From assembly GCF_002930105.1 (NCBI RefSeq), contig NZ_PJRN01000011.1, positions 62,001-126,000 on the forward strand: a DNA stretch of 64,000 nucleotides, written 5' to 3'. This document shows positions 1 to 64,000 of this stretch, piece after piece. The position numbers were made by a program, and so were the translations under genes. Positions within the stretch are counted from its first letter, which is position 1; every line of letters begins with the position of its first letter. Source of the DNA: Billgrantia saliphila (lineage in GTDB: Bacteria > Pseudomonadota > Gammaproteobacteria > Pseudomonadales > Halomonadaceae). A model generated the notes under the pieces. It was not told the origin of the DNA, did not search any database, and was given only the letters and a program-made list of their open reading frames with translations.

Positions 1-16
1 GACCAGCGAGAACACC

Positions 17-607
17 ATGAGCGAGATCATCCGGATTACCGACAGCGCCCAGGATTACCTTGCCGAGCTGCTCGAGAAGCAGAACGTCGAAGGTATCGCG
101 GTGCGCATCTTCATTACCCAGCCCGGCACGCCCTATGCCGAGACCTGCCTGGCCTACTGCCGGCCCGGCGAAGAAGAACCGAGCGACGAGAAGCTGGAGC
201 TGGAGAAGATCGCCGTCTTCGTCGACAAGCACAGCATTCCCTTCCTCGAGGAGGCGGTCGTCGACTTCAATGCCGACCGTATGGGGGGGCAGCTCACCAT
301 CAAGGCGCCCAATGCCAAGATGCCCAAGGTCAACGCCGACAGTCCGATCGAGGATCGTGTCAACTATATCCTCTACAGTGAGATCAACCCCGGTCTTGCA
401 GCCCATGGCGGCGAAATCAAGCTGGTCGAGCTGACCGAGGATCAGGTGGCGATACTGGCGTTCGGCGGCGGCTGCCAGGGCTGTGCGGCGGTCGACCTCA
501 CGCTAAAGGAAGGGGTTGAGAAAACCTTGATGGAACGTATCCCCGAGTTGGCGGGCATTCGCGACGTGACCGATCACACCGACACCACCAACGCCTATTA
601 TCGCTGA
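17..607 (+). CDS. nfuA: Fe-S biogenesis protein NfuA
   Basis: This 196-residue protein is a carrier that delivers 4Fe-4S clusters to apo-proteins in the cytosol. Residues 1 to about 100 form a degenerate A-type (HesB/IscA-like) domain without the usual cysteine triad. Residues about 110-180 form the Nfu domain with the cluster-binding CxxC in [14 protein letters not shown]. Length and domain order match NfuA of Escherichia coli and Pseudomonas. The gene starts 17 bp into the window, so its promoter is largely outside. A strong hairpin follows the stop. A SufE-family protein (3217-3648) lies 2.6 kb away but is not in the same operon. Confidence 0.96.
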
Positions 608-620
608 TTGCTGATGGGCC

Positions 621-658
621 GCGAGCCCGCTCGCCGCGACAGCGGCGAGCGGGCTCGC
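621..658. terminator. Perfect 17-bp hairpin between convergent genes
   Basis: Positions 621-637 are perfectly complementary to 642-658, with a four-base GACA loop. The hairpin fills the 52-bp gap between the stops of nfuA (+) and the KfrA-like gene (-). It is placed to serve as a bidirectional terminator. No clear T-tract follows on either strand. Confidence 0.8.
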
Positions 659-659
659 T

Positions 660-1703
660 TCAGCGATGATCTTCTGAGGACTCCAGTTCGGAGTCCTCCC
701 TCGTTCTGGTCCCCTCTTCGGCGCGACGTACCGTCCGTGCCTCGTCCTCCGTCATCCAAGTGCGGCGCAACAGCTCCGATTCGAGCGTACGCAGACGGGC
801 GGCCTGCTCGTCGAGATGACGTTTCTGATCCTCGATACGCGCCTGCAGCAACGACTGCTCGTGACGCAAAGTGTCGATGCGCTCCTCGGCGCGGCTTCGG
901 GCCCACTGGGTCTCGCGATGCTGCTTTTCCTCCCGAGCCAGCGCGTTCTGAGTCTCGCGCAACTGGAGCTGCATGTTTTCCTGACGTTTCTCCGACTGCT
1001 GCAAGGTCGCGGCATGGCGTTTCTCCGCCGACAAGCGCTCTTGTCGCGCCTCGTCGAGCAGCCCCATGAGTCGCGCCTCGGCGGCTTCATGGCGCTGCTC
1101 CTCCTGGTTGAGTCGCGCCAAGTGCTGGGCATCGCGTTCTGCCAGCGCCTGGTGATGTGCCTGGGCCTGCTGCTCGCTCTCCTTCTGCAACTTGTCGAGC
1201 TGCTGCAGGCTACGAGCCAGGCGCTCCTCGAACTGGCGCGAGCGCTCTAGAGCCTGGTCGCGCTCGCTTTCGACCCGGGCCAGCGCCGCACTGCGCGATT
1301 CCAGGCGTTGTTCGGTGCCCGCCAGGTGGGCGGAAAGGGCGGCTTCACGTTGTTCCGCATCCTCGACCTGACGCTGGGCCTCCTGCATGGCGGCCTGAGC
1401 CTCGGCGACGCGACGATCGGCCTCTTCGCGGTAGCCGGCCAACGTCTCGGCGGCCGACTCCCGAGCCCGCTGCCAGAGGCCTTCCGCCAGTTGCAGCACC
1501 GGCTCGGGCATCGCCTGGGATGCGGGAAGGTCGCGGTTGCGCTCGCGCTGGCAGCGCCACTCTCTCAGGTGGTCGCTGATAGTGGTGAAGCTGCCGGTCC
1601 CCAGTATCTCGCGAATTTTCTGAACGCTGGGCGCTTCCCCCTTGGCCAGCAGGGCATCGATAGCCCGCTGGACATCCTCGTACTGCACACCGCTGCGTGC
1701 CAT
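660..1703 (-). CDS. KfrA-like DNA-binding coiled-coil protein
   Basis: This 347-residue protein has an N-terminal helix-turn-helix region (residues about 1-50) resembling the KfrA_N domain, including KIREILGTGSFTTISDHL. The remainder is almost continuous charged coiled coil rich in Q, E, R and A, up to about residue 330. KfrA of IncP plasmids is a coiled-coil autorepressor linked to plasmid segregation; homologues also occur on chromosomes. The start at 1703 is chosen because AAGGAG lies seven bases upstream of that ATG; a longer form from 1745 lacks this. The gene is divergent from a tyrosine recombinase, with palindromes in the shared spacer that are candidate binding sites. The chromosomal role is unknown. 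Confidence 0.8.
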   Translation of the reverse strand: MARSGVQYEDVQRAIDALLAKGEAPSVQKIREILGTGSFTTISDHLREWRCQRERNRDLPASQAMPEPVLQLAEGLWQRARESAAETLAGYREEADRRVAEAQAAMQEAQRQVEDAEQREAALSAHLAGTEQRLESRSAALARVESERDQALERSRQFEERLARSLQQLDKLQKESEQQAQAHHQALAERDAQHLARLNQEEQRHEAAEARLMGLLDEARQERLSAEKRHAATLQQSEKRQENMQLQLRETQNALAREEKQHRETQWARSRAEERIDTLRHEQSLLQARIEDQKRHLDEQAARLRTLESELLRRTWMTEDEARTVRRAEEGTRTREDSELESSEDHR

Positions 1704-1828
1704 GACGGTCTCCTTGGGTGATGTGGCGGCTGCTCCTTGCATCACGCGGCAGGCGTCGCTTGTTGTTCCTGTTCCATGCGCCCCGCCGACTTGCCAAGGA
1801 TAGCGGCTTTCGGAGAACGGCGAAAGGA

Positions 1829-1862
1829 AATTACATTATATGTAATTACGTAATACATGTAA
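1829..1862. promoter_or_regulatory. AT-rich cluster of palindromes, candidate KfrA-type operator
   Basis: The spacer between the divergent KfrA-like and recombinase genes contains overlapping inverted repeats built on ATGTAA/TTACAT half-sites. There is an 8-3-8 palindrome at 1829-1847 (AATTACAT, TAT, ATGTAATT), the 10-bp palindrome ATTACGTAAT at 1845-1854, and TACATGTA at 1854-1861. The stretch is strikingly AT-rich against a GC-rich background. KfrA proteins are known to bind repeats in their own promoters, so autoregulation and control of the recombinase is a reasonable inference. Confidence 0.6.
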
Positions 1863-1957
1863 CGCAACAGGCCAATAATTCAAGATTACCCGTCTTATCT
1901 TGAATTTTTCCGCCTACGCCTCGACACTGAGACGAGCAGCTAGAGCAGAGGGCGACG

Positions 1958-3187
1958 GTGACAGACAGCATGGCGGACGAAAGCAATACGGCAATCGGCC
2001 CGGGCAGGGCAGGGCCGCCCACACAGGCAGCGCAAGAAGGGCTCATCGCGGCACCGTTACCCCCGGTGTCGACTGGCAAGCCGAATGTCCTGTCACGTAT
2101 CCAGGCCAGCAGCGACGCCGAAGCCGTGGCCCGTTGGCTCGCCGAATACCGGTCCAGTCCCAGGACTCAGCGCAGCTATCGACGCGAGGCTGAGCGTTTG
2201 CTGCTCTGGCTGGCCGCCCAGGGCAGGGGGCTTGCGGAACTCCGCCGCCAGGACCTGGACGCCTTCGAGGCGTTCCTGGCCGCGCCGACGCCGCGCCACG
2301 CCTGGATAGGGCCGTCACGGCCACGCAGCTCACCGCACTGGCGCCCATTTCGCGGGCCGCTGTCCCCGGCCAGCCGTCGACAGAGCCTGGTAATTCTGCA
2401 GGGCATGTTCGCCTGGCTGGCGGAGGCAGGATGGGTGGAACACAATCCGTTCCGCCTGATGCGCGATAAGCGTAGGCGTCTCGACAATCGACAACCTAGC
2501 ATCGAGCGCTATCTGGAGCGGCCTCTCTGGGAATGGCTGTGGCGGTGGCTGGCACGTCCTGTGGAGGCGCAAGCGAGTCACCGCAAGCGCTATGTATGGC
2601 AGCGCCGCCGCCTGCTCTTCGCTTTCGCGTACTTGTTGGCACCGCGCATCGGCGAAATGGCCAACGCGAGCATGGGCGACTTTCATCAGCGGGAGGGGCG
2701 CTGGTGGTGGCAAGTCGTGGGGAAGGGCGACAAGGCGGCTCGCGTGCCGGTGCCCGAGGATCTGATGCGCCTACTGCGGGATTGGCGCCTGATCCTGGAC
2801 CTGCCGCCCGAGCCGCGATACGGCGAGGCGGGCGCGCTGCTGCGTCGTCTGGATGGCCAGCGTGCCCTGGGCGACAATCAACTCTATCGGCTGATTCGTG
2901 ACACCTTCCGTCAGGCGGCGGATGTCCTGGAAGCCGAAGCGGGAGAGGCGGCTGCGACCCAGGTGGCACGATTGCGTGCCGCCACGCCCCATTGGCTACG
3001 CCATACCGCCCTCACGCACCAGGCCCAGGCCGGCGTCGAGCTGCGCTACCTCGCCAGCACTGCGCGGCATTCGCGACTGGACACCACGGCGCGCTACCTG
3101 CACACGGAAGATGAGGAGTGGCATCGCCAGCTGTCGGTACATGGCCTGCCCACGGGAGCGGACGCCGCCCCGGATGAGTCGGTATAA
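1958..3187 (+). CDS. Tyrosine site-specific recombinase (phage-integrase family)
   Basis: This 409-residue protein is a tyrosine recombinase. The N-terminal core-binding (SAM-like) domain spans about residues 45-190 and contains an Arg/Pro-rich insertion near residues 110-135. The catalytic domain shows the first Arg in LAPRIGEMA, a beta-hairpin Lys in GKGDKAA, the HxxR box in PHWLRHTALTH, and the C-terminal ARHSRLDTTARY with the nucleophilic Tyr. The GTG start at 1958 has AGAGGG five bases upstream; an ATG at 1970 is an alternative. No phage, integron or transposon genes and no obvious att repeats accompany it. It is too divergent for me to call it XerC or XerD. Confidence 0.87.
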   Translation: MTDSMADESNTAIGPGRAGPPTQAAQEGLIAAPLPPVSTGKPNVLSRIQASSDAEAVARWLAEYRSSPRTQRSYRREAERLLLWLAAQGRGLAELRRQDLDAFEAFLAAPTPRHAWIGPSRPRSSPHWRPFRGPLSPASRRQSLVILQGMFAWLAEAGWVEHNPFRLMRDKRRRLDNRQPSIERYLERPLWEWLWRWLARPVEAQASHRKRYVWQRRRLLFAFAYLLAPRIGEMANASMGDFHQREGRWWWQVVGKGDKAARVPVPEDLMRLLRDWRLILDLPPEPRYGEAGALLRRLDGQRALGDNQLYRLIRDTFRQAADVLEAEAGEAAATQVARLRAATPHWLRHTALTHQAQAGVELRYLASTARHSRLDTTARYLHTEDEEWHRQLSVHGLPTGADAAPDESV

Positions 3188-3188
3188 T
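3183..3188 (+). promoter_or_regulatory. Possible -10 element before the SufE gene
   Basis: A perfect TATAAT overlaps the recombinase stop codon, 29 bp before the SufE ATG at 3217. No recognisable -35 element sits 16-18 bp upstream, so this is a tentative promoter call. Confidence 0.3.
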
Positions 3189-3216
3189 GTTCCATCGACA
3201 ATCGACGGAGGCCTCC

Positions 3217-3648
3217 ATGACGACCGAAGCCACGGCCGAGCAGGCGCAACAGGCGCTGCAGGAAGAATTCGAGATGTTCGACAACTGGATGGATCGCTAC
3301 CAGTACATCATCGACATGGGCAAGCAATTGCCCCCGTTTCCCGACGAGTGGAAGACGCCCGAACACAAGATTCAGGGCTGCCAGTCGAATGTCTGGATGC
3401 ACCATCGGCGCGAGGGCGATGCACTGCACTTCGACGCGGTGTCGGATGCCGCCATCGTCTCCGGCCTGATCGCCGTGCTGATGCGTATCTTCAACGATCG
3501 CCCGGCCGCCGAGATACGCGAAACCAGCCCGCATTTTCTCGAGGACCTGGGGCTCGACAAGCACCTCTCGCCGACACGCAGCAACGGGTTACACGCCATG
3601 CTCGGCAAGATCTATGAGGTCGCCGAGCAGGAAGCGGCCTCGGCCTGA
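3217..3648 (+). CDS. sufE: SufE-family cysteine desulfuration protein
   Basis: This 143-residue protein belongs to the SufE family, which accepts persulfide sulfur from a SufS/CsdA-type cysteine desulfurase and passes it to Fe-S assembly. The key KIQGCQSNVWM motif carries the acceptor Cys near residue 55. The start at 3217 is preferred over an upstream ATG at 3187 because GGAGG lies just before it and the family N-terminus begins there. It could equally be a CsdE-type paralogue, since no suf operon or csdA is next to it. Its 3' end overlaps the convergent ribbon-helix-helix gene by 37 bp. Confidence 0.9.
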   Translation: MTTEATAEQAQQALQEEFEMFDNWMDRYQYIIDMGKQLPPFPDEWKTPEHKIQGCQSNVWMHHRREGDALHFDAVSDAAIVSGLIAVLMRIFNDRPAAEIRETSPHFLEDLGLDKHLSPTRSNGLHAMLGKIYEVAEQEAASA

Positions 3649-4019
3649 CGCCGACCGGAGGAGCGGGCGACGGCATGCCGACGGCGCTCGCGTGCCAGGA
3701 TGCCCTCGGCGTCCAATCCGGCGATAGGGGCGTCCCGGGAGGTCGGGATATCCCCCACCAGCTGCAGCGCCAGATAGCGACCGCAACAGACGCGCAGGAA
3801 GGAGGCGAAGTTGTCCCCGTCATGGCCCGCCTCGGCACACTCCCGCGAGAGCTTTGCCACCAGTCGGCTGAGGCCTAGACCATCTCGCCGGCCGATCTCT
3901 TCGAGCACTTCCCAGAAGAAGCGCTCCAGGCGAACGCTGGTCGAGACACCGTCCAGGCGCATGGAGCGCGTCTGGGGATCCCAATAATCCGGATCGGCGT
4001 CGATAAAGAGCCTGCACAT
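3612..4019 (-). CDS. Ribbon-helix-helix domain protein
   Basis: This 135-residue basic protein has a segment (residues about 18-85) resembling the RHH_4-type ribbon-helix-helix domain: a short strand in SMRLDGVSTSVRLERFFW, then two helices. It probably binds DNA. The C-terminal 40 residues are Arg/Ala-rich and lie partly antisense to the SufE gene. The start at 4019 has AAGGAGG seven to eight bases upstream; a longer form from 4082 has no such site. The target is unknown. Unlike the adjacent enzymes it has no catalytic motifs. Confidence 0.7.
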   Translation of the reverse strand: MCRLFIDADPDYWDPQTRSMRLDGVSTSVRLERFFWEVLEEIGRRDGLGLSRLVAKLSRECAEAGHDGDNFASFLRVCCGRYLALQLVGDIPTSRDAPIAGLDAEGILARERRRHAVARSSGRRQAEAASCSATS

Positions 4020-4088
4020 CTTCGTTCCTCCTTGCTGGCCTGCCGGCGCCTTAATCATGGCGCCGGACAGGGGGCAGGGCAAGGCGGC

Positions 4089-4670
4089 TCAGAGCTCGAT
4101 ACGAGTGTCCAGCACGGTCAGGAATTGAGCGAGCCAGGCCGGGTGGGCCGGCCAGGCTGGAGCCGTGACCAACTTGCCGTCGGTCACGGCATCGTCCACG
4201 GCGATATCCGCATAGCGACCGCCGGCCAGCTCCACTTCGGGGCGGCAGGCTGGGTAGGCCGAGCAGGTACGCCCCTCCAGCACGCGAGCGGCAGCCAACA
4301 GCTGGGCGCCGTGACAGATCGCCGCCACCGGCTTGTCGGCGGTAAAGAAGTGACGCACCAGCTCGATGACACGCTCGTTGAGTCGCAGGTATTCCGGGGC
4401 GCGCCCTCCGACTATCACCAGACCGTCGTAATCGGCCGGGTCCACGCCGGTAAAATCGGCATTGAGAGTGAAGCGGTGCCCAGGCTTCTCGCTGTAGGTC
4501 TGGTCGCCCTCGAAGTCGTGAATGGCTGTGGCGATGCTGTCACCGGCCCGCTTGTCGGGGCAGACCGCGTCGACGCGATGCCCCACGGCCTGGAGGGCCT
4601 GGAAAGGAACCATGGTTTCGTAATCTTCGGCGAAATCGCCACACAGCAAGAGCAGTCGCTTGGCGGGCAT
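4089..4670 (-). CDS. DJ-1/PfpI family protein (class I GATase-like fold)
   Basis: This 193-residue single-domain protein has the DJ-1/PfpI fold. The nucleophile elbow is [13 protein letters not shown], with the conserved Cys followed by His. [17 protein letters not shown] matches the segment that supplies the acidic partner. Relatives act as glyoxalase-III-type deglycases, proteases or chaperones against carbonyl stress; sequence alone does not separate these. It stands 69 bp upstream of the RHH gene on the same strand and may be co-transcribed with it. Confidence 0.88.
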
Positions 4671-4772
4671 GACATGTCTCCTCGTCGGCTCGTTATGATT
4701 GGGCTGCCGGCTCAGTCTGGCATGGTACGAGCGGAGGAGGGTGGTAGCGGGCTACTACAGGCTGCGCCTGAC

Positions 4773-5111
4773 TCAGCGATCGGCGCGATGGCAGCGAAAA
4801 TGCTCGTCGAGCTCGGGATCCTCACGGCAAAGCGCCTCGCTCGGACCGCCCGGCACGGGATCAATGCCGCCATCGCTGCCCGGATGGCAACGCACGATCC
4901 GCCTGGCACCCAGCCAGCCCCCGCGCAGTGGGCCGTGGACACGGATCGCCTCGGCGGTGTAGTGCGAACAGCTGGGCCAGAAGCGACAGCGCGGCCCCAG
5001 CAGCGGGCTCAGCGTGAACTGATAGAGCCTGACCAGGCCGACCATCGTCAGCCCCAGGCCACGGCCGGCCCAACGACCGATATCGGCTAGCCAGTAGGAC
5101 TGTCGGGTCAT
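4773..5111 (-). CDS. yidD: Membrane protein insertion efficiency factor YidD
   Basis: This 112-residue protein matches YidD, a small amphipathic inner-membrane-associated protein that assists YidC/Sec insertion of membrane proteins. Characteristic features are [20 protein letters not shown] followed by [12 protein letters not shown] and a Cys in [11 protein letters not shown]. The family is normally encoded between rnpA and yidC near the origin. Here it is the last gene of a zur-hisI-yidD group, three bases after the hisI stop, which is an unusual location. Confidence 0.93.
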
Positions 5112-5114
5112 GGA

Positions 5115-5579
5115 TCAGGCCTCGTCCGAAGGCCGGCGATAGAGGGTGTCGGGATCGATAAGCGGTTCGCTGGCAATGCGCGCCGACTCGCCTTCCAGTG
5201 CGATGTAGAAGCAGCTGCGCCGGCCGGTGTGGCACGCCGGTCCTGTTTGCTCCACCTGCAGCAGCAGAGTATCGCCGTCACAGTCGAGGCTTGCCGTGCG
5301 CAGGTACTGCTGCTGGCCGGACGACTCTCCCTTGCGCCATAGCTTGCCACGCGAGCGCGACCAGTAGCAGACCCGCCCGGTCGTCAGGGTTTCTTCCAGC
5401 GCCTCGCGATTCATCCAGGCCATCATCAACACTTCGCCGCTGTCGTGCTGCTGAGCGATGGCGGGAATCAGACCGTCGTCATTAAAGCGTACGGCAGCGA
5501 GGATTTGTCTCAAGGGTACGCACGCATCGCGCGGTGCTCGCTCGAGTTCCTTCAAGGTGTCGGCCATGGTCGGTTCCAT
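5115..5579 (-). CDS. hisI: Phosphoribosyl-AMP cyclohydrolase
   Basis: This 154-residue enzyme opens the purine ring of phosphoribosyl-AMP in step three of histidine synthesis. It retains the Mg site LDCDGDTLL and the zinc cysteines in ACHTGRRSC, plus the substrate loop [16 protein letters not shown]. No hisE domain is fused. It lies 15 bp downstream of zur and not in a his or tat cluster, which raises the possibility that it is a second, zinc-stress-related HisI copy. The start could be 5579 or 5567; both have only weak ribosome-binding sites. Confidence 0.93.
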
Positions 5580-5594
5580 CGTTCCGTTGCGGTA

Positions 5595-6047
5595 TCAGGC
5601 CTGGGCGGCGGCACCCAGACAGGCATCGCAGCTGCCCAGCAGCTCGATGGTCTGGCGCTCGACGCGAAAACCCAGCTCGCGCGCCCGGGTGATGAGCTGC
5701 GCGTCGACATCGTCGAGGTGGAGTTCCTCGACGCGGCCGCAGTGACGGCAGATCAGCAGTTGAAAGCCGTGGGCGTGTTCGGGGCAGGGGCAGGCGACAT
5801 AGGCGTTGAGCGACTCGATGCGATGCACGAGCCCCTGCTCGATAAGAAAATCCAGCGCTCGATAAACGGTGGGCGGTCGCGCCGCTGCGTGCTCGACGGC
5901 GAGACGGTCGAGCAGGTCGTAGGCCTTCAGACCGCCAGTTGCCGTGGCGATCATCTCGAGTACTCGTCGCCGGATCGGGGTGAAACGCACCCCGCGGCGC
6001 TGGCATTGTCTTTCGGCCTGCGCAAGCAGGACGCTTGAATCGGTCAT
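5595..6047 (-). CDS. zur: Zinc uptake regulator Zur (Fur family)
   Basis: This 150-residue Fur-family repressor has an N-terminal winged helix (residues about 15-85, including RPPTVYRALDFLIEQGLVH) and a C-terminal dimerisation domain with the two structural-zinc pairs CRHCG and CDAC. The C-terminus LLGSCDACLG is typical of Zur rather than Fur. Zur represses zinc import and zinc-sparing genes when zinc is abundant. It heads a tight group with hisI and yidD. I do not see an AT-rich Zur box in the short gap before it. Confidence 0.87.
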   Translation of the reverse strand: MTDSSVLLAQAERQCQRRGVRFTPIRRRVLEMIATATGGLKAYDLLDRLAVEHAAARPPTVYRALDFLIEQGLVHRIESLNAYVACPCPEHAHGFQLLICRHCGRVEELHLDDVDAQLITRARELGFRVERQTIELLGSCDACLGAAAQA

Positions 6048-6092
6048 GTTCGACCCGACGTGGCTGAAATTGCGTCCATTCTACGCGTTGGG

Positions 6093-7079
6093 TCAGGTAG
6101 CGGCCAGCGCAGGCTGCTCGTCGAGCGAGCGCAGCTCACCTCGCCGGGCGAAGTGGCGCTGTGAGAAAGCAACCCGCTCATTCACCCCGAGACCTTCGGG
6201 CTGCTTCTCCACCAGGTCCAGCCGACGGCGCAGCCCCTCGCCGTTCGCCATCTGGATCGCCAGACCGGGACGGGCATTGAGCTCCAGCAACATGGGACCG
6301 CGGTTGCGGTCGATCACCATATCGGTCCCCAGATAGCCGAGCCCGGTCATCTCGTAGCAACCGGCGGCCAGCTTGAGCAGATTGGTCCAGTCCGGAATGC
6401 GCAGGCTGGCGAGCTCGTGTCCCGTATCGGGATGATCCTGTCGCGACCGATCGAACTGGACGCCACGCACCGCCGTACCGGTAGCGATATCGAGCCCCAC
6501 GCCAACCGCACCCTGGTGCAGGTTTGCCTTCCCGTCGGAAGCTGCAGTGGAGAGGCGCATCATGGCCATGACCGGATAGCCGCGAAAGATGATCACACGA
6601 ATGTCCGGTACGCCCTCGTAAGTGTACTCGGAGAGCTTCTCGTCGAAGTTGATGAGCGCCTCGACCATGGCCACGTCCGCCGCTCCCCCCAGCGAATAGA
6701 GCCCCGACAGAATGTTCGAGACGTGACGATGCAGGTCCTCCAGACTCAGGCGAGCACCGCTCGGCTTGTGGAAGCCATCCTGGTCGACGCGCTCGATCAC
6801 CAGGATCCCCTTGCCACCGCTGCCCTTGGCCGGTTTGATGACGAAACCGTCGTGGCCGGAAATCATCTCACCGAGTCCCTTGATCTCGAACTGGGTGGAT
6901 ACCGTACCGATCAGCGCCGGCGAGGTAATGCCGTGCTTCTCGGCGAGCAGCTTGGTCTTCAGCTTATCGTCGACCAACGGATAGAGATGGCGTCTGTTGT
7001 AGCGACCGATGTAGCGAATGTTGCGCCGGTTCATGCCGATGATGCCGCGCTGCCTGAGCTGGCTTGGCCATACCCACAT
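6093..7079 (-). CDS. ATP-grasp ligase (alpha-L-glutamate ligase-like, RimK-related)
   Basis: This 328-residue ATP-grasp protein probably forms an amide bond on an unknown acceptor. The ATP-binding Gly-rich loop is FVIKPAKGSGGKGILVI (residues about 80-96), and the metal-binding site is MLLELNARPGLAIQMA (about 268-283). It matches the family annotated as alpha-L-glutamate ligase-like or sugar-transfer-associated ATP-grasp. It begins five bases after the 7TM-transglutaminase stop and is the last gene of a conserved three-gene set. The cytoplasmic enzyme presumably works with its membrane neighbour. The substrate is not known. Confidence 0.87.
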   Translation of the reverse strand: MWVWPSQLRQRGIIGMNRRNIRYIGRYNRRHLYPLVDDKLKTKLLAEKHGITSPALIGTVSTQFEIKGLGEMISGHDGFVIKPAKGSGGKGILVIERVDQDGFHKPSGARLSLEDLHRHVSNILSGLYSLGGAADVAMVEALINFDEKLSEYTYEGVPDIRVIIFRGYPVMAMMRLSTAASDGKANLHQGAVGVGLDIATGTAVRGVQFDRSRQDHPDTGHELASLRIPDWTNLLKLAAGCYEMTGLGYLGTDMVIDRNRGPMLLELNARPGLAIQMANGEGLRRRLDLVEKQPEGLGVNERVAFSQRHFARRGELRSLDEQPALAAT

Positions 7080-7084
7080 GATGT

Positions 7085-8590
7085 TCAGTCCTCGGTGACC
7101 GGTTTGAAGCGCCTCAACTCGAGCAGGCGATAACCCGTGTAGTTACCCAGCAGCATGATCAGCGCCATGATGATGAGCTGCACTCCCAGGAAATTGAAGG
7201 TGATGTGACGAATCCAGGGATTGTTCATGGCAAGGTACGCCAGTACCGCCGTTATGAGGCTGCCACCGCCCTGAATCACGACTTGTTTGGGACCTTCCTC
7301 TTCCCACAGTATCGACATGCGCTCGATGGTCCAGGCCAGAATGATCATCGGGAAGAAGGTGATCGTCAGCCCGGCGTTGAGTCCGACCCGATACGACAGT
7401 ACCGAAAAGATCGAGATGATGGCGATCACCGTGATGATGACCGCCGAGACTCGCGCCACCAGTAGTAGATTGAGGTAGGAAAGATAGTTGCGGATCACCA
7501 GGCCAACGGAGACGACCAGCAGGAAACCGATCAGCCCGGTTGGTAGGCTGGTCTGAATAAAGGCCAGTGCGATCAGTACCGGCATGAAGGTGCCGGAAGT
7601 CTTGAGACCCACCATGATGCGCAGGAATACCACGACCAGAGCGCCGATGGGGATCAGCAGAATGGTTTGGAACAGTGCCTGTTCCTCGAGTGGCAGGCTG
7701 TGGATCGAGAAGTTGAGCAGGGTATCGTCGGCCAGTTGGCTGCGCACCGCGGCGGCGGCCGGCTGGCTGCGTGACAGCATCGAGAAGGTGACCCGCGAGT
7801 TGGTCCCGCCCTGAACCTCGAGCACGGCGCGTCCGCCAGCCTCCCACAACAGCAGGTTCTCAGGCTGGCCCTGCGTGCCGGTCCTCGGATCGAACAACGC
7901 CCAGTTTTCCTCATCCTCGAAGACCTGGATCCACGGCGCCAGGGTCTGTCGGCGACGGCCGTCTTCCAATTGCAAGCCGCTGACCTCGCGGGCATGCACG
8001 CCAGCCTGGTTGAGTAGGCGAACGAGTAGGGGAGTGCGTTCGAACTGGGTAAGCAGCAGGCGCGTGTTTTCGCTCTGACGCTCCTCGTTGAAGTCTCGGA
8101 TCAATTCGCGGGCGAAGGTATAAGGATCGGCGCTACGCGCCCAGGCGCGTTCGATGACCTGGGCGGCGGCGGTGTCGTAGGGGCGCTCCCAAGTGACCTC
8201 GCGCAGCTCCGGTCGGTTGGCCTGCTGCCGGCGCGTATCCTCGGTGACTTGCAGCCGAACGGAATAGTAGAGCTGCTGACTGCCCGTCGCCTGGCGGATC
8301 GACCATTGCGCGCGACGACCGGACTCGTCCTGCAGGAACGAGAGCCCATAGCCTGGAGAAGCCGTGTTTTCGGTCAGAATGCGATAGCCAAGCTGATGCG
8401 ACGGCAGGGCGAAGTCTACCCGCACGGGCTCACCCAGGGCGGTGAAGTCGATGATCGCCTCGACTTCCCAGATTTGACGCTGCTCGCCTGGCGTCCAGGG
8501 AACTTCGAGCTGGATGTGCCGGTACAGGCTCGTGCCGATACCCAGCACCAACAGCAGACCCACGATGATATAGAAGGGCAGTCGCGACAT
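7085..8590 (-). CDS. 7TM protein with inactive transglutaminase-like periplasmic domain
   Basis: This 501-residue inner-membrane protein has one N-terminal membrane helix (residues about 5-22), a periplasmic region of about 280 residues, and six to seven helices between residues about 310 and 490. The periplasmic part contains a transglutaminase-like fold, but the expected catalytic Cys position reads ERTPLLVRLLNQ and the His position reads LAPWIQVF. Only the Asp of ALFDPRTG is kept, so it should be non-catalytic. It matches the Transglut_i_TM plus 7TM_transglut architecture. The neighbours are a retropepsin-like lipoprotein upstream and an ATP-grasp ligase downstream. Confidence 0.88.
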   Translation of the reverse strand: MSRLPFYIIVGLLLVLGIGTSLYRHIQLEVPWTPGEQRQIWEVEAIIDFTALGEPVRVDFALPSHQLGYRILTENTASPGYGLSFLQDESGRRAQWSIRQATGSQQLYYSVRLQVTEDTRRQQANRPELREVTWERPYDTAAAQVIERAWARSADPYTFARELIRDFNEERQSENTRLLLTQFERTPLLVRLLNQAGVHAREVSGLQLEDGRRRQTLAPWIQVFEDEENWALFDPRTGTQGQPENLLLWEAGGRAVLEVQGGTNSRVTFSMLSRSQPAAAAVRSQLADDTLLNFSIHSLPLEEQALFQTILLIPIGALVVVFLRIMVGLKTSGTFMPVLIALAFIQTSLPTGLIGFLLVVSVGLVIRNYLSYLNLLLVARVSAVIITVIAIISIFSVLSYRVGLNAGLTITFFPMIILAWTIERMSILWEEEGPKQVVIQGGGSLITAVLAYLAMNNPWIRHITFNFLGVQLIIMALIMLLGNYTGYRLLELRRFKPVTED

Positions 8591-8629
8591 GAATCATCCT
8601 TGCAAGGGGCTAGCGGGGGACGCTCGGCG

Positions 8630-9484
8630 TTAGCCTTCCTCTTCGTCCCGGTCGTTGATTTCGTCCTGTGCCGCTTCGGAGGCAGGCCGACCGCCAGGAA
8701 ACTCGGGACGCGGATGAATGTAGTCTTCAGCCACATCGATCAGGGCGATATCCATCAAGAAGCGCCGCCCCAGCAGCACGGGATAGTTGAGGTGCGTGCG
8801 ATCGTTGAGGGTAAATTCGACCGGCTCGCGAATCGGTCCCAGGGTCATCAGCAGACTCACCACCGGGCGTGATTCACTGCCCGCCGCTTGCAGGATGCGG
8901 ACCCGACGCTCGATAGGTCGCTCGATCCATTCATCGCGAACGCCTTCGACGATCACGTCATCCTCGTTCAGGCCCAGCTTGAAACGCACCCAATCCTCGC
9001 CATCACGCTCGAAGCGGGTGATGTCGGTGGCCGACAGCGAGGAGGTGTTGGCACCCGAATCGACCCGCGCTCGCAGGTAGGTACCGACATCCGGCAGGCC
9101 GATCCATTCGGAGCGTCCAACCATGGCCTTGTTGGACAGGTTCTCGGCGAGCTGCTCGTTGCACTCGGCCGGCACCACGACAGGGTCTTCGCTGCGCTGC
9201 TCGAGTCGCTCGATATCGGCGCGCAGATGGCGCAGCGTGGCGCCGGCATCGCGGAATTCCGCTAGCAGGGTTTCCTGGCGTTGCGACTGCTCATCGAGGC
9301 GTGCATCGGTACGATCACAGCGTGTGACGAGCTGTTGCTCGAGCTGGTCGATGCGCGTCTCGAAGGCACTGGGGTCGAGCGTAGGCTCCGCTTCACGGTC
9401 GACTCCGGGGCTAAGGGCGCATCCGCTGAGCAGCAGGGAAGCCAGCAACCAGGGAAAGGGAGCGGATAGCGTTCTCGATCGCAT
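8630..9484 (-). CDS. Lipoprotein retropepsin-like protease ("ATP-dependent zinc protease" family)
   Basis: This 284-residue protein starts with a lipoprotein signal whose lipobox is LLLSGC, putting the lipidated Cys at residue 22. The +2 residue is Ala, consistent with outer-membrane sorting. A coiled coil spans about residues 40-105, followed by an aspartic-protease-like domain with VDSGANTSSLS and the flap-side motif PVLLGRRFLMD. Databases often call this family ATP-dependent zinc proteases, but the visible motif is DSGA, as in retropepsins. The reading frame stays open to 9874; the start at 9484 is chosen because it begins the signal peptide. It is 39 bp upstream of the 7TM-transglutaminase gene. 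Confidence 0.85.
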   Translation of the reverse strand: MRSRTLSAPFPWLLASLLLSGCALSPGVDREAEPTLDPSAFETRIDQLEQQLVTRCDRTDARLDEQSQRQETLLAEFRDAGATLRHLRADIERLEQRSEDPVVVPAECNEQLAENLSNKAMVGRSEWIGLPDVGTYLRARVDSGANTSSLSATDITRFERDGEDWVRFKLGLNEDDVIVEGVRDEWIERPIERRVRILQAAGSESRPVVSLLMTLGPIREPVEFTLNDRTHLNYPVLLGRRFLMDIALIDVAEDYIHPRPEFPGGRPASEAAQDEINDRDEEEG

Positions 9485-9838
9485 GATGGGTCGACGGTCT
9501 CCGGAAGGACATTGGTTAGCAGAGCTGGACAGGATGAAACGCGGACGCAGATGCCGCGCAAAAATACGACGTGAGATGATAAGGAGTCGAAGCCACGCTT
9601 GTCCAACACCGCAGCAAGGAGTTGATTTAACATAATATACATTATGCGAACTCACGGCATATCCATAGGCTGCGTCATTCGCATGCCGACCACGCGGGTC
9701 TTCATCTGGTGACGGACGCATCCCTGTTGGCCGTGTGCCTGACATTGCATCCTCCTGAGCACCTGTCGCGCGGCCACGCACATTCCTCCTTCTGAGCAAT
9801 GCGATCGGTTTGGCATGGAGCGATCCGATATACGCAAA
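9485..9838. other. Gene-poor spacer between the retropepsin gene and the ectoine operon
   Basis: I see no convincing gene here. On the minus strand the frame of the retropepsin gene stays open through most of it, but the encoded sequence has no recognisable character. The notable element is an AT-rich palindrome at 9631-9646. Confidence 0.6.
9631..9646 (-). promoter_or_regulatory. AT-rich palindrome, probable promoter/operator of the retropepsin operon
   Basis: CATAAT-ATAC-ATTATG is a perfect 6-4-6 inverted repeat in the only AT-rich stretch upstream of the three-gene module. On the minus strand it contains a TATTAT that could serve as a -10 element. It lies about 147 bp before the start at 9484. 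The binding factor is unknown. Confidence 0.4.
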
Positions 9839-9865
9839 CGAACCCCGGCTTTCGGCCGGGGTTCG
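9839..9865 (-). terminator. Terminator of the ectoine operon
   Basis: Positions 9839-9849 pair perfectly with 9855-9865 around a five-base loop. The hairpin lies 34 bp downstream of the ectC stop and is followed on the minus strand by a short TTT. It looks like an intrinsic terminator with a weak T-tract. Confidence 0.75.
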
Positions 9866-9899
9866 TTGCATCATTGCCGGAACAGCTCCGGATCACACC

Positions 9900-10295
9900 T
9901 CATCCCTCATCGGGCGGCGCATACGAGCCGTCTTCCCGATGCACTTCCTTGCCGGTGATCGGAGGCGTGAACACGCAGGCTAAATGCATTGTCTTGTGAG
10001 CACGCAGCAGATGCTCGTCATGCTGGTCGAGGACATAGATGTCGCCCGGCTTGATGGGCCAGATCTTGCCGTCGGCCAGCGTCTCCACCTCACCTTCGCC
10101 TTCAATGCAGTACACCGATTCGTAGTGATGCTTGTAATGAATATGCGTCTCGGTGCCTTCGTAGATGCGCGTGATGTGGAAGGAGAAGCCACCACCGTCG
10201 TTGGCCAGCACCAGGCGGGTGCTGTCCCAGGTGCCGCTTTCCGACTTGACCAGGCGGTCAGTCTTGCGCGCTTCCTCGAGATTGCGAACGATCAT
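9900..10295 (-). CDS. ectC: L-ectoine synthase
   Basis: This 131-residue cupin enzyme cyclises N-gamma-acetyl-L-2,4-diaminobutyrate to ectoine, the last step of compatible-solute synthesis. Visible family features are the N-terminal [14 protein letters not shown], the cupin metal and substrate segment [20 protein letters not shown], and the second cupin motif [18 protein letters not shown]. It is the last gene of ectABC, 71 bp after ectB, with a hairpin in that gap. No hydroxylase gene ectD follows. Confidence 0.98.
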
Positions 10296-10324
10296 GTTCC
10301 GTCACTCCACTTGATCCATAGTCT

Positions 10325-10347
10325 GGCCGGCTGCACGACAGCCGGCC
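10325..10347 (-). other. Intercistronic hairpin between ectB and ectC
   Basis: GGCCGGCTG at 10325-10333 is perfectly complementary to CAGCCGGCC at 10339-10347, with a five-base loop. It sits inside the ectoine operon, about 20 bp past the ectB stop and 30 bp before the ectC start. No T-tract follows in the direction of transcription, so partial attenuation, RNA processing or message stabilisation is more likely than full termination. Confidence 0.6.
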
Positions 10348-10366
10348 GTGGGTGCGTCACCATCGG

Positions 10367-12363
<1,997 letters not shown>

Positions 12364-12395
12364 GTTAAGGCTTCGCTGTAGCGATGTTGCTCAGA

Positions 12396-12423
12396 ATAAT
12401 AACAGGGCTTGCCAGCAAATCAA
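12396..12423 (-). promoter_or_regulatory. Probable sigma-70 promoter of ectABC
   Basis: On the minus strand, TTGATT (12423-12418) and TATTAT (12401-12396) are separated by 16 bp, giving a predicted 5' UTR of about 25 bases before ectA. The location fits the osmoregulated promoter region described for ectABC in Halomonas. I cannot assign separate sigma-70 and sigma-38 start sites from sequence alone. Confidence 0.55.
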
Positions 12424-12450
12424 AACAGGCATTATGACTACGCCACGATT

Positions 12451-12469
12451 GCATAACAAAAAATTATGC
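12451..12469. promoter_or_regulatory. AT-rich inverted repeat upstream of the ectABC promoter
   Basis: GCATAA at 12451-12456 and TTATGC at 12464-12469 form a perfect 6-bp inverted repeat around an A-rich 7-base centre. It lies about 28 bp upstream of the predicted -35 box. That position suits an activator or regulator site or a curved upstream element. Confidence 0.4.
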
Positions 12470-12578
12470 TTCGTTGCTTCCCTGCCGCCCGTAGCGCTCA
12501 TCCCTGTCAGCGGCTTCATGTCGCCGACTCACCGACAAGTCTAGACTAGACAGCCATCAGCGTCGGCCAGAAACTCAG

Positions 12579-12601
12579 CGGGCCGCCTCTGTGGCGGCCC
12601 G
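12579..12601 (-). terminator. Terminator of gor
   Basis: CGGGCCGCC at 12579-12587 pairs perfectly with 12593-12601 around a five-base loop. The hairpin lies 24 bp downstream of the gor stop. The sequence following on the minus strand is only mildly T-rich. Confidence 0.65.
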
Positions 12602-12625
12602 TAGGATGGAACGAAATAGAGTCGA

Positions 12626-13987
12626 TCAGGTACGCGACGGGGTACGCATGGTGACGAACTCCTCGGCACCGGTCGGGTGAATTCCGACGGTGGCATCGAA
12701 GTCCGCCTTGGTCAGGCCGGCCTTCACGGCAATGGCAATCCCCTGAATCAGCTCGCCGGCCTCTTCGCCCACCATGTGCGCCCCTACCACGACATCGCTC
12801 GCGTCATCGACGATGAGCTTCATCAGGCAGCGTTCGGCACTTCCTGACAGCGTATGCTTCATAGGGCGGAAATCGGTGCGATAGACTCGGATCGCTTCGC
12901 ACTGCTCGCGCGCCTGCTCCTCCGAAAGACCCACGGTGCCGATATTGGGGTGACAGAACACCGCCGTGGCAATGTTGCGATAATCCATCGCCGCAGGAGG
13001 CGCGTCGCCGAAATGCTGGTTGACCAGGTGCATGGCTTCGGCCAGTGCCACCGGCGTCAGCTCCGGTCCCCCCGTGACGTCACCAAGGGCGAGGACGGAG
13101 GGGACAGACGTCTCGAAGCGCTCGTTGACCTTGAGCGTGCCATCGGGGTTGAGTGCCACCTCCAGCGCATCGAGCCCCACCCCGGTCAGATTGGGCCGAC
13201 GCCCGGTTGCCGCCAGGACAGCATCCACCTCAAGCGTCTCGCCGTTGGTCAGCGCCACCTGCAAGCCACCGGCCACCTCGTCGATGCGCTCGATATTGGT
13301 TTCGAAGTGCAGGTTGACGCCCTTGGCTGCCATCTGCTCGCGCGTGAATTCACGCACTTCGCGGTCGAATCCTCGCAGGAACAACTCACCCCGGTAGACC
13401 AGATGAGTCTCGCTGCCGAGCCCATTGAAGATGCTGGCGAACTCCACCGCGATATAGCCACCGCCGAGGACCAGGAAGCGCTTCGGAAACCGTTCGAGAT
13501 CGAACACTTCGTTGGACGTCACCGCATGCTCGCGCCCCGGGAATTCCGGCACCCAGGGCCATCCGCCCACCGCAACCAGGATCTTCTCGGCACGATAGCG
13601 CTCGCCGTCCACTTCGACGCAATGGGCATCGACTACCCTCGCCCGCCCGTGAATCAACCGCACCCCGGCGTTATCCAGCAACCGGCCGTAGATATCGTTG
13701 AGCCGCTTGATCTCGCGGGTCTTGTTATCGCGCAGCGTCGGCCAATCGAAACGCGGTGGCTGCGGCAAATGCCAGCCGAATCCGCTTGCGTCTTCGAAAG
13801 CGTCATGAAAATGCGCCGCATAGGAGTAGAGTTTCTTGGGCACGCAGCCCACATTGACGCAGGTCCCCCCGAGGTAGCGATCCTCGGCGACCGCCACCCG
13901 GGCCCCGGTTGCCGCCGCGGTGCGTGCGGCGCGCACCCCGCCGGAGCCGGCGCCAATGACGAAGAGGTCATAGTCGAAATCTGACAC
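12626..13987 (-). CDS. gor: Glutathione-disulfide reductase
   Basis: This 453-residue flavoprotein reduces oxidised glutathione with NADPH in the cytosol. The FAD motif is [14 protein letters not shown] near residue 10, the redox disulfide is [13 protein letters not shown] near residue 42, and the NAD(P) motif is [17 protein letters not shown] near residue 172. The catalytic C-terminal HPTGAEEF is present. A terminator follows. The gene is divergent from carbonic anhydrase and works with glutaredoxin, which is encoded at 63334. Confidence 0.96.
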
Positions 13988-14148
13988 ACAGTTCTCCTTG
14001 TCTCGCCGAGCTGTGCCAGCCGGCCTGATCGAATGGCACGATACTACCAGCGCCAGGGGGGAGCGTGCAGGTCTGCCAAGGCGCGGTTGACCCCAACGTC
14101 TGGGCTAGGTACAAGAGGCGAGCTCTGACTGACTAGGTAAATCCATTC

Positions 14149-14805
14149 ATGGACAAGGAAATCAAGGCCCTGCTCGACAACAACCGTGCCTGGGCCGAGC
14201 GCGTGCATCAAGAAGACCCCGACTTTTTCGCCCGGCTATCAAGCCAGCAGAATCCCGATTACCTATGGATCGGTTGCTCGGACAGCCGCGTGCCGGCCAA
14301 TCAGATCATCTCGCTGCCTCCCGGCGAGGTCTTCGTACATCGCAACGTCGCCAATCTCGTTCACCACAACGATCTCAACGCCCTGTCGGTACTCCAGTAC
14401 GCCGTCGACGTGCTCGAGGTTCGGCATATCATGGTCGTCGGCCATTACGGCTGTGGCGGCGTGAGGGCGGCGGTTTCCGGCGGCGATAACGGCATGGTCG
14501 ACCTCTGGCTGCACTCGGTCCGCGAACTCTACAACCAGCACCGCAGCGAACTGGCCGAGCTGCCGGTGGCCGAGCAGGTGGATCGCATGTGCGAGCTGAA
14601 CGTCAAGGCCCAAGTCAAAAATTTGTGTCACAACAAGACTATCCAGCACGCCTGGCAGCGCGGCCAGCCTTTGGCCATTCATGGCTGGATCTACGGACTA
14701 GACAATGGCCGTATTCACGACCTCGATTGCAGCGTCCTGGGGCTCGACCAGGTGGCTACGCTGTACCGCATCGATCGAGTCGAGACGCCGCCCGACAGCG
14801 CTTGA
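14149..14805 (+). CDS. can: Beta-class carbonic anhydrase
   Basis: This 218-residue enzyme interconverts CO2 and bicarbonate. The zinc ligands and dyad are visible in WIGCSDSRVPANQI (Cys, Asp, Arg) and VVGHYGCGGVRAA (His, Cys). Length and sequence match the Can (YadF) subgroup of proteobacteria. It is followed after 76 bp by a prolidase gene on the same strand. Confidence 0.96.
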   Translation: MDKEIKALLDNNRAWAERVHQEDPDFFARLSSQQNPDYLWIGCSDSRVPANQIISLPPGEVFVHRNVANLVHHNDLNALSVLQYAVDVLEVRHIMVVGHYGCGGVRAAVSGGDNGMVDLWLHSVRELYNQHRSELAELPVAEQVDRMCELNVKAQVKNLCHNKTIQHAWQRGQPLAIHGWIYGLDNGRIHDLDCSVLGLDQVATLYRIDRVETPPDSA

Positions 14806-14881
14806 TGGATAGGCCTCGACGGCTCGTCATCCAAGCGCGTCGCGGCCTACACTGGCTTGAGACCCATTGCTGGAAACCGCC

Positions 14882-16192
14882 ATGACCGATGTGCTTGCCG
14901 CCCTTCAGCTCGACCATCTGGACAGACTGGAACGCTGCTACGACGATATCCTGGATGCCCACGGATATGCCGGCCTTTTGATCTACAGCGGACATCCGGC
15001 CCGCCACTACGGCGATGACCAGGAAGCCAGTTTCTGTAGTTACGGTCACTTCCAGCACTGGACGGGCCAGGCCGGGTGGCCCCACTGCTGGTTGCTGATT
15101 CGTCCCGGCAAACGCCCCGTCTGCCACCTCCATGCTCCCGACGATTTCTGGCACCTGCCCACATCGCTGCCCGATCAGGCCTGGGTCGAACATTGCGAAG
15201 TCGTCACGGGGCGCTTCGAGACGCCCCCAAAGCCGGAAGTCGACGGCCCGCTGGCGGTGATCGGCGATGTCAGTCACGAGACCGCTCGAGCACTCAAGGC
15301 GAAGCTCAATCCTCCGACGCTTCTCGCTGCACTCGATGAAATTCGAGTATGCAAGAGCGAATATGAGGTCGCTTGCCTGCTCGATGCCAATCGCTTGGCT
15401 GCACGCGGCCATCTCGCCGCACGAGATGCCTTCGAGACCGGTGGCGCCGAGCTCGACATTCACCTCGCCTATCTGCAGGCCTCCCGACAGCGGGAAAGCG
15501 AGCTTCCCTATGGCAACATTGTTGGGCTCGGGCAGCATGCTGCAGTCTTGCATTACCAGCACTACGACCCCTCCACTCCCGTTTCTCGCCGTAGCCTGTT
15601 GGTCGACGCCGGCGCTCGCTATCGTGGCTACTGCGCCGACATCACCCGAACCTGGACGGGACCGGACACTGACCCGCTGTTCGCCACGCTGATCACGGCA
15701 ATGGAGACGTTGCAGCAGCGCTTGATCGCCGACCTGCGTCCCGGCCTCGACTTCGTCGAGTTGCATGCACGCATGCATCGCGAACTCGCCGATCTGCTGG
15801 TAGCGCACGAGGTCGTGACGGGCTCTGCCGAGGCGGCACTGGCCAATGGGGTGACTCGCGCCTTCTGCCCCCATGGGCTGGGGCATCTCCTGGGTGTCCA
15901 GGTGCACGACGTCGGCGGACAAGTGAGCGGTGACGGGCATCCCTTGCCACCGCCTCCCGAGCACCCTGCGCTGCGTCTCACGCGTGAACTGGAGGCGGGA
16001 ATGGTGGTCACCATAGAACCGGGCCTTTACTTTATTCCCCTGCTCCTCGCGCCGCTGCGACAAGAGGCGGCGAGTCACGACGTGAACTGGCCGCTGGTGG
16101 AGCGCCTGGCTCCGCACGGTGGTATCCGTATCGAGGACAATATCAGAATCACGGCTCAGGGAGCCGAGAACCTGACGCCCCGCATCGAGTGA
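14882..16192 (+). CDS. pepQ: Xaa-Pro dipeptidase (prolidase)
   Basis: This 436-residue M24-family metallopeptidase cleaves Xaa-Pro dipeptides. The dinuclear metal ligands are visible in LLVDAGARYRGYCADITRTW (two Asp), FCPHGLGHLLGVQVHD (His), MVVTIEPGLYF (Glu) and GGIRIEDNIRI (Glu). The architecture, an N-terminal domain of about 160 residues plus the pita-bread domain, matches PepQ and the organophosphorus acid anhydrolases of Alteromonas and Halomonas. The ATG at 14882 is preferred to a TTG at 14867. It ends eight bases before yheT, so the two are probably co-transcribed. Confidence 0.94.
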   Translation: MTDVLAALQLDHLDRLERCYDDILDAHGYAGLLIYSGHPARHYGDDQEASFCSYGHFQHWTGQAGWPHCWLLIRPGKRPVCHLHAPDDFWHLPTSLPDQAWVEHCEVVTGRFETPPKPEVDGPLAVIGDVSHETARALKAKLNPPTLLAALDEIRVCKSEYEVACLLDANRLAARGHLAARDAFETGGAELDIHLAYLQASRQRESELPYGNIVGLGQHAAVLHYQHYDPSTPVSRRSLLVDAGARYRGYCADITRTWTGPDTDPLFATLITAMETLQQRLIADLRPGLDFVELHARMHRELADLLVAHEVVTGSAEAALANGVTRAFCPHGLGHLLGVQVHDVGGQVSGDGHPLPPPPEHPALRLTRELEAGMVVTIEPGLYFIPLLLAPLRQEAASHDVNWPLVERLAPHGGIRIEDNIRITAQGAENLTPRIE

Positions 16193-16199
16193 CGGCGAC

Positions 16200-17240
16200 A
16201 TGAGCGCAGCACAACATTGGGCCGATTTCGTTCCCCCCCGTGGGTTGGCCAATGCCCACGTCCAGACGCTGCTGCCTCGGGTGTTGTCTCGCCCGCGCCT
16301 GTCCCGAAGCGTCGAGGTATTCGAACTCCCCGACGGCGATTTCGTCGAGCTGAACTGGGCACAGCCGGCCCCGGCGGATCCACAGGCCCCACTCTTCGTG
16401 CTTTTCCACGGCCTCGAAGGCTCCTTCGCCTCACCCTATGCACGTTGGCTGCTGGCCACCGCCAGCGCGTTGGGGTGGCGCGCCGTGCTGATGCACTTTC
16501 GCGGCTGCGGCAGTCGACCCAATCGCCTGCCACGGGCCTACCATAGCGGCGATACCGCCGATGCCTACTGGCTGTTTGCCGAGCTGTCGCGCCGCTATCC
16601 GCAAGCGCTCAAGGTGGCGGGAGGCGTTTCGCTGGGAGGCAACATGTTGCTCAAGCTGGTCGCCGAACAGGGAGGGGATGGGCTCGACTTGGCCGGCGCG
16701 ATCATCGTCAGTGCCCCGCTCGATCTTGCTGCCAGCGCCGACACCCTGCACCGGGGCTTCGCCCGGCTCTACGAACGCCACCTGCTCAGTGCGCTCAAGC
16801 GCAAGGTGCGCGCCAGATTGAAGCGCGACGAGCTTCCGCTGACGCTCGACGTTGATGGCCTGATGCGACTCGACAGCCTACGTGCCTACGATGACGCGGT
16901 TACCGCTCCCCTGCATGGGTTTCGCGATGCCAGCGACTACTACCGGCGCGCCTCGGCGGGACCTTTGCTCGGCGAGATCGAACTTCCCACCCTGATCGTG
17001 CATGCCAACGACGATCCCTTCATGCCTGCGAAGCTCTTCGAAAATCTGCCGCCGCCTTCCGACGCGGTGCGCCTCGAGATTGCCCGGCATGGCGGTCATG
17101 TCGGTTTCATGGAGTGGCGAGACGGGGGTCTGCGGCCATGGCTGGCCAGACGCCTGGCGCACGAACTGAGCGCCTGGGCCGCCCCGAACGCCCCCTGGCG
17201 CTTGCCGGCGGGACGCCGCCTCAGCCGATCGGGCAGCTGA
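16200..17240 (+). CDS. YheT-family alpha/beta hydrolase
   Basis: This 346-residue alpha/beta hydrolase belongs to the YheT family. The oxyanion region is [12 protein letters not shown], the nucleophilic Ser sits in [12 protein letters not shown], the acid in [11 protein letters not shown] and the His in [12 protein letters not shown]. The physiological substrate is unknown; relatives show esterase activity. The start overlaps no upstream gene and follows pepQ by seven bases. The last 20 bp overlap the convergent msrA gene. Confidence 0.9.
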
Positions 17241-17835
17241 CCCCGGTCCCCTGCAGCCCGCAGTAGCCACCGGGGTTCTTGTGCAGATATTGCTGGTGGT
17301 ACTCCTCGGCAAGGTAGAACGCCGTGAGCGGCGCAATCTCCGTGGTGATCCTGCCGCGCCCGGCCTGGGCCAGCGAATACTGGTAGGCATCGCGGCTGCG
17401 CTTTGCGGCCGTCAGCTGGTCGTCGTTTGTCGTGTAGATCGCCGAGCGATACTGACTGCCGACGTCGTTACCTTGGCGCATGCCCTGGGTGGGATCGTGG
17501 GCCTCCCAGAAAACCCGTAGCAGCGTCTGCAGGTCGATCGTGCGCGGATCGAACACGACCTTGACGACCTCGGCATGCCCCGTCCGACCGGAGCAGGTTT
17601 CCTCGTAGGTCGGATTGGACGTCACGCCGCCGGCGTAGCCCACCGCCGTCACGTAAACCCCGGGCAGCTGCCAGAAGAGTCGCTCGGCGCCCCAGAAACA
17701 GCCCAGCCCCAAGACGATCTCCTCATGGTGCTCAGGGTACGGCGGCTGCATCGAGCGACCGGTGACAGCGTGGATCCCGGACACACGGATAGGCTCGTCG
17801 CGCCCCGGCAAGGCATCGGCGGGATCGAGGATCAT
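17221..17835 (-). CDS. msrA: Peptide-methionine (S)-S-oxide reductase MsrA
   Basis: This 204-residue repair enzyme reduces the S-epimer of methionine sulfoxide in proteins. The catalytic Cys is in [14 protein letters not shown]. The resolving cysteines lie in the C-terminal [12 protein letters not shown], as in the three-Cys E. coli type. The start at 17835 has AAGGAG seven bases upstream; the frame is open to 17979 but that part overlaps tamB antiparallel logic and has no family similarity. It sits 40 bp downstream of tamB. Confidence 0.95.
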
Positions 17836-17875
17836 GGCACTCTCCTTTTCATGGCCCATCTCATGGGTCACCCTC

Positions 17876-20800
17876 TCATCGATCACTTTCGAGCTGCGGC
17901 GGATCGCCCGGCCGGGTGAAAATGTAGACCAGATCGACGGCCTGAGCGGCACCTGAAACGGCCTGCACATAGAAGTCACGCCACAGGGTATAGCGCAGCG
18001 TCAGCTCAGCGATCGGAGAGAAGATACCGACACCATAGCTGATGCGCAGATCCTCTGTCAGGTAGCCACTGACCACGACTTGGCTCTCGTCGCCGGATCC
18101 GGCTGTTTCCAAGGCCAGGTCGTCGATGCCGAACGCTTGGCCGATCGCTCCCACCGCGCTGCCGGTCCGCCCCAGCGTAAGGCCTACCAGCGCCGACGTC
18201 AGGGCGCCGTCGGCATCGCCATCCCTCGGCGCTCTGCCCCGCAGCAGGTAAGAAAGCGCTCGCGCCTCGTCCATCGCCGGCTCCGAGAAAATCGTCAGGG
18301 TCGGTTCGGCGGCGAAGCCGGTAACCCGGAGTCCCGCGATCACCCCGTCTTCGGTGACGTCGGGGTTACGAATGGCCTCGAAGTCGAGCAGCGGCTGATC
18401 GGGCGCGCCGCTGAACAGCAGCTCTCCTTGACGGATCAGCAGATCCTGGCCGAAGGCGCGGAAACGGCCATCCGTCAGATTGACGTCGCCGAACAGCTGC
18501 ACCGGCCCATCCTGCTGGCGCACTTCCAACGTTCCGGTGAGTCCGGTCTCGAGCCCTCGGGTGTCGAGCAGCATGTCGGGGCCCAGGTTGAGATTGATGA
18601 GCACATCGAGCCGCATGCCCGCCTCGCGCAGGGCCACCGCGGCGACCTCGTCGTTGCCCGCCGCGTCGTCGAGCGCCTCATTGCGCCTGGCGCGCTCCTC
18701 GTCGCGCCGGGTGATGACGATCTCGTCTGGGCTCGGGCTTACGGCCGCTGGCGGTGCCTCGCCGAGTTCCAGCCTCGCCCAGGGCACCTGCACGTCGCCA
18801 CGCACGCTCAGCAGTTCCGGATTGACGCGCACCTGTATATCGGGAGCGACGCGCAGCTGGCCGAATTGCGGCAGGGTAACCAACAGGGGACGGCGCGTGC
18901 CATCCAGGTCGAGCGCGATGCGCCATTCGTCGAGCGAAGGCCACTCGGCACTGCCATCGATCACCAGTCGCCCCTCATCGCTGGCGACATACCCCATGAT
19001 CCGTGCGGAATCACCGTTGAGTTCGACGCGAATGCGACCATCCTCGACGATCAGCGGAACGTCAAGGCCGCTGGCGCGCAACCCGTTCAGCTCGAGCGCC
19101 CCATCCAATTGCGGATTATCGCGCGTACCGCCTATCCTGACGCGCCCAGCGACTTCCCCTTCGAGCATATCGAGGCCGGAAGCCAGCGTGCGATAGCGCG
19201 ACAGATCGAGGCCATCCAGGGTCAAGGTACCGTCCAGCTCACCGCTGCCGGTGGGGTCACTCAGGCCGATATCGAGATCAAGACGACCGGCGTCGGAAAG
19301 CTCCAGGCCGAGATTCATCGCCGTGCGATCCTGGCTGGCGTCGATCGTCACGTTCAGACGGGTGTCCGGCATCGACCAGGGCTGGCCGTAGATATCCAGT
19401 CCTTCCAAATCCAGTTGGCTGTTCAAGTCCCCCTCGAGACTCCACTGACTCCCTCCCTGTCGCCACTGCAACTGCAGCTCGGCTTCGGTGGTGCCACTGG
19501 CCCGCCAGTCCTGGGGCAGCCAGGGATCGAGAATGTCCAGCGGCAGCCCCTGGACCGAAAGTGCCGCTCGTCCCTGTTCGGCGCCTGCCTCGAGGGTGTC
19601 GTCGAGACAGACACGCCCGCCCTGTTCGCGGCGCAGACAGAACGGTTGCACCCGGGCATTGCCGCCGGCGAGATCGGCGCGAAAGACGACCGGATCGTCG
19701 AGACGCAGCTCGCCATACTCCGTATCCACCTCGAGCGGTGTGATGCGACCGTCGTAGCGCTGCCGATCGTCCGACAACCCACCCTCGAGCACCAGCGAGG
19801 CGCGCGACATGGGCATGTCGCGACCGGCCGTGGCCTCCAGTGTGGCCCGATGTGATGATAGCCGCCCCTCGAGGTCGAGCGATGTTTCGCTGAAGCGTTG
19901 ACCGCCCGCTTCGAGCCCGCTGATATCGAGCGAAATATCCAGCTCGGGGTCGTCGAGTCCCTGGACGTTACCGGTCAACTGCAGCGCCTCGGCGCGATTG
20001 TCGGCGAAGGCCAGCTCGCTACCCTGGAGGTCCAGCTCCAGACGCGGCCGCTCGGGGCTTCCTCCCGTACCGAAGCGCCCGATCAGGCTGCCGCTCAACT
20101 CGTCGTGCAGATTTCCCAGCTCGAGCAGGCGAATATCGCCGTTCAGATCCATCCGCTGCTCCGAGATCGCACCGCTGGCGGTGACGCGGTTTTCACCCTG
20201 GCGGAAATCGAATCGCTCCACTTGCCATTGCATATCGCTGTCGCCCGCCAGGCTCGCCTCGAGCGATAGCGGCAGCTCCTGTAGCTCGCCGTCGATATTC
20301 AGCCGCGGCAAGCGCAACTGCCAGCCTTCGTCAGTCTGGATGAAAGACAAGTCCACATTGCCGCTCAGCCGGCCCTCCACGGCATCGGTGAACTGGCTCG
20401 GATCGACGTTGTCGAGTCGTGCCGTAGCCTCGACATCCAGTCCATCCTGCCACTCGATCCGGCCACGACTGACAACCGAGGCGTCACCCAGGCTCAGCGA
20501 TAGCGGTGTCCAGGCGAAGTGCTCGAAATCGCCGCTGCCCGACAGAGCCACGCGCACTAGAGGAATCTCGGGTCCTTCCAGACGCATCGACAACGCCGCC
20601 CGGTAGTCCACCAAGCTACCCGCCAGACGCAACTCAAGGTCCTCTACGATGTAGGGCTCGCTCGGCATGGCGTCCGGTGACTCGGGCAGCTCGCTGGTGA
20701 GGCGGGTGGGCAATGGCCATTGAAGCAACTCACTGCTCACCGAGGCGTTGAATGGCAGCGTCGGGTCCAGGACATCCGCCTGGGCGGTCAGCGTGGCATC

Positions 20801-22156
20801 GACAGGGCCTCGTGCATTCAACTCGGCATGCAGCTCGCCCAGGCTGCCGTCGAGTTGCAGATCGAGTCGCTGCCCCGCGAGCTCAGGCATGAGCTCAGGC
20901 AACCAGAGTGCGGCCGTTAGCCGTGCCTCCAGCGGGTAATCGTCACGCAGCTCGACTCGGGCCGTGAGGCTCGCATCGGCATCCAGGCTGGCAACGTCGA
21001 GCGAGTCGATCTCCACTACCTGCCCGCTCGCCTCGAGAGCCAGCGTCACGGTGCGCAGCGAATACTCGAAGGGACCACTGATCTCGATGCCCTCGAGGCG
21101 TATCTCTGGCGCCGAAACGGAAATCGGAAGAGAGATTTCCGGCAGAGCCAAGCGCTCACGCTCCTCCAACGGCACCTCCGGCACGTCGGGATCGCTTCCC
21201 TGGGTCACGGTGGCGGTGGCAGCAAGGGCCTCCTCGCTCAGCACGGAGCCATTAGCGCTCTGCTCCAGAGCCAGCCCGGCGGGACCGGTTGGCAGTTCCA
21301 CCATCAGCTCGATGAGACGCGTCGGCAGCAGGGTCAGCTCGTCCTCCTCGGCTTCGAGCCCGCTATCGAGCCGCTCCCAGGCGATCCTCGTCCCATCCGC
21401 CAAGCGCACGTCGACATCGCTCAATTCGATTTGCGGCGCATCGATCGCCATGGGGAAGCGGAAGGAAGGCGTCGAAGCCGGCGACGGTGCACTCTCTTCA
21501 GCTGCTTCCGCGCTAAGAACGGTGGTGGGCGCCGGGCTCTCGTCGGTAGTGGCGGCGGGCAGAACCACCCGCAGCCCCTCGGCACGCGTCGCCCCCAGAC
21601 GAAGCTGGGAGCGTTCGGCCTCGGCAGCCGAGCGGAGGGTGTCGAGCGCGATGTGCGTGCCGTCGGCCAAGCGCATCTCGACGTCGTCGAGAGCGAGTTC
21701 CCGTACCTCTACCGGAAATGGCAGCTGAATCGAGCGAGTGCCGCCGGTGTCTTCATCTGTGGGCTCGTCAGCGGCAGCTTCACCGGCAGCCAGGCGCACC
21801 TGCCCTCCTTCCAGCGCCAAGCGATCGAGACATAACCGGCCGCGCAATAGGCAATCCTCGGCCCAGGCGAGCTCGAGGCGATCGGCAACCACCTCGGTGG
21901 CGCCGGCCTCGAGACGAAAGCCATGCAGCACGAGGCGATCCAGCGGTGCGCCTTCGACGCGTTCCAGCTCGTAGAAGCCGCGCTTGGCCCCTTCCTCGAG
22001 CAGCAGCCCAGCCCCCCAGGGCGACAGCGCCAGGCCGAGCACTAGCACAACGACGCCGAGAGCCAGCAGGAAAAGTACGATGACCAACCGCAGCAGTGAC
22101 CAGAACAGCCGGCGAGCCCTCAAAACTCCGGACCGATGGCGAAGTGAAGACGCCAC
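17876..22156 (-). CDS. tamB: Translocation and assembly module protein TamB
   Basis: This 1426-residue protein is an AsmA-like bridge anchored in the inner membrane that spans the periplasm and works with TamA. It is implicated in outer-membrane protein insertion and phospholipid transport. One membrane helix occupies residues about 15-45, followed by a very long repetitive beta-strand region and the C-terminal DUF490 domain ending in [20 protein letters not shown]. The GTG start at 22156 is chosen because GAGGAG lies six bases upstream; this overlaps the tamA 3' end by 37 bp, typical of translational coupling. Residues about 60-350 are rich in Glu/Ala and Ser/Pro linkers. Confidence 0.95.
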
Positions 22157-23991
22157 GAATTCTCCTCGTCGTCGAAGGGATGAGCGATGTCGAAGCGTAC
22201 CGGGCCGACGGGAGACACCCAGCGCACGCCCAGGCCGGCGCCGGTGTTCAGCGATTCCGGCCACCAGTCGTCGAAGGCGTCGCCGCTGTCAATGAAGGCG
22301 GCTCCCCACCAGTCACCGGTTACGCGACGCTGCAGCTCGACGCTGCCGGCCAGAAGCTGCTGGCCGCCACGCAGCCGACCTTCCTCATTACGGGGAGCCA
22401 GGGTTTCGTAGCCATAGCCGCGCACCGAACGATCCCCGCCGGCGAAGAATCGCAGCGAAGGGGGAATCTTTGAGAAATCGCTGGTTTCGATGGCGCCCAG
22501 GTCCAGACGCGTTACGAATCGGAGGTCGTCTCCGAACATGCGAATCCACTGGGTGTCGCCGGTCATGCGCAAAAATTCGGCGTCGGAACCCCAGACGTCG
22601 CTGGAGTACTCGAAAGCGATGCGCTGCCGATCGCCCCAAGTGGGAAAGCGTGGGTTGCGAGTGCGCGTGCGCGACCAACTGACCCCGGGATAGTAGATGA
22701 AGACCTGCTCGGCTTCGCCCCCCTGAGTGAAATCCTCGTAAGTGGCTCGCACGAACAGCGTCTGTACCCAGAGATTGTCGAATTCCCAGCGCCGGGCGAA
22801 TTCAACCGTCGCCTCGTTGGTACGCGTATCCTCGTTGTCCTGATGGCGAAGCCCGTACTGGAGCCGGTACTGATCTCGCAGCGGATCGTCGAGTGGCATC
22901 AGGTAGGTGCCGGTCAAACGCTGATCCGGCTGCGAGATGAAGAAATCATGCTCCAGACTGTGCCCGTAGCGGTTGACCCAAGGCTGGTTCCAGCCGAAAT
23001 GGAGTCGCGGCCCAACGTCGGTGGCGTAGCCGATGCCGGTCTCGAACTGATGGCGATCGGCGGGTGTCACCGAGACATCCACGGGCATCACGGGGCGCTC
23101 GGCGACATGCAAGTTAGTGGCGGCGGACAAGGCTTCTGCGGAAAGGCGCGGCCGTTCGGCCTGTCGCGCTCGCTCGGCCATATCGCGGGGCAGCGAGGCC
23201 TCTCCCTGGGTACCGACTTCGTTCCACCAGCCCAGGGTGGGCGGCGAGAGTGCCAGCTCGCGCCGGGAATCCAGGCGCGGGCGCACGCTCACCGAGCTGA
23301 ACCAGTTCGTCTGGCCCAGCCGCTGGGCATAGAGCGCCACCTGGCCGGCGAGATAGGGTTCGCCCGGCTCGAACGGAGCCAGCCGGTGCAAGCGATCCCT
23401 GACGATATGGCTGCCACGGATCGTCACGTCGCCGAAGTCGTAGCGACGACCGCTATCCAGCGCCAGGTAGAGGCGCGCGCTCTCGTCGAAGGGTCGGACC
23501 TCCATGCGCCGATCGGTGAAGGACCAATCGAAGTAGCCGCGCTCCAGCGCAAGACTGGCCAGGCGCCCGCGCAGCCGATCCCAGGGGGCGTGCACCAGGG
23601 GGTCTCCCTCCTCCAACGGGAAGGCGTCTATCGCCTCCTCGAAGGGAGCGTCACGGGCGGCATCGCCCTGCAGGCGAATGTCCACCCGCTCGACTACGAC
23701 CTGGGGGCCCGAATCGATCGCCAGCTCGACATGGCGAGGCGGATCTCGCTCATCCAGTTGCGGCCGCACTCGCGGCTCGTAATAGCCGTAGACGCGCATG
23801 GCCTCCCGGGTACGACGCACCACCTCGCCCTCCAGGCGACGACGATCGTACTGAGCGGCGTCCAGGTCACTCAAGTAGTAGCGAACGTTGTCCGCTACAT
23901 CGCCTTCCAGTCCCTCGATACGCGCCTCGAGGGCCATCGCGGCGTGTGCCATGCCGAAGCACAGGCAGAAAACCGCTACTCGTGAAACCAT
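22120..23991 (-). CDS. tamA: Translocation and assembly module outer-membrane protein TamA
   Basis: This 623-residue Omp85-family protein has a signal peptide (residues about 1-20), three POTRA domains (about 22-260) and a 16-strand barrel (about 320-623). The barrel carries the conserved lid motif FFAGGDRSVRGYGY and ends in LHFAIGPEF, a terminal aromatic outer-membrane signature. A Pro/Ala/Glu-rich stretch of roughly 60-70 residues separates POTRA3 from the first barrel strand (TGIGYATDVGPRLHFGW); E. coli TamA has only a short linker there. AAGGGAAGG precedes the ATG. It overlaps tamB. Confidence 0.95.
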   Translation of the reverse strand: MVSRVAVFCLCFGMAHAAMALEARIEGLEGDVADNVRYYLSDLDAAQYDRRRLEGEVVRRTREAMRVYGYYEPRVRPQLDERDPPRHVELAIDSGPQVVVERVDIRLQGDAARDAPFEEAIDAFPLEEGDPLVHAPWDRLRGRLASLALERGYFDWSFTDRRMEVRPFDESARLYLALDSGRRYDFGDVTIRGSHIVRDRLHRLAPFEPGEPYLAGQVALYAQRLGQTNWFSSVSVRPRLDSRRELALSPPTLGWWNEVGTQGEASLPRDMAERARQAERPRLSAEALSAATNLHVAERPVMPVDVSVTPADRHQFETGIGYATDVGPRLHFGWNQPWVNRYGHSLEHDFFISQPDQRLTGTYLMPLDDPLRDQYRLQYGLRHQDNEDTRTNEATVEFARRWEFDNLWVQTLFVRATYEDFTQGGEAEQVFIYYPGVSWSRTRTRNPRFPTWGDRQRIAFEYSSDVWGSDAEFLRMTGDTQWIRMFGDDLRFVTRLDLGAIETSDFSKIPPSLRFFAGGDRSVRGYGYETLAPRNEEGRLRGGQQLLAGSVELQRRVTGDWWGAAFIDSGDAFDDWWPESLNTGAGLGVRWVSPVGPVRFDIAHPFDDEENSWRLHFAIGPEF

Positions 23992-24055
23992 GCGCCTTCC
24001 CTTGCGTCGACTTCGCTACTCGACTCCATGTCTGACGTATCTCATGCTCGGTCCG

Positions 24056-24949
24056 CTACTGCAAGGCCTCGAGTCCGGCACTCAGCGTCAGTTGCTCCTG
24101 GCGCAGTTCCCGCAGCTCCGCCTCCATGGTCGACAGCCTCGCCTGAAGCTGGCCGACGACCTGCTCGCCCGCCTGCCGTCCAGCCAGTTCTTCCATCTCG
24201 CTGGACATACCCTCGAGGCTCTCCGACAGGTCCTGCAGGCGAGTTCCCAGCTCGTCATGTCGCGTCTGCATACGCTCATCCAGCGCTGCCAGACGCTCCT
24301 CGAACCCGGCCTCCGCTTCCTGTATCGCCTCGGCCAACTCCTCCTGGCGCTGTTGCAACGCTTCGAGCTGGCTAGTCTGGCGCTGATTGACGGCATCCAG
24401 GGCAGCGATCCGCTCCGCCAGCGCCTCGCGCCCCTCCACGCCCGCCCGTTCCAGCGAGTCCAGGGAAGTCCTCACGGCACTGATCAACGCATCACGGGTG
24501 TCAGCCTCCTCGATCAAAGTATCGAGCCTTGCCACGGAATCGTCGAGGCGTTCGTCGATAGCCTCGAAGCGCGAGGCCTCTCGCTCCACGACCTGCCGCA
24601 CCTCGACCTCCTGACTCGCCAGCCGGGCGACCATGGATTCGGCGTGATCCTCAACGGAAGAGAGCCGCGATTCGATGTTCTCCAAGCGGTCTCCGCGCCC
24701 CTCCTCGGCATCGAAGCGTGCATGTACATTCGACATTTCCGACGATATCTGCTGCATCTGGGCCTCGAGCCGCATCCGCTCCTGCCAACCGAGCCAGACC
24801 ACGACGATCAGCGCCGCCAGCAGCAGCAGGACCGCGAACTTCAGAGGCCACAGCCGAGGGCTCGGAGAAGCGTGACGGCGCGACCGAGTCAGGCTGGAAT
24901 CGGGATCGGGCACGATGGGACGTCGCTCGGAAGGACGCGCTTCGGGCAT
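24056..24949 (-). CDS. Single-pass membrane coiled-coil protein
   Basis: This 297-residue protein has a basic, Pro/Ser-rich N-terminus (residues 1-32), one membrane helix (LKFAVLLLLAALIVVVWLGW, about 36-55) and then a coiled coil rich in Glu, Arg, Leu and Ala to the C-terminus. The expected topology places the coiled coil in the periplasm. I recognise no catalytic domain. AAGGAG precedes the start. It lies 64 bp upstream of tamA and 77 bp downstream of the UDP-glucose-dehydrogenase-like gene on the same strand, so a role in envelope assembly is a contextual guess. Confidence 0.75.
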   Translation of the reverse strand: MPEARPSERRPIVPDPDSSLTRSRRHASPSPRLWPLKFAVLLLLAALIVVVWLGWQERMRLEAQMQQISSEMSNVHARFDAEEGRGDRLENIESRLSSVEDHAESMVARLASQEVEVRQVVEREASRFEAIDERLDDSVARLDTLIEEADTRDALISAVRTSLDSLERAGVEGREALAERIAALDAVNQRQTSQLEALQQRQEELAEAIQEAEAGFEERLAALDERMQTRHDELGTRLQDLSESLEGMSSEMEELAGRQAGEQVVGQLQARLSTMEAELRELRQEQLTLSAGLEALQ

Positions 24950-25026
24950 GGCAAACTCCTTATCGGCAGGTGCTGCAGGCGCCCACGCATTGTAAGCGTA
25001 TCAGGCACCTGCCGCATTCCACGACC

Positions 25027-26328
25027 TCAACGCGTCGAGCGCGGATCGGCGCGGCGGCCAATGCCGCGATAGACGAGGCCCCAGCCGGCCACATGGAAAG
25101 GATCGTAGATGTTGCGCCCGTCCAGCAGCAGGCGCTCACGCAGCAGTTCGGCCAGGCGCGGCCAGTCGGGATTCCAGTAGTGCTTCCACTCCGTCACCAG
25201 CATCAGCGCATCGGCCCCTTCACAAGCGGCATAGGGATCGCTGTCGAACAGGGTGAGCAAGGGATGCTCGCCGACCTCTTCCCGCAGTGCCGGGGTGGCG
25301 GCCGGGTCGTGCAGCTGTACGTGCACGCCTTGCGCCCACAAAGCCCTGAGCAGGGTCAGCACCGGCGCATGATCGATGCGGGCGGAGCCTGGCTTGAACG
25401 CCGCCCCCCAGATGGCCAGAGTGCGACCTTCGAGCTGGCCATGGAAGTGAGTCCACAGTTTGCGGAACAATGTCTCCTTCTTCTGCTCGTTGATGTCGAG
25501 CACCTGCTCGAGGAGCGCCGAGTGTCGTCCGCTAGCCTCCTGCACGTCGGCCAGGCGCATCAGGTCGCGCGAGAAATGAGGGCCGCCGAAGCCGCAGCCA
25601 GGGTAGAGATATTCGTAGCCGATGCGCGAATCGGCTCCCATCCCCTGGCGCACGTACTCGACATCGACGCCGAGGCTGTCGGCAAGCCCTGCAATCTCGT
25701 TCATGTAGCTGATCCGCGTGGCGAGCATGCCAATGGTGGCAAGCTTGGTCAGCTCGGCCGCTCGCCGGGGCATCAGTTGCATGACGTCGCGACGTCGATT
25801 GAAGGCTCGCAGCAGCTCACGCACCTGCGCTTCGGCGCCCTCATCGTCGCAGCCGAGAAGCCAGCGTCCCGACCGGGTGAAGCTGGCCCATGCCCGCCCC
25901 TCCTCGATCATGTCGACGAGGGCCACCGCCCGGCGTTCGCCATCCTTCAGGCGCGCCTCCAGGCGCTCGGTCTCGCCGACAGGGAAGGTCGAGTTGTTGA
26001 CCAATGTCAGCGGGCCATCCTGACGCTCGGCGACACGTGCGGCCAGTTCGCCCGCCTCTTCACGCTGTTCGGGCGAAAGGGCCAGCCAGAGAATATCTAC
26101 TCGCTGCGGTGCGACATCCTCACCGTTGGCCACGACCAGAGTGCCCTGCTCCAGGCCTTCTTCCAGTCGGGCCAGAAGGTCCGGCTCGCGGCGCAGCCAG
26201 TCGGCCGCTCGCAGAGCCGGCCAGCGCATCGTTTCGTGAGGCACCCAATGCACGTGGTGGCCCACCCAGGAGAGCGCCGCAGCGGCTGTGGCCGCTGCGA
26301 GCTCGCTACCGTGTAGCTCGATTCGCAT
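25027..26328 (-). CDS. Catalytically degenerate UDP-glucose dehydrogenase-like protein
   Basis: This 433-residue protein keeps the three-domain layout of nucleotide-sugar dehydrogenases, recognisable in NNSTFPVGETERL, MLATRISYMNEIAGLADSLG, PGCGFGGPHFSRD and LAIWGAAFKPGSARID. Key residues are lost. The nucleophilic Cys is His251, the Asn that follows the active-site Lys by four residues is Ile199 (Lys195 is kept), and the N-terminal GxGxxG loop reads ELHGSELAAATA. NAD binding and oxidation of UDP-glucose are therefore doubtful. The ATG at 26328 is preferred (GGAG eight bases upstream) over a GTG at 26335-26337 that overlaps the galU stop. It follows galU directly. Confidence 0.85.
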   Translation of the reverse strand: MRIELHGSELAAATAAAALSWVGHHVHWVPHETMRWPALRAADWLRREPDLLARLEEGLEQGTLVVANGEDVAPQRVDILWLALSPEQREEAGELAARVAERQDGPLTLVNNSTFPVGETERLEARLKDGERRAVALVDMIEEGRAWASFTRSGRWLLGCDDEGAEAQVRELLRAFNRRRDVMQLMPRRAAELTKLATIGMLATRISYMNEIAGLADSLGVDVEYVRQGMGADSRIGYEYLYPGCGFGGPHFSRDLMRLADVQEASGRHSALLEQVLDINEQKKETLFRKLWTHFHGQLEGRTLAIWGAAFKPGSARIDHAPVLTLLRALWAQGVHVQLHDPAATPALREEVGEHPLLTLFDSDPYAACEGADALMLVTEWKHYWNPDWPRLAELLRERLLLDGRNIYDPFHVAGWGLVYRGIGRRADPRSTR

Positions 26329-26333
26329 GGCAC

Positions 26334-27224
26334 TCACTCCGCTTGGCTATAGCGAGCGAGGAGTTCGCGGAAACCCTCGCCGAAGCGCGGATGGCGACGG
26401 GCATAGGCAAGCGTGGCCTCGAGATAGCCGAGCTGATGCCCGCAGTCGTAGGTCTTGCCGCGCATGCGCCAGGCATCGACACCGACATCGCTGCGCAGCG
26501 TCTCGATCGCGTCGGTCAGTTGGATCTCGTTACCGGCGCCCGGCGGTGTCTCGGCCAGCAGGGCGAAGATGCTGCCCGGCAGCACGTAGCGCCCGATCAC
26601 GGCCAGATTGGACGGCGCCTCCTCGCGCGACGGCTTCTCGACCACGCCGGCCAGGGGGCACGACTTGCCGGCAGCCGGCGGTTCACCTTCCGGCTTGACG
26701 ATACCGTACTTGTGCACCTGCTCCCACGGCACTTCCTCTACCATCAACTGCGAGCGCCCGCTGGCTTCGTAGGCATCGAGCATGCCCGCCAGGTCGTTGC
26801 GCGACTGCCCTTCATCGTCGACCAGCACGTCGGGCAGCAGCACGGCGAAGGGCTCGTCGTCGCCGATCACGGGGCGCGCGCAAAGCACGGCGTGTCCGAG
26901 GCCCAGCGGCTCATGCTGGCGCACGCTGATGATGTTGACGTCCTCGGGAATGATCGCGTGCAATTCGTCCAACAGGTCCTGCTTGTTCTTCGCCTCGAGG
27001 GTGGCCTCGAGCTCGTAATGCGTGTCGAAGTGGTTCTCGATGGCGCTCTTGCTGGCATGGGTCACCAGCACGATGTCGCGTATGCCGGCCGCCACCGCTT
27101 CGTTGACCACATATTGGATCACGGGGCGGTCGACGATGGTGATCATCTCCTTGGGAATCGCCTTGGATGCCGGCAGGCAGCGGGTTCCGAAACCGGCTAC
27201 AGGCAGAACGGCCTTGCGAATCAT
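26334..27224 (-). CDS. galU: UTP--glucose-1-phosphate uridylyltransferase
   Basis: This 296-residue enzyme makes UDP-glucose from UTP and glucose 1-phosphate. The nucleotide-binding signature near the N-terminus is VLPVAGFGTRCLPASKAIPK, followed by VDRPVIQYVVNEAVAAGI and the sugar-binding VVEKPSREEAPSNLA. Length matches GalU. Its stop lies five bases before the chosen start of the dehydrogenase-like gene, so the two are co-transcribed, an arrangement usual for galU with a genuine ugd. Confidence 0.96.
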   Translation of the reverse strand: MIRKAVLPVAGFGTRCLPASKAIPKEMITIVDRPVIQYVVNEAVAAGIRDIVLVTHASKSAIENHFDTHYELEATLEAKNKQDLLDELHAIIPEDVNIISVRQHEPLGLGHAVLCARPVIGDDEPFAVLLPDVLVDDEGQSRNDLAGMLDAYEASGRSQLMVEEVPWEQVHKYGIVKPEGEPPAAGKSCPLAGVVEKPSREEAPSNLAVIGRYVLPGSIFALLAETPPGAGNEIQLTDAIETLRSDVGVDAWRMRGKTYDCGHQLGYLEATLAYARRHPRFGEGFRELLARYSQAE

Positions 27225-27377
27225 GGTGCCTTCCTTGTCAATGGATGGATGACTCTGCCCGGACCCGTCACCGTTTCCATCATGGGAAAGCCCGGGCAGC
27301 TACGGGTAGAATAGAGCATGATACCGAAGGTAAAGAATGTTGCCAGGGCGACAGACCAATTGACACGGAGAGACCAC

Positions 27378-28097
27378 ATGAGCGCAAGCCTCCATCCCAA
27401 CGTCGACCAGGGCGAGATCGCCAAGTTCGAGGCGCTCGCCAGTCGCTGGTGGGATCCGCACAGCGAGTTCAAGCCGCTGCACGAGATCAACCCGCTGCGC
27501 CTGGATTTCATCGACGCGCGTTGTGGCCTGGCGGGACGCAAGGTGCTCGACGTCGGCTGTGGGGGCGGCATCCTGGCCGAGGCCATGGCCCATCGTGGAG
27601 CGCACGTGACGGGCATCGACATGGGCGAGGCACCGCTCGGCGTGGCCCGCCTGCATGCGCTGGAGAGCGGCGTGGAAGTCGAGTATCGCCAGGCCAGCGC
27701 CGAAGTACTGGCCGTGGAGCAGCCCGGCCACTACGACGTAGTGACCTGCCTGGAAATGCTGGAACACGTACCCGATCCCGGTTCGGTCATCAGCGCCTGC
27801 GCCACCCTGGTCAAGCCCGGCGGGCACCTGTTCTTTTCGACGATCAATCGCAACCCCAAGGCCTATGCCCTGGCCATCGTCGGCGCCGAGTACCTGCTCC
27901 AGCTGCTGCCTCGCGGCACGCACGAGTATCGCAAGTTTATCCGCCCCTCGGAGCTGGCGGGGTGGTGTCGGGAACATGGTCTTGAGGTGCGCGAGCAGAG
28001 CGGCCTCACCTACAACCCGCTGACGCGACGGTACCGCCTCGCACCCCGCGACGTCTCGGTCAACTACCTGATGCATTGCCGACGGGAGACGGCATGA
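27378..28097 (+). CDS. ubiG: Ubiquinone biosynthesis O-methyltransferase UbiG
   Basis: This 239-residue class I methyltransferase catalyses both O-methylations of ubiquinone synthesis using SAM. The N-terminal [20 protein letters not shown] is typical of UbiG, motif I is [16 protein letters not shown], and the C-terminal region carries [19 protein letters not shown]. The ATG at 27378 has GGAGA upstream; a longer form from 27318 is not supported. It overlaps mupP by four bases. Divergent from galU. Confidence 0.96.
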
Positions 28098-28756
28098 CGA
28101 ATGCCCCACGTGCCCTGCTGTTCGACCTCGACGGCACACTAGTCGATACCGCCCCGGATCTGGCGCGGGCCACCAATGCGCTGCGAACCCATCATGGCCT
28201 CGAACCGCTGCCCTATTCGGCGATCCGCGCCCAGGTGTCGAATGGCGGCAGTGCCCTGGTGACCCTGGCACTCGGTCTGGAAAAGCTCCATCCGGAGCAT
28301 GACGCGGCGCGCCGGTTCCTGCTGGACGCCTACGGCGAAGCCGTGGCCGTGGAGAGCTGTCTATTCCCTCACCTGGAACGACTGTTGGCAGACTGCGAGA
28401 CACGCCGTCGACCCTGGGGAATCGTCACCAACAAGCCGCGCGCCTATGCCGCACCGCTGATCGATGCGCTGGGACTACGCCCCGGCGCCCTGCTCTGCGC
28501 CGACGATCTCCCGGTCAGGAAACCTTCTCCCGAGCCGCTGCTGGCGGCGGCACGGCAACTGGATGTACCCCCCGACGCCTGCTGGTATATCGGCGACCAC
28601 GTGCGCGACATGCAGGCGGCGCGCGCCGCCTGCATGACCGCCGTGGCCGTCGGCTATGGCTATATCGAAGAGGGCGACGACTATCACAGCTGGCCGGCCG
28701 ATCTCTGGTTCGAGACCTGCGACTCACTGGTGGCAGCGCTGCTCGAAACGGCTTGA
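28094..28756 (+). CDS. mupP: N-acetylmuramic acid 6-phosphate phosphatase MupP (HAD family)
   Basis: This 220-residue HAD phosphatase has the nucleophile motif [16 protein letters not shown], motif II/III parts IVTNKPR and KPSPEPLL, and motif [15 protein letters not shown]. It would often be annotated as phosphoglycolate phosphatase (Gph). The ubiG-mupP order, with a yciK-type SDR next to it, is the same neighbourhood as in Pseudomonas, where the product dephosphorylates MurNAc 6-phosphate in the MurU cell-wall recycling route. The function is therefore assigned mainly from context. The ATG overlaps the ubiG stop (ATGA). Confidence 0.85.
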
Positions 28757-28788
28757 CCCGCAAATGCGCATGGGCGCAAAGCCATTCA

Positions 28789-29547
28789 TCACTTGGATGG
28801 CTGGGCGTCGAAGCGCTCGCCGTTGTGCCCGCGACTATCGGGGCCCATCAGCCATAAGTAGGTGGGCATGATCTCTTCCGGCGTACGCAGGGTATCGGCG
28901 TCTTCCCCCGGATAGGCGGTGGCACGCATCTTCGTGCGCGTGGCGCCGGGATTGAGCGTGTTCACGCGAATCGTACCCAGGTGCTCGAGCTCATCGGCAA
29001 GTACCTCCATGAAGCCCTCGGTGGCAAACTTCGAGACAGCATAGGCTCCCCAGTAGGCACGCCCGCGGCGCCCCACGCTGGACGAGGTGAAGACCACCGA
29101 AGCATCTGCGGATGCCCTCAGCAGCGGCAGCAGCGCCTGGGTCATCCAGATCGGCCCGTTGATATTGACCTGCATGACCTGAGCCCAGAGTTCCGGATTG
29201 TACTGCTCGAACGGAGTGATGCGCCCTAGCAATCCGGCATTATGCAGGATACCGTCGAGTCGGCCGAACTCCTTGTCGAGGGTCTCGGCCATGTCATGGT
29301 AATCCTTGAGCGTAGCCCCCTCGAAATTGAGCGGAAAGATGGCCGGCTGGGGGCCGCCAGTCGCCTCGATTTCGTCGTAGACGCGCTCCAGCTTGTCGAT
29401 AGTACGACCCAGCAGGACCACCGTGGCGCCATGACCGGCGAAGGTCAGGGCAGCGGCGCGACCGATGCCGTCGCCCGCACCCGTCACCAGGATCACACGG
29501 TCGCGCAGCAGGTTGGCAGGCGCCGCATAGTCGATCTTGCAACTCAT
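28789..29547 (-). CDS. YciK-family short-chain dehydrogenase
   Basis: This 252-residue classical SDR has the cofactor loop VTGAGDGIGRAAALTF, the NAG motif ILHNAGLLGR and the catalytic Ser...Tyr-x3-Lys in SSSVGRRGRAYWGAYAVSK. It matches the YciK family, whose substrate is not established. In Pseudomonas the gene follows ubiG-mupP on the same strand. Here it is convergent with mupP and lies 24 bp downstream of cpoB, so it is likely read from the tol-pal operon. Confidence 0.88.
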   Translation of the reverse strand: MSCKIDYAAPANLLRDRVILVTGAGDGIGRAAALTFAGHGATVVLLGRTIDKLERVYDEIEATGGPQPAIFPLNFEGATLKDYHDMAETLDKEFGRLDGILHNAGLLGRITPFEQYNPELWAQVMQVNINGPIWMTQALLPLLRASADASVVFTSSSVGRRGRAYWGAYAVSKFATEGFMEVLADELEHLGTIRVNTLNPGATRTKMRATAYPGEDADTLRTPEEIMPTYLWLMGPDSRGHNGERFDAQPSK

Positions 29548-29571
29548 CTTGGCTCCTTGAACGAGGCCGGC

Positions 29572-30342
29572 CTAGAGGGATTGGCGCAGGAAGTCATTGG
29601 CAAGCCCGGCGGCACTGCTATCCGGGTAGTCGTCACGGACACGTTCCAGCAGTTCCCGGCTTTCGTCGATATTGCCCTGGCGCGCCTTGATCAGACCAAG
29701 CTTGTAGAGCGCATCGGGCAGCTTGCTGCTCTGGGCGTGGTTGTCGATGACTTGGCGGAATGCCGCTTCCGCCTGTTCCAGGTTACCCTCGGCAGAATGC
29801 AGCTCGCCCAGCCAATAGTAGCCGTTGGCGGTCAGGCTGGTGTCGGGGTACTGCGCGACGAAACCCTCGAAGGCAGCGATCGCCTCGGCGAATTCGCGGG
29901 CCTGGACTTTGGCGAATGCCGCCTGATAGGCCTCCTGCGCTTCAGCGCTGTTACCGCTGGGCGACGGGGATTGCGCCACCTGCCGCGCCGACTCCTCATC
30001 CACTTCCGGGCGCGACTCGATGCCGGCGCTACCGGCCATTAAACGCTCGTCCAGATCGAGATATTGCTGTCGGGTCTGGTTGCGTAGCTGTTCGATCTGG
30101 TGGCGCAGTTCTTCGATCTGGCCCCGCAGACGCTGGATCTCCTGCTCGTTCTCCTGCACCTGGTTGAACAGCACCAGACTGCCACCCGCCTCCTCGCGCA
30201 CCTCAGCCTGTTCGAGAAAGCCGCGCGATTGAGCCGTCCGGTCTTCTACGATGGGGCGCTGCTGGGCTTCGACTAGGCTTATCACGGACAGCGGGAGCAC
30301 CAAGGCTCCCGCGCCGCACAGCCTTTTCAGACTGTGTCTCAT
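29572..30342 (-). CDS. cpoB: Cell division coordinator CpoB (YbgF)
   Basis: This 256-residue periplasmic protein has a signal peptide (residues about 1-26), an N-terminal trimerising coiled coil (about 55-95, VQENEQEIQRLRGQIEELRH), a low-complexity linker, and three C-terminal TPR repeats (about 130-256, including GYYWLGELHSAEGNLEQA). CpoB couples PBP1B activity to the Tol system during division. It is the last tol-pal gene, 36 bp after pal. Confidence 0.95.
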   Translation of the reverse strand: MRHSLKRLCGAGALVLPLSVISLVEAQQRPIVEDRTAQSRGFLEQAEVREEAGGSLVLFNQVQENEQEIQRLRGQIEELRHQIEQLRNQTRQQYLDLDERLMAGSAGIESRPEVDEESARQVAQSPSPSGNSAEAQEAYQAAFAKVQAREFAEAIAAFEGFVAQYPDTSLTANGYYWLGELHSAEGNLEQAEAAFRQVIDNHAQSSKLPDALYKLGLIKARQGNIDESRELLERVRDDYPDSSAAGLANDFLRQSL

Positions 30343-30378
30343 GCATCACTCCATCGGCGCATGTTCGCGCCGTCCGAT

Positions 30379-30915
30379 TCAGTAGGCAAAGACGACGCGA
30401 CGGTTCTGGGCGTGCGAGTCATCGCTGCTGCCCCGCGCCGCCGGGCGCTCCTCGCCGTAGCTGACGATTTCGAGCTGCGACGGAGAGACACCCTGCACTT
30501 CGAGGAATCGCTGCACCGACTTGGCACGACGCTCGCCAAGCGCCAGGTTGTACTCGCGGGTACCGCGCTCGTCGGTATGGCCCTGCAGCACGACGCGGGC
30601 GCTCGGATTGGAACGCAGGTAGCGCGAGTGCGCGACCAGCACCGATTCGAATTCGGGCCGAATGTTGTCGCGGTCGTAATCGAAGTAGATCGTGCGAACT
30701 TCGGGGATACGGCCGTCGGCCTGCTGGCCGGCGCGATCACCACTGACGCCGGAGCCACTGACCTGTCCACTGCCAGCGGCACCGCTACCGGCGGCACCGC
30801 CGGTACCCGTGCCATCCATGGATCCATCACGACTACCACCGGTGCTGGAGCAGCCGGCAACGAGGGCCAGAGACAGGGCGATCGCCAGGGTCCTGGCATG
30901 CGACTTGAATTGCAT
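30379..30915 (-). CDS. pal: Peptidoglycan-associated lipoprotein Pal
   Basis: This 178-residue outer-membrane lipoprotein has a signal with the lipobox LVAGC and a Gly/Ser/Thr-rich linker (residues about 25-60). Its OmpA-like domain binds peptidoglycan (IYFDYDRDNIRPEFESVLVA, then LQGHTDERGTREYNLALGER). The ATG at 30915 has GAGGAG upstream; the frame is open to 30945. Pal works with TolB and the TolQRA motor to constrict the outer membrane at division. The Gly-rich linker is longer than in E. coli Pal. Confidence 0.97.
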   Translation of the reverse strand: MQFKSHARTLAIALSLALVAGCSSTGGSRDGSMDGTGTGGAAGSGAAGSGQVSGSGVSGDRAGQQADGRIPEVRTIYFDYDRDNIRPEFESVLVAHSRYLRSNPSARVVLQGHTDERGTREYNLALGERRAKSVQRFLEVQGVSPSQLEIVSYGEERPAARGSSDDSHAQNRRVVFAY

Positions 30916-30952
30916 CGTCAACTCCTCAAAGGATACGAATGACACACTACGT

Positions 30953-32242
30953 TCAGTTCAGAAACGGTGACCACGCGGGCTCGCGTACGTCACCCTGCGC
31001 CGATGGCAGCCTGTAGGACGCTCGTCCATCAGCCGACACGGCCCCCAACACCCCGCTGTTACCTTGCTGGGTGGCGAAGATTACCATGGTCCCATTGGGC
31101 GCAACACTAGGTGACTCATCCAGACGAGAGTCACTCAGCACGACCAACCGATCGGAATCCAGATCCTGTCGGGCGACCTGGAAGCCATTGTTACCGCGAT
31201 GGATCATGAAGATCGACTCGCCGTCCGGCGAGAAGCGTCCGCGGGCATTGTAATTGCCCGTAAACGTCAAGCGCTCCGCCTCCCCACTGCCGAAGCTATA
31301 GCGGTAGAGCTGGGGGCCTCCGCTACGATCGGAGGTGAAGAGCAGGCTGCGTCCATCCGGCGCCCAGGAGGGTTCGGTATCGATGCTCGAGCTGTTGGTG
31401 ATGCGCTCGAGGTTGCGCGATGCCACATCCATCACGTAAATGTCGGGCTGACCGTCCTTGGACAGTGTCATGGCCAGACGACGACCGTCGGGCGACCAGG
31501 CCGGTGCACCGTTGAGCCCTTCGAAGTTGGTCAGCTGCGCACGTTGTCCACTGGCCACCTCCTGTACGTAGATGGCAGGCCGGCCGGATTCGAATGACAC
31601 ATAGGCCAGCTTGCGTCCATCCGGCGACCAGGCCGGCGACAGGATCGGCTCGCGCGAATTCAGGATCTGCTGGCTATTGTGACCGTCCGCATCGGCCACG
31701 TAGAGGGTAAACTGCCGGTCATTCTCGGCGCCTTGGGCCGTGACATAGGCAATGCGCGTGGAGAAGGCACCACGAATGCCCGTGACCGCTTCGAAGATCT
31801 GGTCACTGATGTAGTGCGCTGCACCGCGCATCTCGCTGCCACCGGCGGTGACGTTCTCGCCCAGCATGCGGCTCTGGCCACTGACATCCAGCAGCTCATA
31901 GCGGATGCGATAGCCATTTCCTTCGCGGCTGACCCGACCGACTACCATGTAGCGGACATCCAGAGCGCTCCACTGGCCGTAGCGCACCTCATCGCCGCTG
32001 CTGGGCCGGTCGTACATCGCTTCGCGCTCGAGCGGATCGAAGAATCCGCTGCGCTCCAGGTCGTCGCTGACGATCTGCGCCACATCCTCGGACAGGCTTT
32101 CACCATCGGCGGCGAAGGGCACGATGGCGATAGGCGTGGCGCGGTCGCTGCCTCGCGTGATCTCGATGGTGAGGTCGGCCTGGGCCAGCGTGCTGAACAT
32201 CAGCAGCATGGCACTCAGCCAGATGGTCATCAGAGCTTTCAT
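30953..32242 (-). CDS. tolB: Tol-Pal system protein TolB
   Basis: This 429-residue periplasmic protein has a signal peptide (residues about 1-22), an N-terminal alpha/beta domain that contacts TolA, and a six-bladed beta-propeller. The blades show the repeated motifs [31 protein letters not shown] and [15 protein letters not shown]. TolB binds Pal and is released by the TolQRA motor. Its ATG shares one base with the tolA stop (TGATG), consistent with translational coupling. Confidence 0.97.
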
Positions 32243-33507
32243 CAGCGTACATCTCCTGGTGTGAATCGCAGATTGAACTGGCGGAAGTCACGTTGCGCCA
32301 TCGCGGGTAGCTGGCGCAGCTCGCTGAACGGTGCGGCGGCTTCCACTGCCTGTACGGCGGAGCGATCGAAACTGCCGTCTCCGCTACTCTGGGTAATGGT
32401 AGCGCCAAACAACTCGCCCGAGGGACCCAGCTGCACCTGGACGGTGGCGGCCATGTCATTGCCCGCTCCCGGCGGAATGACCCACGCCTGCTCCACCGCT
32501 CGGCGCACCAGGTTGATGAAGCTGTTGGCAGCCTCCTGCGCCTGTCGTGCGTTGGCCACAGCATCCGACTCGCCTTCGATGGCGCGATCGAGGCCCTGAC
32601 TGGCAGCCTCCGCGGCACGCCTGGCTTCCTCCTCACGGCGGCGCTGTTCCTCGGCCTCCCGCTGGCGGCGGGCCTCTTCCTCCTCACGGCGGCGCTGCTC
32701 CTCGGCCTCCTGCTGGCGGCGGGCCTCTTCCTCCTCACGGCGGCGCTGTTCCTCGGCCTCCTGCTGACGGCGAGCCTCTTCCTCTTCGCGGCGGCGCTGC
32801 TCCTCGGCCTCCTGCTGACGGCGGGCCTCTTCCTCCTCGCGGCGGCGCTGCTCCTCGGCCTCCTGCTGGCGGCGGGCCTCTTCCTCCTCGCGGCGGCGCT
32901 GCTCCTCGGCCTCCTGCTGGCGACGGGCCTCCTCCTCGGCACGCCGCTGCTCCTCCAATTGGCGCTGGCGCTCGGCCTCTGCCGCCGCCTCCTGTTGCCG
33001 CTGCCTCTCGGCTTCCTGCTCCTGGCGCAGCTGAGCCTGACGCTCGGCCTCCTCGGCACGCCGCTGGGCTTCCTCCTCGGCGGCTTCCCGGGCCTCCCGA
33101 AGCCGGCGAGCCTCTTCTTCGCGCGCCGCGCGCTCCTGCTCCTCCACGGCCTCGCGTTCGGCCTGCTCGCGGGCCTGGGACTCTTCTTCAGCCTGTCGTG
33201 CCCGCTCTTCCTCCTGCTCTCGGGCTTCCTCTTCCTGCTGCTGCTGGGCTTGTTCCTCGGCCTGGCGCTCGGCGGCACGTGAGCGCGCCTCCTCGGCACG
33301 CTGCGCCTGGTCGGTGGCCGTTTCGGTACTGACGAGCGTGGCCTGAACGATGGATGAGGTCTCCGGATCGTCCGGCTGTCGCTGCGGCAGGGAAATAACG
33401 CTGAGCACCAGAATCAGCACATGCAGGCCGATGGCGAGCAGCGTCGGCAGGCCGTAACCGACGGCTCCTCGCCGTCGCCTGCCCACGCCCCGTTGCTGTC
33501 GAGCCAT
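32242..33507 (-). CDS. tolA: Tol-Pal system protein TolA
   Basis: This 421-residue protein spans the periplasm. One membrane helix occupies residues about 15-40 ([20 protein letters not shown]), then comes a very long Glu/Arg/Ala/Gln-rich helical domain II, then domain III (about 325-421) ending in [14 protein letters not shown]. Domain II contains six tandem 17-residue repeats. The start at 33507 has GAGGAG upstream; a GTG at 33531 is less likely. TolA transmits proton-motive force from TolQR to TolB and Pal. Confidence 0.96.
32630..32935. repeat. Six tandem 51-bp repeats within tolA
   Basis: Six consecutive 51-bp units encode a 17-residue unit of the type [17 protein letters not shown]. 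The copies differ from each other by only a few, mostly silent, bases. Near-identity at the DNA level suggests recent expansion or gene conversion, so the number of copies may vary between strains. The flanking coiled-coil sequence is less regular. Confidence 0.88.
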
Positions 33508-33523
33508 CACGTCTCCTCGTCTC

Positions 33524-33964
33524 TCAGTCACGCGGCGGTGGCTCGGAAATCAGCCCGACATTGCCCACCCCAGCCACTTGCAGGGTGCTCATCAGGGAAA
33601 CGATCTCGCCATAGGGCACGAAACGATCCCCACGCACCATGACCGGGGTCCCGGGCTGGCGCTCCAGCAGAATGATCACGCGATCGGCAAGTTCATCGAG
33701 ATCCACCGTCATCTCCTCGCCGCCGATCGACAGGAAATACTCGCCTTCGCGATCCACCGACACGATGATCGGCTCGCGATCCTCCTGCGCGTCGATCGGC
33801 TCGGAGGTGACCTGGGGAAGCTCGACCTGTACGCCCTGGGTCAGCATGGGCGCGGTGATCATGAAGATCACCAGGAGCACCAGCATGACATCGATGAAGG
33901 GAACGACGTTGATCTCCCCCATCGGCTTGCGACGGCTGCCGCGATTGAACGGTCCATGCATCAT
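33524..33964 (-). CDS. tolR: Tol-Pal system protein TolR
   Basis: This 146-residue ExbD/TolR-family inner-membrane protein has a short basic N-terminus, one membrane helix with the proton-pathway Asp ([20 protein letters not shown], residues about 19-38) and a periplasmic domain. It forms the proton-driven stator/rotor complex with TolQ. GAGGGG precedes the ATG; a second ATG follows immediately. Its stop lies just before tolA. Confidence 0.97.
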
Positions 33965-33973
33965 GCGATCCCC

Positions 33974-34663
33974 TCAGGCGCCGACGGCTTCGCCACGACC
34001 CTGCAGATTGCGATGCAGGATGGAATGGAACTCCTCGGCGAAGTCTTCGTACTTGCCCAGCAATCTTCCCGATTCAGACGATAGACGGTTGTAGAAGATG
34101 ACCGCGGGGATGGCGGCAAATAGGCCCATTGCCGTGGCGATCAATGCCTCGGCGATCCAGGGCGCCACCGTCGCAAGAGTCGCCTGCTGGGCCATGGAGA
34201 GCGACTGGAACGAGCCCATGATGCCCCACACGGTACCGAACAGGCCGATGTAGGGGCTGGCCGATGCCACGGTGGCGAGGAACACCAGATGAAGTGTCAG
34301 GCGATCCTCCTCTCGCGACCACGCCACCCGCATGCTGCGCTGAACGCCGTCGAGAATGGCATCGGGACTCTTGGTCTTGGGCACCAGACGGTTGAATTCA
34401 CGAAAGCCAGCGCGAAAAACATGTTCGGCCCCCTGGGTCTCCTGCTCGGAGGGGGTTTCACGATACAGCTCGTTGAGGTCTACCCCCGACCAGAAGCGCT
34501 CCTCGAAGTGCTGGTGGGCCCGACGTGCGCGGCGCAGCACGAAGGTACGCTGGAAGATCACGACCCAGGAGAGGATCGAGCCAATCACCAGGATCAACAT
34601 GACCAGCTGCACCATGGTACTGGCGCTCATGATCAGGTGGGGTATGGACATGGAGTCGTTCAC
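33974..34663 (-). CDS. tolQ: Tol-Pal system protein TolQ
   Basis: This 229-residue inner-membrane protein of the ExbB/TolQ/MotA family has three membrane helices at residues about 12-35, 130-155 and 165-190. The conserved segments [16 protein letters not shown] and [21 protein letters not shown] line the proton channel. The GTG at 34663 is preferred because GAGG lies six bases upstream; ATGs at 34669 and 34651 are possible. It follows ybgC by 22 bp and precedes tolR by nine. Confidence 0.95.
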
Positions 34664-34685
34664 GGGCATCCTCGTTGATCTTCGG

Positions 34686-35081
34686 TTAACCGTTGAGGGC
34701 CGCGGCGAGCGCCTGCGGCCATGCTGTGGGTCTAAGGCGAGCGGCATCCAGACAGGCGATGTCGATCTGGGCCTCGCACAAGGGTTCCCCGCCACGCCAC
34801 ACTGCCTGAGCGAAGCTCATCCGGCAGCGTCCGTGCGATGCGACGACAGCGCTGACGCTCAGTTCGTCGTCGAGGCGGGCGGGCTTGGCATAGCGACACT
34901 CCAGGCGATGCACCACCAGTTGAATGCCGGCGTCGAGCAGCTCGCGCTGAGTCAAGCCATGATGGCGCAGCCATTCACTACGTGCCCGCTCCATATACTT
35001 GAAATAATTGACGTAGTAGACGATGCCACCCGCATCGGTATCCTCGATGTAGACACGTACCGGCAGCCGAAACTCACTCAC
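34686..35081 (-). CDS. ybgC: Tol-Pal-associated acyl-CoA thioesterase YbgC
   Basis: This 131-residue hot-dog-fold thioesterase has the signature [20 protein letters not shown] with the catalytic Asp near residue 15. YbgC hydrolyses acyl-CoAs and associates with acyl carrier protein and phospholipid synthesis enzymes. The gene begins the tol cluster and overlaps the ruvB 3' end by four bases. Confidence 0.95.
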
Positions 35082-36115
35082 GGACGCACCTCGCCGCTAG
35101 CGTCCAGGGCCTGATCGTGCGGCGCGAGGCCGAAATGCTGCCAGGCTTGGCGGGTCACCACTCGTCCGCGTGCGGTGCGCATCATCAATCCCTGCTGGAT
35201 CAGGTAGGGTTCGATGACGTCCTCGATGGTGTCGCGCTCCTCGCCGATCGCTGCCGCCAGCGAATCGATCCCGACCGGGCCACCGTCGAATTTCTCGATC
35301 ATGGCCAGCAGCAGGCGCCGATCCATGTGATCGAGACCGTGGTGGTCCACATGCAACATGTTGAGCGCCTGGTCGGCAATGGGCGCATCGACGCGTCCAT
35401 CGGCACGCACCTGGGCGAAATCGCGCACTCGACGCAGCAGCCGATTGGCAATGCGCGGCGTGCCGCGCGAGCGTCGCGCCACCTCGTGGGCGCCACCGCG
35501 ATCGACTTCGACGCCGAGCAGGCGTGCCGAGCGCGCAACGATCTCGGTGAGCTCATCAATGGCGTAGAACTCGAGGCGCTGTACGATGCCGAAACGATCG
35601 CGCAACGGCGATGTCAGCAGGCCTGCGCGCGTGGTGGCCCCCACCAGTGTGAAGCGCGGCAGATCGAGCTTGATCGAGCGTGCCGCCGGCCCCTCGCCGA
35701 TGACGATATCGAGCTGGAAATCCTCCATCGCGGGATAGAGGATTTCCTCCACTACCGGCGACAACCGATGGATCTCGTCGATGAACAGCACGTCGCCCGG
35801 CTGCAGATTGGTCAGCATGGCCGCCAGGTCGCCGGCACGCTCCAACACCGGGCCGGAAGTGGACTTGAGGCCCACACCCATCTCGGCGGCGATGATATTG
35901 GCCAGGGTGGTCTTGCCCAGCCCCGGCGGACCGAACACCAGCGTATGGTCGAGACTCTCGTCGCGACCCCGCGCGGCGGTGATGAAGATATCGAGCTGCT
36001 CACGCACGCGGGGCTGCCCGATGTACTCGGCCAGGCGCTTGGGGCGGATCGCGTGGTCGACACGATTCTCGCCCTCGCGTTCGTCGGCGGCGATCAAGCG
36101 GTCATTGTGCATCAT
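35078..36115 (-). CDS. ruvB: Holliday junction branch migration ATPase RuvB
   Basis: This roughly 345-residue AAA+ motor drives branch migration with RuvA. Walker A is [15 protein letters not shown], Walker B is [10 protein letters not shown], sensor 1 lies in [12 protein letters not shown], and the arginine finger is near [17 protein letters not shown]. The C-terminal winged helix contains [16 protein letters not shown]. The start is uncertain: ATGs at 36115 and 36112 and a GTG at 36124 all lack a strong ribosome-binding site. Confidence 0.97.
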
Positions 36116-36205
36116 ATCGAACACTCGCGGTCACGCTGGCGGCCCCTGTGGCGCCGTCCGGCTGCGCAGCGCATTCCGGCGGCTGTGTTAGAGACAATAC
36201 TCCTT

Positions 36206-36820
36206 TCATCCGGCCAGGCGCTTGGTCAGCGCCGCCTTGATCATGGCTTCGGTGGATAGCCCCTCGTCGAGCCCGGAAAGCATCTTGGCGGCCTCGGCGG
36301 GCTTGTACCCCAGACTGACCAGGGCGGCTTCGGCATCGGCCAGCGGGTCCTGGCGCAGCGCATCGCCCTGGCCCGACGCGACATCGGCGATAGCGACCCC
36401 CTCCGTGGCATGTTCCCAGTGAGGAAAACGGTCGCGCATCTCGACGATCAAGCGCTCGGCGGTCTTCTTGCCCACACCAGGCAGGCGCGTCAGGGATTTG
36501 ACGTCGTCTTCCATCACACAGCGAATGAAGGCCGTCTCGTCCATCCCCGAAAGTATCGCCAAGGCCAGCTTGGGCCCGATGCCGTTGACCCGAATCAGCG
36601 CGCGAAACAGCGCTCGCTCCTGCTCGCGGGCGAAGCCGTACAGCAGGTGGGCGTCTTCACGCACAGTGAGATGCGTATAAAGGAAGACGGGCTCGCCCAC
36701 GCCAGGCAGCGCCACCAGCGTGGTCATCGAGGCTTCGAGTTCGTAGCCGACACCGGCCACGTCCACCACCAGCCAGGGGGGTTGCTTGTCGAGAAGGGTG
36801 CCACGCAGGCGTCCGATCAT
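36206..36820 (-). CDS. ruvA: Holliday junction DNA helicase subunit RuvA
   Basis: This 204-residue protein binds four-way junctions and loads RuvB. Domain I (residues 1-65) starts [20 protein letters not shown]. Domain II contains the helix-hairpin-helix motifs [16 protein letters not shown] and [20 protein letters not shown]. The C-terminal domain III that contacts RuvB is [18 protein letters not shown]. It follows ruvC after 140 bp. Confidence 0.97.
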
Positions 36821-36960
36821 GGAGCTTCACTTTCCCGATCTGAAGGTCGTTCAAGGCCTAAGGCCTTCCTGGCGCCACTATACTGGTCGCTCAAGCGGCT
36901 GACCAGCCCGCCGTCAAACGCTGTTCGAGAATAGTTTATCGCGTCTCCGGTTGGCTACGC

Positions 36961-37500
36961 TCATGGCTGATAATCGCGCCAGGAACCCCCACGCCGGCGC
37001 GTTCGGTGGCCGCCGAAGCTGCCGCGCTGGACCAGACCGATGCGAGCGTGGGCATGGGTCAGAGCGATGGCCAGCGCATCGGCGGCATCCGCTTGGGGCA
37101 CGCCGTCGAGCCCCAGGATGGAAACGATCATGTGCTGGACCTGGATCTTGGTCGCCCCGCCGCTGCCGGTCACGGCCTGCTTGATCTGCCGCGGCCCATA
37201 CTCATGGACGGGCAGGCCATGATTGGCGGCGCAGACGATCGCCGCGCCGCGTGCCTGGCCGAGCTTGAGCGCAGAATCGGGGTTCTTCGCCATGAAGACC
37301 TGCTCGATGGCCATCTCACCCGGACCATGCAGGGAGACCAGCTCGGCGATACCGGCATAGATGCGCGCCAGGCGCTGGGGAAGCGCGACGTCCTGAAGCC
37401 GAATGCAACCGCTGGCCACGTAGCGCGGCGCGGGAGTGCTGACGTCGAGCACTCCGTACCCCGTGGTGCGCGACCCCGGATCGATGCCGAGAATCAGCAT
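36961..37500 (-). CDS. ruvC: Crossover junction endodeoxyribonuclease RuvC
   Basis: This 179-residue RNase-H-fold resolvase cleaves Holliday junctions. The acidic catalytic residues lie in [13 protein letters not shown] (Asp7), [15 protein letters not shown] and the C-terminal [16 protein letters not shown]. The C-terminus is slightly extended and Arg/Gly-rich. It begins the ruvCAB-ybgC-tol run. The regulator gene yebC/pmpR, often found between aspS and ruvC, is absent. Confidence 0.97.
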
Positions 37501-37600
37501 GCGCGCCGGTCAATCCAGGTGTTCGATGACATCGTTGCTGAACTCCGTATTGGTAAGAACATCGCCCAGAAACCACGAGCGGAGCGAGGGTTCGCCGATG

Positions 37601-37630
37601 CGACACCGGCGCCAGAAGGCGCCGGTGTCG
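37601..37630 (-). terminator. Terminator of aspS
   Basis: CGACACCGGCGCC at 37601-37613 pairs perfectly with 37618-37630 around an AGAA loop. The hairpin lies 24 bp past the aspS stop and 101 bp before ruvC. No T-tract follows, so it may be only partly efficient or may act as an RNA-stability element. Confidence 0.65.
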
Positions 37631-37653
37631 GGGCTGAAGGATTGGTCGCTCGG

Positions 37654-39432
37654 TTACTCGCCGCCTTCCGGCTTCGGCTTCTGACGCAGTCGGATATGCA
37701 GGTCCTTGAGCTGCTCTGCGCCCACCTCGCCGGGAGCGTCGGTCATCAGACAGGCGGCGCTCTGGGTCTTGGGGAAGGCGATCACTTCACGGATGGTGCG
37801 CGCTCCGGCCATCAGCATCACCAGGCGATCGAGGCCGAAGGCCAGTCCGCCATGGGGCGGCGCACCGTACTGCAACGCGTCGAGCAGGAAGCCGAACTTT
37901 TCGCGGGCCTCCTCTTCACCGATCCCGAGGATCTCGAACACGGTGCTCTGCATCTGCTGGTCGTGGATACGGATTGAACCGCCGCCCAACTCGGTACCAT
38001 TGAGCACCATGTCGTAGGCGCGCGACAGCGCCTCGGCCGGGTTGGCCTTGAGCGCCTCGGGGCTGCACGACGGCGACGTGAACGGGTGGTGCAGCGGGCT
38101 CAGGCGACCGTTGTCGTCGGCCTCGAACATGGGGAAGTCGACCACCCACAGGGGCGCCCAGTCGCGGGTGTAGAGATTGAGGTCCTCGCCCAGTTTGACG
38201 CGCAGCGCACCGAGCGCCTCGTTGACGACACGCGCCTTGTCGGCGCCGAAGAAGACGATGTCGCCATCTTCCGCACCGACGCGGTCGAGCAGTTCCTCAA
38301 TCACGTTCTCCATGAACTTGACGATCGGCGACTGCAGGCCCTCAAGGCCCTTGTCGCGATCGTTGACCTTGATCCAGGCAAGGCCCTTTGCGCCGTAGAT
38401 GCCGACGAACTTGGTGTAGTCGTCGATCACCTTGCGCGACATGCTGGCACCGCCAGGCACCTTCAGCGCCGCCACGCGGCCGTCGGCGGCATTCGCCGGG
38501 CCGGAAAAGACCTGGAAATCGACCTGCTGCATCAGGTCGTCGACATCCACCAGCATCAACGGGATGCGCAGATCAGGCTTGTCGGAGCCGTAGCGATCCA
38601 TGGCCTCGGACCAGGTCATGCGCGGAAATGGCGGCAGCTCGACGTCGAGCACGTCCTGGAACAGCTCGCGAATCATGGACTCGGTGACACCCATGATGTC
38701 CTCCTCCTCGACGAAGGAGGCCTCGATGTCGATCTGGGTGAATTCCGGCTGGCGGTCGGCGCGCAAATCCTCGTCGCGGAAGCACTTGGCAATCTGGTAG
38801 TAGCGATCGAAGCCGGCCACCATCAGCAGTTGCTTGAACAGCTGCGGCGACTGCGGCAGGGCAAAGAAGCTGCCCGGATGGGTGCGGCTGGGCACCAGGT
38901 AGTCGCGAGCACCCTCGGGCGTGGCGCGGGTCAGAATCGGCGTCTCGATGTCGAGGAAGCCCTGCCCCTCGAGGAAGGCGCGTACGTGGTGCGAGATACG
39001 CGAGCGCAGGCGCAGCTTCTCGATCATCTCGGGACGGCGCAGGTCGATGTAGCGATGCTTGAGACGCACCTCCTCGCCGACCTTGCCATGTTCGTCGAGC
39101 TGGAACGGCGGTGTGGCCGCCGTGTTGAGCACTTCGACTTCCTTGGCCAGCACCTCGATCATGCCGGTGGGCATCTTGGGGTTCTGGGTGCCTTCAGGGC
39201 GCAGCCGTACGCGGCCGGAGATACGCAGCACGAACTCGCTGCGCGCACGGTCGGCATTGGCGAAGGCCTCGGCGGTGTCGGGGTCGACCACGACTTGGGC
39301 GATGCCATCGCGATCGCGCATGTCGAGGAAGATCACGCCCCCATGGTCACGACGGCGATGTACCCAGCCGCACAGGGTGACCGTCTGGTCCACCAGGGTT
39401 TCGTTGAGCTGGCCGCAATAATGGCTGCGCAT
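37654..39432 (-). CDS. aspS: Aspartyl-tRNA synthetase
   Basis: This 592-residue class II synthetase charges tRNA-Asp. The N-terminal OB-fold anticodon-binding domain spans residues about 1-110 ([20 protein letters not shown]). Motif 2 is in [18 protein letters not shown], and the bacterial GAD insertion domain lies at about 290-420. Motif 3 is [16 protein letters not shown]. Length is typical of the bacterial type. An FmdB-type zinc-ribbon gene lies 75 bp upstream on the same strand, a common pairing. Confidence 0.97.
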
Positions 39433-39507
39433 GTCGTATCCTGTTTCCGTTAAGCGTTATCGAAAAGGTTGTTGAAATCGGCTTGTTGGGATCGGCGCGG
39501 TGAAGCG

Positions 39508-39780
39508 TCAGGCCGCGGCGCCGTCCTTCGCCGGCGCCTTGCTCTCCTTGCCTTCGCCGCCACCGCTCGCCGAGTCGCCGGCCAGGTTCTTCTTGCTGCC
39601 GGACTTGAAATCGGTCTCGTACCAGCCGCCACCTGCCAGTCGGAAGCCTGCGGCGGAGACCAGGCGTCCGAGTTCCGGAGCATGGCAGGCAGGACAATCG
39701 GTCAGCGGAGCGGCGCTCAGTTTCTGAAGCTTCTCCAGACGGTGGCCGCAGGCCTTGCACTGATATTCATAGATGGGCAT
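39508..39780 (-). CDS. FmdB-type zinc-ribbon protein
   Basis: This 90-residue protein has an N-terminal zinc ribbon, MPIYEYQCKACGHRLEKLQK followed by DCPACHAPELGRLV, giving two CxxC pairs. After residue about 50 the sequence is Gly/Ser/Lys-rich and probably disordered. The family is called FmdB after a putative regulator of formamidase genes, but its role is unknown. The gene conventionally sits upstream of aspS, as here. Confidence 0.92.
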   Translation of the reverse strand: MPIYEYQCKACGHRLEKLQKLSAAPLTDCPACHAPELGRLVSAAGFRLAGGGWYETDFKSGSKKNLAGDSASGGGEGKESKAPAKDGAAA

Positions 39781-39936
39781 GGTTCAATTCACTCCTGATT
39801 CGACAGCGCGCAACCAACGGCGATATAGGGCCGAGCGACGCACTTTCCAAGCCTGCCGTGAGAGCCGGACATTATAACGTGCCTGACAAGGCCTGTCCCG
39901 GCCTTGCACGGCGGATCCACAAAAGGAAAAACCCGC

Positions 39937-40884
39937 ATGAAAGCCGTGATACTCGATGCCGCCAGCCTCGGCCCCGATGTCGATTTAACCCCCCTGCGCG
40001 AGCAGGTCGACACACTCGAGGTCTACGAGCAGAGCACCACCGAGCAGAGCCGTGAACGCCTGGCCGGCGCCGACGTCGCAATCGTCAACAAGGTGGTGTT
40101 GGACGGCGCCACCCTCGAGGCGCTGCCTTCGCTGCAGCTGATCTGCGTACTGGCCACCGGCACCAACAACATCGACATGGCCACCGCACAGCGTCGTGGC
40201 GTCGCCGTACGCAATGTCGCCGCCTACGGCACCGCCAGTGTCGCCCAGCACACGATGATGCTGATCCTGGCCCTGGCCAACCGGCTGCCGCTCTATCAGC
40301 GCGACGTGGCCGCGGGGCGCTGGAACGAGAGTCCTTTCTTCTGTCTGATGGAACACGGCACGCTGCAGCTCGAGGGCAAGCGCCTGGCGATCGTCGGCCA
40401 GGGCGAGCTGGGTAGCCGTGTGGCCGCACTGGCGGAAGCGTTCGGCATGCGCGTGAGTTTCGCCGCGCGCCCCGGCAGCGAGGCCAACGACAGCCGCCCG
40501 GGCATTGCCGAACTCGCTACCGAAGCCGATGTCATCAGCCTGCACTGCCCCTTGACCGACGCCACGCGACATCTGATCGGTGCCGGCCTGATGGACACCG
40601 TCAAGCCGGGCGCCCTGCTGGTGAACTGCGCTCGCGGTGGGATCATCGACGAATCGGCCGCCCTGGCGGCGCTGCGTGACGGCCGCCTCGGCGGCCTCGG
40701 TGTCGACGTGTTGCCGAAGGAACCCCCGCGCGAAGGCCATCCACTACTCGATGCCCTCGCCGAGCCGCTCAATCTGATCGTCACCCCGCACAATGCCTGG
40801 ATCACGCCCGAGGCAAGGCAGCGTATCGTTGCGCTGACGGTAGACAATCTGCGCAATTGGCAAGCCCAGCGGAGCGGAGTCTGA
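39937..40884 (+). CDS. D-2-hydroxyacid dehydrogenase (glycerate dehydrogenase/hydroxypyruvate reductase type)
   Basis: This 315-residue NAD(P)-dependent dehydrogenase has the cofactor loop LAIVGQGELGSRVAALAEAF (residues about 150-169). Its catalytic residues appear in LLVNCARGGIIDE (Arg), DVLPKEPPREGHPLL (Glu) and VTPHNAWITPEA (His). It most resembles the HprA group acting on hydroxypyruvate/glycerate. The ATG at 39937 follows AAAAGGAAAA; an ATG at 39904 is less likely. It ends two bases before the ribokinase start, so the two are co-transcribed. Confidence 0.9.
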   Translation: MKAVILDAASLGPDVDLTPLREQVDTLEVYEQSTTEQSRERLAGADVAIVNKVVLDGATLEALPSLQLICVLATGTNNIDMATAQRRGVAVRNVAAYGTASVAQHTMMLILALANRLPLYQRDVAAGRWNESPFFCLMEHGTLQLEGKRLAIVGQGELGSRVAALAEAFGMRVSFAARPGSEANDSRPGIAELATEADVISLHCPLTDATRHLIGAGLMDTVKPGALLVNCARGGIIDESAALAALRDGRLGGLGVDVLPKEPPREGHPLLDALAEPLNLIVTPHNAWITPEARQRIVALTVDNLRNWQAQRSGV

Positions 40885-40886
40885 CC

Positions 40887-41801
40887 ATGCTTCACAACCT
40901 GGGTTCGATCAATCTCGACCATTTCTACCGAGTGCCGCACCTGGTCCATCCCGGCGAGACGCTAGCCAGTCACGGCTACCACGTCGGGCTGGGCGGCAAG
41001 GGAGCCAACCAGTCATTGGCCATGGCGATGGCGGGCGGCCAGGTCAGCCACTGGGGACGGCTGGGCAGGCAAGACGCCTGGGCCCGTGACCGGCTGGCAC
41101 GGGCCGGCGTCGACGTCAGCCACGTCGAACTCGTCGACGAGCCCAGCGGACACGCCATTATCCAGGTCGACGAGCGCGGCGAGAACACCATTATCCTGCA
41201 TCCCGGTGCCAACCACGGCTTTACCCGACGTCACCGCGACGCCCTCTGCGAGGCCGCCCAGCCAGGCGACTGGTTGCTGGTACAGAACGAGTGCAACGGA
41301 CTGCCCGAACTGCTCGAATGCGCTCGCCAGCATGGCCTGGAGATCGCCTTCAACCCGGCGCCGATGAGCGATACCGTGCTGACGCTGCCGCTGGAAGCTT
41401 GTCGCCTGTTGTTCGTCAACCGAGGCGAAGCCGCCTGGCTCACCGGGCTACCCGAATCCAGCGAGGCCCGCGTCCTGCTGGAAGCGCTGCATGAGCGGCT
41501 GCCGCGCACGGCGACGGTGATCACCCTGGGTAGTGAAGGCGCCTGGTACCAGTCGGCCGACGAACGTCATTACCAGCCCGCCCTGCCGGTCGAGGCGCAG
41601 GACACCACCGGCGCCGGGGATACCTTCATTGGTTACTTCATGGCCGCACTGCAGGAGGGCCAATCCATTACCGGCTGCCTGGCGTTCGCCACCCAGGCCG
41701 CCGCGTTGGGCGTCCAGCGTCCCGGCGCGGCCGATAGCATCCCATCGCGCGACGAGGTCAAGCAGCTCCTGACGTCCCACTCCCCCCGCCCCAATCCCTG
41801 A
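40887..41801 (+). CDS. rbsK: Ribokinase-family (PfkB) sugar kinase
   Basis: This 304-residue PfkB-family kinase has the N-terminal substrate motif VGLGGKGANQSLAMA and the C-terminal anion hole and catalytic base in AQDTTGAGDTFIGYFMAAL. Ribokinase phosphorylates D-ribose at O-5. Its position immediately before a nucleoside hydrolase, which releases ribose, supports ribose as substrate. No ribose transporter genes are present here. Confidence 0.9.
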   Translation: MLHNLGSINLDHFYRVPHLVHPGETLASHGYHVGLGGKGANQSLAMAMAGGQVSHWGRLGRQDAWARDRLARAGVDVSHVELVDEPSGHAIIQVDERGENTIILHPGANHGFTRRHRDALCEAAQPGDWLLVQNECNGLPELLECARQHGLEIAFNPAPMSDTVLTLPLEACRLLFVNRGEAAWLTGLPESSEARVLLEALHERLPRTATVITLGSEGAWYQSADERHYQPALPVEAQDTTGAGDTFIGYFMAALQEGQSITGCLAFATQAAALGVQRPGAADSIPSRDEVKQLLTSHSPRPNP

Positions 41802-41819
41802 CATCACCAAGGAGGTCAT

Positions 41820-42761
41820 GTGTCCCATTCGATCATTTTCGATACCGACCCCGGCGTCGACGACGCCCAGGCCATCGCCATCGCTCTGCGCCATCCCGAG
41901 ATCGAGCTGCTCGGGATGACGACCACCTACGGCAACGTGGACATCGAGACCGCTACCCACAATGCGCTGTTGCTCAGCGAATTGGCGGAGCGCGACATTC
42001 CCGTCGCCCAGGGGGCCGCCGGGCCAATGGTCAAGCCGCGTCATCCCGCGCCGGCCCACATTCACGGCGCCAACGGGCTGGGCAACATCGAGCTACCCGG
42101 GGTGAAAGGGGTGAAGGATCCACGCAGCGCGGCCCAGTTCATCGTCGATACGGTCAACGAGCGTCCGGGCGAGGTCACCCTGGTCGCGGTGGGTCCGGTA
42201 GGCAATCTGGCCGCCGCCCTACAGCTCGACCCCGACCTGACCGGGAAGGTCCGGCAGGTGGTGATCATGGGCGGCTCGATTCGCGAAGGCGGTAACGTCA
42301 CGCCGGTCGCCGAGGCCAACATGTTCAACGATCCACATGCCGCTCAGCGAGTGCTGACCGCCGACTGGCCGCTGACCCTGGTAGGGCTCGACGTTACCCA
42401 TCGCTGCGTACTGAGCCAAGCGCACATGGCGCGCATCGAAGCCGGCCAGGGTGCTCTTGGCAAGGTGCTGGCCGGCAGCTACGCCTTCTATCGCGATTTC
42501 TACCGCGAATTCCTCGGCATCGATGGCTGCTGCCCCCACGATAGCTGTGCGCTGGCCTGGTTGCTGCGCCCCGACCTGTTCACCACCGCTCCCGGTCATC
42601 TGACCGTGGTGACCGAGGGCATGGCCGAGGGCCAGACCATCTTCGCCCCAGAGGGCCGGGGCTTCATCGTGGACCGCTGGTCGCAGACCCCGCTGGTCGA
42701 GGTCTGCCTGGAGGTAGACGGCGACGCCGTGGTGGAGTGGATTGCCGACACCCTCGGCTGA
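41820..42761 (+). CDS. Ribonucleoside hydrolase
   Basis: This 313-residue inosine-uridine-preferring nucleoside hydrolase splits nucleosides into base and ribose. The Ca-binding signature is IIFDTDPGVDDAQAIAIAL, with VVIMGGSIREGGNVTPVAE and the C-terminal CPHDSCALAWLLRPD. The start is the GTG at 41820, with AAGGAGG upstream; an overlapping ATG at 41818 is out of frame. Together with the preceding ribokinase it forms a nucleoside-ribose salvage pair. Confidence 0.93.
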   Translation: MSHSIIFDTDPGVDDAQAIAIALRHPEIELLGMTTTYGNVDIETATHNALLLSELAERDIPVAQGAAGPMVKPRHPAPAHIHGANGLGNIELPGVKGVKDPRSAAQFIVDTVNERPGEVTLVAVGPVGNLAAALQLDPDLTGKVRQVVIMGGSIREGGNVTPVAEANMFNDPHAAQRVLTADWPLTLVGLDVTHRCVLSQAHMARIEAGQGALGKVLAGSYAFYRDFYREFLGIDGCCPHDSCALAWLLRPDLFTTAPGHLTVVTEGMAEGQTIFAPEGRGFIVDRWSQTPLVEVCLEVDGDAVVEWIADTLG

Positions 42762-42767
42762 GCCGGG

Positions 42768-43040
42768 CTAGAGGCAGACGAAGCTGTCCGGGTCTCGACA
42801 CTCGATCGATTCCAGCTCGACGTGTGTGACCCGGGCATTCGGCGGCCCCTGCCACAGCCAGTTCGCCACCTGATTGACCGCCTCGCCATTGCCGCAGAGC
42901 AGCACTTCCACCTGCCCGTCCGGCAGGTTCTTTGCGTAGCCGGTCAGGCCGCGCTGCAGCGCCTGCTCCTGCACGCCCCGGCGATACCATACGCCCTGCA
43001 CTTTCCCGGCGACGCGCGCCTTTACGCAGCGTTTGCTCAT
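42768..43040 (-). CDS. acyP: Acylphosphatase
   Basis: This 90-residue enzyme hydrolyses acyl phosphates. The active-site Arg and signature are VAGKVQGVWYRRGVQEQA, with the Asn in LTGYAKNLPDGQVEVLLCG. The ATG at 43040 has GAGGAGG upstream; the frame is open to 43166 without further family sequence. Its 3' end is six bases from the convergent nucleoside hydrolase. Confidence 0.95.
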   Translation of the reverse strand: MSKRCVKARVAGKVQGVWYRRGVQEQALQRGLTGYAKNLPDGQVEVLLCGNGEAVNQVANWLWQGPPNARVTHVELESIECRDPDSFVCL

Positions 43041-43254
43041 AGCCCCTCCTCGTCTCGTCAAGCCATCAAGGCGCACCGCAATCAACGCTCGCACGGCTCG
43101 CCGCGATTCCGGCCGCCTGCACAATGCTCTAATCTTGACAGTAGGGCCAGCCGTCGCCACAAGCAACGGCCACCCGACGAAGGACGCTCGTCACACCGAG
43201 CCTCCAGGCCTCACCGGGCACAACAATAAGCCATCCTCACAAGGGAGACAGCAC

Positions 43255-44292
43255 ATGCAGGTCTTTGACCACCCCGAATTCGACCACCATCAGCAGCTCG
43301 TCTTCGGTTGCGACGAGGCGAGCGGCCTGCGCGCCATCATCGCCATCCACGACACCCGCCGAGGCCCCGCCCTGGGCGGCCTGCGAATCTACCCCTATTC
43401 CAGCGAAGACGACGCCCTGACCGATGTGCTGAGGCTGTCGCGAGGCATGACCTACAAGTCGGCGCTGGCCGATCTGCCGCTGGGCGGCGGCAAGGCGGTA
43501 ATCATCGCCGATCCTCGCCGCGACAAGACGCCCGAACTGCTACGCGCCATGGGACGTCTGGTCGATTCACTGGGGGGACGCTACATCACCGCCGAGGATT
43601 CCGGCACCAGCGAGGCGGACATGCGTCATATCCGCGAGATGACACCGCATGTCAGCGGCCTGGGACGCGCCGGCGAATCCGGCGACCCGTCACCCTACAC
43701 CGCGCATGGCGTATTCTGCGCCCTGCGCAGCGCCGTGCGCCATCGCCTGGGACGTGACGACTTGGACGGGCTGCGCGTGGCCATCCAAGGCATCGGCCAC
43801 GTGGGGGCACACCTCGCCCGCGAACTGCATGTGGCCGGAGCGCAGTTGACCCTGACCGATCTCGATCGCGACGCGCTGGGCATTCTGGCCAACGAAGTCG
43901 GCGCCGTCACGATACCACCCCAGGCGATTTTCGATGCCGATGTCGACGTCTTCGCGCCCTGCGCCCTGGGCGCGGTGCTGACCGCCGACGTGGCCGACCG
44001 ACTAAAGGCCCGGGTGGTGTGCGGCGCGGCGAACAATCAACTGGCCACGCCGGAGATCGCCGAGCGCCTGCATGCTCGCGGCATCCTCTATGCGCCAGAT
44101 TACGTGGCCAACGCCGGCGGCGTGATCGAAGTCGAATGGCAACGACGCAGCGACTATTCTCACGCGGCCGTGATGGCCCACGTCGAGCGTATCTCCGCCA
44201 CCATCGACGAGATATTCACCCGCGCCCGTCACGAGGACGCCAATCCGGCCCAGGTTGCCGACCGGCTGGCACGCGAACGCCTCGAAGGCTGA
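43255..44292 (+). CDS. Glu/Leu/Phe/Val dehydrogenase (leucine dehydrogenase type)
   Basis: This 345-residue NAD-dependent amino-acid dehydrogenase has the N-terminal RGPALGGLRIYPYSSEDDAL, the catalytic Lys in LPLGGGKAVIIADPR and the dinucleotide loop VAIQGIGHVGAHLAREL. It resembles leucine/valine dehydrogenases that deaminate branched-chain amino acids; exact specificity cannot be read from sequence. The start at 43255 has AAGGGAG upstream. The frame is open from 43033 but that part overlaps acyP. Confidence 0.9.
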   Translation: MQVFDHPEFDHHQQLVFGCDEASGLRAIIAIHDTRRGPALGGLRIYPYSSEDDALTDVLRLSRGMTYKSALADLPLGGGKAVIIADPRRDKTPELLRAMGRLVDSLGGRYITAEDSGTSEADMRHIREMTPHVSGLGRAGESGDPSPYTAHGVFCALRSAVRHRLGRDDLDGLRVAIQGIGHVGAHLARELHVAGAQLTLTDLDRDALGILANEVGAVTIPPQAIFDADVDVFAPCALGAVLTADVADRLKARVVCGAANNQLATPEIAERLHARGILYAPDYVANAGGVIEVEWQRRSDYSHAAVMAHVERISATIDEIFTRARHEDANPAQVADRLARERLEG

Positions 44293-44299
44293 CCGTAAC

Positions 44300-44327
44300 G
44301 CCGTGCCGGAAGTTCTCCCGGCACGGC
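44300..44327. terminator. Bidirectional terminator hairpin
   Basis: GCCGTGCCGG at 44300-44309 pairs with 44318-44327 around an eight-base loop. It occupies the 38-bp gap between the convergent amino-acid dehydrogenase and BrkB-family genes. Confidence 0.75.
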
Positions 44328-44330
44328 GGC

Positions 44331-45236
44331 TCACTCCGAGACCAGCTCTCGCCGCACGATGACCGCGCTGTTGCGCGGCACCACTACGCCTCCCCTGGCG
44401 ACCAGATAGCAGCGCGTGAAGGCGGCGCCGAACAGCAGAATCAACGAGCTGTAGTAGACCCACAGCAGGATCATGACCACCGAACCCGCCGCCCCGTAGG
44501 TCGACGCCGTTGCCGTATAGGCCAGATAGGAGGCAATCGCACTGCGGCCCACGGCGAAAAGCAGTGACGTGACCACGGCCCCGAGCAGTACGTCCCGCCA
44601 GTTCAGCACCACGTCGGGGAGAATCTTGAAGACGGCGGCGAACAGCGCGGTGATCACCAGCAGCGAGATGAAAAATTCCGCGCCCGCGGTCAAGGTGCCG
44701 ATCAGCGGCATGGCATCTCCGATGGCCTGGAGCATGGCGCGCAGCATAACGCCAACGACCAGGGACACAAGCAAAATGAAGCCGATGGCGATCACCACGG
44801 CGAGCGACAGCAGGCGCTGCTTGAGAAAGATCATCACACCGCTGCGACTCGGCTTGGCCGTTACTCCCCAGATCATGTTGAGCGAGAACTGCATCTGGGC
44901 AAAGACCGTAGTGGCGCCGACCAGCAGCCCGCCAACACCCAGCAGCGTGGGAATCACGCCCGACCTTTCGACACGCGACTCCGCCACGGCCTGCTCCACC
45001 GCCTTAGCGGCTTCTTCCCCCACGGTCCCCTGCAACTGCGTGACGATCTGGCCATGGGCGGCATCCTCACCGAACACCACGCCGATCACGGCCACGGCGA
45101 TGATGACCGTAGGCGCCAACGAAAAGAGCGTATAGAACGCCAGCGAGCCTGCATAACTGAAGGCGTTGCGATCCAGCCACAGTCCTACGGCATCCTTAAG
45201 CGTGTTCCACCAGAACCTGAGCGAAATCTCACGCAC
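44331..45236 (-). CDS. YihY/BrkB-family inner-membrane protein
   Basis: This 301-residue protein has six predicted membrane helices, among them FYTLFSLAPTVIIAVAVIGV, GVGGLLVGATTVFAQMQFSL and SVVMILLWVYYSSLILLFGA. The signature YAGSLAFYTLFSLAP is typical of the YihY/BrkB (formerly "RNase BN") family. Its function is unknown. It is convergent with the dehydrogenase gene and divergent from nadM. Confidence 0.92.
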   Translation of the reverse strand: MREISLRFWWNTLKDAVGLWLDRNAFSYAGSLAFYTLFSLAPTVIIAVAVIGVVFGEDAAHGQIVTQLQGTVGEEAAKAVEQAVAESRVERSGVIPTLLGVGGLLVGATTVFAQMQFSLNMIWGVTAKPSRSGVMIFLKQRLLSLAVVIAIGFILLVSLVVGVMLRAMLQAIGDAMPLIGTLTAGAEFFISLLVITALFAAVFKILPDVVLNWRDVLLGAVVTSLLFAVGRSAIASYLAYTATASTYGAAGSVVMILLWVYYSSLILLFGAAFTRCYLVARGGVVVPRNSAVIVRRELVSE

Positions 45237-45373
45237 CCTGAACCTCCTTGTCCTAGCTTACGCTCTCAGCATACGCAATCTACGAACGCCTGTCGGCCAA
45301 TCCGCTCCCGCGTTGCAGCACTCGAGGGGGGCGCCCATAATGGCCCCCCGAGCCGCCAGCGAAGGATATGCCG

Positions 45374-46450
45374 ATGAGTGCTACCGATCACGATTTCGAT
45401 TGCCTCGTATTCATTGGCCGTTTCCAGCCTCCCCACCTGGGTCATCTGGCGGTGATCAACGAGGCGCTGCGACATGCACGACAGGTCATCGTGCTGGTCG
45501 GCTCGGCGTGGCAGGCGCGCTCGCTGCGCAACCCCTGGCGCTTCGACGAGCGTCAGGCGCTGCTGCGCAGCTGCTTCGATGACGAGGAGAATGCACGGCT
45601 GGAGATCGTCCCGCTGCTCGACGCACTGTACAACGATGACGTCTGGGTGCGCGACGTACAGCGCAAGGTGCGTGACATCGCCGGGCATCATCATGCCCGC
45701 CTGCCGCGAATCGGCCTGATCGGCGCCAGTCGCGGCCAATCCAGCTACTACCTTTCGCTGTTTCCGCAATGGGAGTCGATGAGCGTTCCGCTGGTCGACG
45801 GCATCTCCGCCAGCCAGATCCGCGAGCGCCTGTTCCGTTCGCCCTCCTCCACCGAAGATTACCTGAGCACGGGGGCGACCCATGATCTTCCGCCGGGCGT
45901 CTGCGAGGCGCTGCGCAGCTTTGCCGGCAGCGACGCCCACCGCCAGTTGATGGAGGAACAGCAGCTGCTCGAGCAGTATCGCCAGGCCTGGGCGAATGCC
46001 CCCTACCCGCCGATCTTCGTCACGGTCAATGCCGTGGTGGTGCAGTCCGGCCACGTGCTGTTGGTGCGCCGCACCGCCGCCCCCGGCAAAGGACTGCTGG
46101 CGCTGCCCGGCGGATTCATCAACCCCCACGAGCGCCTGCTCGACGCCTGCTTGCGCGAACTGCGCGAGCGCGTGCGGCTCAAGGTGCCGGAGCCGGTGCT
46201 CAAGGGCTCGCTGCGTGGCCAGCGCCTGTTCGACGAGCCCCATCGCAGCTGGCGCGGTCGCACCCTGGCCGAAGCCTTCTATTTCGCCCTGCGCCCCGAC
46301 CAGCAGCTGCCCCAGCTCAAGCCGGTCAAGGGCGGCGATCATGCGCGCTGGGTACCGCTGGCCGAACTCGAACCCGACAGCCTGTTCGAGGACCACTTCT
46401 TCATCATCCAGAATTTTCTCGGCCTGCCGGCCGACTTCAGCGGAGCCTAG
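45374..46450 (+). CDS. nadM: Bifunctional NMN adenylyltransferase/Nudix hydrolase
   Basis: This 358-residue protein fuses an NadM-type adenylyltransferase to a Nudix domain. The N-terminal part shows FIGRFQPPHLGHLAVINEAL with the HxGH motif, and DGISASQIRERL near residue 150; it makes NAD from NMN and ATP. The Nudix domain (about 215-340) shows GGFINPHERLLDACLRELRE. Compared with the Nudix consensus, the second Glu of the EE pair and the following Gly are Arg here, as in RELRERVRL. The ATG at 45374 has GAAGG upstream. Its stop shares a CTAG with the convergent lysR gene. Confidence 0.93.
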   Translation: MSATDHDFDCLVFIGRFQPPHLGHLAVINEALRHARQVIVLVGSAWQARSLRNPWRFDERQALLRSCFDDEENARLEIVPLLDALYNDDVWVRDVQRKVRDIAGHHHARLPRIGLIGASRGQSSYYLSLFPQWESMSVPLVDGISASQIRERLFRSPSSTEDYLSTGATHDLPPGVCEALRSFAGSDAHRQLMEEQQLLEQYRQAWANAPYPPIFVTVNAVVVQSGHVLLVRRTAAPGKGLLALPGGFINPHERLLDACLRELRERVRLKVPEPVLKGSLRGQRLFDEPHRSWRGRTLAEAFYFALRPDQQLPQLKPVKGGDHARWVPLAELEPDSLFEDHFFIIQNFLGLPADFSGA

Positions 46451-47364
46451 GCCTGCAGGAAGTCGCGTGGCAACTTCATCATCTGCCGCCACAGCTTCTC
46501 GACCCCGGGCTTGTGCACCAGCGAGCAGCGATAGAGACGAATCTCCAGTGGTACGTCCCATTTCTCGTTGCCGGCACGCACCAGCCGCCCCGTCTTGAGC
46601 TCCTCGCGAACGCAGAAGTCGGGAATCCAGGCGAGCCCCACGCCCTGCAGGACCATGCCCTTGAGCCCTTCGGCCATGGCGGTCTCGTAGACGGTACGCA
46701 GCCGCAGTCGCAGTGGGTCGTTCTTGAGCAACATGCGCACGCTGCGTCCGAGGAACGCGCCCTGGGTGTAGGCGAGATAGGGAATGGTGTCCTTGCTCTC
46801 CAGGCTGTAGCGCGGCTTGCCCTTGGCGTCTGGCAAGCTGACCGGCAGCATCTTTACCTGGCCGATCGAGAACGAGGGGAAGACCTCCGCATCCAGCTGC
46901 ATGGTGGCATAGGGGTCGTGATAGGCCAGCATGAGGTCGCAATTGCCTTCGCGCAGGACGTGGATCGCCTCGCCCACGTTCATCGCGACGAGCCGCGTCG
47001 GCAGCTCCCCCAGCCCCTCCTGAAGGCGTGAGATCCACTCGGGGTAGAAGCTGAGCGCCAGGGAGTGAGCGGCAACGATATCCAGCGCCTCGCGGGCCAT
47101 GGAGACGCCACGCAGGTGACCCAGGCACTCGTTGAGCTGTTCCACCAGGTTACGCGCGGTGACCAGGAAGAGCTGTCCTTCCGGCGTCAGGTTGATGGGA
47201 GTCGTGGAACGGTCCACCAGAATCACCCCCACCGCCTGTTCCAACGCGCGGATGCGGCGGCTGAAGGCCGGCTGGGTGACGTGACGCTGCCTGGCCGAGG
47301 CGGAAAAGCTGCGGGTATTCGCCAGGGCAACGAAATCTTCCAGCCACTTGGTTTCGAGATTCAC
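46447..47364 (-). CDS. LysR-family transcriptional regulator
   Basis: This 305-residue regulator has an N-terminal winged helix-turn-helix (residues about 6-65, FVALANTRSFSASARQRHVT then QPAFSRRIRALEQAVG) and a C-terminal periplasmic-binding-like effector domain. The inducer is unknown. No divergent target gene is present: the upstream cardiolipin synthase gene runs in the same direction, so the regulated locus may be elsewhere. Confidence 0.93.
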   Translation of the reverse strand: MNLETKWLEDFVALANTRSFSASARQRHVTQPAFSRRIRALEQAVGVILVDRSTTPINLTPEGQLFLVTARNLVEQLNECLGHLRGVSMAREALDIVAAHSLALSFYPEWISRLQEGLGELPTRLVAMNVGEAIHVLREGNCDLMLAYHDPYATMQLDAEVFPSFSIGQVKMLPVSLPDAKGKPRYSLESKDTIPYLAYTQGAFLGRSVRMLLKNDPLRLRLRTVYETAMAEGLKGMVLQGVGLAWIPDFCVREELKTGRLVRAGNEKWDVPLEIRLYRCSLVHKPGVEKLWRQMMKLPRDFLQA

Positions 47365-47403
47365 CGCGACTCCCGCTGACAGCCATCACAGTTTTGAGGT
47401 AAG

Positions 47404-47419
47404 GCGCACCGCGGTGCGC
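47404..47419 (-). terminator. Short hairpin downstream of the cardiolipin synthase gene
   Basis: GCGCACC at 47404-47410 pairs with GGTGCGC at 47413-47419. It lies between the cls stop and the lysR start, about 65 bp beyond cls. Its two-base centre and the lack of a T-tract make it equally possible that this is an operator upstream of lysR. Confidence 0.35.
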
Positions 47420-47483
47420 GGCCATTCGTCAGGCAGCGCCTAATGTACCCCAGCAGCCGCCCGAACCCAAGCACAGTCATGAC

Positions 47484-48902
47484 TTACTGGATCGGCGCCG
47501 TCAGGTAGGCGGCGCGCGCCACCAGCTTGCGCCACAGCGGCCGATTGTGCAGCTCCTCGTAATCGATACGGCGACACACCGCAAAATCACGCTCGAGCAT
47601 GCCATGCACCTCGGCGGCGAAGCCCCTATCAGGAATGAAGGCGGTAATCTCGAAGTTGAGGCGAAACGAGCGGTTGTCGAGATTCACCGTACCCACGGCC
47701 GCCGCCACATCATCGATCAGAATCACCTTCTGGTGCATGAAGCCGGGCTGGTAGCGATAGACCTTGACCCCCGCACGCACCATGTCGGGCAGGAAGGAGA
47801 AGGCCGACAGGTAGATCAGCAGATGGTCGGGGTGCTCGGGCATCATGATGCGCACGTCCACCCCACGCATGGCGGCCAGGTGCAGGGCGTCCTGCACGCC
47901 CTGATCGGGGACGAAGTAAGGGCTGGTCACCCATAGCCGTTCTTGGGCGCTATGGATGGCATGCTGCACCAGCAGACTGGCGGTTTCCTGGCGATCGGCC
48001 GGTCCCGACGGCACGATAATGACGTTCTGGCACTCCTCGCAGACGATTCGCGGTTCCCAGCACAGGTTGATGACCTCACCGGTGGCCCAGTGCCAATCTT
48101 CCCAGAAGGCTTCCTGGAGCCCCAGCACGCTGGGCCCGGTCAGCTTCAGGTGAGTATCGCGCCAAGGCCCATGACGCGGATGTTGCCCAAGGTATTCGAC
48201 GCCGACGTTGAACCCGCCGAGCCAGCCTTCACGACCGTCCACCACGAGGATCTTGCGGTGGTTGCGAAAATTGAGCTGGAAGCGGTGCTTGAAACCGCGC
48301 GACGAACGGAAAGGACTGACCTCGACGCCGGCATCTGCGAGTTCGCTCAAATAGCCTTCGGCCAGTTTGCGACTGCCGATCTCGTCATACAGGAAATAGA
48401 CCCGCACGCCCCGTTTCGCCGCACGCAGCATACGCTCCTTGAGCTGCTGGCCCAGCGCATCGTGGCGTACGATGAAGAACTGCACCAGTACGTAGCGTTG
48501 GGCCGAATCAATGCCGGCGAAGATACTGTCGAAGGTGCTCTTCCCGTCGACGAGCAGCTCGGCCTGATTGCCGCTGGTCAATGGCATCTGGGAGAGTCGC
48601 TCCACCGCCCTCACGTCAGGGCTGTGTACGTCCGCCAGGAAGGGGTCGAGACGCCAGCGCTGGTCGGCAAGAATACGCCGCAGCACGGTATCGCGTTCGC
48701 CCCGCGCGGAGATGTAACCGTAGAAACGCGGCCGTCCGAAGATCCAGTAGGCGGGTACGGCCACATAGGGAAACGTCACCAAGGAGATGATCCAGGCCAC
48801 GGCCCCCTGCGAGGTGCGACTAGAAAGCAGCGCCAGTATCGCCGAGAGGAAGCCCAGCAGGTGCACCATGAAGATCGCCAGGCCCATTAGCCAGGATGCC
48901 AT
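47484..48902 (-). CDS. cls: Cardiolipin synthase
   Basis: This 472-residue phospholipase-D-family membrane enzyme makes cardiolipin from two phosphatidylglycerols. Two N-terminal membrane helices span residues about 5-25 and 33-55. The two HKD motifs are FRNHRKILVVDGREGWLGGF and FMHQKVILIDDVAAAVGTVN. The ATG at 48902 has AGGGAG upstream. Cardiolipin content is known to rise in bacteria at high salinity, which fits the halophilic setting. Confidence 0.94.
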   Translation of the reverse strand: MASWLMGLAIFMVHLLGFLSAILALLSSRTSQGAVAWIISLVTFPYVAVPAYWIFGRPRFYGYISARGERDTVLRRILADQRWRLDPFLADVHSPDVRAVERLSQMPLTSGNQAELLVDGKSTFDSIFAGIDSAQRYVLVQFFIVRHDALGQQLKERMLRAAKRGVRVYFLYDEIGSRKLAEGYLSELADAGVEVSPFRSSRGFKHRFQLNFRNHRKILVVDGREGWLGGFNVGVEYLGQHPRHGPWRDTHLKLTGPSVLGLQEAFWEDWHWATGEVINLCWEPRIVCEECQNVIIVPSGPADRQETASLLVQHAIHSAQERLWVTSPYFVPDQGVQDALHLAAMRGVDVRIMMPEHPDHLLIYLSAFSFLPDMVRAGVKVYRYQPGFMHQKVILIDDVAAAVGTVNLDNRSFRLNFEITAFIPDRGFAAEVHGMLERDFAVCRRIDYEELHNRPLWRKLVARAAYLTAPIQ

Positions 48903-48946
48903 GATCTCTCCCTGAAAAAACAGCAGTCTGCAGCATACCCCAGACG

Positions 48947-48978
48947 ACGACGGCCCCGCCATAAGACGGAGCCGTCGT
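48947..48978 (-). terminator. Probable terminator of the fumarase gene
   Basis: ACGACGGC at 48947-48954 pairs with GCCGTCGT at 48971-48978, with a further partial CCG/CGG pairing inside. It lies 61 bp past the fumarase stop and 45 bp before the cls start. The nearest T-run on the minus strand is about 25 bp beyond, so efficiency is uncertain. Confidence 0.5.
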
Positions 48979-49038
48979 GAGAACCAGTCAAGCGAGAAGC
49001 GCCGGGGACAGGACTGCCCCCGGCCAAGCCGAGCCTCT

Positions 49039-50544
49039 TTACGCGCGCTCGGCGATGATCTCCTTCCACTTGGCGGGGCCGGTCTGGTGCACCGATACCC
49101 CCTGACTGTCTACCGCCACGGTGACCGGCATGTCCTCGACCTCGAACTCGTAGATCGCCTCCATGCCCAGGTCGGCGAATCCCACCACGCGCGATTTCTT
49201 GATCGCCTGTGCCACCAAGTAAGCGGAGCCGCCCACCGCCATCAGGTAGACCGCCTTGTTGTCGCGGATCGCCTCGATGGCAGCCGGCCCTCGCTCGGCC
49301 TTGCCGACCATGCCCAGCAGTCCGGTCTCCTCGAGCATCGTGCGGGTGAACTTGTCCATGCGGGTGGCCGTGGGGGGGGCCGCCGGGCCCACCACCTCGT
49401 CGCGCACCGGGTCTACCGGACCCACGTAGTAGATGAAGCGCCCTTTCAGATCGACCGGCAGCGCCTCGCCCTTGGCAATCATGTCGACCATGCGCTTGTG
49501 GGCAGCGTCACGGCCGGTGAGCAGCTTGCCGTTCAGCAGCAAGGTGTCGCCCGGCTGCCAGGTCTTCACTTCCTCCGGCGTGACGGTGTCAAGGTTGACG
49601 CGCTTGACGTTATCGCCCGCCTCGCGAGTGATCTCCGGCCAATCCTCGAGCCGAGGCGCCGGCAACGCGGCCGGGCCGGTTCCGTCGAGGGTGAAATGGG
49701 CATGGCGCGTGGCGGCGCAGTTGGGAATGATCGCCACCGGCTTGTTGGCGGCGTGGGTCGGATAATCCTTGACCTTGATATCGAGCACCGTGGTCAGCCC
49801 GCCCAGCCCCTGGGCGCCGATACCGCTTTTGTTGACCTTGTCGAACAGCTCCAGGCGAAGCTCTTCGGCACGATTTGACGCACCGTGAGCCTGCAGCTCC
49901 TGAATGTCGATGGGATCGAGCAGCGCTTCCTTGGCCAGTTCCATCGCCTTCTCGGCGGTACCGCCGATGCCGATGCCGAGCATGCCCGGCGGACACCAGC
50001 CGGCACCCATCTTGGGCAGTTGCTCCATGACCCAGTCGACCACATTATCGGAGGGGTTGAGCATGGCGAACTTGGATTTCGCCTCGCTGCCGCCTCCCTT
50101 GGCGGCCACATGCACTTCCACGGTATCGCCCGGCACCAGCTTGTGATGGATCACCGCCGGGGTGTTGTCGCCGGTGTTCTTCCTGGCACCGTCCGGATCG
50201 GCCAGTACCGAGGCCCGCAGCACGTTGTCCGGCAACTGATAGGCGCGGCGAACGCCCTCGTTGATCATGTCGTCGAGGCTCATGTCGGCCTCGAAGCGTA
50301 CGTTCATGCCCACATGAACGAAGACGGTGACGATGCCGGTGTCCTGGCAGATCGGACGGTGCCCCATGGCGCACATGCGCGAATTGATCAGGATTTGGGC
50401 GATGGCGTCCTTCGCCGCCGGGTTCTCCTCCCGCTCGTATGCCGCCGCCATGGCGTCGATGAAATCCTTGGGATGGTAATAGGAGATGTACTGCAGCGCA
50501 TCGGCGACGCTTTGGATCAGGTCGCTCTGGCGAATCACGGTCAT
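49039..50544 (-). CDS. Class I (4Fe-4S) fumarate hydratase
   Basis: This 501-residue fumarase interconverts fumarate and malate. The cluster-ligand Cys residues lie in MGHRPICQDTGIVTVFV, GAGWCPPGMLGIGIGGTA and AIIPNCAATRHAHF. The C-terminal beta domain contains ARMDKFTRTMLEE-type sequence and the typical GPVDPVRDEVVGPA. The ATG at 50544 is chosen from homology; GGAG lies ten bases upstream. It is oxygen-labile by family, and NfuA, SufE and YgfZ encoded in this window would support its cluster. Confidence 0.94.
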   Translation of the reverse strand: MTVIRQSDLIQSVADALQYISYYHPKDFIDAMAAAYEREENPAAKDAIAQILINSRMCAMGHRPICQDTGIVTVFVHVGMNVRFEADMSLDDMINEGVRRAYQLPDNVLRASVLADPDGARKNTGDNTPAVIHHKLVPGDTVEVHVAAKGGGSEAKSKFAMLNPSDNVVDWVMEQLPKMGAGWCPPGMLGIGIGGTAEKAMELAKEALLDPIDIQELQAHGASNRAEELRLELFDKVNKSGIGAQGLGGLTTVLDIKVKDYPTHAANKPVAIIPNCAATRHAHFTLDGTGPAALPAPRLEDWPEITREAGDNVKRVNLDTVTPEEVKTWQPGDTLLLNGKLLTGRDAAHKRMVDMIAKGEALPVDLKGRFIYYVGPVDPVRDEVVGPAAPPTATRMDKFTRTMLEETGLLGMVGKAERGPAAIEAIRDNKAVYLMAVGGSAYLVAQAIKKSRVVGFADLGMEAIYEFEVEDMPVTVAVDSQGVSVHQTGPAKWKEIIAERA

Positions 50545-50620
50545 GAGCAAGGAACTCCTAGGCTTTGTCGGCTTGCCCGCTTCTGCCATCGAACGATGCG
50601 GCGGGCTCGAACGGTGGCGA

Positions 50621-50648
50621 ATTATACCTCATCGCACGATGCTCGACA
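50621..50648 (-). promoter_or_regulatory. Promoter of the fumarase gene with an internal palindrome
   Basis: On the minus strand a perfect TATAAT (50626-50621) lies 16 bp after TGTCGA (50648-50643). The spacer contains the 12-bp palindrome CATCG-CA-CGATG at 50630-50641. That is an ideal position for a repressor to block RNA polymerase. The predicted 5' UTR is about 70 bases. Confidence 0.5.
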
Positions 50649-50710
50649 GACCTTTGCCGCCAAGGTCGAATATGTGTTTAGCCTAAAGAGATAACGGTAT
50701 AAAGTAGAGT

Positions 50711-51532
50711 TCAGCCCGGCTGGCAACGGGGGCAACGGTACAGCCGCCGCGAGGCGGCGGTCTCCCGCGTTATCAAACTGCCGCAGTCGTGGCACGGCAG
50801 CCCATCGCGCTCGTAGACAGCGAAGCGACAAAGGCGCCGGCTCTCGCCTCGCCGGCGCGCGGTGGATACCCATTCGGCGCGATTGGTCACACCCGCCTGC
50901 TCGTAGGCTTGATGCGTCACATCGAGAATGGCACGCGCCAGCAGCGCCAGGCGCTCCTCCCCCAGTTCCGCGGGCTTCTCACTGGGCGAGGCGCCAGCGA
51001 AGAACAGAATCTCGGAGCGCAGGTAGTTGCCGATGCCGGCGAAGAGCGCCTGGTCAAGCAGCAGCCCGCCCAGCCTGCGCCGTGCAAACCGCGGCTCGAG
51101 CAAACGCACCATGACTTGCTTCGGCGTCACACCATGCGTCAACAGATCGGGGCCAAGCCGGGAGAGGAATGGATGCTCATCGAGTCGGTCGGACGGCCAC
51201 AGCGAGACATCCGAAGCGCTGTAGAGACTGGCCGATCGCCCTTCCGCGGTGAGGCGTACCCGCAGCGAGCGCTCAGTGTCGGGCTCGCGCTCGGCGTCAT
51301 GCAGCTTCCAGACGCCATAGAGCTGATTATGGGTATAGAGCACGCGGCCGTCGTCGAAGCGGGTCAGCAGCGCCTTGCCCCAGCTATCCACCACCGTGAC
51401 CTCACGACCCACCAGCGAGTCGGCCTCGGCGGCCAGCTCGGGAAAGGCGAACCACACGGACTCCAGCCGCCTGCCGACGAGCTGCTCGTGTAGACGGTCG
51501 GCAGCGCGGCGAATCTCTGGGCCTTCGGGCAT
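50711..51532 (-). CDS. nei: Endonuclease VIII (Nei)
   Basis: This 273-residue DNA glycosylase/AP lyase removes oxidised pyrimidines. It begins MPEGPEIRRAADRLHEQL, where Pro at mature position 1 is the catalytic nucleophile. The helix-two-turn-helix region is LLLDQALFAGIGNYLRSEIL, and the C-terminal zinc finger has the CHDC and CPRC pairs. The PEGPEI start separates it from MutM/Fpg (PELPEV). It is upstream of the fumarase gene on the same strand. Confidence 0.95.
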   Translation of the reverse strand: MPEGPEIRRAADRLHEQLVGRRLESVWFAFPELAAEADSLVGREVTVVDSWGKALLTRFDDGRVLYTHNQLYGVWKLHDAEREPDTERSLRVRLTAEGRSASLYSASDVSLWPSDRLDEHPFLSRLGPDLLTHGVTPKQVMVRLLEPRFARRRLGGLLLDQALFAGIGNYLRSEILFFAGASPSEKPAELGEERLALLARAILDVTHQAYEQAGVTNRAEWVSTARRRGESRRLCRFAVYERDGLPCHDCGSLITRETAASRRLYRCPRCQPG

Positions 51533-51942
51533 GCGGTATTCCTTACTCTAACGCCGCTCAGGGCTGATCCGGGGACAGGCCTCTGAGGAGGCGCTGTCAA
51601 TACTTCCCTGTACGCTACCGATTCCCTGCTTCGCTCTCGCATCCTGCTCCGCTTGCAGGTCCGGTGCTGGCCATCCATGGCCAGCCCGTTCGGAGCAGTG
51701 CTCCTCACCCCTGGAATCGGACCTCCTCTTCGGCCTGCCCCCGGCGCCCCTCGCTCCGTGGCATTATGACTCCTCGATATACGCCAGAGCATCTGTGGAT
51801 TGGCGTCGCGAGCGAAGAGAGGTTGCCCGCCGCCGGAGCGCAGCAACCGGAGTTGACTTGCTGCACAATGAGATTGCGACGGTCCGACGTTTCGGTACCG
51901 CCAGCGGGCAAGATATCGAGCGCAGCAGGCAATCAACGATGC
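51533..51942. other. Structured non-coding spacer, possible dispersed intergenic repeat
   Basis: I find no credible gene in these 410 bp between nei and uvrB. The stretch contains a near-perfect palindrome at 51666-51685 (GCTGGCCAT, CC, ATGGCCAGC) and a second at 51692-51704 (GGAGCA, G, TGCTCC). It contains several short open frames on both strands but none has a convincing start or family character. The look is that of an intergenic repeat element as found in many copies in related genomes; only one copy is visible here. Confidence 0.45.
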
Positions 51943-53964
51943 CTACCCCAGCGCCAGCTGACGCTCCTTTAACTCATGCAGCCGGTCGCGCAGCCTTGCA
52001 GCCTCCTCGAACTCCAGGTTCTGGGCTGCTTCGAACATGGCGTCCTCAACCCGCGAGACTTCCTTGACGAGGTCCGTCGGCGACAGCTCCGAGAGGTCGT
52101 AAATCGCCGCCCCCTCGGCCACCTTGCGCTCGCCGCGGCGCCCTTTGCCCTTGCGCCCCGGCGCCTGGGCCGCCTCCATGATGTCGGCCACCGAGCGGGT
52201 GACGGTGGTCGGCGTGATTCCGTGCTTCTCGTTGTGGGCGACCTGCTTGGCGCGGCGGCGCTCAGTCTCGTCGATGGCACGGCGCATGGAATCGGTCACG
52301 CGATCGGCGTATAGGATCGCCTTGCCGTGGGCGTTGCGTGCCGCCCGGCCGATGGTCTGGATCAGCGAGCGCTCGTTGCGCAGGAAGCCCTCCTTGTCGG
52401 CATCGAGAATCGTCACCAGCGACACCTCGGGAATGTCGAGCCCTTCGCGCAACAGGTTGATGCCCACCAGTACGTCGAACTTGCCCAACCGCAGATCGCG
52501 AATGATCTCCACCCGCTCAACGGTATCGATGTCGGAGTGCAGGTAGCGCACCCGCACGTCGTGCTCGTCGAGGTATTCGGTGAGGTCCTCGGCCATGCGC
52601 TTGGTCAGCGTGGTGACGAGTACCCGCTCTCCCACCTCGGCACGCAGTCGAATCTCGGAGAGCAGGTCGTCGACCTGGGTCGACGCCGGGCGCACCTCGA
52701 TCTCGGGATCGACCAACCCGGTGGGGCGCACTACCTGCTCCACCACCTGCCCGGCGTGTTCGGCCTCGTAGGGCCCCGGCGTGGCCGAAACGAAGATCGT
52801 CTGCGGGCAGATGCGCTCCCACTCCTCGAAGGTCATCGGGCGGTTGTCCAACGCCGAGGGAAGGCGGAAGCCATACTCCACCAGCGTCTCCTTGCGTGAC
52901 CGATCGCCCTTGTACATGCCGCCGACCTGGGGAACGCTGACGTGGGACTCGTCGATGAACAACAGTGCATCGGCCGGCAGGTAGTCGAAGAAGGTGGGCG
53001 GCGGCTCGCCAGGGTTGCGTCCCGAAAGGTAGCGCGAGTAGTTTTCGATGCCGTTGCAGTAGCCCAGCTCGTTCATCATCTCCAGATCGTAGAGCGTGCG
53101 CTGCTCGAGGCGCTGGGCCTCCACCAGCCGGTCGTTCTTGCGCAGCCACTCCAGGCGCTCGACCAGCTCGGCCTTGATCCGATCGGCGGCCGAGATGATC
53201 GTCTCCCGCGGCGTCACGTAGTGGCTCTTCGGGTAGATGGTCATGCGCGGTACGTGGCCGCGCACCTCGCCGGTGAGCGGGTCGAACAGACGGATCGAGT
53301 CGATCTCGTCGTCGAACAGTTCGACCCGCACCGCCTCCTCGTCGGAATCGGCCGGGTAGATGTCGATCACGTCACCACGAACGCGGTAAGTGCCGCGCTT
53401 GAAGTCCATGTCATTGCGCGTGTATTGCAGCTCCGCCAGACGACGCAGGAACGAGCGCTGGTCGATCAGCTCGCCGCGGGTGAAGTGCAGGCGCATCTTC
53501 AAGTACTGGTCGGGGTCGCCGAGGCCGTAGATCGCCGAGACCGAAACCACGATCAGCGCGTCGCGTCTTTCCAGCAGTGCCTTGGTCGCCGACAGACGCA
53601 TCTGCTCGATATGGTCGTTGATCGAGGCGTCCTTCTCGATGAAGGTATCCGACGAGGGAACGTAGGCTTCCGGCTGATAGTAGTCGTAGTAGGAGACGAA
53701 ATACTCGATGGCGTTGTCGGGGAAGAAGGACTTGAACTCGCCGTAGAGCTGGGCGGCGAGCGTCTTGTTGGGCGCCATGACGATGGTCGGGCGCTGCAAC
53801 CGTTCGACCACGTTGGCCATGGTGAAAGTCTTGCCGGAGCCGGTCACACCGAGCAGCGTCTGATGCGCCAGTCCGGCCTCCAGCCCCTTGATCAGGCCTT
53901 CGATGGCGCCAGGCTGGTCGCCGGCGGGCTTGAAGTTGGCATTGAGGCGAAACGGCTTGCTCAT
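51943..53964 (-). CDS. uvrB: Excinuclease ABC subunit UvrB
   Basis: This 673-residue helicase-like subunit verifies damage in nucleotide excision repair. Walker A is [18 protein letters not shown], the beta-hairpin region is [15 protein letters not shown], and the DEAD-type box is [12 protein letters not shown]. Motif VI appears in [20 protein letters not shown]. The C-terminal UVR domain that binds UvrC is [19 protein letters not shown]-like. The ATG at 53964 has GGAGT upstream; a GTG-type extension to 53991 is unlikely. Confidence 0.97.
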
Positions 53965-54051
53965 GGTGACTCCGAGCGGATGACCAGGCACCGTGCGGCG
54001 CCTGGATGAACGTACCGATATCGGTGAGACAGTATAAGGCCGTTTCGCGAC

Positions 54052-54480
54052 CTACGCTTCGGCGACATCGGTGGCGCGGGTGGTGACCTCGACGGTGGCA
54101 CTGGTCATGAGCCGGTGGATCGGGCATTTGTGGCTGATCTCTTCCAGCCTGTCGCGCTGCACCGCGTCCACGATGCCGTGAAAGGTCATGACCACTTCGA
54201 GTCGGTAAGTGCCCTTGCGTTCCTCGCTGTCGTCGCGATTGACCCGAACGCTGATGCCCTCGAGCGGCCACTGCTTGCGCTGGGCGTACATCTGCGCGGT
54301 AATCGCCTTGCAGGCGCCCAGCGACAGATCGAAGTAGTCGTGCGGGTCAGGTGCACTGCCCTCGCCGCCGAAGGCCTTGGGCACATCGACATGCAAGTCC
54401 TCGAATCCTTGGATCCGTACCCTCTGGCGCAGGGCGCCGTTGCGCTCACTGACGATCTCGATGGTCTGCTTCATTGCCAA
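54052..54480 (-). CDS. OsmC-family peroxide-detoxifying protein
   Basis: This 142-residue OsmC/Ohr-superfamily protein has the two redox cysteines in LSLGACKAITAQMYAQRK and EEISHKCPIHRLM. Relatives reduce organic hydroperoxides using lipoyl or thiol donors. Its start is 13 bp after the stop of a small HMA-fold gene, so the two are co-transcribed. Which peroxide it acts on is not evident. Confidence 0.9.
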   Translation of the reverse strand: MAMKQTIEIVSERNGALRQRVRIQGFEDLHVDVPKAFGGEGSAPDPHDYFDLSLGACKAITAQMYAQRKQWPLEGISVRVNRDDSEERKGTYRLEVVMTFHGIVDAVQRDRLEEISHKCPIHRLMTSATVEVTTRATDVAEA

Positions 54481-54493
54481 GGTTCCCGACTGG

Positions 54494-54694
54494 TCATTTG
54501 ACTTCGATCGGCAGGCCGAGAGCCTTGACGGCTCTAATCAGCGCCTCACGGCTCACTCTTCCCTCGACATCGGCTCCGTGGCGGCCGACCTCGGCGCTCT
54601 CGACGCCATCCACCATCATCAGGGCCGTGGTTATGCGATTGATCTGATCGGCGTTCTCCACGCCACTGAAGCTCAGCGACTGCTGCTGTGCCAT
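54494..54694 (-). CDS. Small HMA-fold protein lacking the metal-binding CxxC
   Basis: This 66-residue protein fits the ferredoxin-like heavy-metal-associated (CopZ) domain over its full length, with the beta-alpha-beta pattern LSFSGVENADQINRITTALM, VDGVESAEVG and ALIRAVKALGLPIEV. The loop that normally reads GMTCxxC is GVENADQ; the protein contains no cysteine at all. It therefore cannot bind copper in the usual way. It is co-transcribed with the OsmC-family gene. Confidence 0.75.
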   Translation of the reverse strand: MAQQQSLSFSGVENADQINRITTALMMVDGVESAEVGRHGADVEGRVSREALIRAVKALGLPIEVK

Positions 54695-54833
54695 GCAAGA
54701 CTCCCGGTGGCAGGCTTAAAGCAGGCTTGAGTCTATCACGGCCCCAGCAACGCGCCAGCCGCTTGCATTCCATCGCTACTGCCCACATACCATGGCATGA
54801 CACTCCCCGACACGATGACCTGGAGCCACAGGC

Positions 54834-55874
54834 ATGAACGATTGGATTACCGCCCTGGAGGGGCGACGCGTGAGCGAGACACAGGTCGAATTCGATACAC
54901 CCGAGCCGGCCCGTCAGACCATGCAAGGGACCGCGATGGCCCCGCTGGTCCATCTGGGGATTCTCGACGTGAGCGGTGCCGGCGCCGACAAGCTGCTGCA
55001 GGGGCAGACCAGTGCCCAGGTCGATCTCGCCAATGGCGACTTCGCCCCGCTGACCAGCTTCTGCACCCCCAAGGGGCGCATGCTGGCCAATGCCCAGCTA
55101 ATGCGTGTCAGTGAGGATCGTTACCGCCTGATCCTGCATCGCGAGTTGATCGAGCCGCTGCGCGATCATCTCAAGAAGTTCGCTCCCTTCTACAAGACCG
55201 AGCTCGCCATTCGCGACGACCTGGCCCTGCTGGGACTGATCGGCAAGGAGGCCGAGGCCTTGGCGGAAGTTCGCTTCGACCTCACTCCGCCCGCCGTCTG
55301 GCATCAGGCCGGCGATGGCGAGCGCCAGCTCCTCGCTCACCCCGGCCCGCAGCCGCGGCTGCTGATCTGCCTGCCGGAAGCCCAGGCCAGCGAGACTTTT
55401 CGACAACTGAGCGCCCAGGCGGTACCGGTCGGCAACGCTGTGTGGCGCCTGCATGACATCCAGGCCGGGATCGCGTGGCTGACCCGAGCCCACTACGATG
55501 CCCTACTGCCGCAGATGATCAACTGGGAGGCATTGGGTGGCGTCAGCTTCAAGAAAGGCTGCTACACCGGCCAGGAAGTCGTGGCTCGCGCCCATTTCCG
55601 CGGCCAAGTGAAGAAGCGCCTGGCACGGGCCCAGCTCGAAGGCGATCGCCGGCCCGAACTCGGTGCGGCGGTGATCGACGAGAACGGCAAGAGCGTGGGA
55701 GAGGTGGTCGCCGCGGAACTCGACGCCTACGGTCAGGCCGAGGTGCTGGCTGTCCTCACCACCCGGGAGGAGATCGGTCCGCTGAGCGTAGACGACCAGG
55801 CCATCAAGCTGTTGAAGCTGCCCTACCCCATCGAGCGACTCGATCCGGAGAACTTGGCCAAGGCCGCTGTCTAG
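54834..55874 (+). CDS. ygfZ: Folate-binding Fe-S maturation protein YgfZ
   Basis: This 346-residue GcvT-like protein assists repair or assembly of certain Fe-S clusters using folate. The family signature with its conserved Cys is FKKGCYTGQEVVARAHF (residues about 240-256). The N-terminal part contains LDVSGAGADKLLQGQTSAQV. The stop shares a CTAG tetranucleotide with the convergent tatD gene. Confidence 0.94.
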   Translation: MNDWITALEGRRVSETQVEFDTPEPARQTMQGTAMAPLVHLGILDVSGAGADKLLQGQTSAQVDLANGDFAPLTSFCTPKGRMLANAQLMRVSEDRYRLILHRELIEPLRDHLKKFAPFYKTELAIRDDLALLGLIGKEAEALAEVRFDLTPPAVWHQAGDGERQLLAHPGPQPRLLICLPEAQASETFRQLSAQAVPVGNAVWRLHDIQAGIAWLTRAHYDALLPQMINWEALGGVSFKKGCYTGQEVVARAHFRGQVKKRLARAQLEGDRRPELGAAVIDENGKSVGEVVAAELDAYGQAEVLAVLTTREEIGPLSVDDQAIKLLKLPYPIERLDPENLAKAAV

Positions 55875-56638
55875 GCCTCATCGAGACCGAAGACCCGTCT
55901 CGCGGTCACCGTGCTCTGCGCGGCGATCGCCTCCGGCGCCTCCCCTCGCAGCTTCGCTACCATGTCGCATACCTGGACGATGCGTGCCGGCTCGTTACGC
56001 TGCCCCTGATAGCCGCACAGGGGCATGTCCGGACTGTCGGTTTCCAGTACGAAACCGTCCTCCGGTAGGCTCTTCACCGCGCGCCAAAGGCGTTGGGCGC
56101 GCTCATAGGTAACGGCGCCGCCCAGGCCCACCACGAACCCGAGGTCGAGAAATTTCCATGCCTGGTCTGGCGAGCCGGCGAAGGCGTGAATCAGTCCGCC
56201 CGCCGGCAGGTCGAGCTGACGCAGGCGCTTGGAAACTTTGTCGTTGGCGTGTACGCAGTGGATCACCACCGGCAATTGACGAGACTTGGCCAGGCGCAGC
56301 TGGGTGTTGAACAGCTCCCACTGATCGTCCAGGGTCTCCTCGAAGCGGGCGTCGATGCCGCACTCGCCCAGCGCCCTCACCTCGGGATGCGCGTCGAGCG
56401 TTTCAGCCAGCGCCTCGACATCGCCGTCATGGTGTTCGTGCATGAAATAGGGATGCAGGCCCAGGCTGATGTGGACGTCCTCGCGCTCGCCAAGCGCCAA
56501 TACGGCGGGCCACCGATGGCGAGTCGTGCCGGGGACCATGAAGTGGCCCACGCCCGCACTTCTGGCGCGCTCGAACATCGCCTCGCGGTCATCGTCGAAG
56601 GCTTCGAAGTCGAGATGGCAGTGTGCATCGATCAACAT
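55871..56638 (-). CDS. TatD-family metal-dependent DNase/hydrolase
   Basis: This 255-residue TIM-barrel amidohydrolase has the metal ligands in LIDAHCHLDFEAF, LGECGIDARFEE, VVIHCVHANDK, IHAFAGSPDQAW and LETDSPDMPL. TatD proteins are 3'-5' exonucleases implicated in quality control of DNA. Among paralogues (TatD, YcfH, YjjV) the sequence is closest to the YjjV-like group, but that is not firm. It is 49 bp downstream of mscL. Confidence 0.9.
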   Translation of the reverse strand: MLIDAHCHLDFEAFDDDREAMFERARSAGVGHFMVPGTTRHRWPAVLALGEREDVHISLGLHPYFMHEHHDGDVEALAETLDAHPEVRALGECGIDARFEETLDDQWELFNTQLRLAKSRQLPVVIHCVHANDKVSKRLRQLDLPAGGLIHAFAGSPDQAWKFLDLGFVVGLGGAVTYERAQRLWRAVKSLPEDGFVLETDSPDMPLCGYQGQRNEPARIVQVCDMVAKLRGEAPEAIAAQSTVTARRVFGLDEA

Positions 56639-56687
56639 CCGTGTCGTGCTCCGTTGCGGCGTGGGAAATAGTCCGACGGGCTCCGCG

Positions 56688-57164
56688 TCACTCCGGCTCG
56701 GGCTGCTGCGAGGTACAAGCCGGGCAGCGCGTGGCCGGCAGCGGAATCTTGCTCAGGCAGTACGGGCAATCCTTGACCGTGGGTGCCGCCACCGCCTCGG
56801 GCGGATAGGCGAGATTCTTGAGCCGGTTGATGTTGCGAATCAGCAGAAAGGTGGCAAAGGCCACGATCAGGAACGACAGTAGCGCATTGAGGAACAGGCC
56901 GTAGTTGAGGGTCACCGCCCCGGCCGCCTGGGCCTGTTCCAGGGTGTGGTAGACCACGTCGCCGGGAGCCTCGCGCAGCACCAGGAACTGATTGGTGAAG
57001 TTCATCCCTCCCGTCGCCAGGCCAATCAGCGGGGTGAATACATCCTTCACCAAGCTGTTGACGATGGAGGTGAAGGCGGCCCCGATGATGATCCCCACCG
57101 CCATGTCCACGACGTTGCCCTTGACCGCGAATTCACGAAACTCCTTCAGCATCTTCGATGCCAT
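56688..57164 (-). CDS. mscL: Large-conductance mechanosensitive channel MscL with a C-terminal zinc-ribbon-like tail
   Basis: This 158-residue channel opens on hypo-osmotic shock to release solutes. TM1 is [20 protein letters not shown] and TM2 is [20 protein letters not shown]. The C-terminus extends about 20 residues beyond E. coli MscL with CPYC (near residue 134) and CPAC (near residue 149), a likely zinc-binding ribbon seen in a subset of MscL proteins. In an ectoine producer this channel would vent the solute on dilution. Confidence 0.95.
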
Positions 57165-57220
57165 GCGTTCCCTTCTCCCTTCAGCAGCTCATATCGCCAT
57201 GCCCGTAGTACTCGCCAATC

Positions 57221-58810
57221 TCAATGCTCGCGGGTGGCGGCAAAGCGAATCTCCGGCCAACGCTCCTGGGTCATCTGAAGGTTGACCCTCGTGGGAGCAA
57301 TGTAGGTCAGGTAACCACCGCCATCCAGCGCCAGGTTGGCGCTCGCCTTGCGCTTGAACTCCTCGAGCTTGCGGGTATCGTCACTGTAGACCCAGCGCGC
57401 GGTCTGCACGTTGACCGGCTCGTAGACGCAGTCGACCTTGTACTCCTCCTTGAGCCGGTGGGCGACCACGTCGAACTGCAGGGTACCCACGGCGCCGAGG
57501 ATCAGGTCGTTGTTGTCCAGCGGCTGGAACAACTGCGTGGCGCCCTCTTCCGAAAGCTGCTGGAGCCCCTTCTGCAGCGCCTTGAGTTTGAGCGGATCCT
57601 TGAGCTGCACGCGCTTGAACAGCTCCGGGGCGAAGTGGGGAATCCCGGTGAAGCGCATGTCCTCGCCGGTGGTGAAGGTATCGCCGATCTGGATCGTGCC
57701 GTGATTGTGCAGGCCGATGATATCGCCGGGCCAGGCCTCCTCCACGTGGGAGCGGTCGGAGGCCATGAAGGTCAGCGCATCGGCGATCTTCACATCCTTG
57801 CCGATGCGCACATGGCGCATCTTCATGTTCTTCTCGTACTTGCCCGAGCAGACTCGCAGGAAAGCGATGCGATCTCGATGCTTGGGATCCATGTTGGCCT
57901 GGATCTTGAACACGAACCCGGTGAAGCGACCGTCTTCGGCCTCAACGCTGCGCGCATCGGTCTCGCGCGACTGGGGCGGCGGCGCATACTCGACGAAGCC
58001 GTCGAGCATCTCGCGCACGCCGAAGTTGCCCATCGCGGTACCGAAGTAGACCGGTGTCAGCTCGCCGCGCAGGTAGGCGGCGTGATCGAACGGATGGGAG
58101 GCGCCACGCACCAGCTCCACTTCCATGCGCAGCTCCTCGGCCACGTCCGCGCCCAGCACCGCGTCGACCTCAGGGTTGTCGAGCCCTGCGATACGCTTGT
58201 CGTCGGGAATGCGGCTGCCTTGCCCCTGGGTGTAGAGATGGATGACGTCGTTATAGAGGTGATAGACCCCCTTGAAGTGGCGCCCCATGCCGATCGGCCA
58301 TGTCATCGGTGCACACTGGATGTCGAGCACCGTCTCCACCTCGTCCATCACCTCGATGGGATCGCGGATATCGCGATCAATCTTGTTGACGAAGGTGAGG
58401 ATCGGCGTGGTGCGCAACCGGCAGACCTCCATCAGCTTGATGGTTCGCGCCTCGACGCCCTTGGCACCGTCGATCACCATCAGCGCCGAGTCCACCGCCG
58501 TCAGCGTGCGGTAGGTATCCTCGGAAAAATCCTCGTGCCCGGGAGTATCGAGCAGATTGACGATGCGTCCGCCATAGGGGAACTGCATCACCGAGGTCGT
58601 CACCGAGATACCCCGCTCCTGTTCCATCTTCATCCAGTCGGAGGTGGCGTGGCGGTCGTTGCGCTTGCTCTTCACCGAGCCCGCCAGCTGAATCGCGTTT
58701 CCGAACAGCAGCATCTTTTCGGTGATGGTGGTCTTGCCCGCGTCGGGGTGCGAGATGATGGCAAAGGTTCTGCGCAGCCCGACTTCTCGGGCCAAATCGG
58801 CTTCAGACAT
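57221..58810 (-). CDS. prfC: Peptide chain release factor 3
   Basis: This 529-residue translational GTPase recycles release factors RF1 and RF2. G1 is [19 protein letters not shown]3 is [16 protein letters not shown] and G4 is TFVNKIDRD. Domains II and III follow, and the length matches RF3. It is the first gene of prfC-mscL-tatD and is divergent from the redox sensor kinase gene. Confidence 0.97.
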
Positions 58811-58958
58811 CAGGTTAGAATCGTCGTCATGGCACCGGCGAGGCGATGCGTGAATGGATTGGCACGCATTCTACGGCTTTGCCCCGCACAGTTGTAGGGC
58901 AGCGGCGAGAAAGGGCATGAGACGGTATCATGGCGACACGAACGTTCCAGGAGCAGCC

Positions 58959-60224
58959 ATGCCTACCGCGCCCCCTTTGCCGCTTTCGACGCCCAGCCGC
59001 AACCTGGTCCGCCTGACTATCGTTCGCGGTATCACCTGGACGGGTTTCCTGGCGGCGGTCATCGTTGGGGTCGAGTTCCTGCACTTCGAACTCGAGATCA
59101 CCGCGGTCATCGGCGTCATCATCTGCATGGGCCTGGTGAACCTCTTTACCTGGTGGCGGCTCGGCCGCCAATGGGCGGTCAATCACATCGAGTACGTGAT
59201 TCACCTGCTCGTCGACGTATTCGGCCTGACGTTGCTGTTCTACCTGACCGGGGGCGCCACCAACCCGTTCATCAACTACTACCTGGTGCCGGTCACCATC
59301 GCCGCCGCCACCCTGCCCTGGCGCTACGCCTGGATCGTCGCCACCTCGGCCATGGCGTCCTACACCCTGCTGCTGGGGGATTACCATCCGGTCCCGCAGC
59401 TGACCCACGATCAAGGCAACGAGGTGCTCAACCTGCATGTGCTGGGCATGTGGATCAATTTCGGCCTGTCGGCCGGCTTGGTGACCTTCTTCATCTACAA
59501 GATGGCGCATGCCCTGCGCAGCCGGGAGCAGGCCTTGTCGCAGACCCGCGAGTCGGCGCTGCGCAACGAACAGATCGTCGCCGTGGCCACCCAGGCCGCC
59601 GGTACCGCCCATGAACTGGGAACCCCGCTGTCCACCATGGCGGTGCTGCTCAGCGAAATGCGCCAGGACGCGCGAGACAACCCGACGCTGGAGCAGGATA
59701 TCGATCTGCTGCGCCAGCAGGTCGACGTGTGCAAGTCGCGGCTGCGCCACCTGGTCGAAAGCGCCGATCGCCGTCGCATGGCCGAACCGGAAGTGTGCGA
59801 CGCTCGCGACTGGCTGAGCGGTGTGGTGCAGCGCTGGCTGGTACTGCGCCCCGACGTGAGCCATCGTCTGGAGATATCGGGCCAGCGCGGCATGCCCTGG
59901 CTCAAGGTCGATACTACCCTCGATCAGGCCATCACCAACCTGCTCAACAACGCTGCCGACGCCAACCCCGACGACATCGTCATCCGCCTGGACTGGAACG
60001 AAAGCGAGGTGATCGTCGATATTCGCGATCATGGTCCAGGTATCGCGCTGGACATCGCCGACCGGCTCGGCGAGACCTTCGTCTCGACCAAGAGCAAGGG
60101 ACTCGGCATCGGTCTGTTTCTCACTCATGCCACCATCAATCGCTTCGGCGGGGGCGTGAGTCTGTATAATCATCCGCAAGGGGGGACGCTGACCGAAGTG
60201 ATCCTGCCGCACAGTGAGCCCTGA
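58959..60224 (+). CDS. regB: Redox-responsive sensor histidine kinase RegB/PrrB
   Basis: This 421-residue kinase has about six membrane helices (residues about 20-195). Its quinone-sensing motif GGATNPF occupies residues 98-104 on a periplasmic loop. The phospho-acceptor is His218 in the H-box GTAHELGTPLSTMAVLL. Cys258 in QQVDVCKSRL matches the redox-active Cys265 of Rhodobacter RegB. The HATPase domain contains NLLNNAADANPDD and GLGIGLFLTHATINRFGGG. RegB/PrrB/RoxS kinases signal respiratory redox state. AGGAG precedes the ATG at 58959. Its partner regulator follows after 19 bp. Confidence 0.94.
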   Translation: MPTAPPLPLSTPSRNLVRLTIVRGITWTGFLAAVIVGVEFLHFELEITAVIGVIICMGLVNLFTWWRLGRQWAVNHIEYVIHLLVDVFGLTLLFYLTGGATNPFINYYLVPVTIAAATLPWRYAWIVATSAMASYTLLLGDYHPVPQLTHDQGNEVLNLHVLGMWINFGLSAGLVTFFIYKMAHALRSREQALSQTRESALRNEQIVAVATQAAGTAHELGTPLSTMAVLLSEMRQDARDNPTLEQDIDLLRQQVDVCKSRLRHLVESADRRRMAEPEVCDARDWLSGVVQRWLVLRPDVSHRLEISGQRGMPWLKVDTTLDQAITNLLNNAADANPDDIVIRLDWNESEVIVDIRDHGPGIALDIADRLGETFVSTKSKGLGIGLFLTHATINRFGGGVSLYNHPQGGTLTEVILPHSEP

Positions 60225-60243
60225 GCGACGCGACGAGGTTGCC

Positions 60244-60783
60244 ATGCAAGATGCCGATAATCGCCTGCTGATCATCGACGACGATGAGATGTTCTGCCAC
60301 GTCCTCTCGCGCGCCATGGGCAGGCGCGGCTACGAAGTGGTCGTGGCGCACGACGCGGAGCAGGCCCTGTCGTTGGCTCGCCGTCATCGCCCGGAGCTGG
60401 CCACGCTCGACCTCAAGCTGGAGCACAGTTCGGGATTGAAGCTGCTGCCGGAATTGCTCGAGGTGGTGCCGAACTGCCGCATCGTGGTGCTGACCGGCTA
60501 CTCGAGCATCGCCACCGCGGTCGAGGCGATCAAGCTGGGCGCGGTCAATTACCTGTGCAAGCCCGCCGATGCCGAGGAGATCCTGGTGGCGCTGGGCCGC
60601 GAGGAAGGCGACCCGGAAGCCGAGGTGGCCGACAACCCGCCCTCGATCAACCGCATCGCCTGGGAGCATATCCAGAAGGTGCTGCAGGAGCACGACGGCA
60701 ACATCTCCGCCACCGCCCGCGCACTGGGCATGCACCGCCGAACCCTGCAACGCAAGCTGCAGAAGCGGCCGGTGCGGCGCTGA
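60244..60783 (+). CDS. regA: Response regulator RegA/PrrA
   Basis: This 179-residue regulator has a receiver domain (residues about 8-120) with phospho-acceptor Asp56 in TLDLKLEHSSGLKLL, the conserved VLTGYSSIATAVEAIKLGA and Lys in NYLCKPADAEE. A short linker leads to a Fis-type helix-turn-helix, HDGNISATARALGMHRRTLQ. The small size and DNA-binding domain match RegA/PrrA/RoxR, which control aerobic and anaerobic energy metabolism. GAGG precedes the ATG. A 7-bp tandem repeat starts three bases after its stop. Confidence 0.95.
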   Translation: MQDADNRLLIIDDDEMFCHVLSRAMGRRGYEVVVAHDAEQALSLARRHRPELATLDLKLEHSSGLKLLPELLEVVPNCRIVVLTGYSSIATAVEAIKLGAVNYLCKPADAEEILVALGREEGDPEAEVADNPPSINRIAWEHIQKVLQEHDGNISATARALGMHRRTLQRKLQKRPVRR

Positions 60784-60785
60784 AG

Positions 60786-60903
60786 CTACGGGCTACGGGC
60801 TACGGGCTACGGGCTACGGGCTACGGGCTACGGGCTACGGGCTACGGGCTACGGGCTACGGGCTACGGGCTACGGGCTACGGGCTACGGGCTACGGGCTA
60901 CGG
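60786..60903. repeat. Tandem array of about 17 CTACGGG heptamers
   Basis: The 7-bp unit CTACGGG repeats without a single error for 118 bp, about 16.9 copies. It begins three bases after the regA stop codon and lies between regA (+) and the convergent 3-hydroxybutyrate dehydrogenase gene. Perfect short repeats of this kind change length by slippage, so the copy number is probably strain-specific. Whether it acts as a terminator, RNA-stability element or is neutral is unknown. Confidence 0.97.
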
Positions 60904-60999
60904 CAGCAGACTCCGCCTCCTGGCATAGGAACGCAATCACCGTCCGCAGCGCGCAACCCTGAGTCCGCAGCTGACGTGTAGCGCCGCTCTCAAGCTTCT

Positions 61000-61773
61000 T
61001 TACTGCGCCGTCCAGCCCAGATCAATATTCCAGCTCGAGCCGGTTACCGCCCCCGCCGCATCGGACACCAGGTAGGCCACCAGCCCGGAGACCTCCTCGG
61101 GTTCGATCAGCCGCTTCACCGCAGCGTTCTTGAGCATGACCTGCTCGACCACTTCCTGCTCGTTCATGCCGTGCAGCCGTGCCTGATCGGCGATCTGGTT
61201 CTCCACCAATGGCGTCTTCACGTAGGCCGGGCAGATGGCATTGGCGGTGATGCCCTGGGAGCCGCCTTCGAGAGCGGCAGTCTTGGTCAGCCCGATCATC
61301 CCATGCTTGGCGCTGATGTAGGCGGATTTGCCCGGCGAGGCGACCTGGGCGTGAACGGACGCGATATTGACGATGCGCCCCCAGCCGTTCTGGCGCATCG
61401 AGGGCCATGCGGCCTGGGTGAGCAGGAAGGGCGCGGTCAGCATCAAGTCGATGATCTGGCGCCACTTGGCCTCGGGAAAATCTTCGATGGGCGAAACGTG
61501 CTGGATGCCGGCGTTGTTGACCAGGATATCGACACGGCCAAAGCGCTTGATGGCTTCCGCCACGGCCGCCTTGCACGCCTCGCCATCAGTGAGATCGGCC
61601 TGGAAGAATGCGGCACCGACGGCCTCGGCCTTGTCCTTGGCCCGTTCGTTGAAATCCACGGCCAATACCTGATGACCGAGCTCGCGAAACTGGCGCACCA
61701 CGGCTTCGCCGATGCCGCTGGCGGTTCCGGTCACCAGTGCAACGCGAGGCTCGAGGTTGGTTGCATGGGTCAT
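61000..61773 (-). CDS. 3-hydroxybutyrate dehydrogenase
   Basis: This 257-residue SDR oxidises D-3-hydroxybutyrate to acetoacetate with NAD, a step in polyhydroxybutyrate use. The cofactor loop is VTGTASGIGEAVVRQF, followed by ILVNNAGIQHVSPIEDFP. The catalytic residues are in IASVHAQVASPGKSAYISAK (Ser, Tyr, Lys), and the segment NAICPAYVKTPLVENQIADQ is characteristic of this enzyme. The ATG at 61773 has AAGGAA upstream; a TTG at 61779 is less likely. No PHB synthase gene is in view. Confidence 0.93.
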   Translation of the reverse strand: MTHATNLEPRVALVTGTASGIGEAVVRQFRELGHQVLAVDFNERAKDKAEAVGAAFFQADLTDGEACKAAVAEAIKRFGRVDILVNNAGIQHVSPIEDFPEAKWRQIIDLMLTAPFLLTQAAWPSMRQNGWGRIVNIASVHAQVASPGKSAYISAKHGMIGLTKTAALEGGSQGITANAICPAYVKTPLVENQIADQARLHGMNEQEVVEQVMLKNAAVKRLIEPEEVSGLVAYLVSDAAGAVTGSSWNIDLGWTAQ

Positions 61774-61858
61774 GAGCAAATTCCTTCTCTGGCGGTTACG
61801 TCAATGTGAAGTCGAATGCTCGCTCAGCATACGCCCGGCCCCGGTGACGAGACCAGTT

Positions 61859-62302
61859 TCAATCCGTTGTGGCCGGCGTCATGACCTTGTCCATGAGACG
61901 CTGCGCCAGGCGGCTGCCCTCTTCCCGCGACTCGAGATCGGACAGGTCGTCGAGCAACTCGCAGCGCCATAGCCATAAGTCGGGTTCCAGCACCTCGGCA
62001 GTGAAGGGGTAGCGACCCGACGGCAGAGCGAAGGCACGCCGGTTGCTCGCGCTTGGCGCCGAAGCATCGGGCTCTGCCGGCAGCAGGACCAGCGACAGCG
62101 ACACCGGACTGATCAGCGCCCCGACCAGCATCGCCCCGTCCGCGTCCCCTTCGGGACAGGAATAGCGCTGAAAACAGAGCGCATCCACATCGAGATGACG
62201 ATTGGCGTGGGAGGACGCTTCAAAACCGGGCCCGTGCCGGTCTTTCCAGGCCTGTGCCATCTTCTGAAGGCGTCGGTACTGTTCGGGTTTCAAGGCCTGC
62301 AT
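61859..62302 (-). CDS. HybE-family ([NiFe]-hydrogenase assembly chaperone-like) protein
   Basis: This 147-residue protein resembles the HybE family in the segments ALISPVSLSLVLLPAEPD and FALPSGRYPFTAEVLEPD and the aromatic-rich DLWLWRCELLDDLSDL. HybE binds precursor of hydrogenase 2 in E. coli, but no hydrogenase or maturation gene is near. The start at 62302 has GGAGAG upstream; the frame is open to 62503 and that part is antisense to other sequence. It is divergent from the inositol-phosphatase-family gene. Confidence 0.65.
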   Translation of the reverse strand: MQALKPEQYRRLQKMAQAWKDRHGPGFEASSHANRHLDVDALCFQRYSCPEGDADGAMLVGALISPVSLSLVLLPAEPDASAPSASNRRAFALPSGRYPFTAEVLEPDLWLWRCELLDDLSDLESREEGSRLAQRLMDKVMTPATTD

Positions 62303-62411
62303 GCTCGGCTCTCTCCTGGCTCGTGAATGGGCAGTCGACGTTCCTCCACAGGTTCGGCAGGATGCCGTGCGGCTGCTATTCTGGCAGGTCCATGCGCAAC
62401 GAGGAACGCCC

Positions 62412-63233
62412 ATGCTCCCCCAACAGCGTCTCGAAATCGCCACGGCGATCGCCAGGGAAGCCGGTGAACGAATCGTCGAGGCCAGGCAGAGTCGGAACTT
62501 CAATCAACAGCTCAAGAAAGGCGATGAGCTGGTGACGGATGTAGACGTGGCGGTCGATACCCTGATCGGCGAGCGCCTCGACACGAACTTTCCCGATGAA
62601 CCTCGTCTCAGTGAAGAACTGGCGCCGGACCGGGAGGTCACCCATGCGGCCGAAGCGCTGTGGGTCATCGATCCCATCGATGGCACCGTCAACTTCGCTC
62701 ATGGCCTGCACCATGTCGCCGTCTCCATCGCCTGGGTCAGCGAAGGCAAGAGCCGGGTCGGGGTGGTTCACGCCCCGTTCCTGGGGGAGACTTACACCGC
62801 GCTCTACGGCCAGGGCGCCTGGTGCAACGGCAAGCCGATCCACGCCAGCCGTACCGCCAGCCTCCAGCGCTGTCTGGTCGGCACGGGCTTTCCTTATCGG
62901 CGCGACAGCCGGCCGCCACTCATGCGGCGTCTCATGGCGGTGCTGGAGCACTGTCAGGACGTACGCCGCAACGGCTCGGCGGCCCTGGACCTGTGCGACG
63001 TGGCGTGCGGTCGCCTCGATGCCTACTACGAGAGCGTCTCCCCGTGGGATTTCGCCGCCGGCGTGCTGATCGCGCGCGAAGCGGGCGCCCGCACGGGACA
63101 TCTCTACCCATGCCCCAGCGGCATCCCCGAGGACCTGTACGGAGAGAACCTGCTGGTAAGCGCTCACGAGGTCCATGCCGAACTGGGCGATCTACTGCGA
63201 GCGGCCGACGCCAACGAACTACGGCTGTCCTGA
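62412..63233 (+). CDS. Inositol monophosphatase-family protein
   Basis: This 273-residue Mg-dependent phosphatase has the metal motifs LSEEL (Glu), WVIDPIDGTVNFAHGLHH (Asp residues) and SVSPWDFAAGVLIAREAG. These match SuhB, CysQ and related inositol or bisphosphate-nucleotidase families; the exact substrate is unclear. It differs from canonical SuhB in several places, so I do not give it that name. GAGGAA precedes the ATG at 62412. The frame is open from 62301 but without family sequence. Confidence 0.88.
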   Translation: MLPQQRLEIATAIAREAGERIVEARQSRNFNQQLKKGDELVTDVDVAVDTLIGERLDTNFPDEPRLSEELAPDREVTHAAEALWVIDPIDGTVNFAHGLHHVAVSIAWVSEGKSRVGVVHAPFLGETYTALYGQGAWCNGKPIHASRTASLQRCLVGTGFPYRRDSRPPLMRRLMAVLEHCQDVRRNGSAALDLCDVACGRLDAYYESVSPWDFAAGVLIAREAGARTGHLYPCPSGIPEDLYGENLLVSAHEVHAELGDLLRAADANELRLS

Positions 63234-63333
63234 CCGGATAGCCCCTAACCATTACGCGACTAGTGGCAGGCTATTGGCCCGCCCGTCCCACATCGTTCAA
63301 AATAGCGAGCAGAGATTCGAGGAGGCTCACTAC

Positions 63334-63594
63334 ATGCATGTCACTATCTTTGGCCGTCCCGGCTGTCCTTTCTGTGTCCGCGCCCAGGCCTTGGCCGAAC
63401 GGCTGGAGAGTGCCAACGTGATCGAGGGTCACCGCTACGTGGATATCTGGGCCGAAGGCATCAGTAAGGCCGACCTGGAAAAGACGATCGGCAAACCGGT
63501 TGCCACCGTGCCGCAGGTTTTCATCGACCAGACTCACGTGGGCGGCTTTACCGAATTCGATCAGTATGTGCGCAAGCACGCCCTGCTCGCCTAG
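63334..63594 (+). CDS. grxA: Glutaredoxin 1 (GrxA)
   Basis: This 86-residue dithiol glutaredoxin has the redox site FGRPGCPFCVRAQALAERL, the cis-Pro loop ATVPQVFIDQTHVGGFTEFD and no transit region. Length and sequence follow E. coli GrxA. It reduces ribonucleotide reductase and protein disulfides using glutathione kept reduced by Gor (encoded at 12626). AGGAGG lies eight bases before the ATG at 63334. Confidence 0.96.
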   Translation: MHVTIFGRPGCPFCVRAQALAERLESANVIEGHRYVDIWAEGISKADLEKTIGKPVATVPQVFIDQTHVGGFTEFDQYVRKHALLA

Positions 63595-63616
63595 CCCTCT
63601 TTTCCCGCGCCTTGCC

Positions 63617-63652
63617 AACAGCCACCGAGGCTCACCGAGCCGGGTGGCTGTT
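63617..63652 (+). terminator. Terminator of grxA
   Basis: AACAGCCACC at 63617-63626 pairs perfectly with GGTGGCTGTT at 63643-63652, and GGCTC/GAGCC pair inside the loop at 63629-63641. The hairpin is 22 bp past the grxA stop. It has no strong T-tract, only TT and CC. Confidence 0.7.
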
Positions 63653-63684
63653 CCGTTCACGTTGCGTTGAACGTCCTGTCCCCG

Positions 63685-63715
63685 TTGAAAGCCGATCGTC
63701 GCCGATCCTTATACT
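63685..63715 (+). promoter_or_regulatory. Possible promoter of the DUF1338 gene
   Basis: TTGAAA at 63685-63690 and TATACT at 63710-63715 are separated by 19 bp, slightly longer than optimal. They lie 45-75 bp before the ATG at 63760. Confidence 0.4.
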
Positions 63716-63759
63716 GAGGTCTAACGTGAAAGGCGCATCAGGACAAAAGGATCGGCACG

Positions 63760-64000
63760 ATGCAACGGGAAGAATTTCTCCAGCAGCTCTGGCTCGACTA
63801 CATCCATCATCATCCGGATGTGGGCGCCCTGCGCCTTTGGCCGATGAACGCCCCGGTCGAATATCTGACCCTGTTGACGCTCAACCTGGCGCCTTTCGCC
63901 GCCGACGACCTGTTGCCAACCTTCGGTCATCTCGGCTACCGCCCCGTGCATCGTTACGCCATGGCCGACCGTGGCCTGCTGGTATCACTGCTCGCACCAC
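63760..64000 (+). CDS. DUF1338 domain protein (3' end beyond the window)
   Basis: Only the first 80 residues are visible, starting MQREEFLQQLWLDYIHHHPD and including LGYRPVHRYAMADRGLLVSL. The frame runs off the window with no stop. The sequence resembles the short DUF1338 family; members studied elsewhere are iron-dependent 2-oxoadipate dioxygenase/decarboxylases (HglS), but this N-terminus alone does not prove that activity. AAAAGG precedes the ATG. It is on the grxA strand, separated by a terminator. Confidence 0.7.
   Translation, partial: MQREEFLQQLWLDYIHHHPDVGALRLWPMNAPVEYLTLLTLNLAPFAADDLLPTFGHLGYRPVHRYAMADRGLLVSLLAP

Follow-up and report, generated by a model that had tools for sequence, protein, structure and literature searches.

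Three genes of the rloA, rloB and rloC types lie one after another on the minus strand of the 64,000-nucleotide stretch of Billgrantia saliphila DNA that was analysed (the window), with gaps of 39 bp between A and B and 5 bp between B and C (Table 1). In Pfam searches the encoded proteins matched PF05618 (RloA, E 1.4e-37), PF14400 and PF14402 (RloB, 4.4e-58 and 1.3e-108) and PF14397 (RloC, 2.1e-95), and RloC scored 449.7 bits against a cut-off of 314.2 with NCBIfam TIGR02291, a model of 'glutamate ligase-like' proteins. This agrees with the initial annotation, which had described three tightly spaced genes, a lipoprotein with a DSGA aspartic-protease motif (confirmed by the lipobox, PF05618 and RVDSGA at Asp142), a set reaching to 9484, a 7TM protein with a transglutaminase-like domain devoid of Cys and His (confirmed in the RloB alignment described below) and an ATP-grasp ligase (confirmed by PF14397 and TIGR02291).

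Table 1. Genes, domains and flanking features of the locus, with positions in the window, strand and description
rloA-type gene	8630..9484	-	284-aa lipoprotein retropepsin; lipobox Cys22, catalytic Asp142 (DSGA)
RloA spacer, lipid anchor to protease domain	9125..9418	-	residues 23-120
RloA retropepsin domain	8702..9124	-	residues 121-261
rloB-type gene	7085..8590	-	501 aa; periplasmic transglutaminase-like domain lacking Cys/His, followed by the 7TM domain
RloB transglutaminase-like periplasmic domain	7763..8482	-	residues 37-276; AlphaFold2 model and fold comparison
RloB 7TM membrane helices (PF14402)	7118..7690	-	residues 301-491
rloC-type gene	6093..7079	-	328-aa ATP-grasp ligase (PF14397, TIGR02291)
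Hairpin 3' of ectC, probable terminator between ectoine genes and rlo	9837..9867	-	folding energy
Fur/Zur-like regulator gene, downstream neighbour outside the module	5595..6047	-	

The sequence traits by which an rlo operon is recognised were all found in the window, namely the order A-B-C on one strand, a secreted clan-AA retropepsin with D-T/S-G-A, a fusion of seven transmembrane helices (7TM) to a transglutaminase domain that has lost its catalytic residues, and a TIGR02291-type ATP-grasp protein. Scores lay below the NCBI cut-offs for RloB (343.4 against 900), RloA3 (118.9 against 210), RloA2 (103.7 against 250) and RloA1 (84.6 against 280), which are a naming rule and no defining trait, the RloB, RloA1 and RloA2 models being of the type 'exception'. 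We regard the three genes as almost certainly an rlo operon. Others cite Iyer et al. 2009 for the rlo-type domain set.

The set is not new, as the operon was described in Pseudomonas aeruginosa in 2025; the claim of the initial annotation that the three genes belong together stood, since P. aeruginosa genetics puts all of them in one pathway (PMC12239564). The rloABC operon of P. aeruginosa has its genes in the order seen in the window and encodes the same domains, with a secreted retropepsin, an inactive transglutaminase fused to 7TM and an ATP-grasp protein, and its RloA shares with that of the window basic residues where poly-Glu is contacted (PMC12239564). The window RloA differs in being a lipoprotein, with 120 residues from the lipid Cys to the catalytic Asp (Asp48 in P. 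aeruginosa), and in carrying DSGA and not DTGA; like the window RloB, it falls below the naming cut-offs. The RimB-RimK system, a poly-alpha-glutamate ligase with its protease (PMC11957791), is likewise a retropepsin and ATP-grasp pair with related domains; unlike the window set it is cytosolic and without a 7TM partner. An identification of the window set as a RimBK system was rejected on the lipoprotein signal of its protease and on a separate RimBK pair found elsewhere in the same genome (contig C11), where RimK scored above its cut-off and RimB was the best model, at 110.6 of 200 bits.

Features of the three proteins

The rloA reading frame stays open to 9874, and since the ATG at 9484 yields a signal peptide ending in LLSGC, the start at 9484 was taken to be right. 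The alanine at +2 presumably directs sorting to the outer membrane, by the +2 rule for lipoproteins. The catalytic Asp is residue 142, within RVDSGA, and the protein matches PDB chains 9g59, 9g58 and 2pma. The DSG form occurs in 37 of the 80 RloA rows of named loci, and the distance from Cys to Asp is 104-132 in 72 of 73 RloA rows with a lipobox, these being all that were measurable. When contact residues were mapped through PDB chain 9g58 by residue arithmetic, the window RloA was found to have Arg at all four equivalents of P. aeruginosa RloA K46, R92, R114 and R137, and across 80 RloA rows Arg stands at the four poly-Glu contact positions in 78, 79 (plus one Lys), 80 and 80. The P. aeruginosa enzyme, whose motif is given as DTG, cleaves chains of at least eight Glu and, in vitro, also a protein-borne poly-Glu tail; RloA activity is required in vivo (PMC12239564).

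The Cys-His-Asp triad is complete in three rows of a 139-row RloB alignment and the aligned Cys and His are missing in 136; in the window RloB neither catalytic residue is aligned. Non-catalytic folds often turn into binding domains. In an AlphaFold2 model of RloB (pTM 0.54) the periplasmic part has the transglutaminase fold (3isr, Z 14.2; TgpA 6g49, Z 6.8), and comparison of the full model with the PDB gave a clear match for this part alone. The 7TM helices drew efflux-pump rows at Z of about 6, a level that the comparison tool classes as common; modelled by itself the domain gave a weak model (pTM 0.49), and a sequence search with it found no relative of solved structure. We read the topology as an N-terminus inside, a periplasmic domain, seven helices and a C-terminus inside, and a ligase fused at that end would therefore be placed in the cytosol. 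The HM2192 protein of Shewanella vesiculosa also has an inactive transglutaminase fused to seven helices, and its disruption changes membrane-vesicle production; unlike the rlo set, it is treated as a single gene with no operon in the available part of that paper (PMC12096838). PMC3597751 deals with transglutaminase and ATP-grasp domains other than those of rlo.

A kinship of the 7TM domain with PgsC, suggested by eye, found no significant support and was dropped as a claim, PgsC being retained as a functional analogy. First profile comparisons gave P values of 0.02-0.07 in local mode and, when run globally, of 0.27 in one case and 0.03 in another. The comparison with a canonical PgsC (G451) came to 16.9, as against 17.7 for the reversed profile, and a score as high was reached by 34 of 150 block shuffles. 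PF14102 (PgsC/CapC) was matched by nine of the ten rows of a PgsC alignment (A2; one tandem-PgsC row was miscut) and by none of 32 7TM members; a weak match in genome G250 is to what looks to us like a haem A synthase. When 30 genomes were scanned loosely for PgsC, two of them had their RloB locus among the matches listed, with E values of 2.1 and 3.3, and no PgsC locus was among those listed in the reverse scan with the 7TM domain. PgsB-PgsC-PgsA is the poly-gamma-glutamate synthase, and its ligase fold differs from that of RloC; its likeness to the model proposed below lies in a cytosolic ligase, a membrane subunit and extracytoplasmic degradation. In RloC itself, residues K82, D253, E266 and N268, which we take to be nucleotide and metal ligands, are at least 97% conserved in 118 RloC-type rows.

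Conservation and change of partner among relatives

Scattering of the genes in relatives, which the initial annotation had named as the finding that would count against it, was not seen, as the order A-B-C on one strand occurs in 79 of 80 named loci, the exception ending at a contig edge. The RloC-type gene adjoins RloB in all 37 RloB loci, 19 of the window's family and 18 others. Alignments were built from 32 of the 58 7TM loci L004-L061 (A1), from 57 of 58 chosen named sequences and the window, L190 being omitted for its ambiguous start (A3), and from 39 named loci and the window (A4).

Among 138 loci with a 7TM domain, in which some genomes occur twice, a retropepsin was found in 117, a predicted outer-membrane barrel in 16 and both in one, the barrels being called from strand pattern, C-terminal residue and weak Pfam matches, all below cut-off, with queries from L073, L074, L077 and L208 that unrelated barrels escape. 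The retropepsin lies directly upstream of the 7TM gene on the same strand in 114 of the 117. Loci that are distinct in the final 200 residues of the frame number 130; a retropepsin without a barrel occurs in 108 of them, a barrel without a retropepsin in 15, both in one and neither in six. Four loci with neither partner (L153, L209, L217, L218) have a contig end on the partner side, or in L218 on the ligase side, while L092 and L228 lack protease and barrel though contig ends interrupt neither; in L209 no ligase adjoins the 7TM gene on its uncut side. In the sole locus with both partners the retropepsin resembles the RimB of a RimBK pair. A porin-like ORF was seen by eye just upstream of the retropepsin of L215.

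Of 12 loci belonging to one family, 11 have the barrel next to the 7TM gene. The 7TM protein encoded by 11 barrel-linked loci in one family matches PF14402 only, with no transglutaminase match, the ligase following in all ten that are uncut; transglutaminase triad motifs are kept in seven other loci. A TPR protein plus a barrel lies downstream in L075-L077, L208 and L216, and RimB-type and RimK-type genes lie directly upstream of the barrel-7TM-ligase set in L073, an adjacency seen in one of 12 loci. Two fusions were found, one (L208) joining an active-type transglutaminase, the 7TM domain and a PF14397 ATP-grasp domain in a single 845-aa frame, and the other (L228) joining the 7TM domain to an ATP-grasp domain of the D-Ala-D-Ala-ligase type in 686 aa. 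The near-constant core is the 7TM protein with the ATP-grasp ligase, and the third partner varies. No paper on a barrel partner or on export by RloB was recognised among the literature matches listed.

A proposed role for RloBC and its alternatives

The constant 7TM-ligase core, the change of partner and the two 7TM-ATP-grasp fusions lead us to favour, tentatively, the view that RloB and RloC form a synthase-exporter of an acidic peptide and that RloA is the protease that cuts it; the product, its export and the cutting site are what we infer. At the cytoplasmic face, RloC would use ATP to build a peptide chain from glutamate or another acidic amino acid, and the 7TM domain of RloB would pass this chain to the periplasm as it grows. 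There the non-catalytic transglutaminase-like domain may bind or guide the chain, and RloA, held at the outer membrane by a spacer whose length varies little, would cut it. At low osmolarity a triple-protease mutant of P. aeruginosa fails, and its growth there is fully restored by deletion of rloB or rloC (PMC12239564). Under the proposed mechanism, an acidic polymer would build up in the periplasm without RloA and draw in water and counter-ions, leading to death at low osmolarity, and loss of RloB or RloC would end its supply. Deleting rloB or rloC alone also has effects, namely sensitivity to ampicillin, shorter cells and, for rloC, less biofilm, and the other triple-protease phenotypes are rescued in part (PMC12239564), which suggests that RloBC does more than make a harmful product.

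It is possible, but on balance unlikely, that RloC instead puts a glutamate chain on a protein or cell-wall precursor, with RloB carrying or presenting the target and RloA trimming the tail, as a periplasmic counterpart of RimK/RimB and S6. The cleavage of a protein-borne tail in vitro is consistent with this, and the authors of that work consider both polyglutamylated protein and free polyglutamate (PMC12239564); so is the activity of RimK, which modifies RpsF and also makes free poly-alpha-glutamate (PMC11957791). Against it, no recurring fourth (substrate) gene was found outside the window's family, a weak point because window genes were the only queries, and the barrel-linked versions fit a secreted product better. 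The initial annotation had the 7TM protein sense or present the product, and RloB might be a sensor or signalling protein whose transglutaminase-like domain binds a periplasmic ligand from its partners and controls the ligase, as the near-universal loss of the aligned Cys and His and the tendency of dead folds to become binding domains would allow. We consider this improbable, since barrel-linked 7TM proteins of one family have the ligase beside them without any transglutaminase match, triad motifs persist in seven other loci, the near-constant part is the 7TM domain with the ligase, and the ATP-grasp fusions and predicted barrel pairing fit synthesis and export better.

A link to osmotic stress had also been suggested from the adjacent ectoine genes. 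Within flanks that spanned about 5 kb for most loci, EctC was present in 14 of 19 members of the window's family and in none of 18 loci outside it. Among the 80 named loci, 23 have ectoine genes close to rlo, but none of the 46 that lack a Zur-like neighbour does. Since the linkage belongs to part of one lineage only, and ectC and rloA are 415 bp apart with a strong hairpin (-33 kcal/mol for a 61-nt stretch, z -5.4) between them, it says little on function. The hairpin was not among the sites listed by a terminator scan of the region, and a promoter scan was uninformative, as it gave one promoter-like site against 1.1 expected. The usual role of ectoine is the opposite of a hypo-osmotic phenotype. 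The published rlo phenotype appears at low osmolarity (PMC12239564), and that rlo is a high-salt accessory of the ectoine system is very improbable.

Returning to the synthase-exporter and protease that we favour, such a core pair, if it makes and exports an acidic peptide, would explain both the lethality of protease loss at low osmolarity and the rescue by loss of the partners. More broadly, and with considerable doubt, RloB-RloC and its relatives may represent an unrecognised class of ATP-grasp peptide-polymer synthase-exporters in Gram-negatives, of which the barrel branch would secrete the polymer and the rlo branch, with its tethered retropepsin, would retain a short acidic peptide that buffers the periplasm osmotically, as the peptide equivalent of the periplasmic glucans. 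If so, this would be a bacterial polymer worth seeking, for which the fusions and the barrel-linked versions would offer simple systems.

Identity and surroundings of the rlo genes

The window, part of contig C2 of a 4.3-Mb genome, carries after its ectoine genes three genes which the initial annotation described as an envelope module. Their presence was confirmed, the main points of that description proved correct, and its interpretation found support in part. The trio is an rlo module, coding for a retropepsin (RloA), a transglutaminase-like protein with a 7TM domain (RloB) and an ATP-grasp ligase (RloC); it is already known from mBio 2025 work on the Pseudomonas aeruginosa operon (PMC12239564), and the window copy is a new member. 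Gaps of 39 bp (rloA-rloB) and 5 bp (rloB-rloC) separate the genes. The closest NCBIfam models were of the RloA and RloB types, and the window proteins missed their naming cut-offs (RloB 343.4 against 900, RloA3 118.9 against 210, RloA1 84.6 against 280), which we take as narrow thresholds meant for named orthologues; the RloC-type protein scored above the cut-off of the RloC model.

Features of the window at and beside the rlo-type genes
Feature	Position	Strand	Match or fold
rloC-type gene	6093-7079	minus	PF14397/TIGR02291
rloB-type gene	7085-8590	minus	PF14400 + PF14402
rloA-type gene	8630-9484	minus	PF05618
Hairpin after ectC	9837-9867		-33 kcal/mol and z -5.4 for a 61-nt stretch

Conservation as a unit, which the earlier interpretation had called for as a check, was borne out in relatives, as the A-B-C order was found in 79 of the 80 top-ranked loci out of at least 576, the remaining locus ending at a contig end. 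The best match of the window 7TM domain among these 80 was Billgrantia antri (98% identity). In 40 stretches fetched around PF14402 (7TM domain) or PF14102 (PgsC/CapC) loci, RloB was present in 37; an RloC-type gene adjoined it in all 37, and 31 had the order retropepsin-RloB-RloC. PF14402 was detected in 34/200 genomes sampled from the phylum, 30/38 relatives, 11/240 and 5/78 genomes of the classes of G087 and G140, and 11/298 genomes of family f32. One genome (G225) has an extra RloB-RloC copy lacking protease or barrel (L092) besides a complete set (L091).

The suggested osmotic-stress role, based on the ectoine neighbours, did not fare as well: EctC lay inside the fetched flank in 14/19 loci of the window's family versus 0/18 other loci, and near rlo in 23 of the 80 top-ranked loci described above, all 23 also with a Zur-like neighbour. 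The adjacency is lineage-specific. Downstream of rloC the window encodes a Fur/Zur-like regulator and HisI (5115-6047), an arrangement shared by most loci of its family.

Features of RloA and RloB

With the start at 9484, the window retropepsin has a lipoprotein signal (LLSGC), and Asp142 sits in RVDSGA. When the poly-Glu contacts of P. aeruginosa RloA (K46, R92, R114 and R137) were mapped by alignment to the solved chains 9g59 and 9g58, all four counterparts were Arg in the window protein, and Arg occupied these positions in 78/80, 79/80, 80/80 and 80/80 rows. A lipobox, by our own pattern, was present in 73/80 rows. In the 72 of these with a measurable distance, the lipid Cys and catalytic Asp are 104-132 residues apart, mostly near 117; the small variation in this spacer would fit a tether of fixed reach. 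A word search found neither "lipoprotein" nor "coiled" in the main text of the Pseudomonas paper (PMC12239564).

An AlphaFold2 model of RloB (58 sequences, mean pLDDT 77.6, pTM 0.54) predicts a single N-terminal helix, a transglutaminase-fold periplasmic domain and a helical membrane domain; the modelled periplasmic domain matched 3isr (Z 14.2, rmsd 3.8, 213 aligned) and 6g49 (Z 6.8, rmsd 4.2, 167 aligned). The catalytic triad is complete in only 3/139 RloB rows (L032, L033 and L061). Since seven longer loci (L075-L077, L208 and L216-L218), some sharing genomes with those three rows, have the triad motifs and match the active-type model PF01841, an active-type transglutaminase-7TM form occurs alongside the inactive one.

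A likeness of the 7TM domain to PgsC, seen by eye, found no support in a profile comparison with controls, and PgsBCA is used here as an analogy only. Large proteins with two tandem PgsC/CapC domains (about 1080-1120 aa where complete; L062-L072 except L067, L078-L080, L202 and L203) were observed in five genomes of one family, plus G235 and G667. In G451 (L201) a single-domain PgsC follows a 406-aa ORF, Mur-type ligase-like by eye.

Partners of the 7TM-ligase pair

A 7TM/ATP-grasp pair is what recurs outside the lineages that bear a retropepsin. The third partner, counted in 138 loci (130 distinct), was a retropepsin in 117 and a homologue of a predicted outer-membrane barrel in 16; one locus (L073) belongs to both counts, and six loci have neither. 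The barrel assignment is a prediction from alternating-strand counts (matched by 0-7 of 300 shuffles in seven proteins), an aromatic last residue (6/7) and weak, below-cut-off Pfam matches.

In family f32 the predicted barrel lies directly upstream of the 7TM protein in 11/12 loci, where PF14402 was the sole match to the 7TM proteins and no transglutaminase was found; the ligase follows in ten, the remaining one ending at a contig end. In the twelfth locus (L228:4616-6673) a 686-aa protein combines the 7TM domain with an ATP-grasp domain of the D-Ala-D-Ala-ligase type, a second kind of 7TM/ATP-grasp fusion. The f26 family has an active-type transglutaminase-7TM protein and a ligase, with a TPR protein after them in 5/5 loci and a barrel also downstream in all four loci not cut off. 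A single 845-aa frame in L208:2794-8360 (G876) unites the active-type transglutaminase core, 7TM and ATP-grasp, and a TPR protein and a barrel lie downstream of it. In L209 no ligase adjoins the 7TM gene on the side not cut by the contig end.

L073:3665-7919 has, in one single-strand run, a RimB-type retropepsin (best model RimB, 114.9 bits against a cut-off of 200) and RimK (413.1 against 331), resembling the RimB-RimK protease/ligase pair for poly-alpha-glutamate, directly upstream of barrel, 7TM protein and ligase, an arrangement seen in 1/12 f32 loci.

Proposed peptide synthesis and export

In P. aeruginosa, three mutually redundant secreted RloA proteases are required for salt-free growth, and RloA was demonstrated to cut runs of at least eight glutamates; deleting rloB or rloC restored low-osmolarity growth of the triple protease mutant and partially rescued its other phenotypes, while loss of rloB or rloC singly also causes defects (PMC12239564). 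Like P. aeruginosa, the window genome has an extra secreted retropepsin (L002:1417-2034, G000 C42; RloA3 242.2 against 210) and a RimB-RimK pair (RimK above its cut-off, RimB 110.6 against 200).

The combination of a membrane domain with a ligase that is joined to it or almost always its neighbour, and with a third part that is either a periplasmic protease or an exit through the outer membrane, looks like a system for vectorial peptide synthesis and export. Combining this pattern with the Pseudomonas genetics, we infer that RloC would build a peptide chain, RloB would carry it outward and RloA would cleave the exported chain; RloBC on with RloA off would then be the lethal state, in agreement with the observation in Pseudomonas. 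Polyglutamylation of a periplasmic target is a rival that would give similar genetics.

Among the literature matches listed, a scope outside which a 2009 survey of these domains falls, no earlier report of the partner-switch comparison was found. Any novelty would lie in this comparative result, a 7TM-ligase core with a changing third partner.
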